In this document: in pieces, positions 1 to 46,796 of the stretch | Position numbering within the stretch: position 1 is the first letter of the stretch | Layout of the letters: each line of letters begins with the position of its first letter | From: an uncultured Myxococcales bacterium | Lineage (GTDB): Bacteria > Myxococcota_A > UBA9042 | Assembly: GCA_937910235.1 (NCBI GenBank) | Contig: CALENB010000576.1 | Location: forward strand, 1-46,796 | Direction: 5' to 3' | Length of the DNA stretch: 46,796 bases | Translations under genes and position numbers: made by a program | Notes under the pieces: model-generated | Database searches by the model: none | Told to the model about the DNA's origin: nothing | What the model saw: the letters and a program-made list of their open reading frames with translations, nothing else

Positions 1-870
1 GCGGCGACCGCAGGCAACTTCCTGGTCAAGCAAGGCATCCTCGCCGCGCCGCTGCCGATCACCGAGACGCTGTTTGCGCCCTTCAACCTCGTCTATGTCG
101 TCGTCATCACCGCCGTCGCCACGCTCACGGTCGCGGCGCTGCACCCCGCACCGGGCGACGCGCGCCCGCTGCCCGTCGAACGTGCGCGCGCGCTGCTGAC
201 CCCGCCGCCGCCACGGCCCGCGCGCAGCCTGCTCAGCCCAGCGCAGCGGATCGACCACAGCCGGCTGCTGAGCCTGCTCGTGGGTGGGCTCGTGCTCAGC
301 CACCTGATCACTCGGTTCGTGCGCGAGGGCGCCGGCGGCTGGGACATCAACGGCTACAACGCCGCATTCCTGGGCCTAGCGCTGGTCCTGCACGACTCGC
401 CGCGCACCTTCCTGGCCGGCTGCGAGCAGGGCGCCAAGAACGCGTGGGGTATCATCGTGCAGTTCCCGCTCTACGCCGGCATCTTCGGGTTGATGACCTT
501 GACCCCCCTGGCCGAGCAGATGACCGGCTGGATCGCGTCGGTCGGAGATCACCGCACGTATCCGGCGATCGTCTACGTGTTGAGCGCCGTGGTGAACTAC
601 TTGGTGCCTTCGGGCGGATCGCAGTTTGTCATCGAGGCGCCCTACATCCTCGCCGCCGGAGCGCAACACGGCCTACCCCACGGCGCGACGGTGATGGCCT
701 TCGCGTACGGCGACATGTCGACGAACCTGATTCAACCCTTCTGGGCGATCCCGCTGCTGAGCGTGACCGGCGTGGCGTTCGGCGAGATCATGGGCTACTG
801 CCTGCTGTTGTTCGCGACGGTGAGCGCGGCGACCCTGGCTGCGGTGTTGTTGATGCCAGGGCTGTTCTGA
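1..870 (+). CDS. AtoE-type short-chain fatty acid transporter, 5' end missing
   Basis: The reading frame is open from the first base, so the N-terminal part of the gene lies outside the window; 289 residues are visible. The visible part is strongly hydrophobic with several membrane segments. It carries the C-terminal hallmarks of the AtoE family of inner-membrane short-chain fatty acid permeases: LVPSGGSQFVIEAP, then AFAYGDMSTNLIQPFWAIP, then a last helix ending GLF. Known members move acetoacetate or butyrate across the inner membrane; the substrate here is inferred from family only. A hydrophilic Pro/Arg-rich loop at about residues 45-80 separates two hydrophobic blocks. The following lipoprotein gene starts about 80 bases downstream on the same strand, with no obvious functional link. 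Confidence 0.85.
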   Translation, partial: AATAGNFLVKQGILAAPLPITETLFAPFNLVYVVVITAVATLTVAALHPAPGDARPLPVERARALLTPPPPRPARSLLSPAQRIDHSRLLSLLVGGLVLSHLITRFVREGAGGWDINGYNAAFLGLALVLHDSPRTFLAGCEQGAKNAWGIIVQFPLYAGIFGLMTLTPLAEQMTGWIASVGDHRTYPAIVYVLSAVVNYLVPSGGSQFVIEAPYILAAGAQHGLPHGATVMAFAYGDMSTNLIQPFWAIPLLSVTGVAFGEIMGYCLLLFATVSAATLAAVLLMPGLF

Positions 871-951
871 GCCCCGTTGGTTGAGCCCCGTCGTGTGGCC
901 ACAGCGCTCGCTCACCCGCGCACCCGCGCGCTGAGGTGCTACGCTGCTCAC

Positions 952-3900
952 GTGAAACGCCCTCCCGCCGCCCACTTGCCTGCCCTCTTCGCCTGCGTCG
1001 CGCTGTGCGCGTGGGGCTGCGGTGACGCGGTATCGCCTGGGCCACGGGACGTCGACGCAGGCGCCAGCCGGGCGACCGACAGCCACGACGATGAGACGAC
1101 GCGCGGCATAGATGACGACGGCAGCGCAGCACTCGATGGGGCGGCAGCCGACGCCGTAAGGGTCACAGATGCCAACCCTGCGACGGAGGCGGACGCCGCG
1201 TTGGTCCCCGACACAGCAGACGACGCCGACACAGCAGACGACGACGCCACAGCGGACGACGACGCCACAGCAGACGCCGACGCCGCAGCAGACGCCGCCG
1301 CCACAGCGGACGACGCGGACACCGTGACGGACACGATCGCCAGTGACGCCGCGAAGGTCGACGTCGCGAAGGTCGACGCCACCCCAGACGGCACGACGGC
1401 GGACGGCGCGGCGCCCGACGCAGGCCTAAACCCAGGCTTCGACGCGGGCCAGGACAGCGCGGCCACGGTGGACACGAGCGACCCGTCGGTCTGTCCATTT
1501 GGCCAGTCTATCAAGGATCTGGGCTGCGGCTTTCAGGGCGTCTGCGCCGGTAAAATCAAGGTGAGCTGCTACGCTGACAAGCCTTCGTGCGACTACAGCG
1601 AGGCGTTGGATTGGCAGGTGGTCGAGACCGAGTGCGACGGCAAAGACAACGACTGCGACGGTCAGACGGACAACAACCTGTCGCGCCCGCTAGCCAAAAC
1701 GTGGCCTGCCAAAGGGGTCTGTCTCAAGGCGCAGCAGGTGTGCGGTGGGGCTGCTGGCTGGCAGGAGCCGATCGCGTGGCAGGTGGACGGCTACGAGGTC
1801 TCGGAGCTGACCTGCGACGGCCTCGACAACGACTGCGACGGCATCACCGACGACGACATCCAAGCCAAGCCGCCGCTGTCCAGCGGCGCGGGGGTGTGTG
1901 CTGGGCTGACCATGGTCTGCGTTGGCGGCATCTGGACGGCACCGACGGCCGCCACGGCGCCCGATTGGGAGGCGATCGAGGTGAGCTGTGACGGCCTCGA
2001 CAACGACTGCGACGGCAAGACGGATGAAGGCTTGATCGCGCCTGACACGTTGCCGGGCGGCGGCGCGCTGCTGAGCGCAGGGGTGTGCGCGGGGGCGAAG
2101 CCGGTCTGCTTGAATGGCACGTGGCAGGCGCCGGACTACCACGCCTTCGTGGCAGGCCTGCCGTCGCTGGTCACGCTGAGCTATGAGGCGATCGAGAAGA
2201 GCTGCGACGGCAAGGACAACGACTGTGACGGGCTCACGGACGAGGGCCTCGTCGGCCCCTTGGCGAAGCAGCAGCTCGGGGTCTGCGCGGGCAGCCGCAA
2301 AATCTGCAGTGGCGCCTGGATCGAGCCCAATTACGCTGCAATTGTGGGCTATCAGGCGGAAAAGGAGCTTGGCTGCGACGGGCTCGACAATGACTGCGAC
2401 GGGCTCACGGATGAGGACAGCGTCTGCCCGCTGTGGCAGGTCGGCGGGGTGAACGCGGGCGGCATGGCCGTCACGGGCGACGTGGTGGCGTGGGCGGCCG
2501 GCGCGGCGGTGGTGGTGCACAACAAGGCGACGGGCGCGCGGTTGGCGACCCACTTCGAACACGAGCAGCCGGTGCTGGGGATCGCGATCTCGCCGGACGG
2601 CAAGCTGCTGGCCACGGTGGGCGCCACGCAGGTGCTGCGAATTCGGCCGCTGACTGGGGGGGTGGTTGGCCTGGATCAGAGCGCAGCCGTCGACGCGCCG
2701 AGCAAGACGTGGACCGCGGTGCGCTTCGGTCCTGCGGGCAAACGCATCGCGGTGGCCGACAGCGTCGGTTGGCTGCGTGTGCTGACGTTGCCGGACGCCA
2801 AGGGCGGCTTGGCGAAAAAAGCGCACAACGGGCCGATTCGACGGCTGCTGTGGCTGCAAAACGGCACCTACGCCGGCGCGCGGCTGATCTCCGGCGACGA
2901 CAACGGCCAGCTCGTCGCCTCGAATCCGGACACGTTGGCGACGCAGAGCTGGAACCCGCCCTTCGCGCCGGCGACGACGTCGGGGCCGATTCGTGGGCTC
3001 GCGGCGGATGACAAGGGCGCGCTGATCGCGGTCGCGTGGGAGAAGGCCGGCGTGGCGGTGCTGCTGCCGGAGAAGGGCGTCGTGCAGGGCGGTCCGCTGC
3101 TCGTCGACAAGGGCGCCTCGGCGGTGGCGTTCGACGAGAAAGGGCGGCTGTGGATCGGCAACCTCGCTGGCGAGCTGCGGCGCTACATCCCCAGCGCGGC
3201 TGGCACGCCGAGCTGGGCTATCGACTGGAGTCTGGCGCCGAGCGCGACGGTGCCCAAGCCCGGCGCGGTGCTGGCCCTGGCGAGCGAGCCGACGGGTGGA
3301 CTGCTGCTGTCGGGCTCGCGGGCGACCGGGCGGCGTAGCGTGCAGGGTAGCTGGCAGCCGCTGGGATGGCCGCTGAAGGCCGCGCCGCGCGCGTTGGGCG
3401 CTGCGGGCGGGCGTTGGGCGGTCGGCGACGCTGACGGCCGTCTCAGCGTGCGCAGCTGGGCGGCGGGGGCGCCGCTCTGGAGCGGGGTGCTGCACGTGGG
3501 CAACCCGATCGACGCGGTGGCGCTGCGCCCGGCGGCAGCGCAGCTCAACGTGGCGACCGGGGGCGCGGACGCGACGACGCGCGTCGGCCACCTGGGCGCT
3601 GGAAACCCAGCGATCCTGAGCGCGCAGAGCGTCATCAGCGCGGCGAGCGGGACGCAGCGGCTCGCTTGGCATGGCGCGGTGCTCTATCGGGGCGTGGCTG
3701 CGACGGTTGTGGGTCTAGAGGCGAGCGCGACTGGCGCGGCCGGCGGCGGCGCAAAGATCGTCTTCAGCGCCGCCTTGGCGAGCGGCGACGTCGTCGATGA
3801 TCTCGCCGTGGCGCCGGCCGGGCAGCGGCTCGCCATCGCCGCGACGTCGGCTGGCGATCAGCTGCGAATCCTTGAGATCAGCACCGGAAAAAAATTGTGG

Positions 3901-4293
3901 GGCCGTGCGGGTCTGAGCTCAGCTCGCCGGTTGGTGGCGTGGCGCGGTGACGGCAGCGAGCTCCTGGTCAGCGGCGGCAACAGCGGCCTTCAGGTCATCT
4001 CGGCCGCGACCGGCAAGACGCTGATCGCCCTGCCGGGCCATCTCACCGCGGTGACGGCGCTGGCGTGGAGCGCGAACGGTCAGCGCATGCTGACGGCCTC
4101 CAGGGACGGCGCGTTGCGACTCTGGCGACGCACCGCGAGCGGCGCCGTGGGCCTCGCCACGTCGATTCGTCACTGCGGGTGGCCCTGCACCGCGGCGGGT
4201 GGGGTCGTCGGCGTGGCCTTTCGCACCGACACGGGCACGGAGTGGGTCAGCGTCGGCGCCGATGGCGGCGTGATTGGCTGGCGGCTGCCGTGA
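952..4293 (+). CDS. MopE-motif and beta-propeller lipoprotein
   Basis: The predicted protein is an exported lipoprotein of about 1113 residues. I chose the GTG at 952 because it gives a clean signal peptide (Lys-Arg, hydrophobic core, AWGC with Cys23); an in-frame TTG at 877 would add 25 unsuitable residues. Residues 24-185 form an Asp/Ala/Thr-rich low-complexity linker. Five CDGxDNDCDGxTD motifs follow, with first Cys near 228, 288, 346, 418 and 475. This motif is the putative metal-binding repeat named after the Methylococcus copper-binding protein MopE. The C-terminal half (about 495-1113) has spaced WD40-like strands, ending with a clear blade (AWSANGQRMLTASRDGALRLW). A surface or periplasmic scaffold is inferred; metal binding is untested. 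The composite of MopE motifs plus propeller looks typical of Myxococcota. It reads in the same direction as the HEAT protein 120 bases downstream. Confidence 0.8.
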   Translation: MKRPPAAHLPALFACVALCAWGCGDAVSPGPRDVDAGASRATDSHDDETTRGIDDDGSAALDGAAADAVRVTDANPATEADAALVPDTADDADTADDDATADDDATADADAAADAAATADDADTVTDTIASDAAKVDVAKVDATPDGTTADGAAPDAGLNPGFDAGQDSAATVDTSDPSVCPFGQSIKDLGCGFQGVCAGKIKVSCYADKPSCDYSEALDWQVVETECDGKDNDCDGQTDNNLSRPLAKTWPAKGVCLKAQQVCGGAAGWQEPIAWQVDGYEVSELTCDGLDNDCDGITDDDIQAKPPLSSGAGVCAGLTMVCVGGIWTAPTAATAPDWEAIEVSCDGLDNDCDGKTDEGLIAPDTLPGGGALLSAGVCAGAKPVCLNGTWQAPDYHAFVAGLPSLVTLSYEAIEKSCDGKDNDCDGLTDEGLVGPLAKQQLGVCAGSRKICSGAWIEPNYAAIVGYQAEKELGCDGLDNDCDGLTDEDSVCPLWQVGGVNAGGMAVTGDVVAWAAGAAVVVHNKATGARLATHFEHEQPVLGIAISPDGKLLATVGATQVLRIRPLTGGVVGLDQSAAVDAPSKTWTAVRFGPAGKRIAVADSVGWLRVLTLPDAKGGLAKKAHNGPIRRLLWLQNGTYAGARLISGDDNGQLVASNPDTLATQSWNPPFAPATTSGPIRGLAADDKGALIAVAWEKAGVAVLLPEKGVVQGGPLLVDKGASAVAFDEKGRLWIGNLAGELRRYIPSAAGTPSWAIDWSLAPSATVPKPGAVLALASEPTGGLLLSGSRATGRRSVQGSWQPLGWPLKAAPRALGAAGGRWAVGDADGRLSVRSWAAGAPLWSGVLHVGNPIDAVALRPAAAQLNVATGGADATTRVGHLGAGNPAILSAQSVISAASGTQRLAWHGAVLYRGVAATVVGLEASATGAAGGGAKIVFSAALASGDVVDDLAVAPAGQRLAIAATSAGDQLRILEISTGKKLWGRAGLSSARRLVAWRGDGSELLVSGGNSGLQVISAATGKTLIALPGHLTAVTALAWSANGQRMLTASRDGALRLWRRTASGAVGLATSIRHCGWPCTAAGGVVGVAFRTDTGTEWVSVGADGGVIGWRLP
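1204..1311 (+). repeat. 18-bp imperfect tandem repeat in lipoprotein linker
   Basis: Six degenerate copies of an 18-base unit of the type gacgccgacacagcagac lie in register with the reading frame of the surrounding lipoprotein. They encode hexapeptides such as DADTAD, DDATAD and ADAAAD. The array makes up the core of the linker between the lipidated Cys and the Cys-rich domain, so copy-number change would lengthen or shorten the linker without a frameshift. Confidence 0.8.
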
Positions 4294-4412
4294 CGAACGG
4301 GTACGAGCGCGAGCTGCCACGCTGAGGCATCGCGCTCCGCACCGCAACCGCGCATACTCCGGCCCTACCGCAACCACGGCCAGCTTGGCCTGCCACGCGC
4401 TTGGAGCCCACC

Positions 4413-5549
4413 ATGACCGAATTCGTCGCCGGCGCTCCGGTACCGCTCTCGTCCGTAACCGAAGCCCATCATCCGTTTGTGGATACGACCCGGCCGGCCG
4501 CCCTTCGTTTGAACGTGGCGAAGGGCTTGTTGCCGGCGAGGTTCGACGACCTCGTGCCGACCCTGGCGTTCCTGCTGCACGACCCCGAGGCGACGGTCCG
4601 CGCCGCCGCGGAGACCACGCTGTCGACGGCGCCGGACGACGAGGTCGACCGCGTTGTTCAGGCCGCCACGGACGTCGCGGTCCTCGACACGTTGGCCCGG
4701 CGCCTGCCGATCTGTGCTGCGACCCGCGCCGTCGCCCTCAATCGCCACAGCCGCGACGAGACGCTGGTGCATCTGGCTGGCTCGGGCGACCGCACGATCT
4801 GCGAAATCGTGGGCCGAAACGCCGAGCGCGCGCTGCAGAGCCCGGCCATGATCGAGGCGCTCTTTTTCAACCCGAAGGCCCCCCAAGGCGTCGTACAGAA
4901 CTTGCTCGAGTTGGCGGTGCGGCACGAGGTCCCACTCGACCACATGCCGGGTTTCCGGGAGATTCGCGCCGCGTTGCTCGGCGAACACGGCGCCGAAGAG
5001 GACGACGGGCTCATCCCGCTGGACGACATCGATTTTCTCAGCGCCGTCGACATGGCCCTCGACCACGACGCCGACTTGGTCGGTGGCGGCGAGGCCCACG
5101 AAGAGAAAGAGGAGATCAATCGCAGCCTGCAGGCCAGAATCGGCAGTATGAGCGTGGCGCAAAAGGTCCGCTTAGCCCTGGTCGGCGACGCGACCGCCCG
5201 CAAACTCCTCGTTCGTGACCCGAAGAAGATGGTGGCGTCCGCGGTGCTGAAGTCCCCGCGACTCACGGAGGGCGAGGTCAGGAATTTTGCGACCAACAAG
5301 AGCTTGGGCGATGAGATCATCAAGGAGATCGCACGTAACAAGAAGTGGACACGCGACTACGCGGTGCGCAAGGCGCTGATCATGAATCCAAAGACGCCGC
5401 TGTCGATCGCGATGACGCTGCTGCGCACGTTGTCGCTGCGAGACATCGGCGTCGTCAGCAAGAGCCGCGAGGTGACGGGTGCGGTGGCGCGTCTGGCCAA
5501 GAGTCACATCGAGAAGATCGAACAATCGAAGCGACGAAAGAAGAAGTAG
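4413..5549 (+). CDS. HEAT-like repeat protein of unknown function
   Basis: The product is 378 residues, without signal peptide or membrane segment, so probably cytoplasmic. The start is the ATG at 4413 preceded by GGAG six bases upstream. The sequence is all-alpha with repeated short helix pairs. One example is the stretch around LLHDPEATVRAAAETTLSTAP (HEAT-like, Asp-Pro then Val-Arg). Another is the recurring ARKLLVRDPKKMVASAVLKSP / YAVRKALIMNPKTPLSIAMTLL pattern in the C-terminal third. The middle (about 195-245) is Asp/Glu-rich, and the C-terminus is very basic (SKRRKKK). I do not recognise a named family beyond HEAT-like; a protein- or RNA-binding scaffold is a guess. The stop codon is the first of six consecutive TAG triplets. 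Confidence 0.7.
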   Translation: MTEFVAGAPVPLSSVTEAHHPFVDTTRPAALRLNVAKGLLPARFDDLVPTLAFLLHDPEATVRAAAETTLSTAPDDEVDRVVQAATDVAVLDTLARRLPICAATRAVALNRHSRDETLVHLAGSGDRTICEIVGRNAERALQSPAMIEALFFNPKAPQGVVQNLLELAVRHEVPLDHMPGFREIRAALLGEHGAEEDDGLIPLDDIDFLSAVDMALDHDADLVGGGEAHEEKEEINRSLQARIGSMSVAQKVRLALVGDATARKLLVRDPKKMVASAVLKSPRLTEGEVRNFATNKSLGDEIIKEIARNKKWTRDYAVRKALIMNPKTPLSIAMTLLRTLSLRDIGVVSKSREVTGAVARLAKSHIEKIEQSKRRKKK

Positions 5550-5564
5550 TAGTAGTAGTAGTAG
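5547..5564 (+). repeat. TAG x6 trinucleotide repeat spanning the stop codon
   Basis: Six perfect TAG triplets begin with the stop codon of the HEAT-like gene and stay in its frame. They form a short microsatellite and give six successive in-frame amber stops. It lies between two converging genes. Confidence 0.95.
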
Positions 5565-5597
5565 CAGCCGCGCCTGGGCGCGTGACTGCGGCTACAG
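5562..5597. terminator. GC-rich hairpin between converging genes
   Basis: The stretch contains CGCGC-CTGG-GCGCG (5569-5582) flanked by partly complementary GTAG...CCGC and GCGGCTAC arms. It falls in the 42-base gap between the HEAT-like gene and the leftward 5'-nucleotidase gene, so it could end transcripts from both sides. There is no T tract, and the outer arms pair only with a bulge, so this is tentative. Confidence 0.3.
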
Positions 5598-7337
5598 CGG
5601 CGTGTCAAACCTGCCAGCTGCGACGGCCTGCTGCACGACCTCGGCCAAGGTCGGCGACGACTTGCAGCGATCTTTGCCGAAATCTGTGTCGTCGCCGCAG
5701 AGCCGCTTGACCCGCGTCATGAGCCAGTGACCGCTGCCGCCGCGGGCTAGATAGTCATTGGTCGCGACCACGTAGGTCTTGGCAGGGACGACGGCGACGC
5801 CACCGATCAGCAGGTCTCGGACCCGATCGCCTGGCGCGCTGACGCCGACCACTTTGCCGTCGATTTTCTTGTACTGCAGCGGCTGTCGTTCGCCATCGCA
5901 CCGCATCTGGATCCCGTGCAGCGCCACCCGCTCGCCTAGCTTGCCGCGGTGCCCCTTGGTGCAGGCGTGCTCCAGCACCTGTGAGAGCTCGCGGCCCGTC
6001 AGCCGCAGCCGCACGAGTCGATTGCCGAAGGGATGAATGGCGCGGATGTCTTGGTCGGTCACAGGCCCCACGGGATACGTCGCGTTGGTGCGCAGGCCGC
6101 CCATGTTGAGGATGGCGCCGTCGACGTGGTGGCGTTGGCGCAGGTGCAGGGTCGCCGCGCGCGCGACGCGCTGGCCGTAGGGCTTGCGTCCGGCGCCGCT
6201 CAGGATCCATGGCTGGCTGCGCTCGCCGACGATCTGCTCGTTGGCGAAGGCGGCGCGGAGATCTTGGAGGGCGCTCGCGAGCGGCGGATCCCGCGGCAAC
6301 GCCGGATCGATGGCCCGCACGGCCCAGCTCGACTGACCCGCGATGACGCCGCCGCCCGGATGGGCCACGATGTCGAGATAGCCAAGATGACCAAAGCGGG
6401 ACCCCGTCTGCACCACCAGCGTCTCGCTGACTCGCTTCCACGCCTTGAGCAGCGTGTGGCTATGCCCGCCGACGATGACGTCGATGCCCCGGACCTCAGT
6501 CGCCAGCCGCCGATCGTGGGGGTAGCCCAGGTGCGTGAGCGCCACAATCACGTCCACCCGCTGTTTGCGCAGCGCCGCGATCGCCCGCCTCGCGGGGGCG
6601 TTCACCGGATCGCTGGGGTCGGACATGCGGGTGTCGCCGAAATCCGAGATGGTCTGGGTCGATGGCGTGAGCAGGCCGAAAAAGCCGATGCGCAGGCCGC
6701 CGCAGCGCCGCACCAGCGTGGTCGCGTAGAGCTTGCCATCGAGGTTGTGCAGCGCCGGGCTCGTCGGATCGAGGTTCGAGGTGACGATGCGAAACGTCGT
6801 GAGCGCCGCCATGGCGTAGCGCAGCACCGCGGGGCCGGCGTCAAACTCATGATTGCCCAGGACACCCACGTCGTAGCCCGCAGCTTCGTACAGCAGCCAC
6901 GCCTCCCGCGCCGCCCGCTTGCGATCGCCGTCTTTTCGCACCATGTAGCGGCCTTGCAGCACATCCCCGGCGCTCACGAGCAGCACGGCGCCCTTGCGCT
7001 CCCGCAAGAGCCGCTTCTTCTCAGCGGCGATGCGAGTGATCGTGCCGACATAGGTGAGGTTCGGCGCGTGGCCTTGCTTGCGGCCGTCAAAATGGGCTTC
7101 GCTGTCGTTGGTGGTCAGCAGCAGGCACCGTCGCTTCAGATCGTGCGGCCCAGGCTTGAACGACGGCGTAGTCGACCGCGCTGACGACGCGGCGGGCGAC
7201 GAGGCTGCCGACGAGGCGTCGGGCTGCGCGCCACCACAGCCGCTCGCTAGCAACCCCAACAGCAGCCACAGCGCGCGAACACGGCGCTGAGTGACCTCCA
7301 GCGACCACCGCGGCGTCTGAATCCTGGCTGTGATCAT
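5592..7337 (-). CDS. 5'-nucleotidase/UshA-family metallophosphoesterase lipoprotein
   Basis: The 581-residue product starts with a lipoprotein signal (LLGLLASGC, Cys34) and a Ser/Ala linker, so it should be periplasm- or surface-anchored. The N-terminal calcineurin-like phosphoesterase domain shows SAGDVLQG, LGNHEFDAG, ALTHLG and GGHSHT. The C-terminal substrate domain has ILNMGGLRTNATY and HPFGNRLVRLRLTG, as in UshA and other 5'-nucleotidases that hydrolyse nucleotides or related phosphoesters. The first metal motif is unusual: TTNDSEAHF has Glu where D-x-H is normal, with a His two residues later. The ATG lies 6 bases after the class II aldolase stop, so it is probably the last gene of that operon. 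The substrate cannot be told from sequence. Confidence 0.85.
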   Translation of the reverse strand: MITARIQTPRWSLEVTQRRVRALWLLLGLLASGCGGAQPDASSAASSPAASSARSTTPSFKPGPHDLKRRCLLLTTNDSEAHFDGRKQGHAPNLTYVGTITRIAAEKKRLLRERKGAVLLVSAGDVLQGRYMVRKDGDRKRAAREAWLLYEAAGYDVGVLGNHEFDAGPAVLRYAMAALTTFRIVTSNLDPTSPALHNLDGKLYATTLVRRCGGLRIGFFGLLTPSTQTISDFGDTRMSDPSDPVNAPARRAIAALRKQRVDVIVALTHLGYPHDRRLATEVRGIDVIVGGHSHTLLKAWKRVSETLVVQTGSRFGHLGYLDIVAHPGGGVIAGQSSWAVRAIDPALPRDPPLASALQDLRAAFANEQIVGERSQPWILSGAGRKPYGQRVARAATLHLRQRHHVDGAILNMGGLRTNATYPVGPVTDQDIRAIHPFGNRLVRLRLTGRELSQVLEHACTKGHRGKLGERVALHGIQMRCDGERQPLQYKKIDGKVVGVSAPGDRVRDLLIGGVAVVPAKTYVVATNDYLARGGSGHWLMTRVKRLCGDDTDFGKDRCKSSPTLAEVVQQAVAAGRFDTPL

Positions 7338-7343
7338 GACGAC

Positions 7344-8066
7344 CTAGTGCCCGCGGCGGGCGCGACCCTGCACACCGAGCCCGGCCGCGGCGCGGCTCTC
7401 AAGCAGTCTGGCGACGTCGGCGTCTGGCAGGGTGCGCACCGGGCCGATTTTCAGGGCTTGTAGCTGGATGCGAGCGAGGTGTTCGACCAGCTCGAGCCGC
7501 AGGAACGCTTGCTCGAGGTCGTCGCCCCAGGCCAGCGCCCCGTGTTGCTCGATCGTCACCGCGTCGTGCACAGCGGCGATCTCGCGCAGCGCGGCGATCT
7601 GATCTGCGCTGTTCGGAAAACCGTAGGGCACCATCGGCACCCGACTGCCGAGCGACACGATGGGCTCCGCCATCATCCGCGGCTCCACCTCGATGCCCAT
7701 GATCGCGAGCGCCGTGGCGCAGGGCGGATGCGCATGCACGACGGCTTTGGCGTCAGGCCGCGTGTCGTAGACAGCGACGTGCATCTTGAACTCGGAGAAG
7801 GGTCGGCGCCCCCCGCGCAGCACACGACCGCTGCGGTCGACGACGATGGGGTCTGTCTCATCCAACACGCGTTTGCTCAACGCCGTCGGCGTGATGAGAA
7901 AACGCCCGGCCGGTAGCCGAATCGAGACGTTGCCGTCGTGGTTGGCGACCCAGGCCGCGCTGTGCAGGCTGTGCGCGATGTCGATCAGCGCCCGACGCAG
8001 CACCGGAAAGCTCGCGTCGCGGCCGTGCATTTGGTGAATGGCGCCATGTTTGGCCGCTCCGCTCAC
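7344..8066 (-). CDS. Class II aldolase (fuculose-phosphate aldolase type), microcompartment-associated
   Basis: The 240-residue product matches class II aldolase/adducin proteins such as L-fuculose-1-phosphate aldolase. These zinc enzymes cleave sugar phosphates to dihydroxyacetone phosphate and an aldehyde. The expected zinc/catalytic residues are present: Glu92 in FSEFKMH, His111 and His113 in HAHPP, and His175 in EQHGALAWG; N-terminal NHDGNVSIRL is the phosphate-binding region. The start is taken as GTG at 8066, 1 base after the upstream BMC-P gene, although an internal ATG at 8030 is possible. Class II aldolases (PvmN) work inside planctomycete/verrucomicrobial microcompartments that degrade fucose and rhamnose, so the two adjacent BMC-P genes make a similar role likely here (inference). 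The short basic C-tail (QGRARRGH) is not an obvious encapsulation peptide. Confidence 0.85.
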   Translation of the reverse strand: MSGAAKHGAIHQMHGRDASFPVLRRALIDIAHSLHSAAWVANHDGNVSIRLPAGRFLITPTALSKRVLDETDPIVVDRSGRVLRGGRRPFSEFKMHVAVYDTRPDAKAVVHAHPPCATALAIMGIEVEPRMMAEPIVSLGSRVPMVPYGFPNSADQIAALREIAAVHDAVTIEQHGALAWGDDLEQAFLRLELVEHLARIQLQALKIGPVRTLPDADVARLLESRAAAGLGVQGRARRGH

Positions 8067-8067
8067 G

Positions 8068-8382
8068 TCACGCTCCCGGCTTCGCGGCTACCGCGGCTTG
8101 GCTGGGGGTGTCGTGGCTGACGTGCACCGCGTCGACCACACCAACGATCAGGCAGCGAATCGGCGACTTTGGCTGGCCAAGCACCTGGCGGATGCCGCTG
8201 CCTTCGCGCAGCACCAAGACCTGATCGCCAGGGCCGGCCTGGGCGTGATCCACCGCCAAGAACGTGGCGCCCGCGGCGGTGCCGTCGGCGTCGATGGGCT
8301 CCACAACAAACACCGAGCGAGCGAAGAGCTCCTCGTGTTTGATGGTCGAGACGACGGGTTCGAGTACGCGTCCGAGGATCAT
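8068..8382 (-). CDS. BMC-P shell vertex protein (EutN/CcmL family), second copy
   Basis: The 104-residue product begins MILGRVLEPVVSTIKHEEL, the EutN/CcmL N-terminus. It continues with VFVVEPIDADG, the conserved VDHAQAGPGDQVLVLREGSGIR stretch (Gly-Pro-Gly-Asp then RxGSxxR) and a final CLIVGVVDAVHV strand. Proteins of this family form pentamers that cap the vertices of bacterial microcompartment shells. The ATG overlaps the stop of the preceding BMC-P gene as ATGA, implying coupled translation. A longer frame to 8421 exists but would read back into that gene. The C-terminal tail (SHDTPSQAAVAAKPGA) is longer than a minimal pentamer fold. Confidence 0.9.
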   Translation of the reverse strand: MILGRVLEPVVSTIKHEELFARSVFVVEPIDADGTAAGATFLAVDHAQAGPGDQVLVLREGSGIRQVLGQPKSPIRCLIVGVVDAVHVSHDTPSQAAVAAKPGA

Positions 8383-8705
8383 GACACACCGCCCCGAGCC
8401 GCAGGATCGCCGGCTGGCCACGACGACGCGAGAGGCGGTAGCCCATCCCCGACGGCATCCACGATGGCGATGATGGCGTGGTCGACCGGCACGAAGGGCT
8501 CTGGCAGCGACACAGCGGCTTCGCGCGACGAGGTGAGGTGCACGACATCACCAGGGCCCGCCTGGGTCGTGTCTGCCGCGACGACGGCGCCGCCCAGATC
8601 GACACCTGCTTCGGTGATGGGCTGCACCAACATCATGCGCACGCCATCGAGTCCGGGGACTTTCTGGGTGGCGACCACTGTGCCGATTACGCGTCCGAGA
8701 AACAT
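8379..8705 (-). CDS. BMC-P shell vertex protein (EutN/CcmL family), first copy
   Basis: The 108-residue product starts MFLGRVIGTVVATQKVPGL and has MMLVQPITEAG, AADTTQAGPGDVVHLTSSRE and HAIIAIVDAV, all diagnostic for the EutN/CcmL pentamer family. The first Met of the conserved fold (8705) is chosen over an upstream in-frame start at 8750 that would add an unrelated basic stretch. It differs clearly from its neighbour (Ser-Arg-Glu-Ala for Arg-Glu-Gly-Ser in the loop), so the pair is an old duplication or two specialised vertex proteins. No hexameric (BMC-H) or trimeric (BMC-T) shell gene is in the window. The TPR lipoprotein gene lies 58 bases upstream in the same direction. Confidence 0.9.
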   Translation of the reverse strand: MFLGRVIGTVVATQKVPGLDGVRMMLVQPITEAGVDLGGAVVAADTTQAGPGDVVHLTSSREAAVSLPEPFVPVDHAIIAIVDAVGDGLPPLASSWPAGDPAARGGVS

Positions 8706-8763
8706 GGCTTTGCTTGCTTTCTGGGGCCGATAGCGCGGAAGGCGACGCACGCCTCCGACGCGC

Positions 8764-9717
8764 TCACAGCCGTTTGAGTCGAATCAACATCCGCGCGGCC
8801 ATGTTGAGATCGGCCTTGTTGGCGCGATTCTGACCGATCAGCAGGTACTTTCGGATCTCCGCGGTCGCCTCTTCGCGGTCGCCGGTCTGCAGCAGCGCGG
8901 CGGCATAGTTCAGGTGCACCGTGTAGTCCGCGCGCGGGCTCTGCACCGCGATCTTGAAGACGCCGCGCGCCACCGAGGGTTCGCCCATGTCCAGCCAGGC
9001 CATGCCCAAGGCTTCCATGAGGTTGACGTCCTCCGGCGAGAATCGCAGGCCCTCGTTGAGCACCTTCATCGCGGGCTCGTAGGCGCCCACGTCGGTGTAC
9101 ATGCGGCTGAGCAGCAGGTACGCCGGAGAGAACCCGGCGTCGCCCGCGATCGCGGCGCGCAGGGCGCGGTCGGCGCCGTCTTTGTCCTTGCGCTTGAGGG
9201 CAATACGCGCCTCGAGGAAGTGCCCGTTCGGGTGACCCGCGTCCAGCTTGAACAGCTCATTGAGCGCGTGGAGCGAATCGCCAAAGGCGCCGAGCTCAAA
9301 ATGCGCGCGGGCGATATGCAGCCACGCTTCGGCGTGCCTCGGGTCGGTCTGCGTCGCGACCTTCAAATGCTCGAGGGCCTCGCGGGGTTCTTCCGCCTTC
9401 AGCTTGAGAAAACCGAGGTAGAAGTGCGCGTCGTGGTTTTGGGGATCGATCTCGAGCGCGTGCTTGAGGTGCCCCGCGGCCTGCAGGCTGTTGCCCTGGT
9501 TCAGCTCGCGCACGGCGCGGTTGATGTGACCGACTGTGCGCTTGGCCCGGTCATCACAGCCGCCGAGGCTGGCCACCATGAGCAGCGACACGAGCAGCGC
9601 CCCGGCGCACCGACGTCTACCAGCGAGCGCACCGCGCGACGACTGGGTCCCGAATGGCGCCACGCCAACGGGCGACAGGCGACAGAAGTCGATCTCTTCG
9701 GTGATTTGCGCGCGCAT
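8764..9717 (-). CDS. TPR-repeat lipoprotein, AglT/GltE-like by context
   Basis: The 317-residue product has a late signal peptide (LLVSLLMVASLGGC, lipobox Cys54) followed by tandem tetratricopeptide repeats over about residues 60-300. Examples are QAAGHLKHALEIDPQNHDAHFYLG, split by family pattern into helix pairs, and REALEHLKVATQTDPRHAEA. TPR proteins are protein-interaction scaffolds. The lipobox places it at the outer membrane or periplasmic face. The long N-terminal region before the hydrophobic core suggests a start later than 9717, for example GTG at 9663, but neither site has a clear ribosome-binding site. The gene is 6 bases after the AgmX/PglI-like gene. In Myxococcus a TPR lipoprotein (AglT/GltE) is encoded beside PglI/GltG, so a similar envelope complex is inferred. 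Confidence 0.75.
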   Translation of the reverse strand: MRAQITEEIDFCRLSPVGVAPFGTQSSRGALAGRRRCAGALLVSLLMVASLGGCDDRAKRTVGHINRAVRELNQGNSLQAAGHLKHALEIDPQNHDAHFYLGFLKLKAEEPREALEHLKVATQTDPRHAEAWLHIARAHFELGAFGDSLHALNELFKLDAGHPNGHFLEARIALKRKDKDGADRALRAAIAGDAGFSPAYLLLSRMYTDVGAYEPAMKVLNEGLRFSPEDVNLMEALGMAWLDMGEPSVARGVFKIAVQSPRADYTVHLNYAAALLQTGDREEATAEIRKYLLIGQNRANKADLNMAARMLIRLKRL

Positions 9718-9723
9718 CGAGCC

Positions 9724-11391
9724 CTAGGTGGAGGTGAAGCGGAAAGGATACAGCACGCGGGTCGTTCCGCCGCCCTTGGCACGCGGGAACTTCCAAGATT
9801 TCACGTTCGTGAGGATGCAACCTTCCACGCTCGGGCTGTTCAGAGAAGAGTCCTTGACCTTGGCGCCCATGATCGCGCCAGAAGGCTGAATCAGGAAGAG
9901 CACCTCTACCTTGCCGGACAGGTTCGGGTTGGACTGTAGCCCCTTCTGGTAGCAGGCCTTGATCGCGCCCATCTTGCGGCGGATGTACTGCTGGATAATC
10001 TTCTTCGGCAGCTCACCCGACGCCGAAGATCCGGCGCCGCCGCCGACACGCACGACCTTCTGATTGCGTGTCTTCATCCCGATCTTAACGTCTTTACCAG
10101 CCTTGTCGTCCTTGCCCAGACCTTTGACGACCTTGCGCTTGGTCGCGTCGCCGCTGTTCATCGACGTCTTGCGCGGGTTGGCGCCCATGAGCCCTGCGCC
10201 TTGGGTCTTGCCCAACGGATCGGCCAACACCGTCGTGCCGCCCTTGCCAGCCTCTGGGTTGGCTGGGTCGGTGTCGTTCGAGTCCCCGCCTTCCGCGTAC
10301 ATCTTGCTGCCGATCTCGAGGTTGTTGACCTCGTTGAGCGCCTTGTCGATGTCTGCTGTGGCCTGGTCGACTTTGTCGGCGACGATCTTTTTGACGAGCT
10401 TGTCTTTCTCTTCCTCGTCCGTGACCGAATCGAGGGCCTTATCGATCTTCTCCTCTTCCTTCTTGACCTCGATCGCTTCCTTCTTCTCTTCTTTCTTCTC
10501 TTCCTTGATCGGCTTGAGCTCAGGCGCTTTCGGCTTCTCTTCTTCTTTCTTCTCAGGCTCCGGCTCTGGCTCCGGCTCGGTCTTGACGGCGATCTCGATC
10601 AGCTCGCTCAAGCGAGAGGACTGCTTCTCCTCAAAGCTGAGGTGCTGCCGGGCGAGGTACGCGGGCGAGTTGAACGCCGCAGCGAGCGGACCGGCCGTGA
10701 TCAGCAGAGCGAACGCCCAACACAGGAGAAAGGGGATCATCTCCTTGTTCCACAGCGAAAATCGTGTCGGCGGCGGCACGGGCTCGCGTGAGATGATGAA
10801 GGTGAAGTCGCCGAAGACGAGCACCGCGCGTGTGCCGGCCGTCAGGGGGACCAGCGGACCCTTGAGGCTGCTGACCTTGCCCGATCGGACGTCGCCGACG
10901 TCGTAGACCTCGCCGTCGACGATGAGGTGGCCGGCGGCTTTGTCATTGTCGATACGCAGGCCGAATCCGGCGGCGGTACCGGGCTCGACGAGCACTTGTA
11001 GCGGCTTGCCGATGACCTCTTGCGGCATCGTGAACGTGCCTTCAGGCCCAACCGACACCGTGCGGGGTTTGGAGAAGAAGCTCGCGGTGAGCATGTCGCC
11101 GCGCCACAGGATAGCGACGTCCACGCCCAGCTTGACGCTGTCGCTCGCCGGTTTCGCGGCGCTGGTCGCGCCGGCGCTGCTCTTGGCGGCGTTCGGCTTG
11201 TTGGTGCCCGCGCTGTTCGTACCGGAGCTGTTCGTGCTGGGACTGTTGATGCTGGGACTGTTGATGCTGGGGCTGTTGATGCTGGCCTTGCCCGCACCTC
11301 CCCCTGCGCTCGCTGCGCTCGGCTTCACGGTGCGCGCGTCTGTGCCTGTCGCCAGCGTCGTGTCGGCGGGGGACTTCGGAGACTTCGCCAT
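9724..11391 (-). CDS. AgmX/PglI (GltG/GltJ)-like envelope-spanning protein with TonB-type C-terminus
   Basis: The 555-residue product has five visible parts. A Ser/Asn/Ala-rich N-terminus (to about 83) includes SINSP pentapeptide repeats. An FHA-like or beta-rich domain (about 85-212) contains VSVGPEGTFTMP. One transmembrane helix (about 218-240) follows. A long Glu/Lys/Pro-rich region (about 265-345) looks able to span the periplasm. The C-terminal domain (about 465-555) has QQYIRRKMGAIKACYQKGL, VEVLFLIQPSGAI and FPRAKGGGTTRVLYPF, the AgmX/PglI C-terminal (TonB-like) signature. In Myxococcus xanthus such proteins belong to the Glt complex that couples the proton-motive force to gliding. Whether this organism glides is not shown. 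It sits 3 bases after the small secreted protein gene and 6 before the TPR lipoprotein gene. Confidence 0.8.
   Translation of the reverse strand: MAKSPKSPADTTLATGTDARTVKPSAASAGGGAGKASINSPSINSPSINSPSTNSSGTNSAGTNKPNAAKSSAGATSAAKPASDSVKLGVDVAILWRGDMLTASFFSKPRTVSVGPEGTFTMPQEVIGKPLQVLVEPGTAAGFGLRIDNDKAAGHLIVDGEVYDVGDVRSGKVSSLKGPLVPLTAGTRAVLVFGDFTFIISREPVPPPTRFSLWNKEMIPFLLCWAFALLITAGPLAAAFNSPAYLARQHLSFEEKQSSRLSELIEIAVKTEPEPEPEPEKKEEEKPKAPELKPIKEEKKEEKKEAIEVKKEEEKIDKALDSVTDEEEKDKLVKKIVADKVDQATADIDKALNEVNNLEIGSKMYAEGGDSNDTDPANPEAGKGGTTVLADPLGKTQGAGLMGANPRKTSMNSGDATKRKVVKGLGKDDKAGKDVKIGMKTRNQKVVRVGGGAGSSASGELPKKIIQQYIRRKMGAIKACYQKGLQSNPNLSGKVEVLFLIQPSGAIMGAKVKDSSLNSPSVEGCILTNVKSWKFPRAKGGGTTRVLYPFRFTST
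11213..11287 (-). repeat. 15-bp tandem repeat encoding SINSP/TNSxG pentapeptides
   Basis: Five consecutive 15-base units (plus-strand form ctgttgatgctggga) lie in frame in the N-terminal region of the AgmX/PglI-like gene. The central three are nearly identical and the outer two diverged. The pentapeptide array precedes the FHA-like domain and would vary a cytoplasmic linker by whole codons. Confidence 0.85.
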
Positions 11392-11394
11392 GGT

Positions 11395-11655
11395 CTAGAG
11401 GTCCCGAGCGGAGCGAACAATCTCCGCGAAGAAGTCCATCCGAACTCGAATGAGGCTTGAGCGCTTCTTCTTGCTGAGGGAGGTCGTCGTCGATCCCTCG
11501 GGGCGCAGGAACGAGGCTTCGACTTGATCGTCCTCAAAGCTCAACGTGCGTGTTTTGCTGCGTCGCGGCTTGGCGTCTGCGGTCACCGGAGCTAGCGCGA
11601 ACGTCAGCGCGATCGCACCGCACAGGGCGATTAGGAGGGTCTTTCGAGCTGTCAT
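11395..11655 (-). CDS. Small secreted protein upstream of the AgmX/PglI-like gene
   Basis: The 86-residue product has an N-terminal signal peptide (Arg-Lys, LLIALCGAIALTFALAPVTADA) likely cleaved after ADA. The mature part is short: KTRTLSFEDDQVEAS, FLRPEG, then SSLIRVRMDFFAEIVRSARDL. The ATG at 11655 is favoured over a GTG at 11664 because GAGGTGAG lies directly upstream of it and would overlap the GTG. I recall, without being able to check, that similar small proteins with a D-x-V/I-E...P-E-G...SLIRxRxDF pattern sit beside AglT/PglI genes in myxobacteria. Function is unknown. It probably heads the three-gene leftward operon. Confidence 0.7.
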   Translation of the reverse strand: MTARKTLLIALCGAIALTFALAPVTADAKPRRSKTRTLSFEDDQVEASFLRPEGSTTTSLSKKKRSSLIRVRMDFFAEIVRSARDL

Positions 11656-11710
11656 GGTTCTCACCTCTCGCTAGCCTGCTCGGACACGACTGATCAAACA
11701 GTGGCGCCGC

Positions 11711-11772
11711 ACCATAGCGCGGAATCTTGAGCGCGCGCAACGGCATCGATGATCGGCTCGATTTCGTGTCAA
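11711..11772 (-). promoter_or_regulatory. Candidate promoter for the AgmX/TPR operon
   Basis: On the minus strand the leader of the small secreted gene holds TTGCGC-18-TATGGT (11735-11740 and 11711-11716). Further upstream lies a perfect TTGACA (11767-11772), but it has only a poor -10 at the right distance. Both are sigma-70-like guesses. Confidence 0.25.
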
Positions 11773-11813
11773 CGGCGCACCGGTCGCGATGATCAGCGGC
11801 GCAACGCGCTGAA

Positions 11814-12824
11814 TCAAGCCAACAGGCGGGCTCGGAGATCGGTGACCACGCCGGGGAGGCCGTCGGCCAAGGTCAGGCGCGGCGTGACGCCAAGGGCGGC
11901 TAGGCCCGCCGCGGCGAGCCACACCTGATCGTCACTGCCGGTCTGGCCCGGTGCGCGGCCGGCCCAATGGTGTGCGCCGACAAATCCGGTGGCTTCGGCG
12001 ACCGCGGCCGCGACGGCCTGCAGCTCCACGGCGTCTCCGGCGGTGATGTGCAGACGTTGGCCCGAGATGTCGCCGTCGAGCGCCGCTTCGAAGGCGGCGA
12101 CGGCGTCGCGCACGTGCAGGAAATCCCGCATCTCGAAGCCCGAGCCAAAGTGGGTGACGGCGCCCGCGTCGGTCGCGATCGCGGTGAGCATGCGCGCGAC
12201 GAACGCGGGCAGCGCGCGCAGCGTCGCGGTGTTCACCGGGCCGTCGCCGCCATCGCCTGGGCCATAGACCGTCGGCATCACGAGCACGGCTGCCTCCGTG
12301 CCGGCCGTCGCGGCGGCGTCGAGCAGCAGCTGGGAGATGGCGCGGCGTGCGAGCCCATACCCCGCCGCGGCGGGCGGCCCGCGCCAGACGTCTGCCGGCG
12401 TCAACCCTCGGGGCGCCTCGCCGAGCGGGCCGAGCCGCGGATAGGCGCCAGCCGAGCCAGCCACCAGCACGCGCGGGACCCTGCCCTGCTCGACGGCGCG
12501 CAGGAGCGGCGTCGCGGAGGCCAAGTTCTCGGCGAAATAGCGCGCCGGCGCCTGTCGCATCGCGGCGCTGCCGGCGGTGACCGCGGCGAGATGAATCACC
12601 ACGTCAGGCCGAACCGTGGCGAGGAAACCGTCCACAGCCACCTGGTCCGTCAAGTCGAGCTGCGCGCGGCTGGGGGCGACGAGCCGCAGGTCTGGCCGCG
12701 ACGCCAATTGGGCGCCAAGATGCCGACCGATGAACCCAGAGCCGCCCGTGAGCCACACAGTCCTGCGAGCATGGCGTGAATCGACGACGACGGGAGCGGG
12801 TTTCGGACGATCGGGGCTTGGCAT
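11814..12824 (-). CDS. NAD(P)-dependent sugar epimerase/reductase, GDP-L-fucose synthase-like
   Basis: The 336-residue product is an extended short-chain dehydrogenase/reductase. It has the Rossmann motif TGGSGFIG (about residues 26-33), DVVIHLAAVTAG, the Ser region VLVAGSAGAYP, VLVMPTVYGPGD and HFGSGFEMRDFLHVRDAV. The last pattern (G-S-G...RDF-H-V-D-A) is typical of GDP-L-fucose synthase and NDP-sugar epimerases making surface glycans. Oddly, the catalytic YxxxK reads Y156-G-L-A-R160, with Arg for Lys, so activity could be altered. The ATG at 12824 has AGAGGTG upstream. It diverges from a sugar nucleotidyltransferase gene, which suggests a shared sugar-nucleotide pathway. The exact substrate is not determinable. 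Confidence 0.75.
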   Translation of the reverse strand: MPSPDRPKPAPVVVDSRHARRTVWLTGGSGFIGRHLGAQLASRPDLRLVAPSRAQLDLTDQVAVDGFLATVRPDVVIHLAAVTAGSAAMRQAPARYFAENLASATPLLRAVEQGRVPRVLVAGSAGAYPRLGPLGEAPRGLTPADVWRGPPAAAGYGLARRAISQLLLDAAATAGTEAAVLVMPTVYGPGDGGDGPVNTATLRALPAFVARMLTAIATDAGAVTHFGSGFEMRDFLHVRDAVAAFEAALDGDISGQRLHITAGDAVELQAVAAAVAEATGFVGAHHWAGRAPGQTGSDDQVWLAAAGLAALGVTPRLTLADGLPGVVTDLRARLLA

Positions 12825-12845
12825 GATTCACCTCTGTGGCGGCGC

Positions 12846-12874
12846 ACTATAACGCCGACCCCCGTCGATAACAG
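12846..12874 (-). promoter_or_regulatory. Candidate promoter of the epimerase gene in a divergent intergenic region
   Basis: On the minus strand TATAGT (12846-12851) lies 22 bases before the epimerase ATG, with a weak -35 region (CTGTTA, 12869-12874) 17 bases further up. It is one of the few AT-rich spots in this 138-base gap between divergent genes. Confidence 0.35.
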
Positions 12875-12962
12875 CCTTCGAGTGACGTCGACGCCGGCAG
12901 GGCTTGACCGTGGCTCGGCGAGGCGCTTTGCTGCCGGCGCCCGCCGCGCCCAGGAGATCAGG

Positions 12963-13712
12963 ATGACTCAGCCCCGTACCGCCGTACTGCTCGCAGGAGG
13001 GCTCGGTTCCCGCCTCGCTCCGTTCACAGCGGTGATCCCGAAGCCGCTGGTGCCGATCGGCGAGCGCGAGAGCATCGCCGAGGTGGTGCTTGGCCAGCTG
13101 GGGCACCACGGATTCAAGCGCGCGATCATCTCGATCGGCTACCTCGGCCACCTGATCAAGGCCGTGATCGGCGACGGCAGCCGCTACGGGCTGGAGGTCG
13201 AGTACGTGACGGAGGACAGCCCGCTGGGGACGGTGGGGCCGCTGGCGCTCGTCGCCGATCGCCTGCCGGAGACGTTCTTGCTGTTGAACGGCGACGTGCT
13301 CACCGATCTGGACTTCTCAAGCCTCCTGGCGCGGCACACGGAGAGCGGCAAGACCCTGACCGTCGCGACTTATCCCCGCGAAGTGAAGATCGACCTGGGG
13401 GTGCTCGACACCGACGAGACCGGCACGGTGGTGGGCTTTCGGGAGAAGCCGAAGTTCGACTTCTACGTCTCGATGGGTGTGTACGCGATGCATAAGCGCG
13501 TGCTCGACTGCATCCCGAAAGGACAGGCGTTCGGTTTTGACCACCTGATGTACCACCTGCTGGAGACCCAGGACCCGATCGGCACGTTCGACTGGGGCCA
13601 CGGCCGCTGGCTGGACATCGGACGCCACGATGACTTCGCGTTGGCGCAGCAGACGTTCGCCCGCGAGCGCCACGTCTATATGCCCTGGGAGCCTGAAAAT
13701 CCGGGCGCATAG
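12963..13712 (+). CDS. Sugar-1-phosphate nucleotidyltransferase
   Basis: The 249-residue product belongs to the RmlA/GlmU-type nucleotidyltransferases that join NTP and a sugar 1-phosphate. Signature elements are AVLLAGGLGSRLAPFT followed by IPKPLVPIG (nucleotide-binding loop), TEDSPLGTVGPL, LLLNGDVLTDLDF (metal-binding Asp), FREKPKFDFYVSMGVYAM and GRWLDIGRHDDF. The start is the ATG at 12963 behind a purine-rich AGGAGATCAGG leader. The length fits a single catalytic domain without a left-handed helix. It could act with the divergent epimerase in making an activated sugar for surface polysaccharide. The base (CTP, GTP, UTP or dTTP) cannot be read from sequence. Confidence 0.85.
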   Translation: MTQPRTAVLLAGGLGSRLAPFTAVIPKPLVPIGERESIAEVVLGQLGHHGFKRAIISIGYLGHLIKAVIGDGSRYGLEVEYVTEDSPLGTVGPLALVADRLPETFLLLNGDVLTDLDFSSLLARHTESGKTLTVATYPREVKIDLGVLDTDETGTVVGFREKPKFDFYVSMGVYAMHKRVLDCIPKGQAFGFDHLMYHLLETQDPIGTFDWGHGRWLDIGRHDDFALAQQTFARERHVYMPWEPENPGA

Positions 13713-13742
13713 CGCACCTTCAGCGGGCAACGCGCGGCGCGG

Positions 13743-14906
13743 CTAGGCGCTGAGATCGGGCGCCTCTGGGGGAAGATTCCGCCACCGGCCGTTGTCCATC
13801 CGCGCGAGCCACTCCGCGGAGAAGTCGCCAAAGCGATCAGCCAGGATCGCTTTGCGCGCTTGGCGAGTCAGCTCGAGATAGAACGCGAGATTATGCAACA
13901 CTAACAGCTGCTTTCCGAGCGCCTCGTCGGCCGTCCAGAGGTGTCGAATGTAGCTGCGTGAGAACTGCGTACAGGCGGGGCAGCTGCAGCTTGGGTCGAT
14001 GGGGCGGTCGTCGAAGAAGTTGAACCGGTTCTTGATGTAGAGCGGACCGTCGTGCGTGAACGCCTTCCCGTGGCGACCGTTGCGGCTCGGCATCACACAA
14101 TCGAACTGATCGATGCCGTGGCCGATGCAGATCAACAGATCCCGCGGCGTACCGACGCCCATGAGATACCGAGCTTTGTCGACGGGCATCAGCGCGGCGG
14201 TGTGGCCGCAGACGTCGTGCATCTGCTCAATCGTCTCGCCAACGCTCAGACCGCCGATGGCGAAGCCTTCGCAGGCGTCGCGGCTACAGATCTGCTCGAC
14301 GTGCTCGGAGCGCAGCTGCGTCTGGATCCCGCCCTGCACGATGCCGTAGAGCGCCACCTCGTCTTGCCGACGACGCGCTGCGATGGCGCGGTCGAGCCAC
14401 GCGGTGGTGCGGTCCATCGCGCGGCGAATCGTGCGTTCATCGGCTTGCGCAGGCGGGCACTCGTCGAACGCCATGGCGATGTCGCTGCCGAAGTTCTCCT
14501 GGAGCCGGATGGCCTCCTCAGCGTTCAGCGTGTGTTTGGAGCCGTCATGGTGAGAGCGAAACACCGCGCCTGCGTCGGTGACCTTGCGCTGCCCAGCGAG
14601 CGAAAACACCTGAAAACCGCCGGAATCGGTGAGCACCGGGCGGTCCCAAGCCATGAACCGATGCAGACCGCCAGCGTCCCGAATGCGCTCGCTGCCCGGC
14701 CGCAGCATGAGGTGATAGGTGTTCGAGAGGATGATCTCAGCGCCGATCTCTTTCAGATCGCGCGGCAGCACCCCACCCTTGATGGCGGCTTGCGTCCCGA
14801 CGGGCATGAAGATGGGCGTCTCGATGACGCCATGGGTGGTCTCGATGCGACCGGCGCGCGCCCCAGATTGGGCACACACATGCTCGAGGGTGAAACTGTA
14901 GGCCAT
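13743..14906 (-). CDS. tgt: Queuine tRNA-ribosyltransferase (TGT)
   Basis: The 387-residue enzyme exchanges guanine 34 in GUN-anticodon tRNAs for the queuosine precursor preQ1. Family landmarks are all present: ETPIFMPVGTQAAIKGG, LSNTYHLMLRPG, DSGGFQVFSL, AMAFDECPP, VQGGI, GGLSVGE, YLMGVGTP and DCVMPSRNGRHG (with the catalytic Asp). The C-terminal zinc site is CSCPACTQFSRSYIRHL. Length is normal for bacterial TGT. The ATG at 14906 has GGAG five bases upstream. It converges on the sugar nucleotidyltransferase gene, and no other queuosine gene is nearby. No oddities were seen in the active site. Confidence 0.97.
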   Translation of the reverse strand: MAYSFTLEHVCAQSGARAGRIETTHGVIETPIFMPVGTQAAIKGGVLPRDLKEIGAEIILSNTYHLMLRPGSERIRDAGGLHRFMAWDRPVLTDSGGFQVFSLAGQRKVTDAGAVFRSHHDGSKHTLNAEEAIRLQENFGSDIAMAFDECPPAQADERTIRRAMDRTTAWLDRAIAARRRQDEVALYGIVQGGIQTQLRSEHVEQICSRDACEGFAIGGLSVGETIEQMHDVCGHTAALMPVDKARYLMGVGTPRDLLICIGHGIDQFDCVMPSRNGRHGKAFTHDGPLYIKNRFNFFDDRPIDPSCSCPACTQFSRSYIRHLWTADEALGKQLLVLHNLAFYLELTRQARKAILADRFGDFSAEWLARMDNGRWRNLPPEAPDLSA

Positions 14907-14922
14907 GGCGTCTCCGGCAGGT

Positions 14923-14989
14923 GGCGCGGGAAGATTGGGCGCGGGAAGATTGGGCGCGGGAAGATTGGGCGCGGGAAGGATGGGCGCGG
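14923..14989. repeat. 15-bp intergenic minisatellite
   Basis: Four head-to-tail copies of ggcgcgggaagattg (14923-14982; the last is ggcgcgggaaggatg) plus a partial fifth fill most of the gap between tgt and the sulfatase-like gene. Each unit is 15 bases. The array lies just upstream of the tgt ribosome-binding site and downstream of the sulfatase stop. Confidence 0.95.
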
Positions 14990-15005
14990 CTACTTCAAAC
15001 GAAGC

Positions 15006-16958
15006 TCAGACCCCTGAGGCATCCGGCGGACACGGCCCGAGCATGCGGGCGCGATGCAGCAGCGGGTAGCCCTGGATGCGGCCATACCACAGCTTGCGTT
15101 CGGCTGCGGTCGCGAGCGGCCACAGATCGCGCTGCTCGTCTGGGTCGGTGCGCCAGTCATAGAGATGCTCCTCACAGCCGGACTCTCTCTCGAAGAACAG
15201 GTACTTGCGATCCCGCACAACGAGCGTGAAGCCGCGGCGGCTGGCTTGGCGAATCTCGGTGTTGTTGACGAAGGGCAGGACGCGGTCCTCGGGCAACGGG
15301 CCGAGCAGGGAGTGACCGTCGAGCGGCGTGGTGACGGTCGCCGGCAGCTCGCCTTGCAGACCCATGGCGGCGAAGAGCGTCGGCGTGATGTCGAGGTTGG
15401 AGACCCGGCGGCCGGTGTTGGCCTTGAGCTGCGCTGTAACGGCGGGCGTGCGGACCTGTAGCGGCAGATGCAGCCAGAACGGCACGCGGTGGACGGGCTC
15501 GTAGTAGTTGTGCAGGCGGTCGGGCAGGCGTGTGGGGATCAGGTTGTGGCCGTGATCGGCGGTCAGCGCGACGACGGTGTTGTCGAGCAGGCCGAGGTGC
15601 TTGAGGCGAGTGAGCAGCCGGCCGGTGAGCTCGTCAACAAACGCGACCGTGTCGAGGTGCTTGGCCGCTTGGCGCGTGGCGACCTTGTCGAAGTGGTGGT
15701 CGTGGCCTGGGTGCCAGGCGTGGGGGGAGTGGGTCGCGTTGAACTGGACGACGCCGAAAAACGGCTGTGTTCGGTCTGCGGCGAGCTGCTCGATGTGGGC
15801 GATGGTCGTGGCCATCATCTGTTCGTCGGCGATGCCGATGTCGTTGACGACGGGCAGCTTGGTCTTGCCGGCGTGGTAGGCGGAGTCGAGGTCGGAGTCG
15901 AGGAGGAAGAGGTCGAGCTGGAGCCAGTTGAGGTCTTGCGCGGTGTGAAGGAACGTCCGGTAGCCGGCCGCCTTGGCGACATTCCAGAGCAGCGGCGCGG
16001 TGTGCAGCTCGATGGCGGTGCGTGTCGGTGCGAGGCCGCTGAAGAGTGACGGCAGCGAGACCAGCGTCGAGCCTGCGTTGGATTGCGCGTCGGGAAAGAC
16101 GGTGACGGTGGCGGCGTTGGCGCGCACAAAGGCGTCCGTCTGCGGGGTGGTGTTGGCTTTGCAGCCGTAGAGGCTGATGGCGCTGCTGCCGTAGGTTTCG
16201 TTCACGATGAGCAGCACGTTTGGGCGCTTGGCGGGCCGCGCGAGCTCGCCAAGGTGGAGGCGATGAGGCTTGCTGAGGCGCTGGGCCTGCCCCTTCGTAG
16301 CGAGGCGGGCCATGTTGGTGGTGAGCAGGACGGCGTGGACGTCGGCGACGGCGAATCGATAGCTGGGTGGTTTGAGGCTCAGGCTGATGATGATCGCGAC
16401 CGCGAGGAGCGGTGGACCCATGCGGAGACGGCGCGCGGGGTCGCGACGATCGCCTGGGCGAGACGCGAGCCACCACAACCCAGCGACCACCGCGGGCGCG
16501 CCGACCATGGGCGCTAAAACCCCGGGATCTCGGAGGTACGGCGCGATGAGCGACCATGTGCTCCTGGGTTCCTGTAGCAGGTAGCGGACGGCGCTGCTCA
16601 CGGGCAGTGAACCCATGTTCACGAAGTAGCCGAGCGAGAGCACCACGACCCAGGTCCACGCGACGCTGCTGGTGACCACGATGATCCCGGCTAACAGCGG
16701 CGATCGCGTGCGCACCGCACGCACCGACCAGACGAGCGCGCTCGCCACGAGCAGCGAGGCGAGCGCGGAGCCGCCGAAGACCAACCACATCTGACCGCTC
16801 CACGTGGGCAGCTCCGCGCGCCGCACGAGCAGATCCGCCGCGATCGCCAGGCCTGCGACGAGGACCAGGACGTGATCACGGAGCGCCGTCGTCATCGAGC
16901 CGGCGACGCGACTGCCTGTAGGGCGGTTCATGGCTGCGGTCGAGGGCGGGGCTGGCAT
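15006..16958 (-). CDS. Membrane sulfatase/phosphoethanolamine-transferase-like protein
   Basis: The product of about 650 residues has several N-terminal membrane helices (DHVLVLVAGLAIAADLLV, LVFGGSALASLLVASAL and others up to about residue 195). A large periplasmic alkaline-phosphatase-superfamily domain follows. The motifs NVLLIVNETYGSSAISLYG, SNAGSTLVSLPSLFSGL, TADHGHN and HRVPFWLHLP place it with the LtaS/EptA-like sulfatase-fold enzymes. These move phospho-groups onto lipid- or glycan-linked acceptors. A Thr/Ser in SNAGST is the candidate nucleophile, but its alignment with the EptA Thr is uncertain. The ATG at 16958 is preferred because AGGAGA precedes it; 17009 and 16931 are alternatives. 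Modification of surface lipid or glycan is inferred. Confidence 0.8.
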   Translation of the reverse strand: MPAPPSTAAMNRPTGSRVAGSMTTALRDHVLVLVAGLAIAADLLVRRAELPTWSGQMWLVFGGSALASLLVASALVWSVRAVRTRSPLLAGIIVVTSSVAWTWVVVLSLGYFVNMGSLPVSSAVRYLLQEPRSTWSLIAPYLRDPGVLAPMVGAPAVVAGLWWLASRPGDRRDPARRLRMGPPLLAVAIIISLSLKPPSYRFAVADVHAVLLTTNMARLATKGQAQRLSKPHRLHLGELARPAKRPNVLLIVNETYGSSAISLYGCKANTTPQTDAFVRANAATVTVFPDAQSNAGSTLVSLPSLFSGLAPTRTAIELHTAPLLWNVAKAAGYRTFLHTAQDLNWLQLDLFLLDSDLDSAYHAGKTKLPVVNDIGIADEQMMATTIAHIEQLAADRTQPFFGVVQFNATHSPHAWHPGHDHHFDKVATRQAAKHLDTVAFVDELTGRLLTRLKHLGLLDNTVVALTADHGHNLIPTRLPDRLHNYYEPVHRVPFWLHLPLQVRTPAVTAQLKANTGRRVSNLDITPTLFAAMGLQGELPATVTTPLDGHSLLGPLPEDRVLPFVNNTEIRQASRRGFTLVVRDRKYLFFERESGCEEHLYDWRTDPDEQRDLWPLATAAERKLWYGRIQGYPLLHRARMLGPCPPDASGV

Positions 16959-17051
16959 CGGTAGAGCGGTCTCCTGCGCGTAGTGGCGCGCGGGTGTACA
17001 CCGGCGCAATCCGCACCGCTACACGCATTTTTCGGGCGAACCCGTGCGCGT

Positions 17052-18437
17052 CTAGCCAGCGAACAGATACACGGCGGCGAGGATGGCCTTCACCAGCCCC
17101 TGGTAGGTGTCCCACTCGTCGCTGGTGGTCGGCGGATGCGTGATCCAGGCGGCCAGGTCCGTCCGCCAGCCCTTCACCAGATCGAGCTGCGCGTCACTGA
17201 GCCCTAGCGCCTGGGGCGCGGCGATCACACGATCGGCGAGGCTGACCAGGGCGACCGCGTCGTCGATGTGCGGCGCTGGCTGCGGCACAAAGTCAGGGCG
17301 CGTCGGCGCGTTGGCGATGAGCGCGACGAGCACGGCGGTGTGACGCGCGATGTTGAGCAGCTTCGGCTGGTTGATGATCCCCACTTCGTCGGCGGGTGTG
17401 TGGTAGGCCGGCGAGGAACCCGACCCGATGAACAGCACCGGGATTCCGGCCTCGCGGAAGGGTTGATGGTCACTGCGCCCACCGCCATCTTGGCCCACAA
17501 AGAAGGAGGACACCGGCCAGGTTTGCATGCCGGTCAGGTCGTTGGCGGTCTTCACGGCGGCGCGCAGGGCGACGCTGTACTCGACGTCGGTGGCGAACGA
17601 GCTCGTCTCGCCAGGGAGGAACTCAGAGCCGATGTTGTCGACGCTGAGCATCGCGGCGATAGCGGTGAGCGGCACGAGCGGCGCCTTGTCGACGAAGTGG
17701 CGACTGCCGAGCAGGCCGTCTTCCTCGGCGTCAAACAGACACAGCACGATGCTGCGGCGCGGCGGCTGCGCGCTCGTGGCCAGCGCGTGAAGCACGGCGA
17801 TGGCGACGGCGACACCCGCGGCGTTGTCCACCGCGCCGTTGCAGATCTTGTCGGTGGGATCAGCGAGCTTGCTGGGCTTGCACTGACTGTTCGGCGCGCC
17901 GACGGTGCCCAGGTGGTCGTAGTGCGCGCCGATCACGACGACCTCGCTGGCGAGCGCCGGATCGTGGCCCGGTAGCTTAGCGCACAGGTTGACGCCCGCG
18001 GCGAAAGGCTGGGCGTAGGCGCTGCCAACGGCCGGCGGCAGCGCGAGGTTGGTGAGATCGGCCTCCAGCCAGGCGCGCGCCGCTTGTCCACCGGCGCTGA
18101 GGTTGTCACGGCCGCCAAACTCGTCGCTGGCCAGCGCGTTGATGCGATCCATGAGGAACGGCAAGGTGATGCCCTGGGCGGCCTTCAGCGCGCTCGCTGC
18201 GTACCGCTGCTGCGTCACCGCGGCAGCCGCGAGCCCGTCTGTCTCAGCGAGCGCCGCGTCCGAGGTCAGCGCGTCGGACACGGCGTCGGCGCGGTCGCCG
18301 TCAGCGGGCGCGGGCGTGCAGGCGACGACGCAGAGCTGCGCGACGAACAGCCACACAATCAAACCCAATATCGTGAGCCGCGGCGCGAAAAAGGCCGCAG
18401 GACCGGGCGAATGGGCGGGTGGTTGGTCGACAGTCAT
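17052..18437 (-). CDS. M28-family metallopeptidase lipoprotein
   Basis: The 461-residue product has a signal segment (LTILGLIVWLFVAQLCVVAC, Cys40) and an Asp/Ala linker, so it is an envelope-anchored lipoprotein. The catalytic domain carries the di-zinc M28 pattern: HYDHLG (His172), GAVDNAAG (Asp204 shared ligand), FDAEEDGLLGS (catalytic Glu-Glu), SVDNIGSEF and the late His in AYHTPADE. Such enzymes are aminopeptidases or carboxypeptidases that finish digestion of peptides outside the cytoplasm. It has extra Cys residues around residues 186-202 (SQCKPSK, KICNGA) that could form a disulfide. The C-terminal 90 residues form a helical extension of unclear role. Confidence 0.9.
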   Translation of the reverse strand: MTVDQPPAHSPGPAAFFAPRLTILGLIVWLFVAQLCVVACTPAPADGDRADAVSDALTSDAALAETDGLAAAAVTQQRYAASALKAAQGITLPFLMDRINALASDEFGGRDNLSAGGQAARAWLEADLTNLALPPAVGSAYAQPFAAGVNLCAKLPGHDPALASEVVVIGAHYDHLGTVGAPNSQCKPSKLADPTDKICNGAVDNAAGVAVAIAVLHALATSAQPPRRSIVLCLFDAEEDGLLGSRHFVDKAPLVPLTAIAAMLSVDNIGSEFLPGETSSFATDVEYSVALRAAVKTANDLTGMQTWPVSSFFVGQDGGGRSDHQPFREAGIPVLFIGSGSSPAYHTPADEVGIINQPKLLNIARHTAVLVALIANAPTRPDFVPQPAPHIDDAVALVSLADRVIAAPQALGLSDAQLDLVKGWRTDLAAWITHPPTTSDEWDTYQGLVKAILAAVYLFAG

Positions 18438-18574
18438 CGCGCCAGCATAGCGAGCGATCGGCGCGAACTCCAGGTCGACGAGCGGCGCAGAGCGGGCCGT
18501 CGATCAGGACGACGACCCACAGCACGGGGGCAGCAGCGGCCAGCGCGGCGCCGCTCCCGTCCCCGCGCTCCCAA

Positions 18575-19168
18575 CTAGACCCAGGTGGTCACGGCCTGTG
18601 CGGTCCGATGCCGACGCCCTGTCAGCTCGCCCGTCGGCGAACCGAGGAAGATCACGCCCGCCACCGATTCCGGGCGGTCGGTGGCCTCACCCGGCACGCC
18701 GTAGAACTCCAGAAGCGCGGGCTGCATCAGCATTTTGCCCGTCGACCAGAGGCTCGCGTAGCCGCGGCCATGCGCGCTCAGCAACAGATTCTGGATGGCA
18801 CAGGCCGTCGCAGCGTAGTCTTCTCGATCCGCGGCTTGGTCGTCCGGCGTACGCGTCCAGGTCACCACAACGACGGCGGCCGTCGCAGCGAGCCTCGCGG
18901 TCATCTTGTGTTTCTTGGCGATCAGCTTGCGGCCGACGCCTTCGCCCGCGTCCTTGGCCGAGGCGTCGAACGCGGCCTGGACGTGGCGGTCCATCGCCGC
19001 GAGTTTGTCGGCGCCATGCACCACGTAGAAGCGCCAAGGCTCCGTGTAGCGGTGATTCGGCGCCCAAGTGGCGGCGTTGATCAAGGCTTCGAGGACCTCT
19101 CTGGAGATCGCGCCGCCGCCGTACACTTTGTGCGTGCGGCGATGCCGAATGGCGTCTTCGATGTCCAT
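18575..19168 (-). CDS. Nitroreductase-family flavoprotein
   Basis: The 197-residue product fits FMN-dependent nitroreductases of the YdjA-like type. It has RHRRTHKVYGGG (FMN phosphate contact), INAATWAPNHRYTEPWRFYVV, then DREDYAATACAIQNLLLSAH and GYASLWSTGKM, which form the dimer and flavin pocket. Members reduce nitro or quinone compounds with NAD(P)H; the natural substrate is not predictable. The ATG at 19168 is preferred with GAGG upstream; a TTG at 19174 overlaps the stop of the transglutaminase-like gene. The close spacing suggests co-transcription with that gene. Confidence 0.9.
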   Translation of the reverse strand: MDIEDAIRHRRTHKVYGGGAISREVLEALINAATWAPNHRYTEPWRFYVVHGADKLAAMDRHVQAAFDASAKDAGEGVGRKLIAKKHKMTARLAATAAVVVVTWTRTPDDQAADREDYAATACAIQNLLLSAHGRGYASLWSTGKMLMQPALLEFYGVPGEATDRPESVAGVIFLGSPTGELTGRRHRTAQAVTTWV

Positions 19169-19170
19169 GT

Positions 19171-19827
19171 TCAACCTCGCTCAGGCCGCGGCCATTCGCC
19201 GGTTTCGGCGAACTTCGGGTAGTAGCGCTGCCATTCGCCCCACATCAGCTCGAAGGGGATATCCACAAAAGCGCCGTAATCATGCAAGTACTCCATGAAC
19301 GTGCCGCCGATGCGATCGTAGGCTTGAAAGATGCTGTCGTGGCGACCATCGAACTCCAGCGGGTCGACGCCGAGTTTCTCGCACAGCCCGCGGTTGAAGG
19401 CCGGTGTGGCGGCGACCCAGCGCTCGTCGAGCCACAGCTCGACGTAGCCATGAAAAACCAAGACGTCGCTGCCGAGCTGTCGCTCCAGCTCTTCCGTCCC
19501 GATGTGGTTGCGGACGTTGGCGAAATGCAGCCGCGCTGGGATGCCGAGATGGCGCGCGCAGGCGGCGAGCACCACCGCTTTGTCGATGCAGTGCGCGCCA
19601 GCGTTGGGGTCTCGTTGCAGGACGGCGCTGGCGCGAAACCCCGCAGCGGTCGGCGCCAAATCCCATGGGCTGTAGCGGAAGCCGTCGCGAATGGCGTAAT
19701 AGAGAGAGACCGCGTTGTCGATCGCGCCGGCGCCCGGGGTCGTGTGCGCCGCGACGAAGACCGCGACGGCCGGATGGTCAGAGTCGACAAAATCACTGGG
19801 CTGCTGAAACTCGGCTGAATCCTGCAC
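19171..19827 (-). CDS. Transglutaminase-like domain protein
   Basis: The 218-residue product has the transglutaminase-like/protease fold seen in bacterial TGc proteins. AGAHCIDKAVVLAACARHLGIPAR contains the catalytic Cys, with LVFHGYVELWLDERWVAATPAF supplying the His and following Asp. The reading frame stays open far upstream to 20247, but that part is antisense to the divergent lipoprotein gene. The GTG at 19827 is chosen because AGAGGAG stands seven to eight bases before it and it leaves a normal divergent gap. Without a signal peptide it would be cytoplasmic. Neighbours offer no clear substrate; the stop is just upstream of the nitroreductase ATG. Confidence 0.75.
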   Translation of the reverse strand: MQDSAEFQQPSDFVDSDHPAVAVFVAAHTTPGAGAIDNAVSLYYAIRDGFRYSPWDLAPTAAGFRASAVLQRDPNAGAHCIDKAVVLAACARHLGIPARLHFANVRNHIGTEELERQLGSDVLVFHGYVELWLDERWVAATPAFNRGLCEKLGVDPLEFDGRHDSIFQAYDRIGGTFMEYLHDYGAFVDIPFELMWGEWQRYYPKFAETGEWPRPERG

Positions 19828-19918
19828 GGTGGTTGCTCCTCTGGCGGATGTGCCCCCCTTTCGGGCCGGCAGCATGCCTGAATCCGCAGGGTAGACCAGA
19901 GGGAGCCAGAGGATGCCG

Positions 19919-20989
19919 ATGAGGACGCCGATGAGGACGCCGACGATAACCAGGAGCCCGCACACACGTGGATCAGCGCCGCGGCGATGGTTGCGTTGGC
20001 CGCTCTTTTTGATTCTGCTCGGCCTCAGCGGCTGCCCGAACTTGGACGGCAAGGCCGCGGACGCGGTGGATGGCGGACTCGGCGTCGACGGGACGAGCGC
20101 GCTGGACGCTGCGGCCGCGGGTCTGTCTGACGCCGCGACGAGTGACGTGGGCCGCGGGCTCGACGCGGGTGTCCAGACGGACGCCGCTGCGGCAGGTGTG
20201 CCTACGACGCGTGTTCGGATCATCGCGGCCAACCTGACCAGCGGCAAGAAGCAGTCGTGGGATCCGGGCCACGGTCAGCGAATCCTGCAGGGCCTCGTTC
20301 CTGACATCATCCTGATTCAGGAGTTCAACCTCGGCAACAACAGCGCCGCCACCCTCGCCGCCTTCGTGCAGGACATGTGTGGCGACGGCTTCTCCTACTT
20401 TCGCGAGGCGAACAGCGCCCTCCCGAACGGGATCATCAGTCGATACCCCATCCTCGCTTCCGGCGCCTGGGACGACAGCCTGTCCACCAATCGCGAGTTT
20501 GCGTGGGCGCGGATCGATGTTCCGGGCCCGATCGACCTCTGGGCGGTGTCGGTCCATCTGCTGACCTCGAAGGCCACGGTGCGCGCTAAGCAGATCGTTG
20601 AGCTGGTCGGCTACATCAAGCAGCACGTGCCGCAGCAGGACTTCCTGATCGTCGGCGGCGACCTCAACACGACGAGCCTGTCAGAACAGAGCTTGCAGGG
20701 CTTCGACGGGCTGCTCGACAGAGCGCGCGTCCCCGTCGATCAGGCTGGAAACGGGCACACCAACAGCAATCGCAACAAGCCCTACGACCGCCTCTTCGCC
20801 GACTTCGATCTCGAGCCCCATCACACAGCCGTCGCCATCGGCGCGCAGGCGTTCGTCAATGGGCTGGTGTTCGACAGCCGCGTCTACACGCCGCTCATCA
20901 ACGTGACGCCCGCGGAACAGGGCGACAGCGGCGCCGAGTCCATGCAGCACATGGCGATCGTCCGAGATTTTGCGATCCCAACGCCCTGA
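19919..20989 (+). CDS. Endonuclease/exonuclease/phosphatase-family lipoprotein
   Basis: The product has about 356 residues. A basic N-terminus and hydrophobic core end in LILLGLSGC, a good lipobox, followed by an Asp/Ala/Gly-rich linker of about 60 residues. The catalytic domain shows RIIAANLTSG, DIILIQEF (metal-binding Glu), NGIISRYPIL, VSVHLLTSK (His), IVGGDLNTTS (Asp-Leu-Asn) and a final HMAIVRDFAI. These are the landmarks of the DNase I/exonuclease III/inositol-phosphatase superfamily. The substrate may be nucleic acid or a phosphoester. The start is ambiguous because a 12-base duplication (gccgatgaggac) creates ATGs at 19913, 19919 and 19928; 19919 has AGAGG six bases upstream. Confidence 0.8.
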   Translation: MRTPMRTPTITRSPHTRGSAPRRWLRWPLFLILLGLSGCPNLDGKAADAVDGGLGVDGTSALDAAAAGLSDAATSDVGRGLDAGVQTDAAAAGVPTTRVRIIAANLTSGKKQSWDPGHGQRILQGLVPDIILIQEFNLGNNSAATLAAFVQDMCGDGFSYFREANSALPNGIISRYPILASGAWDDSLSTNREFAWARIDVPGPIDLWAVSVHLLTSKATVRAKQIVELVGYIKQHVPQQDFLIVGGDLNTTSLSEQSLQGFDGLLDRARVPVDQAGNGHTNSNRNKPYDRLFADFDLEPHHTAVAIGAQAFVNGLVFDSRVYTPLINVTPAEQGDSGAESMQHMAIVRDFAIPTP

Positions 20990-21024
20990 GTTGCGCCGAG
21001 ACATCGGGCTAGCAGCGCAGGGGG

Positions 21025-22410
21025 CTAGAACGGCATCGGCGCGAGCGCGAGCGCGGAGGCGACGACGACGAGCGCCGTGATGCGGGTCATGCCTTCGATG
21101 CGGTAGAACTGCCGGCCGATCCAGAACGACGCCAAGGCGAACACAAAGAACGCTGCGAGGGTGGTCATGGCCGCCGCGCGGGCGCCGTAGAGCGGGATGA
21201 GCCACAGGTTGAGGCCGAAATTCAGCACGCCGGGCAGCGCGAAGGTGATGAGCGTCAGGTGGGTCTTCTTGACGTAGCCGATCCCGACGGCGGCGATGTT
21301 GCCGGCCAAGAAGAAGAAGTTGCCCAAGACCAAGTAGTCGATGTACGGAATGCCGGGCTTGTAGTCGCCAGCGTTCAGCAGATCGTACGCGAAGTTGGCG
21401 ATCACGCGGGTCACCACAATGGCGACGAGATGGAAGAGCAAAAACAGGCAGATGCGGTCTGAGATCGCCTTGTCGCGGCCCGGTTTGTTGTCGCGCATCG
21501 CGCCATAGTAAAAACGCGGCCAGTCGTTGAGCGCAGCGGAGGTGACCATGCCGACGAAGCTCGCGACCCCCACAGCGAAGATGTAGTCGCCCGTCTGCGA
21601 CAGGCTGCTGAGCTTGCGGAGCAGGTAGATGTCGGACGAGTTGAGCGCCCAGCCGAGAAAGTAGGTGCCGGTGAGGGGGGCGGAGAACACGACGAGCGCG
21701 CGGATGCCTTTGCGGTCGAGGATGCCGGAGAACGGCGCGACGTAGCCTGACCGAATGTAGAACACGAGGTTGCCGGCGAGCATGGTCCAAATCGCGATCG
21801 CGTAGAGGAAGATGGTCCACATCAGCGGCGTCGCTTCCGGCCCGGTCAGCGCGATCCGCTCGTCGCTGTAGACGATGCTCAGCCACAGCAACAGCGCAAA
21901 TCCGCCGGATTCGACCACGCGGTTGGCGGTGTAGAGCAGGTAGTTGTTGCGCACCCGGGTGAGGTAATCGAAGAACGAGATGAAGATCCCCGCCGGCGCG
22001 ACGAGGCAGAAGAACGCCGCAAACGCGCCATCCTCACTCCCGATCGCGTAGAAGCCGAGGCCGCCGAGGGTCATGGCCGCGCCGCCAATACCGCACAACC
22101 AAAATACGGTGCTGATCAAGGTGCGTTGGCTGGCCTTGTCGCCTTTGTCATGGTCGAAATACATGCGCATCATCGCCGCAGGCAGCGAGAGCGTGAGGAC
22201 CGGGACCAGCATCGCGCCGATGGTCCGGTAGTAGCCCCACAGGGAGTACTCCTCCTTGTTGAGCAGCGTGACCAGGAAACGGAGCATGACCACGCCGGCC
22301 ACGCCGGAGATGATCCTGGCCGCGAAGTAGGCGAGGAACGACACGTCTGCGTCGGCAAATCTCTGCCGGAGCGTCTTTTTCGCGGGTGGCGCGGCTGGCG
22401 TATCCGTCAT
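21025..22410 (-). CDS. Polysaccharide flippase, Wzx/PST type
   Basis: The 461-residue product is almost entirely membrane helices (about twelve) without a long soluble domain. It begins with a short basic cytoplasmic stretch, then ARIISGVAGVVMLRFLVTLLNKEEYSLWGYYRTIG, read as the first helices of the oligosaccharide-flippase family. Such proteins move undecaprenyl-linked glycan units across the inner membrane. The ATG at 22410 follows the stop of the glycosyltransferase-like gene by 7 bases, so both are co-transcribed with pseB. It is the likely exporter for the pseudaminic-acid-containing glycan (inference from context). Confidence 0.85.
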   Translation of the reverse strand: MTDTPAAPPAKKTLRQRFADADVSFLAYFAARIISGVAGVVMLRFLVTLLNKEEYSLWGYYRTIGAMLVPVLTLSLPAAMMRMYFDHDKGDKASQRTLISTVFWLCGIGGAAMTLGGLGFYAIGSEDGAFAAFFCLVAPAGIFISFFDYLTRVRNNYLLYTANRVVESGGFALLLWLSIVYSDERIALTGPEATPLMWTIFLYAIAIWTMLAGNLVFYIRSGYVAPFSGILDRKGIRALVVFSAPLTGTYFLGWALNSSDIYLLRKLSSLSQTGDYIFAVGVASFVGMVTSAALNDWPRFYYGAMRDNKPGRDKAISDRICLFLLFHLVAIVVTRVIANFAYDLLNAGDYKPGIPYIDYLVLGNFFFLAGNIAAVGIGYVKKTHLTLITFALPGVLNFGLNLWLIPLYGARAAAMTTLAAFFVFALASFWIGRQFYRIEGMTRITALVVVASALALAPMPF

Positions 22411-22417
22411 GCGCGCG

Positions 22418-23734
22418 TCACCGCAGCACCTCGACCAGCCCATCGATCGACAGGGTCTCAATGGCGCGCTGCATCACATCAGGGGCGATGCCGGCGAGCT
22501 TGTCGTGGCCCTGGGCTTCGGCGACTGACCGACGACCTAGCCCGTCACGAACCCGCTGTAAGCCCGATTTCACGCGCGATTTGGCGTCTGGCCGACACAC
22601 GAAGCGCGAAAAATCGGCCTCAGCCTCGGCGATGATCGCGATCTGCCTGCCGACGTTGTTGCCGTCGCGGTACTTGTACCAAGACTCAAAAAGCGGCCAA
22701 TCGTACGTCAACGCGGGGTTCGGCAGCGCGTCGATGACCGCCATCACGTCACCGACCGCGTCGAAGGTCGGCAGGATGCGATTGACGTCGTAGTCAAACC
22801 GCGCATGAAACGGGAACGGCTCGTAGCTGATCGCCGGCACGCCAGCGACGAGGGCCTCCATCGCCGAGGTGCTGTTCCAGACGATGACCAGCGCCGAGGC
22901 GCGGATCCAGTTGGCGATATCAAACGCGCTGATCAAGTGCAGGTTGCGACCGAGCCGCGGTTCGTCCTTGTAGATCGTCTCCGACTCATAGCCGGCTGGG
23001 TGCACGCGCAGGATGACCTCGACGTCGGGGAAGCGGTCGGTGATGTCGCGCACCATCTGCGTGAACGCCTCCCGCGCGTCGGCGACGCCCTGGAGAAAAT
23101 CGTCACTCAGGTGGTAGTTCCGGGCCTCCAGGCCGCGGCGCTGTCGGTCGGTGATGTAGGACAGGTTGAAGTTGTAGGGGACGAGAATCCAGGGCTTGTC
23201 GGGGTCGAGGCCAAACTGCGCCGCCAGCTGCGCGCGGGTGAACAGCAGAGTCGGCCGATCATAGATGTCGAAGCGGGGGTGACCGGTGAGCCGGATGCGC
23301 TCATCGGGGATGCCGTGCGCTTGCAGTAGGTGGCGATACCGCTCGCCCCAGGCGCAGTGCAGCATCTGCTCGCGCGCAAAACGGCCGTCGGGCAGCAGGT
23401 AGCTGCGGCCGCAGCGGAAGTGCATCTGCTCGTAGCTCAGGTTGACGAGCCAGGCCGACGAGGCCGCGGCGTTGAAGTGATAGCGACCGAGATCGAAGTC
23501 GTCGTAGTAAAACGGGGTGAAATACACCGAGCGCGGCGGCAGCAGGCCATGGTTGCCGCTGAGTTGGCGCAGGCTCGAGGGCAGGCCGCGTTTGCCCATC
23601 TCATGCTGAAAGATCAGCGCTGCGAGCACCTCGCGATGGGTGTGCTCCCAGCTGAGGACCGCGTTGACGGCGTTGGGGTTGACGGCGTTGGGGTTGACGG
23701 CGAGGGCGGCTGCGGGGGCGTCCGTGGTCTGCAT
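22418..23734 (-). CDS. Surface-carbohydrate biosynthesis protein, GT-B glycosyltransferase-like
   Basis: The 438-residue soluble product lacks signal peptide and membrane helices. The first half has LTGHPRFDIY and PWILVPYNFNLSY. The second half shows DVEVILRVHPAGYES, LISAFDIANWIRASALVIVWNSTSAMEALVAGVPAISYEP, read as the C-terminal Rossmann half of a GT-B enzyme (sugar-nucleotide site, S-T-x-x-E-A-x-x-x-G-x-P). It resembles the surface carbohydrate biosynthesis proteins found in nonulosonic-acid loci. It may transfer pseudaminic acid or another sugar to the lipid-linked glycan. The N-terminus has a 15-base repeat. It starts 3 bases after the pseB stop. Confidence 0.7.
   Translation of the reverse strand: MQTTDAPAAALAVNPNAVNPNAVNAVLSWEHTHREVLAALIFQHEMGKRGLPSSLRQLSGNHGLLPPRSVYFTPFYYDDFDLGRYHFNAAASSAWLVNLSYEQMHFRCGRSYLLPDGRFAREQMLHCAWGERYRHLLQAHGIPDERIRLTGHPRFDIYDRPTLLFTRAQLAAQFGLDPDKPWILVPYNFNLSYITDRQRRGLEARNYHLSDDFLQGVADAREAFTQMVRDITDRFPDVEVILRVHPAGYESETIYKDEPRLGRNLHLISAFDIANWIRASALVIVWNSTSAMEALVAGVPAISYEPFPFHARFDYDVNRILPTFDAVGDVMAVIDALPNPALTYDWPLFESWYKYRDGNNVGRQIAIIAEAEADFSRFVCRPDAKSRVKSGLQRVRDGLGRRSVAEAQGHDKLAGIAPDVMQRAIETLSIDGLVEVLR
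23663..23702 (-). repeat. 15-bp tandem repeat encoding NPNAV units
   Basis: Two full and one partial copies of gttgacggcgttggg (plus-strand form) lie in the first 25 codons of the glycosyltransferase-like gene. They encode NPNAV repeats ahead of the conserved domain. Confidence 0.85.
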
Positions 23735-23737
23735 CCT

Positions 23738-24766
23738 TCAAGCCTCGACGAAACCGAGACGTATCAGGAGCGCGCGGGTCTCGGCGACGTTGAGTTGATA
23801 CGTGACGTCACTGGAGTAGGTGAAGCCATCGACGACCTTGCCGGCCGTCGTCCGCGGCGCGCGCGACCAGGACGGAAACTCGGGCTCGACGACGTAATAC
23901 GCGTCGTACTCGAGGAGTTTGCGGGCCTCGTCGCTGGTCGTCAGGGATTCGTGCACCTTCTCGCCAGGGCGGATGCCGATGATGCGCTGCTCAACCCCCG
24001 GAGCCAGAGCGCTAGCGAGCGTCGCCACGGTGCAGGCGGGCAGTTTGGGGATGAAGATCTCGCCGCCGCGTCCCTCTGTCAGCGCGAGCAGGACGAGGTC
24101 GACGGCGCGGTCCATGCCGATCCAGAAGCGCGTCATCGACGGCTCCGTCAACGTGAGCTGGCCTTCATCCAACTGACGCTGAAAGAGCGGGACGACGGAG
24201 CCTTTGCTACCCACGACGTTGCCGTAGCGGACCAGATCGAAGCGCGTGCCACCCTCACCGGCGTAGCTGTTCGCGGCGATGATGAGCTTCTCCATACAGA
24301 GCTTGGTGGCGCCGTAGAGGTTGATCGGGCTCGCGGCCTTGTCGGTCGACAGCGCGATGACCCGCTCGACGCCGCGATCGATGGCCGCGTCGATGACGTT
24401 CGCCGCGCCGTCGATGTTGGTCCGGATCGCCTCCATCGGATTGTACTCGGCGATGTGAACGTGCTTCATGGCCGCGGCGTGGATGACGATGTCGACGCCC
24501 TTGAAGGCGCGCATCAGCCGATCGCGATTACGCACGTCGCCAACGAAGTAGCGCACGCGCGGATCGTCTTTGAAGGCTGGATCGGTCTGCATCGCGTAGT
24601 GCTTCTGCTCGTCTCGAGAGAGCACGATGATCTTGCGCAGCTTGGGTTGCGTCAGCGCCCAGGACACAAAAGCGCGGCCAAACGACCCCGTGCCACCGGT
24701 GACGAGCACCACCTTGCCAGCGAGATCGGGGCGATCGGTGAGGAGCGGAGCGGAGATGTCCATCAT
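23738..24766 (-). CDS. pseB: UDP-GlcNAc 4,6-dehydratase (5-inverting), pseudaminic acid step 1
   Basis: The 342-residue soluble enzyme matches PseB closely. It has TGGTGSFGRAF, VLSRDEQKHYAM, GDVRNRDRL, HAAAMKHVHIAEYNPMEAIR, the key ALSTDKAASPINLYGATK stretch (catalytic region with YxxxK) and RYGNVVGSKGSVVPLF, then MTRFWI. PseB removes water from UDP-GlcNAc and inverts C5, committing it to pseudaminic acid. The KxVxxAEYNPME pattern separates it from the non-inverting legionaminic branch (from memory of the family). Of two adjacent ATGs, 24766 has AGAGG six bases upstream; a longer frame adds a basic stretch with no support. It is first of a pseB - glycosyltransferase - flippase run. Confidence 0.92.
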   Translation of the reverse strand: MMDISAPLLTDRPDLAGKVVLVTGGTGSFGRAFVSWALTQPKLRKIIVLSRDEQKHYAMQTDPAFKDDPRVRYFVGDVRNRDRLMRAFKGVDIVIHAAAMKHVHIAEYNPMEAIRTNIDGAANVIDAAIDRGVERVIALSTDKAASPINLYGATKLCMEKLIIAANSYAGEGGTRFDLVRYGNVVGSKGSVVPLFQRQLDEGQLTLTEPSMTRFWIGMDRAVDLVLLALTEGRGGEIFIPKLPACTVATLASALAPGVEQRIIGIRPGEKVHESLTTSDEARKLLEYDAYYVVEPEFPSWSRAPRTTAGKVVDGFTYSSDVTYQLNVAETRALLIRLGFVEA

Positions 24767-24904
24767 GACGGGCCTCTGGGAGACAGGGAGTGAGCGCGGT
24801 CGCAGGGCGTTCGCTTCAGCAGGCGACGCGGGGTGATACGACTGAGGGCCGCGGGGCGTCAAGGGACGGGGGCAGGGCGAGCGGCGGGCGCGGCAGGCCC
24901 TGGC

Positions 24905-26734
24905 TCAAGCCGAGACGATCTGAACCGGTAGCGGGGTCGGGCGCGAAAACGCCGCGCGCACGCCCAGCAGCGCCATGAGTCCGATGAGATCGGGGCGCGA
25001 CGGCGGCGCGGCTAGGCAGCGATCGAGCAGGGAGTTCAGCGCGTTTTTGTCGACCCAGGTCATCATCCCGTCCCGCGCTCCGTCACGAAGCCAGGCCGCC
25101 ATCTCAGGACCGTGGCGGGCCCACAACACGGCCTGCGCGCCGGGCGCGTCTCCCTGGCGACGCTGGGCCGGCGGCGGCGTCCACCTCGCGTCGAGACGCG
25201 CTGACCAGCGGTCCTCGGCCAGCGGCAGCGCCAGCAGATCGGGCGCCAGGCGCCGCAGCAGCTCGAAGTGCAGACGATGCTGGGTTCGATCGCGCAGCGG
25301 TCCGCCCACGTACCGCTCAAGCAGCGCCGCGTCGGGCAGCAGCTGCAACCAAGGAGTCACGCTCGCCTCGGCCTGCAGGATGTGGCCCACCCACCGCTGC
25401 ATGCGCGCCTCGCGGTGCCATCTGTCGTTCAGGAGATGCCACGGGTGCCGCTCCGGGGTACGCGCCGCGAGCCAGGTGTCGAAGCGGTCGCGGAGATGCG
25501 CCCGCGCGGTCTTCGTCAACAGCGCGTGGCGATCAAACCAGGCGCGCCGGCCGTAGAAATGCCGCCACGCCAAGGGTCCCAGGGCAAAACTGCGGCGCAC
25601 GTGACTTTTGTAGAGCTCGCCGAAGTAACCGTTGAGCGTGATCACGTCGCGCACGTGCGGCGCGCCCTTGCGGTCCCAGGCGTGCACCATGCCTTCGCCG
25701 AGGAACGCGTGCCGCAAGAACCCCTCCTGCCAGGGTCCAGCGCTCACCGGGCTGGGCCGCACCTCGACGGCGAGACCAAGCTGCGCGGCGAGCTGCCGGG
25801 CGACGATCAGGTCCGGGTCGTCCTGCGGCGCCCAGATGATCGCGCGCGTGACCCGATCGAGTCGCCCGGCCGCACGGAGCGCGGCGAGCACCAACCGCAC
25901 GTCTTTTCCGCCGGAGATCATCACCTCTACGGCATGATCGGGGAGCGCATCGAGGGCGAGTGGTCGACGTAGGAGGCGCGCGGTGAGGCTGTCGATGTCG
26001 TGCATCACGCCCTGGACGGCGGGGGCATCATCGACGGTGATATGACCCGCGTTCAGCCGCAGGCGCCCACCTTGAGGCAGCAGGTGAACGCCGCGGTAGG
26101 CCGTCTCGACGCCGACCGGGGCGCCCATGCGGGAGAGCGGCCACAGCAACTCTGCGGGCGCCAATTCGGGCGCTCCGTCGGGGTTGAGCGCGGCGGCGAC
26201 GAGGGTCGCGCGGTTGCCCACGGCGACCACGCCGTCACGGGCGCCGTAGTACAGCAGCCCGCCGCCGTGGCTGTCACAGCTGGCCTGGACGACCCCGTCC
26301 GCGGTCTGCCACACCAGCGTGCCTTGGCCGAACAAGGCGCTGGGCAACGGCCACAGGGCGTCGCGTTCAGCGAGCGCCAACAGCGCGGCGACGTCGCGGT
26401 TCAGGGCGGCGGGGAGCGCTGAGGGGAGCGCGGCGGCTGGCGGCTGCGACACCTGCGCCGGCAGCCAGCTGCCGCTGCACGCCAGCCAAGCGCCAGAGCG
26501 GCTGACCGCCAATGAAGCCGGGCGACGTGGCGCGTCGGGGCCGGTGGCCTGCCACTGTACGACCCGCACCTCAGCGGCGGCGTCCCCAGCCGCGCCAGCG
26601 CCGCGCGCCGAGGTCCGGTGCACGGTCGGGCGGGCCTGCGCATCCGGAACAAAGGGCAGCCACACCGCCGCCCGAGCCACGGCGGGGTCAAGCAGGGGCG
26701 CGGCTCCCATCACCACAAGCGTCGCCGGGATCAT
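24905..26734 (-). CDS. Asparagine-synthetase-like ATP-pyrophosphatase without the amidotransferase Cys
   Basis: The 609-residue product has a C-terminal AsnB-like synthetase domain. Its PP-loop is VEVMISGGKDVRLVL (SGGKD at about 274-278), followed by AIIWAPQDDPDLIVARQLAAQLGL. The N-terminal 235 residues resemble the glutamine-hydrolysing domain (SHGGGLLYYGARDGVVAVGNRATLV), but the chain starts MIPATLV, so the catalytic Cys at position 2 is missing. The enzyme could activate a carboxylate or acetamido group with ATP and use free ammonia or an amine. Placement between pseB and pseC suggests amidation or acetamidino-type modification of the sugar (inference). It diverges from pseC and is upstream of pseB by 138 bases. 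Confidence 0.75.
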   Translation of the reverse strand: MIPATLVVMGAAPLLDPAVARAAVWLPFVPDAQARPTVHRTSARGAGAAGDAAAEVRVVQWQATGPDAPRRPASLAVSRSGAWLACSGSWLPAQVSQPPAAALPSALPAALNRDVAALLALAERDALWPLPSALFGQGTLVWQTADGVVQASCDSHGGGLLYYGARDGVVAVGNRATLVAAALNPDGAPELAPAELLWPLSRMGAPVGVETAYRGVHLLPQGGRLRLNAGHITVDDAPAVQGVMHDIDSLTARLLRRPLALDALPDHAVEVMISGGKDVRLVLAALRAAGRLDRVTRAIIWAPQDDPDLIVARQLAAQLGLAVEVRPSPVSAGPWQEGFLRHAFLGEGMVHAWDRKGAPHVRDVITLNGYFGELYKSHVRRSFALGPLAWRHFYGRRAWFDRHALLTKTARAHLRDRFDTWLAARTPERHPWHLLNDRWHREARMQRWVGHILQAEASVTPWLQLLPDAALLERYVGGPLRDRTQHRLHFELLRRLAPDLLALPLAEDRWSARLDARWTPPPAQRRQGDAPGAQAVLWARHGPEMAAWLRDGARDGMMTWVDKNALNSLLDRCLAAPPSRPDLIGLMALLGVRAAFSRPTPLPVQIVSA

Positions 26735-26767
26735 GCTCGCTCACTCCGTGTCGCGACGGTGCGCGCC

Positions 26768-26796
26768 TTGCCTCGCGAATGACCCGAGTTTACGCT
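26768..26796 (+). promoter_or_regulatory. Weak candidate promoter of the pseC operon
   Basis: In the 120-base gap between the diverging Asn-synthetase-like and pseC genes, TTGCCT (26768-26773) and TACGCT (26791-26796) are 17 bases apart. The match to sigma-70 boxes is partial. The pseC ATG itself has AAGGA upstream. Confidence 0.2.
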
Positions 26797-26854
26797 GCCG
26801 CGGCCCCGCTCGCCAGCGTGACCGCGGGGGTTTGCGCACCCGCCAAGGACCATC

Positions 26855-28114
26855 ATGAGCGACCTCCCCTTCCTGCCCTACGGCCGCCAGACCATCGATG
26901 ACACGGACATCGCGGCCGTGGTCGAGGTGTTGCGCTCGGACTTCCTGACGACGGGCCCGATGGTGCCGAAGTTCGAGGCCGCGCTCGCCAAGCGGGTCGG
27001 CGCGCGCCACGCCGTCGTGGTCGCCAACGGCACCGCCGCGTTACATGCCGCCGCGTTTGCGGCGGACATCGGCCCTGGCGACGAAGTGCTCGTGCCGGCG
27101 ATCACGTTTGTCGCCAGCGCCAACTGCGTGCGCTATCAGGGCGGAGAGCCGGTGTTTGTGGACGTCGATCCGGCCAGTGGGCTGATGGATCTCGACCACG
27201 CCGCGACGCTGATCACCGCCAAGACCAAGGCGCTGATCCCGGTCCATCTCAATGGCGCGCCGGTGGATTTGGCTGCGACACGCGCGCTCGCTGACGCCCA
27301 CGGCCTCATCCTCATCGAAGACGCGGCCCACGCGCTCGGCGCGACGTACGACGGCACACCGGTCGGAGACGGTCGTTTCGGGGACATGGCGATCCTGTCG
27401 TTTCACCCGGTCAAGCACATCACGACCGGCGAGGGCGGCGCGATCTTGACCAACAGTGACGCGCTGGCGGAGCGGCTGCGGCGGTTCCGTGATCATGGCA
27501 TCGAACGCCGACCGGAGCACTTCCTCGAAGCCGACGCGGGGCCCTGGCACTACGAGCAGGTCGAGTTGGGTCACAACCTGCGACTCTCGGCGATCCAGTG
27601 CGGCCTGGGCCTGACCCAGCTCGACCGTCTGGACGGGTTTGTGCGCCGCCGGCAAGCCATCGCGGCCCGCTACGACGCCGCATTTGCGGGCGTCGCGGGG
27701 ATCACGCCGGTGCGGTCACCTCGCATGGCGCCGACGACAATCGCGGCGAGCGGGGCAGCCGTGGTGAGCAGGGCAGACCCGACGGCGTCGACCGACGGCC
27801 CCGCCGATACCAGCGCGTATCACTTGTACGCCGTGTTGATCGACTACGCCGCCCATGGCACCACGCGCAGCGCGGTCATGACGACGCTGCGTGACGCTGG
27901 CATCGGCACGCAGGTGCACTACATCCCCGTGCCTGCGCAGCCGTACTATCAGCGCCGGGGCGCCGACATGGCGCACTATCCGGGGGCTGCGCGCTACTTC
28001 GAGCGTGTGCTCTCTCTGCCGCTCTACCCGACGCTGACGGACGCTGACGTCGATCGCGTGGTCCAGGCGACCTGCGCAGCGCTTGGCGTGGCGGGGTCGC
28101 CGATCGGTGCGTGA
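26855..28114 (+). CDS. pseC: UDP-4-amino-4,6-dideoxy-N-acetyl-altrosamine transaminase, pseudaminic acid step 2
   Basis: The 419-residue product is a DegT/DnrJ/EryC1-type PLP aminotransferase starting FLPYGRQTIDDTDIAAV. It has FLTTGPMVPKFE, VVVANGTAALHAAA, PAITFVASANCVRY, IEDAAHALGATY and the PLP lysine in SFHPVKHITTGEGG (Lys187). Late GTQVHYIPVPAQPYYQ and LPLYPTLTD complete the PseC signature. PseC aminates the PseB product at C4 using glutamate. A low-complexity Ala/Ser/Thr insertion at about residues 290-312, before the conserved AYHLYAVLID, is unusual. The stop is overlapped by the next gene's GTG, so translation is probably coupled. Confidence 0.92.
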   Translation: MSDLPFLPYGRQTIDDTDIAAVVEVLRSDFLTTGPMVPKFEAALAKRVGARHAVVVANGTAALHAAAFAADIGPGDEVLVPAITFVASANCVRYQGGEPVFVDVDPASGLMDLDHAATLITAKTKALIPVHLNGAPVDLAATRALADAHGLILIEDAAHALGATYDGTPVGDGRFGDMAILSFHPVKHITTGEGGAILTNSDALAERLRRFRDHGIERRPEHFLEADAGPWHYEQVELGHNLRLSAIQCGLGLTQLDRLDGFVRRRQAIAARYDAAFAGVAGITPVRSPRMAPTTIAASGAAVVSRADPTASTDGPADTSAYHLYAVLIDYAAHGTTRSAVMTTLRDAGIGTQVHYIPVPAQPYYQRRGADMAHYPGAARYFERVLSLPLYPTLTDADVDRVVQATCAALGVAGSPIGA

Positions 28115-30098
28115 TGCGCCGCCGAAGCAGGGCGCGACGAGCGGCCGCCGTGTCGTCGCGCTGGTGCAGGCGCGCATGGGATCGTCGCGGCTACCCGGCA
28201 AGGTGCTCGCGCGCATCGGCACTCGCACCGCGATAGGGCACCTCCTCGTTCGCCTCGCGCGCTGTCAGTCGCTCGACGAGGTCGTCATCGCGACGTCCAC
28301 CTCACCGGCCGACGACGCCCTAGCTGACGCCCTCCGTCCGGACGTGATCGCCGGCGCTTTGCGGGTCTGTCGGGGATCGGAGGACGACGTGCTCGCCCGC
28401 TTCGCTGACGCCGCCCGAACGGCGGAAGCGGACGTGGTTGTGCGCCTCACCGGGGATTGTCCGCTCATCGATCCGGTCGAAGTCGACCGCGTGGTGCAGG
28501 CCTTTTTGCGGCGGCGCGACGCGGGCGAGCCGCTCGATTTCCTACGCAATCAACGCGGCGCGACCCGCCGGATCCCGCACGGGCTCGATGTGGAGGTGAT
28601 GACCAACGCGGCGCTGCAGCAGGCGCACACACGAGCCCGCGCGCCCGGCCAGCGCGAGCATGTGACGCCGTGGCTGTATGCGGACGACACGCCGCTGCAC
28701 ATCGACCACACCGATCCGCCGGGAGAGGACCGCTCCCACCTGCGCCTCACCGTCGACACCCCAGAAGATCTGACGGTGCTCCGACAGATCGTCGCCGCGC
28801 TCGGCCCAGACGTAGACGCAGCCGCGGCGTGTGACTGGCTCGACGACCACCCGGCCGTGCGCGCCATCCAGGACGGTCTGCAGCAGCGCGGCATCTCATC
28901 GGCGGACGAGACCCGCGCGGACCGCATCCAAGGTCGCCACCTCCTGGCGCGTGTGGACGCCGGTGACGGCATCGGATTTGGCCACATGGCGCGCGTTGAG
29001 GCGCTCGCCACCGCGTGGACCGAGGCTGGAGGCCAGGCGACGCTGCTGGGATGGGGCCTCGGCGGTCCGAGCGCGGCGCGCCTGCGCGCAGCCGGGGTGT
29101 CGATTCAGTTGCTCGCGGCGCCTGCGGCGATCGCTGGCGCAGGCGGTCCGGATGATGTCGCCGACGCGGCGGCCCAAGACGCCCGCGACACCCTCGCAGC
29201 GGCCGAGAAACTCGGGGCGGCGTGGGTCTTGGTCGACGGCTACCCCTTTCGCGCGGCGTGGCAGACGATCGTCTCTGCGCGATTGCCCTTGGTCAGCATC
29301 GACGATCTCGCCAGTTTTCCGCAGGTCGCTGACGTCGTGGTCAATCAGAACGTTGGTTTTGAGGCGCATCGCTACGGCCACGCGCCGGGCGGTCGGGGTC
29401 GTGTGCTGGCGGGCGCGCCGTTTGTGTTGTTGCGGACGGAGCTTCGCAGGCCCGCAGCCACGCCGCCGCGGGATGACCGACTCAAAGCCGCGCCACCGCG
29501 GCGGATCTTGGTGACGTTTGGCGGCGCTGATCTGGGTGGCTGGACGGTGCCCGTCACCCGCGCGCTGCTGGACCGAATGCCGCGCGACGTGCTGATCGAC
29601 GCGCTGATCGGCCCGGGCGCCTCGGCGGCTGCGGCGGCGGCCCTGACCGAGCTGGCGGCGGCGACCGTGGCATTGGCGGCGGCTCGGCCACGTCTCACGA
29701 TCCGCCACAATCTGGCCACGATCGCGCCGTGGATGGACGGCGCGTCGCTCGCCGTTTGCGCCGCAGGGTCGACCTGCTGGGAGCTGCTGGCACGCGGCGT
29801 GGTGCCCGTCGCCGTGCCGCTCGCGGCCAACCAGCGCGCGGTCGCCGACGGGCTGCGCCGACATCACGCGGGGCTGGTGCCCGGCTGGCACGCCGACATC
29901 AACGCGGACGCCGTGGCCGCGGCGGCCGCGGGTTTGCTCGCCGATCCGACCCGCCTCGCGCAGCTGGCGACTGCAGGTGCGCGGCTGATCGATGGACGCG
30001 GCGTGTGGCGCGTGATCGACGCCGCCCTCGACGCGATCGACGTGCGTGCGGCGCTTGCCCAGCGACAGACGGCCGTGGTGGAGTCCGCCCCAGACTAG
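28107..30098 (+). CDS. Fused SpsF/PseF-type cytidylyltransferase and PseG-type UDP-sugar hydrolase
   Basis: The 663-residue product joins two pseudaminic acid enzymes. Residues about 15-255 match SpsF-type nucleotidyltransferases: VVALVQARMGSSRLPGKVL, EDDVLARFADAA, RLTGDCPLIDP, IPHGLDVEVM, REHVTPWLY and RLTVDTPEDL. They probably form the CMP-sugar. Residues about 277-650 match PseG/SpsG: ARVDAGDGIGFGHMARVEAL (His293 candidate catalytic), VLVDGYPF, SIDDLASFPQVADVVVNQN, VTFGGADLGG and AAGSTCWELLARGVVPVAVPLAANQ. PseG removes UDP from the bis-acetamido sugar. GTG at 28107 is chosen since it overlaps the pseC stop by 8 bases and precedes the conserved start; no strong ribosome site is seen. In Bacillus spsF and spsG are separate genes. 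Confidence 0.88.
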   Translation: MRDAPPKQGATSGRRVVALVQARMGSSRLPGKVLARIGTRTAIGHLLVRLARCQSLDEVVIATSTSPADDALADALRPDVIAGALRVCRGSEDDVLARFADAARTAEADVVVRLTGDCPLIDPVEVDRVVQAFLRRRDAGEPLDFLRNQRGATRRIPHGLDVEVMTNAALQQAHTRARAPGQREHVTPWLYADDTPLHIDHTDPPGEDRSHLRLTVDTPEDLTVLRQIVAALGPDVDAAAACDWLDDHPAVRAIQDGLQQRGISSADETRADRIQGRHLLARVDAGDGIGFGHMARVEALATAWTEAGGQATLLGWGLGGPSAARLRAAGVSIQLLAAPAAIAGAGGPDDVADAAAQDARDTLAAAEKLGAAWVLVDGYPFRAAWQTIVSARLPLVSIDDLASFPQVADVVVNQNVGFEAHRYGHAPGGRGRVLAGAPFVLLRTELRRPAATPPRDDRLKAAPPRRILVTFGGADLGGWTVPVTRALLDRMPRDVLIDALIGPGASAAAAAALTELAAATVALAAARPRLTIRHNLATIAPWMDGASLAVCAAGSTCWELLARGVVPVAVPLAANQRAVADGLRRHHAGLVPGWHADINADAVAAAAAGLLADPTRLAQLATAGARLIDGRGVWRVIDAALDAIDVRAALAQRQTAVVESAPD

Positions 30099-30189
30099 CC
30101 CCGCTAGTGGCCGTGGCCGCGCGCCCAGCCCGTGAACCCCGCGATGGACGCGCCACCGCGGTTGGTCCGACGCCCTGATGGAGCCCAAC

Positions 30190-31317
30190 ATGCCCACCGA
30201 ATCGCCCAGTTCTGCCAGGTCGGAGCCGTATCCCGGCCTCAACCGGTCATTTGAGATCTCCGGCCGCCGCGTCGGTCCCGGCGAGCCGTGCTACCTGATC
30301 GCAGAGGCCGGCAGCAATCACGGTGGCAGCCTCGACACGGCGCTCGCCCTCATCGACGCCGCCGCGGACGCTGGCGCGGACGCCGTCAAGTTCCAGACCT
30401 TTGAGGCGAAGCGGCTGTACGCCAAAACCGCCGGAAAGAGCGATTATCTGGGCGATGAGCGCTCGATCTTCGACATCATCGCGGCGATGGAGATGCCCGC
30501 CACCTGGCTGCCCGCGCTCGCGGCGCGCGCCCGCGAGCGGGGCCTGGGCTTTCTGTCGACCCCGTTCCACGAGGAGGCGGTGGCGGTGCTGAATCCATTT
30601 GTGCAGGCGTGGAAGATCGCGAGCTACGAGCTGACGCACCATCCGCTGCTCGAGGCGGTCGCCGCGACCGGCAAGCCCATGATCCTCAGCACCGGCGCCG
30701 CGACCGTGACGGAGATCGCCGAGGCGGTCGCCGTGCTGGCGCGCGCGCAGTGCGCTGGGCTGGTGTTGCTGCAGTGCACGGCCGCCTACCCTGCGCCGCT
30801 CGCGTCGGTGAACGTCGGCGCCCTCGTCGATCTGCGCGAGCGTTTCGGCGTGCCGACGGGGTTGTCCGATCACAGCCGAGATCCCGTGGTGGCGCCCATG
30901 ACGGCGGCGGCCCTCGGCGCCGTGGTGATCGAGAAACACTTCACCCTCTCCAACCGGCTGCCCGGCCCCGACAACGCCTTCGCCGTCGAACCCCACGAGC
31001 TCAAACGCCTCGTCAAGCGGGTGCGGGACGTGGAGACGGCCCGAGGCAGCGGCCGCAAGGCCACCGACGCGACCGCGATCGAGCCGGCAGAACAAGAGCT
31101 GCGGGCCTTCGCGCGGCGCACGCTGTTTACGACACGACCGGTGCGCGCCGGCCAAGCCTTCACGGCGGATAACGTCGACGTGTTGCGCCGTGGCAAGCAG
31201 GACCACGGCCTCGAGCCGTCTGACCTGACCCGCGTGCTGACCTGCGTCGCAGCCCATGATCTCGGCCCAGACGCTGTGCTGACCGAGGCGGACCTGCACC
31301 ACGGAGCGGCATCATGA
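30190..31317 (+). CDS. pseI: Pseudaminic acid synthase (NeuB family)
   Basis: The 375-residue enzyme condenses the PseG product with phosphoenolpyruvate. Family motifs are AEAGSNHGGSLD, ADAVKFQTF, FLSTPFHEEAV, WKIASYELTHHPLLEAVA, MILSTGAAT, LLQCTAAYPAP, GLSDHSRDP and VIEKHFTLSNRLPGPDNAFA. The C-terminal 65 residues (RRTLFTTRPVRAGQAFT onward) are the antifreeze-like SAF domain that caps the active site. The start is the ATG at 30190 with GGAG six bases upstream rather than 30178, whose own ATG overlaps that site. The pseH ATG overlaps its stop as ATGA. Length is normal for NeuB-type synthases. Confidence 0.92.
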   Translation: MPTESPSSARSEPYPGLNRSFEISGRRVGPGEPCYLIAEAGSNHGGSLDTALALIDAAADAGADAVKFQTFEAKRLYAKTAGKSDYLGDERSIFDIIAAMEMPATWLPALAARARERGLGFLSTPFHEEAVAVLNPFVQAWKIASYELTHHPLLEAVAATGKPMILSTGAATVTEIAEAVAVLARAQCAGLVLLQCTAAYPAPLASVNVGALVDLRERFGVPTGLSDHSRDPVVAPMTAAALGAVVIEKHFTLSNRLPGPDNAFAVEPHELKRLVKRVRDVETARGSGRKATDATAIEPAEQELRAFARRTLFTTRPVRAGQAFTADNVDVLRRGKQDHGLEPSDLTRVLTCVAAHDLGPDAVLTEADLHHGAAS

Positions 31318-31868
31318 GCGCCCTCACCCTGCAACCCGCCACCAGCGACGACATGGCCCGGGTGTTCCGCTGGGCCAACGATCCCGCCACGCGCGCGGCG
31401 TCTTTCAACTCGGCGGAGATCCCGTGGGCGGATCATCAAGCCTGGTTCACCGACGCCTTGCAGCGCCACGATCGCCAGCTGTTCATCGCGATGTTGCCCG
31501 AGCCACCGTCACCAACGCCGACAGCGGCCAGCGCGGCCACCAGTGCACAGATCGCCGCGGGCCTCGTTCGCCTCCAGGTAGATCCCGCGCGGCCCGGCTT
31601 TGCCGAGGTGGGCATCAACGTGGCGCCCGAGGCGCGTGGCCGTGGCGTCGGTCGGCAGGCGCTGGTCGCGCTCGTCTCCCAAGCCCGCGCGCTGGGGCTG
31701 GTGCAGCTGCTCGCCTCGATTCGACCGAGCAATCCGGCCAGTATTCGGGCGTTCGAGGCGGTCGGCTACCGTCGGATCGCCGACAGCGAGATCGATGGGC
31801 AACCCGCCCTGCGTTTCGTCTTGGACCTTGGCGGCGACGCGACCCACCCGCCCGCGCCGGAACGCTAG
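31314..31868 (+). CDS. pseH: PseH-like GNAT N-acetyltransferase
   Basis: The 184-residue GNAT-fold product starts LTLQPATSDDMARVFRWANDPATRAASF (PseH/RimJ-type beginning with R-W-x-N-x-P). It has WADHQAWFTDAL and the acetyl-CoA loop INVAPEARGRGVGRQAL, followed by IRPSNPASIRAFEAVGYRR. PseH acetylates the C4 amine made by PseC. A Pro/Ala/Thr-rich insertion (about residues 62-80) between two strands is not part of the usual fold. The gene overlaps pseI by four bases and converges with the GT2 gene. Assignment rests on fold plus operon position, since GNAT specificity is not readable from sequence. Confidence 0.82.
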   Translation: MSALTLQPATSDDMARVFRWANDPATRAASFNSAEIPWADHQAWFTDALQRHDRQLFIAMLPEPPSPTPTAASAATSAQIAAGLVRLQVDPARPGFAEVGINVAPEARGRGVGRQALVALVSQARALGLVQLLASIRPSNPASIRAFEAVGYRRIADSEIDGQPALRFVLDLGGDATHPPAPER

Positions 31869-31931
31869 CCGAAGTTGATCCGAACGACGCTGATCCACGC
31901 GGGGTCGATCACGACCGCGCGCAGGGCGTCG

Positions 31932-32687
31932 TCACGGGCGCTGGCCCCAGCCGTTGGGATTCTTGATCACGCGATGCCGCGTCAGCTTCAGCCGCCAAGT
32001 GTTGAGCTTGCGCTGCACGGGGCGGTCGTTCTTCATCGTCGGATGCCACTGGTGCAGCATCGCAGCGTCGGTGCCGATCGAGACCCGCGTCAGCCCAAAC
32101 GTGGCCGCGCGGAAGGCCAGATCGTCGTCCTCGCCGCCCCAGTACTTAAAACCTTCGTCGTAGCCACGAATCGCCTCAAAGAACGCCCGCGTCGCCACCT
32201 GACACGCGCCGGTGCCATTGGTCTCCCGCAGGGCCGCCGCCGCGCGCAGCCGAGGAAAATCGGCCGCGGTGAGGTTCGCGGTGGCCGCGCCGTCCGGCAG
32301 ATCAAAACACGGCGCCACGACCAAAGCGCCGTCGCCGGCTCGATGGGCGGCCTCCTGCGTCAAGAGCTGGTGCACGAAGTTCGGTGCGAAGATCATGTCG
32401 GCGTCGGTGCAGAAACACAGCCGACCGGTCGCGCCTTGAATGCCGATGTTCAGGGCGCGAGAGCGGTTCCACACCGCGTCGGTCGTCACAGCGACGACGC
32501 GGGCGCCGTAGCGATCTGCGATGTCGTGAACCGAGGCGAGGTGCTCCGGGGTGGAGCCAAAATCGCTGAGCACGATCTCCAGATCGGCCGCGTCGACCGG
32601 CGCCTGCCACCGCAGGGATCGCACGCAGTTCTCCAAGCGTTGGCCGCTGCGGTTGCGAATAGGGATAATGGCGCTGATCTGTGGCAT
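31932..32687 (-). CDS. Glycosyltransferase family 2
   Basis: The 251-residue product begins MPQISAIIPIRNRSGQRLENC (GT-A nucleotide-binding start). It contains GARVVAVTTDAVWNRSRALNIG, the DxD-like CFCTDADMIFAP and the acceptor/metal region KYWGGEDDDLAFRA (GWGxEDxD type, as in chondroitin-polymerase and GalNAc-transferase-like enzymes). The ATG at 32687 with GGAGA upstream is chosen; the frame extends back to 32924 but that part is antisense to the divergent membrane gene. No membrane helix is present. It lies between pseH and the membrane protein, so it likely adds a sugar of the same glycan. The sugar is unknown. Confidence 0.88.
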   Translation of the reverse strand: MPQISAIIPIRNRSGQRLENCVRSLRWQAPVDAADLEIVLSDFGSTPEHLASVHDIADRYGARVVAVTTDAVWNRSRALNIGIQGATGRLCFCTDADMIFAPNFVHQLLTQEAAHRAGDGALVVAPCFDLPDGAATANLTAADFPRLRAAAALRETNGTGACQVATRAFFEAIRGYDEGFKYWGGEDDDLAFRAATFGLTRVSIGTDAAMLHQWHPTMKNDRPVQRKLNTWRLKLTRHRVIKNPNGWGQRP

Positions 32688-32727
32688 CACGTCTCCTAGC
32701 CCTGGTTGTGCCACCGCCGGGGAGAGT

Positions 32728-34695
32728 ATGCCAGACGATGGACGAGCGGATCGTCCGCACCGCATCGAGGTCTTCGCGCTGATCACGCCCGCGCCATCGC
32801 CGCAGCTGCCCACCCACGGCCACGCAGCAGCCACGTCGCCGACGCTGCCGTGGCGACTCGCCGGCGCCGTCCTGATCACCCTTGGCGTCGCCGTCGTTGC
32901 GGCGGTGGCGCTGCCCGTCGTCACGCTGCTCTTCGGCGCCAGCCTGACGGTGCCGCGCTACATCACCGGCCTACCCATGGCCGCATGCGTCGGCGTCAAT
33001 CTCAGCGTCGTCATCGCTGTGAGCTGGCGCCTCCTCCGCGCCGTCGGCGACGCACACACGACGGCACCGACCCGCTGGGAGGCCGTAACAGCGGGCTTGC
33101 GGCGCTACCTCGGCGCCGGTGTGCTGTGGGCCATGTGCGCCGCGCTGATCGCCGAGTGGCTGTTCAGGCTGCTGTGGGTGCCCGAGACGCATGGCTTCGT
33201 CACAGTCGGCGGCGGCGACGCAGGTCACCACATGGCCATCGCCAACCAGCTCGTGAGCCACAACCCGAAGGTGTACGTCGGCCAAACCGGGGCCCACGCC
33301 GCCGCCTGGCTGCTGGGTCAGCTCTTTCATCTCAACGTGCCCGACGCCATGGCCTGGGCCTGGATGGGCGCGATGGCGGCCTTCTACGCCGTCGTCCTAG
33401 CGAGCGTCGCCTTCGCCGTGCGCGACCTGCGTGCCGCCGCGCAGGTGGTCGCGATCCCGCTCGCGGCTGGGCTCATGGTGGCGGGAACTGAGTCCTATGT
33501 GCCGATGATCATGCACTACTACCAGGCCGAGGGCTTCTTCGGCCACATCTTCAGCCTCGCCCCGTTGGCCGCGGTGATCCTGTGCGCGTGCAGCCTCGAT
33601 CGTTGGTGGTTGCGGCTCGCCGGGGTGGTCGTGGCCGTCGGGCTGGTGCGGTTCACCTACGCGCTGAACGCGGGCGAGGCGCTGGTGGGACTCGCCCTCT
33701 TGAGTTGGGCCGCAGCGACGACGCGTGGCCTGCGCTGGTGGCTGCGCCCGCTGCTGGTGCTCGCTGGCGTCGCGGCGTGCGCAGCGGCTGGCTACTCTTG
33801 GGTGAAGCTGTGGGATCTGCGCAAGATGACGGGCGGGCTCATGGATCACGACGTCACCACCGAGACCGTCGTGCTGGGCACCCTCACGACCGTCAGCGCG
33901 GTGATCGCCCTAAGCGCGGCCATCGCGGCGAGACTCACGCACACCCCGGCGTTCTACCGCGTCGCGCGTGGCGCCCTGCTGACGGCGGTGTTGGGGCTAG
34001 GTCCGTGGCTCGTGCACCACTACTGGGATCAACATCTGGAGCTGCCACGCGCGTACTACTATCGCAAACACGCCACGCTCGCGCTGCTGACGCTCGCCAC
34101 CTTCATCCCCGCCTGGACCGCCACCCTGTTCGCGTTCGCCGTGCACAGGCGCCGCGCGCTCGGCCTCGCCGTGGTCGCCATCGCTGCGCTGTATTTCACG
34201 GACGTGGTGATCGCCAAGCAGGCCGTAGCAGGCAAGCGCATCGCCTGGAGCTACCGCGAGCGCATCGACCCGAAGGTGCGCTGGCGCGTGCTCACCCCGA
34301 TGTGGGAACCCCGCACGATGGCGCGGATCAGGCAGGTCCTCACCGATCACAACCGACAATTCGGCGGCTACCAGCACCCCAGCTGGCCGGTCCATTCGGT
34401 GATGAACTCGGGCTTTGAGCGCTGGACCGCCGCAGCCAAGCTGAGCGTTGTGGACGTGAAGGAGCTGCGCTGGAGAGAGTGGATCCACGGGCTGCCGACT
34501 CGCCCGGGCCATTGCGTGTTTTTTACGGCGGCGCGGGCCGAGTTGATGGCTTTTTCTCAACACGACAGGCGCATGAAAGGGCAGACGCTGCGGCACGTGC
34601 AAGGGCTGCTGCGGCGGCCAGATGTGCGCTGCGAGCGCTGGCGGTCGCCTAGGAAGGAGCAGCCTACGCAGCGTCTGTGTTGGGTCTGTGACTAG
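32728..34695 (+). CDS. Polytopic membrane protein, possible GT-C transferase or glycan polymerase
   Basis: The 655-residue product has about eleven or twelve hydrophobic helices, for example LAGAVLITLGVAVVAAVALP, GVLWAMCAALIAEWLFRLLW and AAVILCACSLDRWWLRLAGV. It ends in a C-terminal soluble tail of about 130 residues with several Cys residues. A loop after helix 4 has GGGDAGHHMAIANQLVSHNP, an acidic/His pattern reminiscent of the first periplasmic loop of GT-C enzymes. I do not recognise a named family. Placement next to a GT2 gene, after the pse genes, suggests a glycosyltransferase or Wzy-like polymerase. The ATG at 32728 has GGGGAGAG upstream; the divergent GT2 start is only 40 bases away, so both promoters share that gap. 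Confidence 0.65.
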   Translation: MPDDGRADRPHRIEVFALITPAPSPQLPTHGHAAATSPTLPWRLAGAVLITLGVAVVAAVALPVVTLLFGASLTVPRYITGLPMAACVGVNLSVVIAVSWRLLRAVGDAHTTAPTRWEAVTAGLRRYLGAGVLWAMCAALIAEWLFRLLWVPETHGFVTVGGGDAGHHMAIANQLVSHNPKVYVGQTGAHAAAWLLGQLFHLNVPDAMAWAWMGAMAAFYAVVLASVAFAVRDLRAAAQVVAIPLAAGLMVAGTESYVPMIMHYYQAEGFFGHIFSLAPLAAVILCACSLDRWWLRLAGVVVAVGLVRFTYALNAGEALVGLALLSWAAATTRGLRWWLRPLLVLAGVAACAAAGYSWVKLWDLRKMTGGLMDHDVTTETVVLGTLTTVSAVIALSAAIAARLTHTPAFYRVARGALLTAVLGLGPWLVHHYWDQHLELPRAYYYRKHATLALLTLATFIPAWTATLFAFAVHRRRALGLAVVAIAALYFTDVVIAKQAVAGKRIAWSYRERIDPKVRWRVLTPMWEPRTMARIRQVLTDHNRQFGGYQHPSWPVHSVMNSGFERWTAAAKLSVVDVKELRWREWIHGLPTRPGHCVFFTAARAELMAFSQHDRRMKGQTLRHVQGLLRRPDVRCERWRSPRKEQPTQRLCWVCD

Positions 34696-34770
34696 GGGCC
34701 GGCGCCGACGTCGGATCACGCCCCAACCGCTATCGGGCCGCGAAATCAGCGTTTTCGTGAACCCAGCCCG

Positions 34771-36915
34771 CTACGCCGTTCGTCGCAGCAACACCGCCTC
34801 GCCGATCAGCAGGGCAAACAAGACCACCAGCGCGAACGACCAGACCGGCACCAGGGGTCGCGCCGCCGTCGCCCCGCCATGCAGCTGGGCCGTGGAGCGC
34901 TCCGGTGGCGTCAAGAGCGCGGGTGCGCTCTCTGCGGCGGGCGGGTGAACCAGGATGGTGCGGTCCCGCGCGCCCGAGGCCGCCTGCTCGCGCAGCAGCC
35001 ACGGGCCCGGTACATCGAGGGCAGGGATACGCCACAGGCCGGTGGGTTGCTGGTCGGCGTGCAGCGTTTGGAGCAGCGCATCACCGCGGCGCACCTCCAG
35101 TCGGGTCGCGCCCCCCTTGCGCTGCAGCACCACGGGCTCTCCCACCTCCACGTCGAGGCGATCGACCCTGCCGGATCGACCCGCCGCGGCGAGGACGAAG
35201 GTCCGAACGAGCGGCAACCAGCCCGGATGCATGGGCAGATCGTGCCAATCGCGGTCGACGCTGGTCGTCCAGACCGCGACGCGCCCTTGGCCACGCGGCG
35301 CGACGAGAAGCGCGGGGGCGCCGTCGCCGTACCGCAGCACCGTCCAATCGGCGAGCCTGGGATCTGGTCGCAGCAGGCGGCGGTGGGTGATGTGCGCCTC
35401 GGCGAGCGCGGGCAGCGTGTGTTGGGCGAGATCGGCGCGCAGCGCGGTCATCGCCGCGTCGCCCTGGCCACCCACGGCGCGGAGAGCCTGGGGTGGCCCG
35501 GAGGCGAGCCCCGCCAGCCGCACGGGGAGGAGGTCAGCGAGCCAATCAGCGGCGTCCGCCGGCACCTGATCGCCCAGCGTCACGAGTAGGCCGGCGCCTG
35601 CGAGCACGCTGCGCTGGATCAGGGCGACCTGGGCGCCCGACAGCTCGGTCACGTTGGCCAGCACCAAGACATCCCAGTTCGGCGGCTCCGTCGTCTCGAG
35701 CTGGTCAGGGCGCTGCACCTCCACTCGGAGCTCGTCACTGCGCTCTGCGCCGGCCTGCAGCCCCTGCACCAGGTAGAACGCCTCATCCTGCCGAGGTACC
35801 GGGCGCGGTGCGCCGTTCACGATGAGCACACGCAAGGTCTGGCCACCACCGAGGCGGACCCAGCGCCGGTTGTTTCCAGGCTGCGCGTCGGCGTTCAGGC
35901 GCTGGGCGTCTGCGGCCGCGTTGGGACGGCTGCTAGGCGCAGATTGCGGCGCAGAGGGCTGCTCGGCGGTGGGCAGCGGGCCAGCGACGTGGTCATCTGC
36001 CGCGGCGATACTGACCTCGGCGATGTTGGCGACCGCCGGGACCACAAAGACGTGCGCCATTCGCTGACCCGCGGCGACGCGCACGTGACTTCGAACCTCG
36101 CGCGCGCCGACGCGCAGCCGGAGCTCACCGTGCCACGGCGTCGCGCCATGGCGGGCGAGCGTGACCCGCACCCGCGCGCGCTGCGACCCGCCCGCCAATC
36201 CGGGCGCGACCACGGCGCTCACCAGCTCGGTGTCATCGGCCCGCGCGCCGACCTGAACGACCCGCAGCCCTGGCGCGTCGAGCGCGACGTCGGCCCAACC
36301 GGTCGCCTGGAGGTCGCTAAAAACCACGATGCGGCGCTCCGCGGCGTCCGCGGTCGCCAGCAAGCGGCGGGCGAGGCTCAACGCGCGCACGGCGTCGTCC
36401 GGGTGGGTGCTAGGCGACACGGCGCGCACATCGACGGCGACGGAGCGAACGTCGAGCGACAATCGGGCGTGCAGGGCCCGCGCGGGTCGACCGCTCGTGA
36501 CGACCGCGACCCGCGAACCGGCCGGCAGGTTGGCCACCAGCGCCGCGGCGCGATCACGGGCTAGCGCGAGTCGACTCTGCGCACCCTCGCGCGTCGCCAT
36601 CGACAGGCTGTCATCCAGCACCACAACCACCGCGACTGGGCCGTCGCCGAGCACGAGGTCGTTGTCGCCGCCCCAGTCCGGCAGCAGCGGCCGCGCCAAC
36701 ACAAGCGCGACGAACGCCGCCGCCGCCATGCGCAGGGCGACGAGCGAGCGCTGTTCGAGCCGCAAGGCGCGCGCGCGCTTGGGATCGGCTGCGAGCAGGA
36801 ACGTCAGGGCCGAAAACCGCACCTCACGGGCGCGCCGCCGACCGAGCAGATGCAGCACCAGCGGCACCAGCGCGACAGCGCCGAAGGCGAGCAACCAGGG
36901 CTGCACAAACCCCAT
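34771..36915 (-). CDS. BatA/VWA-domain membrane protein
   Basis: The 714-residue product starts MGFVQPWLLAFGAVALVPLVLHLLGRRRA, the N-terminal BatA-type two-helix anchor with RFSALTFLL. It is followed by a second helix (VALRMAAAAFVALVLARPLL). A von Willebrand A domain has the MIDAS start VVVVLDDSLSM (Asp101) and VVFSDLQATGW. Long beta-rich segments follow, and the chain ends in one transmembrane helix (FALVVLFALLIGEAVLL). Proteins of this type act with MoxR and DUF58 proteins, perhaps as a metal-dependent chaperone or envelope-stress module; the exact role is not established. The ATG overlaps the DUF58 stop (ATGA). Confidence 0.85.
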   Translation of the reverse strand: MGFVQPWLLAFGAVALVPLVLHLLGRRRAREVRFSALTFLLAADPKRARALRLEQRSLVALRMAAAAFVALVLARPLLPDWGGDNDLVLGDGPVAVVVVLDDSLSMATREGAQSRLALARDRAAALVANLPAGSRVAVVTSGRPARALHARLSLDVRSVAVDVRAVSPSTHPDDAVRALSLARRLLATADAAERRIVVFSDLQATGWADVALDAPGLRVVQVGARADDTELVSAVVAPGLAGGSQRARVRVTLARHGATPWHGELRLRVGAREVRSHVRVAAGQRMAHVFVVPAVANIAEVSIAAADDHVAGPLPTAEQPSAPQSAPSSRPNAAADAQRLNADAQPGNNRRWVRLGGGQTLRVLIVNGAPRPVPRQDEAFYLVQGLQAGAERSDELRVEVQRPDQLETTEPPNWDVLVLANVTELSGAQVALIQRSVLAGAGLLVTLGDQVPADAADWLADLLPVRLAGLASGPPQALRAVGGQGDAAMTALRADLAQHTLPALAEAHITHRRLLRPDPRLADWTVLRYGDGAPALLVAPRGQGRVAVWTTSVDRDWHDLPMHPGWLPLVRTFVLAAAGRSGRVDRLDVEVGEPVVLQRKGGATRLEVRRGDALLQTLHADQQPTGLWRIPALDVPGPWLLREQAASGARDRTILVHPPAAESAPALLTPPERSTAQLHGGATAARPLVPVWSFALVVLFALLIGEAVLLRRTA

Positions 36916-37847
36916 CAGCGCCCCCCCGTGGCGAGCCCTGTGATCGCGCGGCGCAGGCTCGCGACCAGCGGTTCGCCCAGATCTACGCGCGCATAGCGGA
37001 CGCCAGCCTCGATGCAGCGCTCGCGCACGGCCTCGCAATGGGCCGCCATCATCGCCAAGTACCGCTGGCGCACGGCGCGCGGCTCGACGCGCAAGCGCAG
37101 GTCGGTCTCAGCGCAGTGCAGCTCGACGGCGTCACCGAACTCGAAGCGCAGCTCGAGCGGATGCAGCGTGTGGAGCAACAGCACGTCATGGCCAGCGCGA
37201 CGCAATCGCGCGAGCGGCCCGATCGCAGCCTGGGGCGCTGAGAGCACATCACTCAGCGCGATGACGACGCCGGATTGACCCGCGCCGTGCCACGCCGGGC
37301 CGCCAGGTCCGTCAAGCCCCTCGAGGCCGGCGCTGCCTTGCGGTCGCAGCGCCGCCAGGGTCGCCAGGATGCGGGCGGTCTGCGCCGCGCCGGCTGCCGG
37401 GGCGACGGCGCGAGCCGGCTGTCCACTCGCCACGAGCCCGACTACGTCGCCCTGACGGCTCACCAGCAGCGCGATCGCGGCGGCGATCACCTGAACTTGC
37501 GCCCACTTGTCGATATCGGCGCCGTCGACGTCATCTTGCAGCGCCATCGACCCAGACCCATCCACCAAGATCGTCACCGCGGCGTGCACTTCTTGTTCGA
37601 ACTGCTTGATGTACAGCCGGTCGTTACGCGCGAACGCCCGCCAATCGAGGCGGCGCAGGTCGTCACCAGGTGCATAGTCACGATGGGCTGAGAACTCGAC
37701 CCCGCCGCCACGGCGCAGGCCGCGTTGCTGCCCGCCTACCCTGCCGTCCATCGCGCGTCGGGCGCGCACTTCCACGCCGCGCAGGGCGGCTACCAGCGCC
37801 ATAGCGGCGGCGCGCAGGTCCTCAGCGGTGCGGGCGGACTCGGCCAT
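36915..37847 (-). CDS. DUF58 domain protein
   Basis: The 310-residue product has the DUF58 core VEFSAHRDYAPGDDLRRLDWRAFARNDRLYIKQFEQE followed, as a separate segment, by a VWA-like strand TILVDGSGSM (D-x-S-x-S). Such proteins nearly always accompany MoxR ATPases. The start lies 3 bases after the moxR stop and its own stop overlaps the BatA-like start. No membrane segment is evident. The acidic VWA site is intact. A partner in a MoxR/VWA chaperone-like complex is inferred from the family; no substrate is known. Confidence 0.92.
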   Translation of the reverse strand: MAESARTAEDLRAAAMALVAALRGVEVRARRAMDGRVGGQQRGLRRGGGVEFSAHRDYAPGDDLRRLDWRAFARNDRLYIKQFEQEVHAAVTILVDGSGSMALQDDVDGADIDKWAQVQVIAAAIALLVSRQGDVVGLVASGQPARAVAPAAGAAQTARILATLAALRPQGSAGLEGLDGPGGPAWHGAGQSGVVIALSDVLSAPQAAIGPLARLRRAGHDVLLLHTLHPLELRFEFGDAVELHCAETDLRLRVEPRAVRQRYLAMMAAHCEAVRERCIEAGVRYARVDLGEPLVASLRRAITGLATGGR

Positions 37848-37850
37848 CCG

Positions 37851-38888
37851 TCAGCGCCCGTGAGCCACGATCCGCTCGATCAACGCGCGCGCGGTGAGCC
37901 CCTCCGCCTCAGCGCGGAAGCTCGGCACGACGCGGTGGGCGAGGACGGGGATGGCCATGCGATAGATGTCCTCCACCCGCACGGTGGCCCGACCATCGAT
38001 GACCGCCAGCGCTTTGGCGCCGAGCACGAGCGCCTGCGACGCCCGCGGACTCGCGCCGAAGCTCACGAGTGACCGCAGCCCTTCGGGGCACGCCGAGTCA
38101 TCGGGACGCGTCGCGCGCACCAAGCCCACCGCCAGCCGCAGCACGTGATCGGCCACCGGCACGCGTCGCACCAAGCCCTGCACGCGCAGCACACCGGCCT
38201 TGTTGAGCACCGGCTCGACGGTCGGCGAATCGGACATCGTGGTCCGGCGAACGATCTCGATCTCGTCCTCAAAGTCCGGATAATCAACGTGCACCGCCAG
38301 CATGAACCGGTCGAGCTGGGCCTCCGGCAACGGGTACGTACCGTGCTGCTCGATGGGGTTCTGGGTCGCCAGCACGAGGAACGGCGGTGGCAGCGACCGG
38401 GTCTGGCCGCCGGCCGTCACTTGTCGCTCTTGCATCGCCTGCAGCAAGGCCGCCTGCGTCTTCGGCGGCGTCCGGTTGAGCTCGTCAGCGAGCAGGATGT
38501 TCGTGAAGACGGGCCCCTGAATGAAGCGATACGAGCGATGACCGGTGGCGCGATCCTCCTCCAACACCTCGGAGCCGGTGACGTCGCCCGGCATCATGTC
38601 GGGCGTGAACTGAATGCGACCGAAATCTAGCCGCATCGCTTCAGCGAGCGTCGAGATCAGCAGCGTCTTAGCGAGCCCCGGCACGCCGATGCTGAGCGCG
38701 TGGCCGTTGCAAAACAGGGCGACGAGCAACAACTCGACCGCGTCGTGCTGGCCAACCACACGGCGTCCCACCTGCGCGCGCAGGGCGTTGGCGGCCTCCT
38801 GCGCAAAGACGAGGGTCGCGACGTCGTCGGTGTCATCGAGCTGGCGATCCGCTCCGTCAAGCAGAGGCCGCGGTGTCGTATCCATCAT
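37851..38888 (-). CDS. MoxR-family AAA+ ATPase
   Basis: The 345-residue product shows Walker A GVPGLAKT (residues 68-75), RIQFTPDMMPGDVTGSEVLEE, Walker B NILLADELNR, PPKTQAALLQAMQE, LATQNPIEQHGTYPLPEAQLDRFML and sensor/C-terminal helices with SFGASPRASQAL. These are standard for MoxR proteins, which act as chaperone-like ATPases with VWA proteins. Two Met codons are adjacent (38888 and 38885). The first overlaps the stop of the preceding exported-protein gene as ATGA, so the whole run of four genes is translationally coupled. Confidence 0.95.
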   Translation of the reverse strand: MMDTTPRPLLDGADRQLDDTDDVATLVFAQEAANALRAQVGRRVVGQHDAVELLLVALFCNGHALSIGVPGLAKTLLISTLAEAMRLDFGRIQFTPDMMPGDVTGSEVLEEDRATGHRSYRFIQGPVFTNILLADELNRTPPKTQAALLQAMQERQVTAGGQTRSLPPPFLVLATQNPIEQHGTYPLPEAQLDRFMLAVHVDYPDFEDEIEIVRRTTMSDSPTVEPVLNKAGVLRVQGLVRRVPVADHVLRLAVGLVRATRPDDSACPEGLRSLVSFGASPRASQALVLGAKALAVIDGRATVRVEDIYRMAIPVLAHRVVPSFRAEAEGLTARALIERIVAHGR

Positions 38889-39853
38889 CGTCCCGCCTGG
38901 GCGTGGCGCACGCGCGGCGCGCGGCCGGGGCGCAAGAGCAGCCCGATGCTGAGTCCGACGACATGCACGGCGCTGCCGCCTCCAAACCAGACACGGTCGG
39001 CGAGGCTAAGCTCCACCCCCACCGTCGCCGTGCGCGGCAGCCACGCGCAACGCACGCTCGGAATGACCAACGCGTCGGCGCGCTGGCTCCCATCGGCGCC
39101 CTGCACCAAGCCGCCGCCGGCGAGCAGGCCGACCGATAGCCGTCCCCACCGCGGCGTATGTAGCTGCCACTCGCCGTGCAGGCCGACGCCAGCGGCGAGG
39201 TCCCGCGCGCCCTTCGTGCCGGGAATAGAGATGCCGACCATGCCGAGACCCAACAGCAGCTGCTTCGCCGTCCTCACGCGCATCAGCAGGTCGAGACCTG
39301 CCGCGACGCCGCTCCTACCGGGCACGAGCCCGCCGTTGGGGCCCACCACGAACTCCGTGTCGCGCGCTGCGTCGCGTCCGGAGCGCGGCGGAGGCGGGAT
39401 CTTCGGCAAATCGCGCCACGCCCCCCCCACAGGCACCGGCTCGGGCGTGCGCGCCACCTTGGGTTCCAGGTCGAGCGCTCCGCCGTGATGTGCCAGCAGC
39501 GCGGCGACGTAATCAGGCCAGATGCGCGCCGGCACCTGGCCGCGGTCGAGTCGATGGGTCGGCGACAGCGCGAGCCACGCGCGAAACGCAGCCTGTGCCT
39601 TGCTACGCTGTCCCAAACGAGCCGTGGCAAAGGCCAACGCGAGCCAGTGTTCGGGCGCCTCGGTCGCCGTCGGCGTGGCCGGCTCCAGCAACCCGACGAC
39701 GCAGGCGGAGTCGGCCCTGGCGGCGCAAGCCCGCGCCGCCTTCAGCGGTGACGCAGCCCAGACCGTCGCGGAGTACATGGACAGCGCCGCGGCGCCAGCC
39801 AGCAAAAAAAAGCCGCGACCACGACGTCGAGTCGTGCGATCCAACGCGATCAT
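38885..39853 (-). CDS. Exported protein of unknown function, first gene of the MoxR operon
   Basis: The 322-residue product has a basic N-terminus (DRTTRRRGRG), a hydrophobic core and a probable cleavage after TVWAA, so it should be exported. Residues about 35-120 are helical and TPR-like (HWLALAFATARLGQRSKAQAAFRAWLAL). A Pro-rich linker (KIPPPPRSGRD) follows. The last 150 residues alternate hydrophobic and polar positions (AGLDLLMRVRTAKQLLLGLGMVGIS), suggesting a small beta-barrel. No family name comes to mind. ATG 39853 is taken as start; the frame is open upstream through an 18-base repeat with no usable start. Its stop overlaps moxR. Confidence 0.6.
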   Translation of the reverse strand: MIALDRTTRRRGRGFFLLAGAAALSMYSATVWAASPLKAARACAARADSACVVGLLEPATPTATEAPEHWLALAFATARLGQRSKAQAAFRAWLALSPTHRLDRGQVPARIWPDYVAALLAHHGGALDLEPKVARTPEPVPVGGAWRDLPKIPPPPRSGRDAARDTEFVVGPNGGLVPGRSGVAAGLDLLMRVRTAKQLLLGLGMVGISIPGTKGARDLAAGVGLHGEWQLHTPRWGRLSVGLLAGGGLVQGADGSQRADALVIPSVRCAWLPRTATVGVELSLADRVWFGGGSAVHVVGLSIGLLLRPGRAPRVRHAQAGR

Positions 39854-39872
39854 GTGGCGCTCAAGCGCTGGT

Positions 39873-39980
39873 GTGGCCTCAAGCAGGGATGTGGCCTCAA
39901 GCAGGGATGTGGCCTCAAGCAGGGATGTGGCTTCAAGCAGGGATGTGGCTTCAAGCAGGGATGTGGCTTCAAGCAGGAAA
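39873..39980. repeat. 18-bp tandem repeat upstream of the MoxR operon
   Basis: Six copies of gtggcctcaagcagggat fill the gap before the first MoxR-operon gene. The first three read gtggcctc and the last three gtggcttc; the sixth ends aggaaa. The array also covers the last codons of the PHA-system-type gene. On the minus strand it is in frame with the exported protein (LLEATS units), but there is no ATG, GTG or TTG in that frame inside the array. Confidence 0.95.
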
Positions 39981-40259
39981 GTCACAATCGAGCTGCTTCG
40001 AGATCTGGTCGCGGACCATCCCTTTGGCCATCTTTGCCGCAAAGCCAATCAGGTTCAGGTCGACGTTCACCTTGGTCTCGGTGATCGCAAACGTACCGGT
40101 GAAGAACTTTCCGCTCGCGGTCGCGGTGGAGCCGGACCACGACAGATCCTTGACCAAATCGGGCTTGCGCTGCTGGAAGCCTTCAAGCATCGCCTTGACC
40201 TTAGCGGTCGCGTCGTCAAGACCATAGCTGTGGGTGCGGTTCATGGAGATGTCAGCCAT
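39969..40259 (-). CDS. Polyhydroxyalkanoic-acid-system family protein
   Basis: The 96-residue product begins MADISMNRTHSYGLDDATAKVKAMLE and has GSTATASGKFFTGTFAITETKVNVDLNLIGFAAKMAKGMV, matching the small PHA-system (PHA_gran_rgn) family. In other bacteria the family is linked to polyhydroxyalkanoate granule regulation by gene context only; its role is poorly known. The start at 40259 is supported by AAGGAG six bases upstream. No PHA synthase or phasin gene is in the window. Its stop lies inside the 18-base repeat, so its last residues (CDFPA) may be repeat-derived. Confidence 0.85.
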   Translation of the reverse strand: MADISMNRTHSYGLDDATAKVKAMLEGFQQRKPDLVKDLSWSGSTATASGKFFTGTFAITETKVNVDLNLIGFAAKMAKGMVRDQISKQLDCDFPA

Positions 40260-40317
40260 GCAAGGCTCCTTCGTTGGATCGCCAAATCGGCGGTGAATGC
40301 GCGCTGGCGCGATGGCC

Positions 40318-40860
40318 TTAACCCCGGGGGGTGGCCGGTGGATGTGACGTTGGGGCGGGGGTCGGGGTCGGGGTCGGCGTGCTCGCTAATCCCTCGTCCT
40401 CGTCGGTGGCGCGAAAGGCGCGAAAGAACCCGATCCGCTCATGCCCGTGATAGATGTCGCCGTGGATGACACGCGCGCCGATCAGCCCCTCGAGCCGCAG
40501 CCGCCTCGCGCCCTGACCTGGGCTACAATCCGGCCGGCCGGTGTCGATCTCCAGCGCTAGCTTGGCGCCCTCGATCTGTTTGGCGCAGACCGTCAGCGTC
40601 GGCGTGTCGCCGTCACCCAGGGCGAGCTGAACGGTGCTGGCCGAGGGGGAGAGGATCAGCGTCAGCGCATGGGCGTCAACCGGGCCAACATCGGCCGTTC
40701 CCGTCCAAGCGCCGGACCAAGCGGCCCCGCAGCCAGTGAGACCGCCGACGCCACCGAGCCCAACCACCAGCACAGCGATACGGATAGCCCGCCCGCGGCG
40801 ATGCAATGTGCGCTTGAGGCGACGCAATGTGCGCTTGAGAGCAGGGCTACGCTGCTGCAT
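40318..40860 (-). CDS. Small lipoprotein of unknown function
   Basis: The 180-residue product starts at ATG 40860 with a perfect AGGAGG seven bases upstream. A strongly basic N-terminus (two LKRTLRR units), hydrophobic core and lipobox GLTGC predict an outer or inner membrane lipoprotein. The mature region is beta-rich (AHALTLILSPSASTVQLALG, LTVCAKQIEGAKLALEID) with two Cys residues. The C-terminus is a Thr-Pro run (TPTPTPTPAPTS). Function is not recognisable. It is followed by the PHA-system-type gene and diverges from pfkA. The basic stretch comes from a 21-base duplication. Confidence 0.7.
   Translation of the reverse strand: MQQRSPALKRTLRRLKRTLHRRGRAIRIAVLVVGLGGVGGLTGCGAAWSGAWTGTADVGPVDAHALTLILSPSASTVQLALGDGDTPTLTVCAKQIEGAKLALEIDTGRPDCSPGQGARRLRLEGLIGARVIHGDIYHGHERIGFFRAFRATDEDEGLASTPTPTPTPAPTSHPPATPRG
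40798..40839 (-). repeat. 21-bp direct duplication in lipoprotein signal region
   Basis: Two adjacent copies of a 21-base unit (plus-strand core caatgtgcgcttgag) differ at one position. They encode repeated LKRTLRR-type heptads in the positively charged start of the lipoprotein signal peptide, nearly doubling its charge. Confidence 0.85.
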
Positions 40861-40939
40861 GCTCCGGCCTCCTGACCAGTCGCGGAAGATCCGCACGGCG
40901 GGATTGTAGGCAGGGGATCGTCTCAATGCCAGGGACTTC

Positions 40940-40956
40940 GTCGCGATTATCGTGAC
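40940..40956. promoter_or_regulatory. Imperfect palindrome between the lipoprotein gene and pfkA
   Basis: GTCGCGAT-T-ATCGTGAC is an 8-base dyad with one mismatch in the 140-base gap between divergent genes, about 45 bases before the pfkA start. It could be an operator for either gene; only its symmetry and position support this. Confidence 0.25.
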
Positions 40957-41000
40957 TGACGCGATTCGACCCCGAACTCAGCACCAAGCTAAGGCGAACC

Positions 41001-42146
41001 ATGCACCACGATTCAAGCCGCCGAACCCGCAGAATAGGCCTCCTCACGGGCGGCGGTGACTGCCCCGGGCTCAACGCCGTCATCTGGGCGGTAGTCCGGA
41101 GCGCCGCGCGCACCGACATCGAGGTGTTCGGTATTGAAGACGGCTTTGACGGCCTCATCGCTGGCGGCACGACACGTCGCCTCTCCATCGCGGACGTACG
41201 TGGGATCCATCGCGAAGGCGGCACCATCCTCGGCACCACCAATCGGGGCAACCCGTTTCGGTATCCGGTTGAGGTGGACGGCGTCATGACCGAGCAGGAC
41301 TGCAGCGACGAGCTTGTGCGCGCGGTGCGCCGGATCGGCTTGGACGGGCTGATCGTCATCGGCGGTGACGGCACGCTGGCCATCGCGGAGGAGCTGTCCC
41401 GCAAGGGCGTGAAGTGCGTCGGTGTGCCCAAAACCATCGACAACGACCTTGGCGCGACCGACACCACGTTTGGCTTCTACAGCGCCGTGACGACGGCCAT
41501 GGAGGCGCTCGACAAGCTCAAGACGACCGGCCAGAGCCACGATCGCGTCATGATCTTGGAGGTCATGGGACGCCACGCAGGCTGGATCGCGCTGCACTGC
41601 GGCTTGGCGGGCGGCGCGCACGTGATCTTGGTGCCGGAGATCCCCTACGACATTGAACCCGTGCTCGCCCGGATCCGCGCCCGCTGGGACGAGGAGCGCC
41701 GCCACTACACGCTGATCGTCGTCGCCGAAGGTGCGTACCCAGCCGGGGGCACCGAGAGCCACATCGCCGCGGAGGGTGCCGGCACAGTCGCCCGTGTCGG
41801 CGGCGCAGGGCTGCTGCTGGAGCGCACGCTCGTCGACGCGTTCCGAGGTGATCACTGGAGGCGGCAGCGGTCGGTGCCAGAGGTGCGGACCACCGTGCTC
41901 GGCCACCTACAGCGCGGCGGCTCACCCGGCGCCTACGACCGCATCGTGTCCATCCGCTTTGGCTGCGCGGCCCTGGACCTGATCGAGCGTGACCAGTGGA
42001 ACCGCATGGTCTGCCTGCGCGGCACGGAGATCGAGAGCGTGCCCCTGGAAGACGCGATCGCGCAGCTGCACCTCGTCGATCCCCAGGGCCAGCTCGTGCA
42101 ACAAGCGCGGTCCGTTGGCACCTGCATGGGCGACCACTGGGAGTAA
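41001..42146 (+). CDS. pfkA: 6-phosphofructokinase, PfkA family (mixed-type active site)
   Basis: The 381-residue enzyme phosphorylates fructose 6-phosphate in glycolysis. Motifs are GLLTGGGDCPGLNAVI, GTILGTTNRGNPF, IVIGGDGTLA (121-125), VGVPKTIDNDL with the catalytic TIDND (145-149), EVMGRHAGWIAL and VLGHLQRGGSP. It has Gly124 where pyrophosphate-dependent enzymes have Asp (GGDD), but Lys144 (PKTIDND), which in the classic ATP enzyme of E. coli is Gly. This Gly/Lys combination is the pattern of the mixed-substrate group of PFKs that are usually ATP-dependent, so ATP is the likely donor. It stands alone, reads rightward and ends at a strong hairpin shared with the next, convergent gene. Confidence 0.93.
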   Translation: MHHDSSRRTRRIGLLTGGGDCPGLNAVIWAVVRSAARTDIEVFGIEDGFDGLIAGGTTRRLSIADVRGIHREGGTILGTTNRGNPFRYPVEVDGVMTEQDCSDELVRAVRRIGLDGLIVIGGDGTLAIAEELSRKGVKCVGVPKTIDNDLGATDTTFGFYSAVTTAMEALDKLKTTGQSHDRVMILEVMGRHAGWIALHCGLAGGAHVILVPEIPYDIEPVLARIRARWDEERRHYTLIVVAEGAYPAGGTESHIAAEGAGTVARVGGAGLLLERTLVDAFRGDHWRRQRSVPEVRTTVLGHLQRGGSPGAYDRIVSIRFGCAALDLIERDQWNRMVCLRGTEIESVPLEDAIAQLHLVDPQGQLVQQARSVGTCMGDHWE

Positions 42147-42162
42147 CGCATCGCTGGGAGTA

Positions 42163-42192
42163 GCGGCGAGGCCCAAGATCCGGCCTCGCCGC
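42163..42192. terminator. Perfect 11-bp hairpin between converging pfkA and the giant surface gene
   Basis: GCGGCGAGGCC and GGCCTCGCCGC are exact inverted repeats separated by an 8-base loop (caagatcc). The hairpin sits 17 bases after the pfkA stop and 27 bases after the stop of the leftward giant gene. No T run follows on either strand, so termination efficiency is uncertain, but the position suits a bidirectional terminator. Confidence 0.6.
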
Positions 42193-42218
42193 CACCCGCT
42201 CAGGTGGTGACCCTCAAC

Positions 42219-45200
42219 CTACTCGACCGTCAGACTGACTTCCTTGGTGTTGTTCGTCTTGTTGGGCTCGCCCGCCACCGTCACGACCCAACGCAGCTTG
42301 TAGGTGCCGGCCTTTACGCTCGATGGGATCAGCGCTGTCTCCTTCGCGGTGGCCTCCTTGCCGGGATCGAGCGTCGGCTGGAGCTTCTCCATAAGCTTCA
42401 CGCTCTGCGTCGCTGACAGCATCAGGTAGAGCGACGCCGTGAAGCCGGTGCTCTTATTGCCCAGGTTCTTGTGCGTCGCCGCCACCGTCACCTGCGTACC
42501 CACCTTCGCTTTGCTCGGCGTCACGGTCAGGTCCGTCACCGCGATGTCCGGAACGGCCGTGATCGTCAGGGTGGTGTACTTCAGGTTGTTGTTCTCGAGT
42601 CGCTCAAACACGTTGTCGTCGGGATCGACCACCATCAGCAGTCGCCACGTACCCGTCATCGAGTCGGGGATCACGATCTTCACGTTGCCGGTCGCCGCCT
42701 TCTTGTAGACCAACGAAGCCACATCCGCCTCGCCAACCTTCACGTCGTCCTTGCTGTACGCGGTGTCTTTCGACAGGAAGAACCTCACGGTCGTCTTCGG
42801 CGACGTCGCCAGCCAGTAGTTGTACACGTACCACGTGACCGTCACGGTCTGGCCCGAGACCGGCGCGGTCGTGCTGGCCTTGATGTAGTACGCCAACAGG
42901 TCCGGCACCGCCTCGATCTTGATCTCGTGGTAGCTGACGTTGTTGGTCTCGTCGCTCTCGGCCACCTGATACGAGGAGTCGACCAGGTAGTTTAGGTAGT
43001 AAGTACCAGCCGCCAACGTCCCCGCCGGGGTGAACGAGAACGTCTCCGAGCCCGATTTTCCGGCCGCCAAGACGTCGCGCGTGCGCTGGCCCAGGTACGT
43101 GCCACCGTAGGCTTTCTTCGTGTTCAGGTAGATTCGGTCGTAGTGCTTCGCCGCCGACGCCAGCCCCTTGTTCTCCCAGGTCAACGACACATCGGCCTTC
43201 TTGCCAGCCGTCAGCGTCGCGCTCGCCGCCTTGATGGTGCCGGCCAAATCCGGGCGCCCAGCGATGGTGAACGCGACCATCGCCACGTTGTCGTTCTCGT
43301 TGCTCTCCTTGACTTGGTCTTTCGCGTCCGTCTTGGCGAATAACCAGTACTTGCCGGGCTTGTAGGTGCCCGGGATGAGCCACTTGCCCGTCGTGCTCTG
43401 GGCCACATTGGCCTTCAGCGGGCCTCGCGTGAACTTCGCCAGCAACGTGTCCGTGGCGTCCAACTTGTCGTCCGCCGAGAGGTAGTACTGCAGCTCGTAC
43501 TGGCCCGCCGTGTCCGTGCCGTAGTTCCGGTCATACGAGTACCACTGCATCGTCGAGTTTACGTGGTACGAAGCCGCGTAGGTCTTGAAGTAGTAGGTGT
43601 GCAGGTTCGGCATCGCGACGACCTTCACCTCCAAGGTCATGATGTTATCGACCTCGTTGGGCTCAGCGATCTGGTTGCTACCATCGGTCTTGAAGAGCAG
43701 GTACCACGTCCCAGGGCCGACGCTGCTCGGCACGTTGTAAGTCAGCTTGCTGGTGTAGCTGTCCCCGGCCTTGATGGTCTTGCGCAGCACGTAACCGAGC
43801 TCCACATCCGAGCCCAACTTGGTGTCCTTGGAGAAGTACACCCGGTCGTAGAACGAGCCCGTCGTCGCGTTGCCGTTGTTCTTGCCGGTGATCTCGACGG
43901 TGAACGGCGTCCCGGTCGGGATGGTCGTCGCGGCCTTCAGCCCAGTGGCGGCCACGTCGACGTAGCCGTTGTAGGTGATCTTGGTGACGAAGTAGTTGTT
44001 CACCTCGTTGCCTTCCGCCACGTCATTCTGCGAATCGGCCTGGTAGATGAGGTACCAAGTGCCGGGTTTCACGGTCTTCGGCATCGTGAAGGGGACCCAG
44101 CCGGCGTTGTAGATGTTCGGCTTCATCTCCGGCACCGCGACGGCGAACAGGTTGATGTCGCTCTGGTCCACCTTGTCGTCGGCCGAGAGCCACAGCTTGT
44201 CGGTGTGTTTGCCGACGGTGACGGTGCCGACGTTGCGGGTGTAACGGTAGTAGTTCGTCTTCTGGCCCCAGCTCATCGTGGTGTACTGCGGCTTGCTGCC
44301 CGAGGAGACCCTGATATCGCCGGCCGGCAACGTGTTGATCTTCTGCATGGCGATGTTGTTGGTCTCGTCGAGCTCAACGACCGCGTTCAGCGAATCGACG
44401 ATCGCGCCCACGTAGCGCACGCTCTTGCCCAAGTCGCTGCGCAGGATCACCGTGTACGCACCCGACAGCGTCTGACCAGGCTGAATCGCCGCCACGTCGA
44501 TGGCGCCCTTGTAGGTGTCCTTGCCGTTGATCGTCGTGTCCAGCGAGACGTAGAAGGCGAGCTTCACGGTCGGCGAGGCGACGATACCGTTGTTCTTCAC
44601 CGTCCAGGTCACCTTCACCCCAGCGCCGGCCGGATAGGTGTCTTTGTCGAGCTTAAAGCCGGTGATCTGGAGATCAGGCTGCTTCGGCAGGCCACAGAAG
44701 CCACCGCTGGCTTCGATACGACAAATCTGCGGCAGCTTGCACGTCGCGATCTTCTCAAAATCCAGGTAGGCCAAGTCGGCCTTGTCTGTGCTGCACTTCG
44801 GAGCCGACGTGCTGCCCGAGCAGCCCGGAAAACCAGCGCGTTTGTAGACCGCGTCGCCGACGCACTTGTAATCGTCGAGCACTTTCGTCGAACCGCACTT
44901 GAAGCCCTTGGCCAGCGGGATGTTGTCGCACTTCTTGCCAACCGCGTCGCACACATCGACGGTGCAGGGGTTGTTGTCATCGCACGTCGCCGTGGCGCCG
45001 GGCTTGCAGGAGCCAGCCTTGCAGGCGTCGCCCTTGGTGCAGTAGGAGCCATCGCTGCAGACCGCGCCATCGCTGAGCTGCTTGCCCTGGCATTTGCCGC
45101 CGACGCACGTCTCGGTGGTGCAATCGTTGCCGTCGTCACACTGCGTGTCGCCTGTGCAGGCCTTGCAGTTGCTGATGGCCTTGTAGACACACTTGCCGCT

Positions 45201-46796
45201 CACGGGCTCGCAGCTGTCGGTGGTGCAGGCGTCCTTGTCGTCGCAGCTCTTCGTCGTGCCAGCCTTGCAGACGCTATCGGCGCACGAATCCTTCTCGCTG
45301 CACAGGTTGCCGTCGTCGCAGGTCGCTGTGTTCGCCTTGGTCACACAGCCCTTCACCTTGTCGCAGCTGTCATCGGTGCACGCGTTGCCGTCGTCGCACT
45401 TGATCGCTGAGCCCACGCACGCGCCCTGGCTGCAGTAGTCCTTCTCAGTGCACTTGTCGCTGTCGTCGCACGGCGCCGCGTTGTCCTTGGCCACACAACC
45501 TTTGTCTTTGTCGCAGAGGTCGTCGGTGCAGATCTTGCCGTCGTCGCAGGCGAGCTTCGAGCCGGTGCACTTGCCGTCCGAGCACACATCATCCTTCGTG
45601 CACTTGTCACCATCGTCGCAATTTTCGCTGTTGGCGTTGGTCGTGCAGCCCTTGTCTTTGTCACACATGTCCGTGGTGCAGGGGTTCTTGTCGTCGCACG
45701 TAATCGACGCGCCGCCGCAGGTGCCGTCCTTGCAGACGTCCTTCGTGGTGCAGGCGTCGCCGTCATCGCAGAAGGCGGTGTTGTTCTTGTGCGTGCAGCC
45801 GGTGTCCTTGGCGCAGAGGTCCGTCGTGCAGGCGTCGCCGTCGTCACACGCGACCGAGCCGCCGACACATTTGCCATCTTTGCAGAGGTCTTTGTCGGTG
45901 CACTTGTCGCCGTCGTCACAGTCGGTCGGCGGGACGTTCGCTGCGAAGTCACAGGCGCCGGTCTTGCCGTCGCACTTGTCGGTCGTGCAGGGGTTGCTGT
46001 CAGTGCAGGTCTTGGCCTCACCAGCCGTGCACAGGCCAGCCTTGCAGATGTCCTTGTCCGTGCACTTGTCGCCATCATCGCAGAGCGCCGAATTGTCGAG
46101 GTTCACGCAGCCCTTGGCCTTGTCGCAGCTGTCGTCGGTGCAGGGGTTGCTGTCGTCGCAGGCCAACGCGGTGCCGAGGCACTTGCCGTTTGCGCAGGCG
46201 TCTTTCTCGGTGCACGCGTCACCGTCGTTGCACGGCGACTCGATCGGCGTCGCGCTGCAGCCATTCTTGCCCTCGCAGGCGTCTTTGGTGCACGGCTCGC
46301 CGTCATCGCACGTGTCTTCGTCGATCTGGCCATCGCAGTCGTCATCATCGCCATCGCAGAGCTCTTTCGTCGGCGCCACGGCGCTACAGACGCTCAACCC
46401 CGCGGCGGAGCACGCACGCGTGCCAGGGCACTGTCCAACGACCTGTCCGGTCGGATCTTCTGCGTAGCACGACGTCGTCAGCCCCTGCGCGGTCGCGGTC
46501 TTGCTGCACGCGCACTCACCCTTGTCCTTGGCGCGGACGCACTGCTTGGTCTTCACGCCTTCGACGGAGGTCGCCTCGCTGCAGATGTAGTCAGCGTCGC
46601 AATCTGCGTCGCTGCTACAAGCGCCGCCGCAGAATGCGCCGCTAGCGCCGAGCGCCACACATGCCGCGTTCGGATCGGCGGTCGTGGCGCACTCCTTCGA
46701 CGCGCCGCAGGGATTGCACAGCGTCGCCTCGGTGGGTGCGCCACCGTCCGTCGTGGCACCGTCCGTCGTGGCACCGTCCGTCGTCGCGCCGTCCGT
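42219..46796 (-). CDS. Giant secreted protein with Cys-rich repeats and CARDB domains, 5' end missing
   Basis: The frame is open past the right edge; 1525 residues are visible and the signal region is missing. The visible start is a Thr/Asp/Gly-rich linker (TDGAT units), typical after a lipobox. A Cys-rich region follows with one MopE-like motif (CDGDDDDCDGQIDEDTC) and about 18 units starting CxDxxxCT, alternating between CDDGDKCTDKDICKxGxC and CDDxNPCTxDxCDKxKGC types. From about residue 700 there are seven CARDB beta-sandwich domains of 90-110 residues (for example YPAGAGVKVTWTVKNNG and LTAGKKADVSLTWENKG), each with VDxxNxVxExxExNN-type ends. CARDB domains are adhesive or structural modules of secreted proteins. 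Role inferred: disulfide-stabilised cell-surface or spore/extracellular-matrix adhesin. It ends opposite pfkA. Confidence 0.85.
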   Translation of the reverse strand, partial: TDGATTDGATTDGATTDGGAPTEATLCNPCGASKECATTADPNAACVALGASGAFCGGACSSDADCDADYICSEATSVEGVKTKQCVRAKDKGECACSKTATAQGLTTSCYAEDPTGQVVGQCPGTRACSAAGLSVCSAVAPTKELCDGDDDDCDGQIDEDTCDDGEPCTKDACEGKNGCSATPIESPCNDGDACTEKDACANGKCLGTALACDDSNPCTDDSCDKAKGCVNLDNSALCDDGDKCTDKDICKAGLCTAGEAKTCTDSNPCTTDKCDGKTGACDFAANVPPTDCDDGDKCTDKDLCKDGKCVGGSVACDDGDACTTDLCAKDTGCTHKNNTAFCDDGDACTTKDVCKDGTCGGASITCDDKNPCTTDMCDKDKGCTTNANSENCDDGDKCTKDDVCSDGKCTGSKLACDDGKICTDDLCDKDKGCVAKDNAAPCDDSDKCTEKDYCSQGACVGSAIKCDDGNACTDDSCDKVKGCVTKANTATCDDGNLCSEKDSCADSVCKAGTTKSCDDKDACTTDSCEPVSGKCVYKAISNCKACTGDTQCDDGNDCTTETCVGGKCQGKQLSDGAVCSDGSYCTKGDACKAGSCKPGATATCDDNNPCTVDVCDAVGKKCDNIPLAKGFKCGSTKVLDDYKCVGDAVYKRAGFPGCSGSTSAPKCSTDKADLAYLDFEKIATCKLPQICRIEASGGFCGLPKQPDLQITGFKLDKDTYPAGAGVKVTWTVKNNGIVASPTVKLAFYVSLDTTINGKDTYKGAIDVAAIQPGQTLSGAYTVILRSDLGKSVRYVGAIVDSLNAVVELDETNNIAMQKINTLPAGDIRVSSGSKPQYTTMSWGQKTNYYRYTRNVGTVTVGKHTDKLWLSADDKVDQSDINLFAVAVPEMKPNIYNAGWVPFTMPKTVKPGTWYLIYQADSQNDVAEGNEVNNYFVTKITYNGYVDVAATGLKAATTIPTGTPFTVEITGKNNGNATTGSFYDRVYFSKDTKLGSDVELGYVLRKTIKAGDSYTSKLTYNVPSSVGPGTWYLLFKTDGSNQIAEPNEVDNIMTLEVKVVAMPNLHTYYFKTYAASYHVNSTMQWYSYDRNYGTDTAGQYELQYYLSADDKLDATDTLLAKFTRGPLKANVAQSTTGKWLIPGTYKPGKYWLFAKTDAKDQVKESNENDNVAMVAFTIAGRPDLAGTIKAASATLTAGKKADVSLTWENKGLASAAKHYDRIYLNTKKAYGGTYLGQRTRDVLAAGKSGSETFSFTPAGTLAAGTYYLNYLVDSSYQVAESDETNNVSYHEIKIEAVPDLLAYYIKASTTAPVSGQTVTVTWYVYNYWLATSPKTTVRFFLSKDTAYSKDDVKVGEADVASLVYKKAATGNVKIVIPDSMTGTWRLLMVVDPDDNVFERLENNNLKYTTLTITAVPDIAVTDLTVTPSKAKVGTQVTVAATHKNLGNKSTGFTASLYLMLSATQSVKLMEKLQPTLDPGKEATAKETALIPSSVKAGTYKLRWVVTVAGEPNKTNNTKEVSLTVE
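46746..46796 (-). repeat. 15-bp tandem repeat encoding TDGAT linker units
   Basis: Three full copies of gtccgtcgtggcacc (plus-strand form; the third is gtccgtcgtcgcgcc) and the start of a fourth run to the window edge. They encode Thr-Asp-Gly-Ala-Thr repeats of the presumed linker after the missing signal sequence; the array continues outside the window. Confidence 0.9.

What the first reader, a model, noticed from the sequence alone, without database searches (positions are those of the whole stretch)
7344..8705. Two BMC-P vertex genes coupled to a class II aldolase but no hexamer gene
Two distinct EutN/CcmL pentamer genes overlap as ATGA and are followed after 1 base by a class II aldolase with an intact zinc site. 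Fucose/rhamnose (PVM-type) microcompartments use a class II aldolase as signature enzyme. Myxococcota such as Haliangium split shell genes between loci. The window therefore probably shows a satellite microcompartment locus whose BMC-H/BMC-T genes lie elsewhere, or a shell-less use of pentamers.
Basis: partly seen in the sequence, partly recalled or inferred. Interest (0 to 1): 0.65.

Follow-up and report, generated by a model that had tools for sequence, protein, structure and literature searches.

The report
Satellite genes of a known microcompartment
The two vertex-protein genes and the aldolase gene are the detached part of a bacterial protein-shelled organelle whose hexamer, trimer and aldehyde dehydrogenase genes lie elsewhere in the same genome, an arrangement already published as the 'type I HO' microcompartment of Haliangium and its relatives.

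Summary
In detail: two EutN/CcmL (BMC-P) genes overlap as ATGA, and a class II aldolase starts 1 base later. The genome is not hexamer-less. Contig C323 carries BMC-Tdp, BMC-H, a third BMC-P, acylating AldDH and a second BMC-T in a row; C24 carries EutB-EutC-EutL. BMC-H, BMC-Tdp and the third BMC-P match Haliangium ochraceum shell proteins. Sutter et al. [quoted passage not shown] In a 379-genome phylum survey all 119 genomes with a close aldolase homologue have BMC-P; in the window's family 22 of 22 have the trio.

The PVM reading is not supported by what could be tested. The aldolase has the FucA fold and metal ligands but a clade-specific Ser71Phe/Gly44Ala change. I found no encapsulation-peptide-like tail on it or on its relatives in this family, although relatives in many other families have one. 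Instead DeoC, AldDH and an orphan class II aldolase carry such tails. A 5'-nucleotidase lipoprotein follows the trio in 17 of 19 checkable genomes, fitting the published guess of nucleic-acid sugar catabolism. New member of a known kind, with some new details.

The parts
8379..8705 (-). BMC-P1, EutN/CcmL vertex pentamer gene (108 aa), first of the satellite pair
   Evidence: PF03319 85.5 bits; PDB hits to the HO shell pentamer 5v74 and others; orthologous to P1 of type II main loci
8068..8382 (-). BMC-P2, second vertex pentamer gene (104 aa), ATGA overlap with P1
   Evidence: PF03319 77.1 bits; P2 forms its own clade, support 98
7344..8066 (-). class II aldolase of the BMC-P-linked subfamily (240 aa, GTG start), without an EP-like tail
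   Evidence: PF00596 147.3 bits; AlphaFold2 model pLDDT 92.4, best PDB matches FucA and DrdA; tail comparison
5592..7337 (-). 5'-nucleotidase (UshA-like) with a lipoprotein-type signal (LLASGC), 6 bases downstream of the aldolase; probably the same transcription unit
   Evidence: PF02872 and PF00149; same strand and next gene in 17 of 19 family genomes with enough sequence
8764..9717 (-). TPR-repeat protein upstream of BMC-P1 (58-base gap); conserved neighbour in the genus and part of the family, link to the organelle unproven
   Evidence: TPR families; neighbour comparison

Best explanation
This is the satellite locus of a type I HO (Haliangium ochraceum-type) bacterial microcompartment. Shown by sequence: the main locus (BMC-Tdp, BMC-H, BMC-P3, AldDH, BMC-T) is on contig C323, and P1, P2 and the aldolase are the missing right-hand end of that array, which type II relatives carry contiguously. 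Inferred: P1, P2 and P3 supply the vertices of one shell built from BMC-H and BMC-T; inside it an acylating AldDH oxidises an aldehyde, most likely acetaldehyde, to acyl-CoA; an AckA-PduL fusion then gives acyl phosphate and ATP. Inferred aldehyde sources are deoxyribose 5-phosphate (DeoC with an N-terminal EP-like helix), ethanolamine (EutBC with EutL), and the substrates of one or two class II aldolases. The satellite aldolase is probably an aldehyde-generating aldolase on an altered substrate. Because it lacks an EP-like tail in this family, it either enters by another route or works outside or at the shell.
For: PF00936 hits: four on C323 and two on C24; PF03319: one on C323 and two in the window. 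Gene order on C323 and C24. BMC-H best natural match is HO-5815, BMC-Tdp is HO-5816 (315 bits), P3 is the 5v74 pentamer; the C24 shell protein is EutL. Type II relatives hold all eight genes in one array (L106: Tdp, H, P3, AldDH, T, P1, P2, aldolase) and type I relatives split them the same way; in the single-contig genome G086 the two parts are about 31 kb apart. P1, P2 and P3 form three separate clades shared by both layouts. All 119 genomes with aldolase E<=1e-45 have BMC-P, and 154 of the 155 BMC-P genomes also have PF00936. EP-like ends on AldDH, DeoC and the orphan aldolase are conserved across the family. AckA-PduL fusion, DeoC and acetylating-AldDH-like models reach their cut-offs. Published description: PMC8217296.
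Against: The genome is a 593-contig draft, so the distance between satellite and main locus is unknown. No experiment or proteomics is available. The satellite aldolase lacks an EP-like tail, so its presence inside the shell is not supported by targeting evidence. Its substrate is unknown.
Confidence: 0.93

Rival explanations
1. A PVM-type fucose/rhamnose microcompartment, with the aldolase as PvmN equivalent cleaving L-fuculose or L-rhamnulose 1-phosphate to lactaldehyde.
For: A class II aldolase is linked to BMC-P genes, as in PVM and GRM5 (PMC4207490). Fold and metal ligands match FucA.
Against: The gene set and order are those of the HO type, with EutBC/EutL and an EP-tailed DeoC. FucA Ser71 is Phe in all 21 family members and 35 of 39 others of the BMC-P-linked clade, and Gly44 is Ala; orphan aldolases keep Ser or Thr at position 71. 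No FucA or rhamnulose aldolase model reaches its cut-off: fucA 82 of 400 bits, rhamnulose-1-phosphate aldolase 44 of 170.
Confidence: 0.05
2. A shell-less use of the pentamers: P1 and P2 act without any hexamer, for example as aldolase partners.
For: The window itself has no BMC-H or BMC-T gene. The function of extra BMC-P paralogues is an open question in the literature (PMC8217296).
Against: The genome has BMC-H and three BMC-T genes. Across the phylum 154 of 155 BMC-P genomes also have PF00936.
Confidence: 0.02
3. The BMC-P-linked aldolase is not cargo but a structural or assembly partner of the vertex proteins, and its catalytic activity is secondary or lost in some lineages.
For: It is locked genetically to P1-P2 rather than to AldDH. 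No EP-like tail in this family, while an orphan paralogue keeps one. In ten sampled relatives (families f30, f34, f36) the metal ligand His155 is Asn.
Against: In the window and most relatives all four metal-site residues are intact. Many other families have a C-terminal EP-like tail on the same protein, as cargo would.
Confidence: 0.12

Closest known systems
Type I HO bacterial microcompartment, satellite locus (Sutter et al. 2021, PMC8217296)
   Same: Two BMC-P genes with an aldolase, away from a main locus with BMC-H, BMC-T, a third BMC-P and AldDH; EUT-module satellite; EP-like N-terminus on an unlinked DeoC.
   Different: Here a 5'-nucleotidase lipoprotein gene follows in the same direction, and the aldolase has no EP-like tail; neither is mentioned in the main text of that paper. 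The EUT module here shows EutB, EutC and EutL on C24; EutA was not searched for.
Type II HO microcompartment
   Same: The same eight orthologous genes.
   Different: One contiguous array, e.g. L106 (G280) and L098 (G195).
PVM / PVM-like microcompartments (PvmN class II aldolase)
   Same: PF00596 aldolase linked to BMC-P genes and AldDH.
   Different: Different gene set; substrate-site residues changed against FucA; PvmN itself not compared.
E. coli FucA (1fua) and B. thuringiensis DrdA (6btg)
   Same: Fold (TM-score about 0.79 by query length) and metal ligands.
   Different: 27-31% identity; Ser71Phe and Gly44Ala; Tyr113 and Tyr209 absent; about 17 extra N-terminal residues.

Membership tests
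Type I HO microcompartment | Main locus with BMC-H, BMC-Tdp, BMC-P, AldDH and BMC-T | tested here: met
   Contig C323, order Tdp, H, P3, AldDH, T; PDB matches to HO shell proteins
Type I HO microcompartment | BMC-P triplet | tested here: met
   Three PF03319 genes, one in each of three clades
Type I HO microcompartment | Satellite with two BMC-P and an aldolase, separate from the main locus | tested here: met
   Window 7344-8705; no other shell gene on this 46.8-kb contig. Distance to C323 unknown (draft assembly)
Type I HO microcompartment | Assembly of one shell from all these proteins in the cell | not testable with these tools
   Needs microscopy or proteomics
PVM microcompartment | Aldolase specific for fuculose/rhamnulose 1-phosphate, of the PvmN clade | tested here: inconclusive
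   Ser71Phe and Gly44Ala argue against a FucA-like site; PvmN could not be fetched and no assay is possible
PVM microcompartment | PVM gene set: DeoR regulator and lactate/malate-type dehydrogenase with the shell genes | tested here: not met
   The neighbours read on C323, C24 and around the trio are of other families; genes elsewhere in the genome were not searched
Class II aldolase (PF00596) | Fold and metal-binding Glu/His/His/His | tested here: met
EP-targeted cargo (satellite aldolase) | Terminal amphipathic helix joined by a flexible linker | tested here: not met
   No C-terminal extension in the family; N-terminal residues 1-10 low confidence, one 4-residue helix only
Shell-less pentamer system | No BMC-H/BMC-T in the genome | tested here: not met
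   Six PF00936 matches

The most novel reading that the evidence does not exclude
The BMC-P-linked aldolase is a distinct subfamily that no longer uses a FucA-type sugar 1-phosphate, and in the window's family it is held at the vertices by its two co-translated pentamers instead of by an encapsulation peptide, while DeoC and an orphan EP-tailed class II aldolase do the lumenal work. That would give the extra BMC-P paralogues a cargo or vertex role.
Probability: 0.12. Interest if true: 0.6.

Novelty: new member of a known kind. Interest (0 to 1): 0.33.

Why it matters
The HO shell is the main structural model of microcompartments, but its natural substrate is unknown and three BMC-P paralogues are more than a polyhedron needs (PMC8217296). 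This genome gives a full candidate parts list, and the family-wide pattern adds three testable hints: a co-directional 5'-nucleotidase, an EP-tailed orphan class II aldolase, and a satellite aldolase with a changed substrate site and no EP-like tail. These bear on function rather than reveal a new system.

Tried and rejected
Shell-less pentamers: rejected on the genome search. PVM membership: not supported. Chance or frameshifted ORFs: rejected, since all three genes are conserved in 22 of 22 family genomes. A search of plasmids for similar BMC-P found only Ilyobacter and Listeria, of no use for PvmN. The single genome-contig scan returned Myxococcota or unclassified MAG records and one record titled Klebsiella pneumoniae, no Planctomycetota, so no PvmN tree could be made. 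Hydrophobic-moment tests of the EP-like helices are weak one by one (shuffle fractions 0.07-0.58), so the EP claim rests on position, linker and conservation. Promoter and terminator scans were at chance level.

Full report
Observation. On the minus strand the window holds BMC-P1 (8379-8705), BMC-P2 (8068-8382, ATGA overlap) and a class II aldolase (7344-8066, GTG start, 1 base after P2). All three score well above the Pfam cut-offs. A GTG start 45 bases upstream of P1 is also open, but the ATG at 8705 begins the PF03319 domain.

The rest of the genome. The genome G000 (7.1 Mb, 593 contigs) has six PF00936 matches, four on C323 and two on C24, and three PF03319 matches, one on C323 and two here. 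C323 (5.5 kb) reads BMC-Tdp, BMC-H, BMC-P3, AldDH, BMC-T. C24 reads EutB, EutC and EutL. The BMC-H matches HO-5815 as its best natural PDB chain, the BMC-Tdp matches HO-5816 and P3 matches the 5v74 pentamer. The locus is therefore not hexamer-less; the shell genes are split between contigs. The genus relative G088 has the same main locus (L130, AldDH 953 bits), which argues against C323 being a contaminant.

Comparison across the phylum. In 379 genomes, 155 have BMC-P, 157 have PF00936 and 154 have both. All 119 genomes with an aldolase match at E<=1e-45 have BMC-P (Fisher p about 2e-66, not corrected for relatedness). The P1-P2-aldolase trio is present in all 22 genomes of the window's family. 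In other families the same genes are either split in the same way or contiguous with the main locus: L106 reads Tdp, H, P3, AldDH, T, P1, P2, aldolase. In the single-contig genome G086 the main and satellite parts lie about 31 kb apart. P1, P2 and P3 are three clades that hold across both layouts (supports 92, 98 and 97). This is the type I / type II HO distinction of Sutter et al. [quoted passage not shown]).

The aldolase. It has the FucA fold (AlphaFold2 mean pLDDT 92.4; best PDB matches FucA and DrdA) and the metal-site Glu and three His. In a tree of 93 class II aldolases the BMC-P-linked ones fall together (60 rows, support 84), apart from orphan class II aldolases of the same phylum. 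Four of those 60 rows had no BMC-P on the stretch fetched, but their genomes have BMC-P. Compared with FucA the clade has Ser71 to Phe (21 of 21 in the family, 35 of 39 elsewhere) and Gly44 to Ala, while orphans keep Ser or Thr at 71. From my own knowledge of FucA, Asn29, Thr43, Gly44, Ser71 and Ser72 surround the substrate phosphate; the FucA mutants in the PDB (S71Q, N29L/S71A) fit that. I infer an altered substrate, not a proven one. In ten relatives (f30, f34, f36) His155 is Asn.

Targeting. AldDH (N-terminus MDDARIEAIVSEVVRRLG), the unlinked DeoC (N-terminus QFETLV..ARVR.EL) and an orphan class II aldolase on C54 (C-terminus DSERLITAVLAALT) carry EP-like ends. The DeoC end is readable in 18 of 19 listed DeoC proteins of this kind from the family, and the orphan aldolase end in all 20 family sequences. 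The satellite aldolase has a P/A-rich linker and terminal helix in many other families but none in the window's family; parsimony counts about ten changes of this trait over the tree. The single-sequence amphipathicity test is weak. So EP-like is a reading of position and conservation, and the absence in this family is a sequence fact whose meaning is open.

Neighbours. A 5'-nucleotidase with a lipoprotein-type signal begins 6 bases after the aldolase stop and is the next co-directional gene in 17 of 19 family genomes with enough sequence; it was not seen beside the trio in the other families read. Together with DeoC it fits, but does not prove, the nucleic-acid catabolism proposed for HO organelles in PMC8217296.

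Mechanism. Shown: gene content, order, orthology and co-occurrence. Inferred: one shell with three vertex proteins; aldehyde production by DeoC, EutBC and class II aldolase(s); oxidation by AldDH (NF011927, 609 of 403 bits); acyl phosphate and ATP from an AckA-PduL fusion on C503. The satellite aldolase's substrate and location are the weakest steps.

Verdict. A correct observation of a known kind of locus.

Noticed in passing
G000:C54:7433-8119 (L083, L146): Orphan class II aldolase with a CPP(L)E linker and a C-terminal EP-like helix, conserved in 20 of 22 family genomes; candidate second aldolase cargo of the HO organelle.
   Followed up: partly
G000:C392:10896-11846 (L129:6897-7847): Deoxyribose-phosphate aldolase (TIGR00126, 264.9 bits, cut-off 117.3) with an N-terminal EP-like helix and a CxxGKGECTGCGW cysteine motif in the linker, conserved in most of the family.
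   Followed up: partly
G000:C503, L128 about 3301-5055: Acetate kinase fused to a PduL-type phosphotransacylase in one reading frame.
   Followed up: partly
L070, L087, L093, L101, L102, L111, L113-L116: BMC-P-linked aldolases of families f30, f34 and f36 have Asn in place of the metal ligand His155.
   Followed up: partly
window 877-4293: Large protein with repeated CDGxDNDCDGxTDE motifs followed by WD-like repeats; not part of the microcompartment, conserved in the genus (L072, L073).
   Followed up: no
L074 (CAMDBH010000026.1): A record titled Klebsiella pneumoniae MAG holds this myxococcal trio; it gives the same ORF scores as G101 and is probably a mislabelled bin.
   Followed up: no
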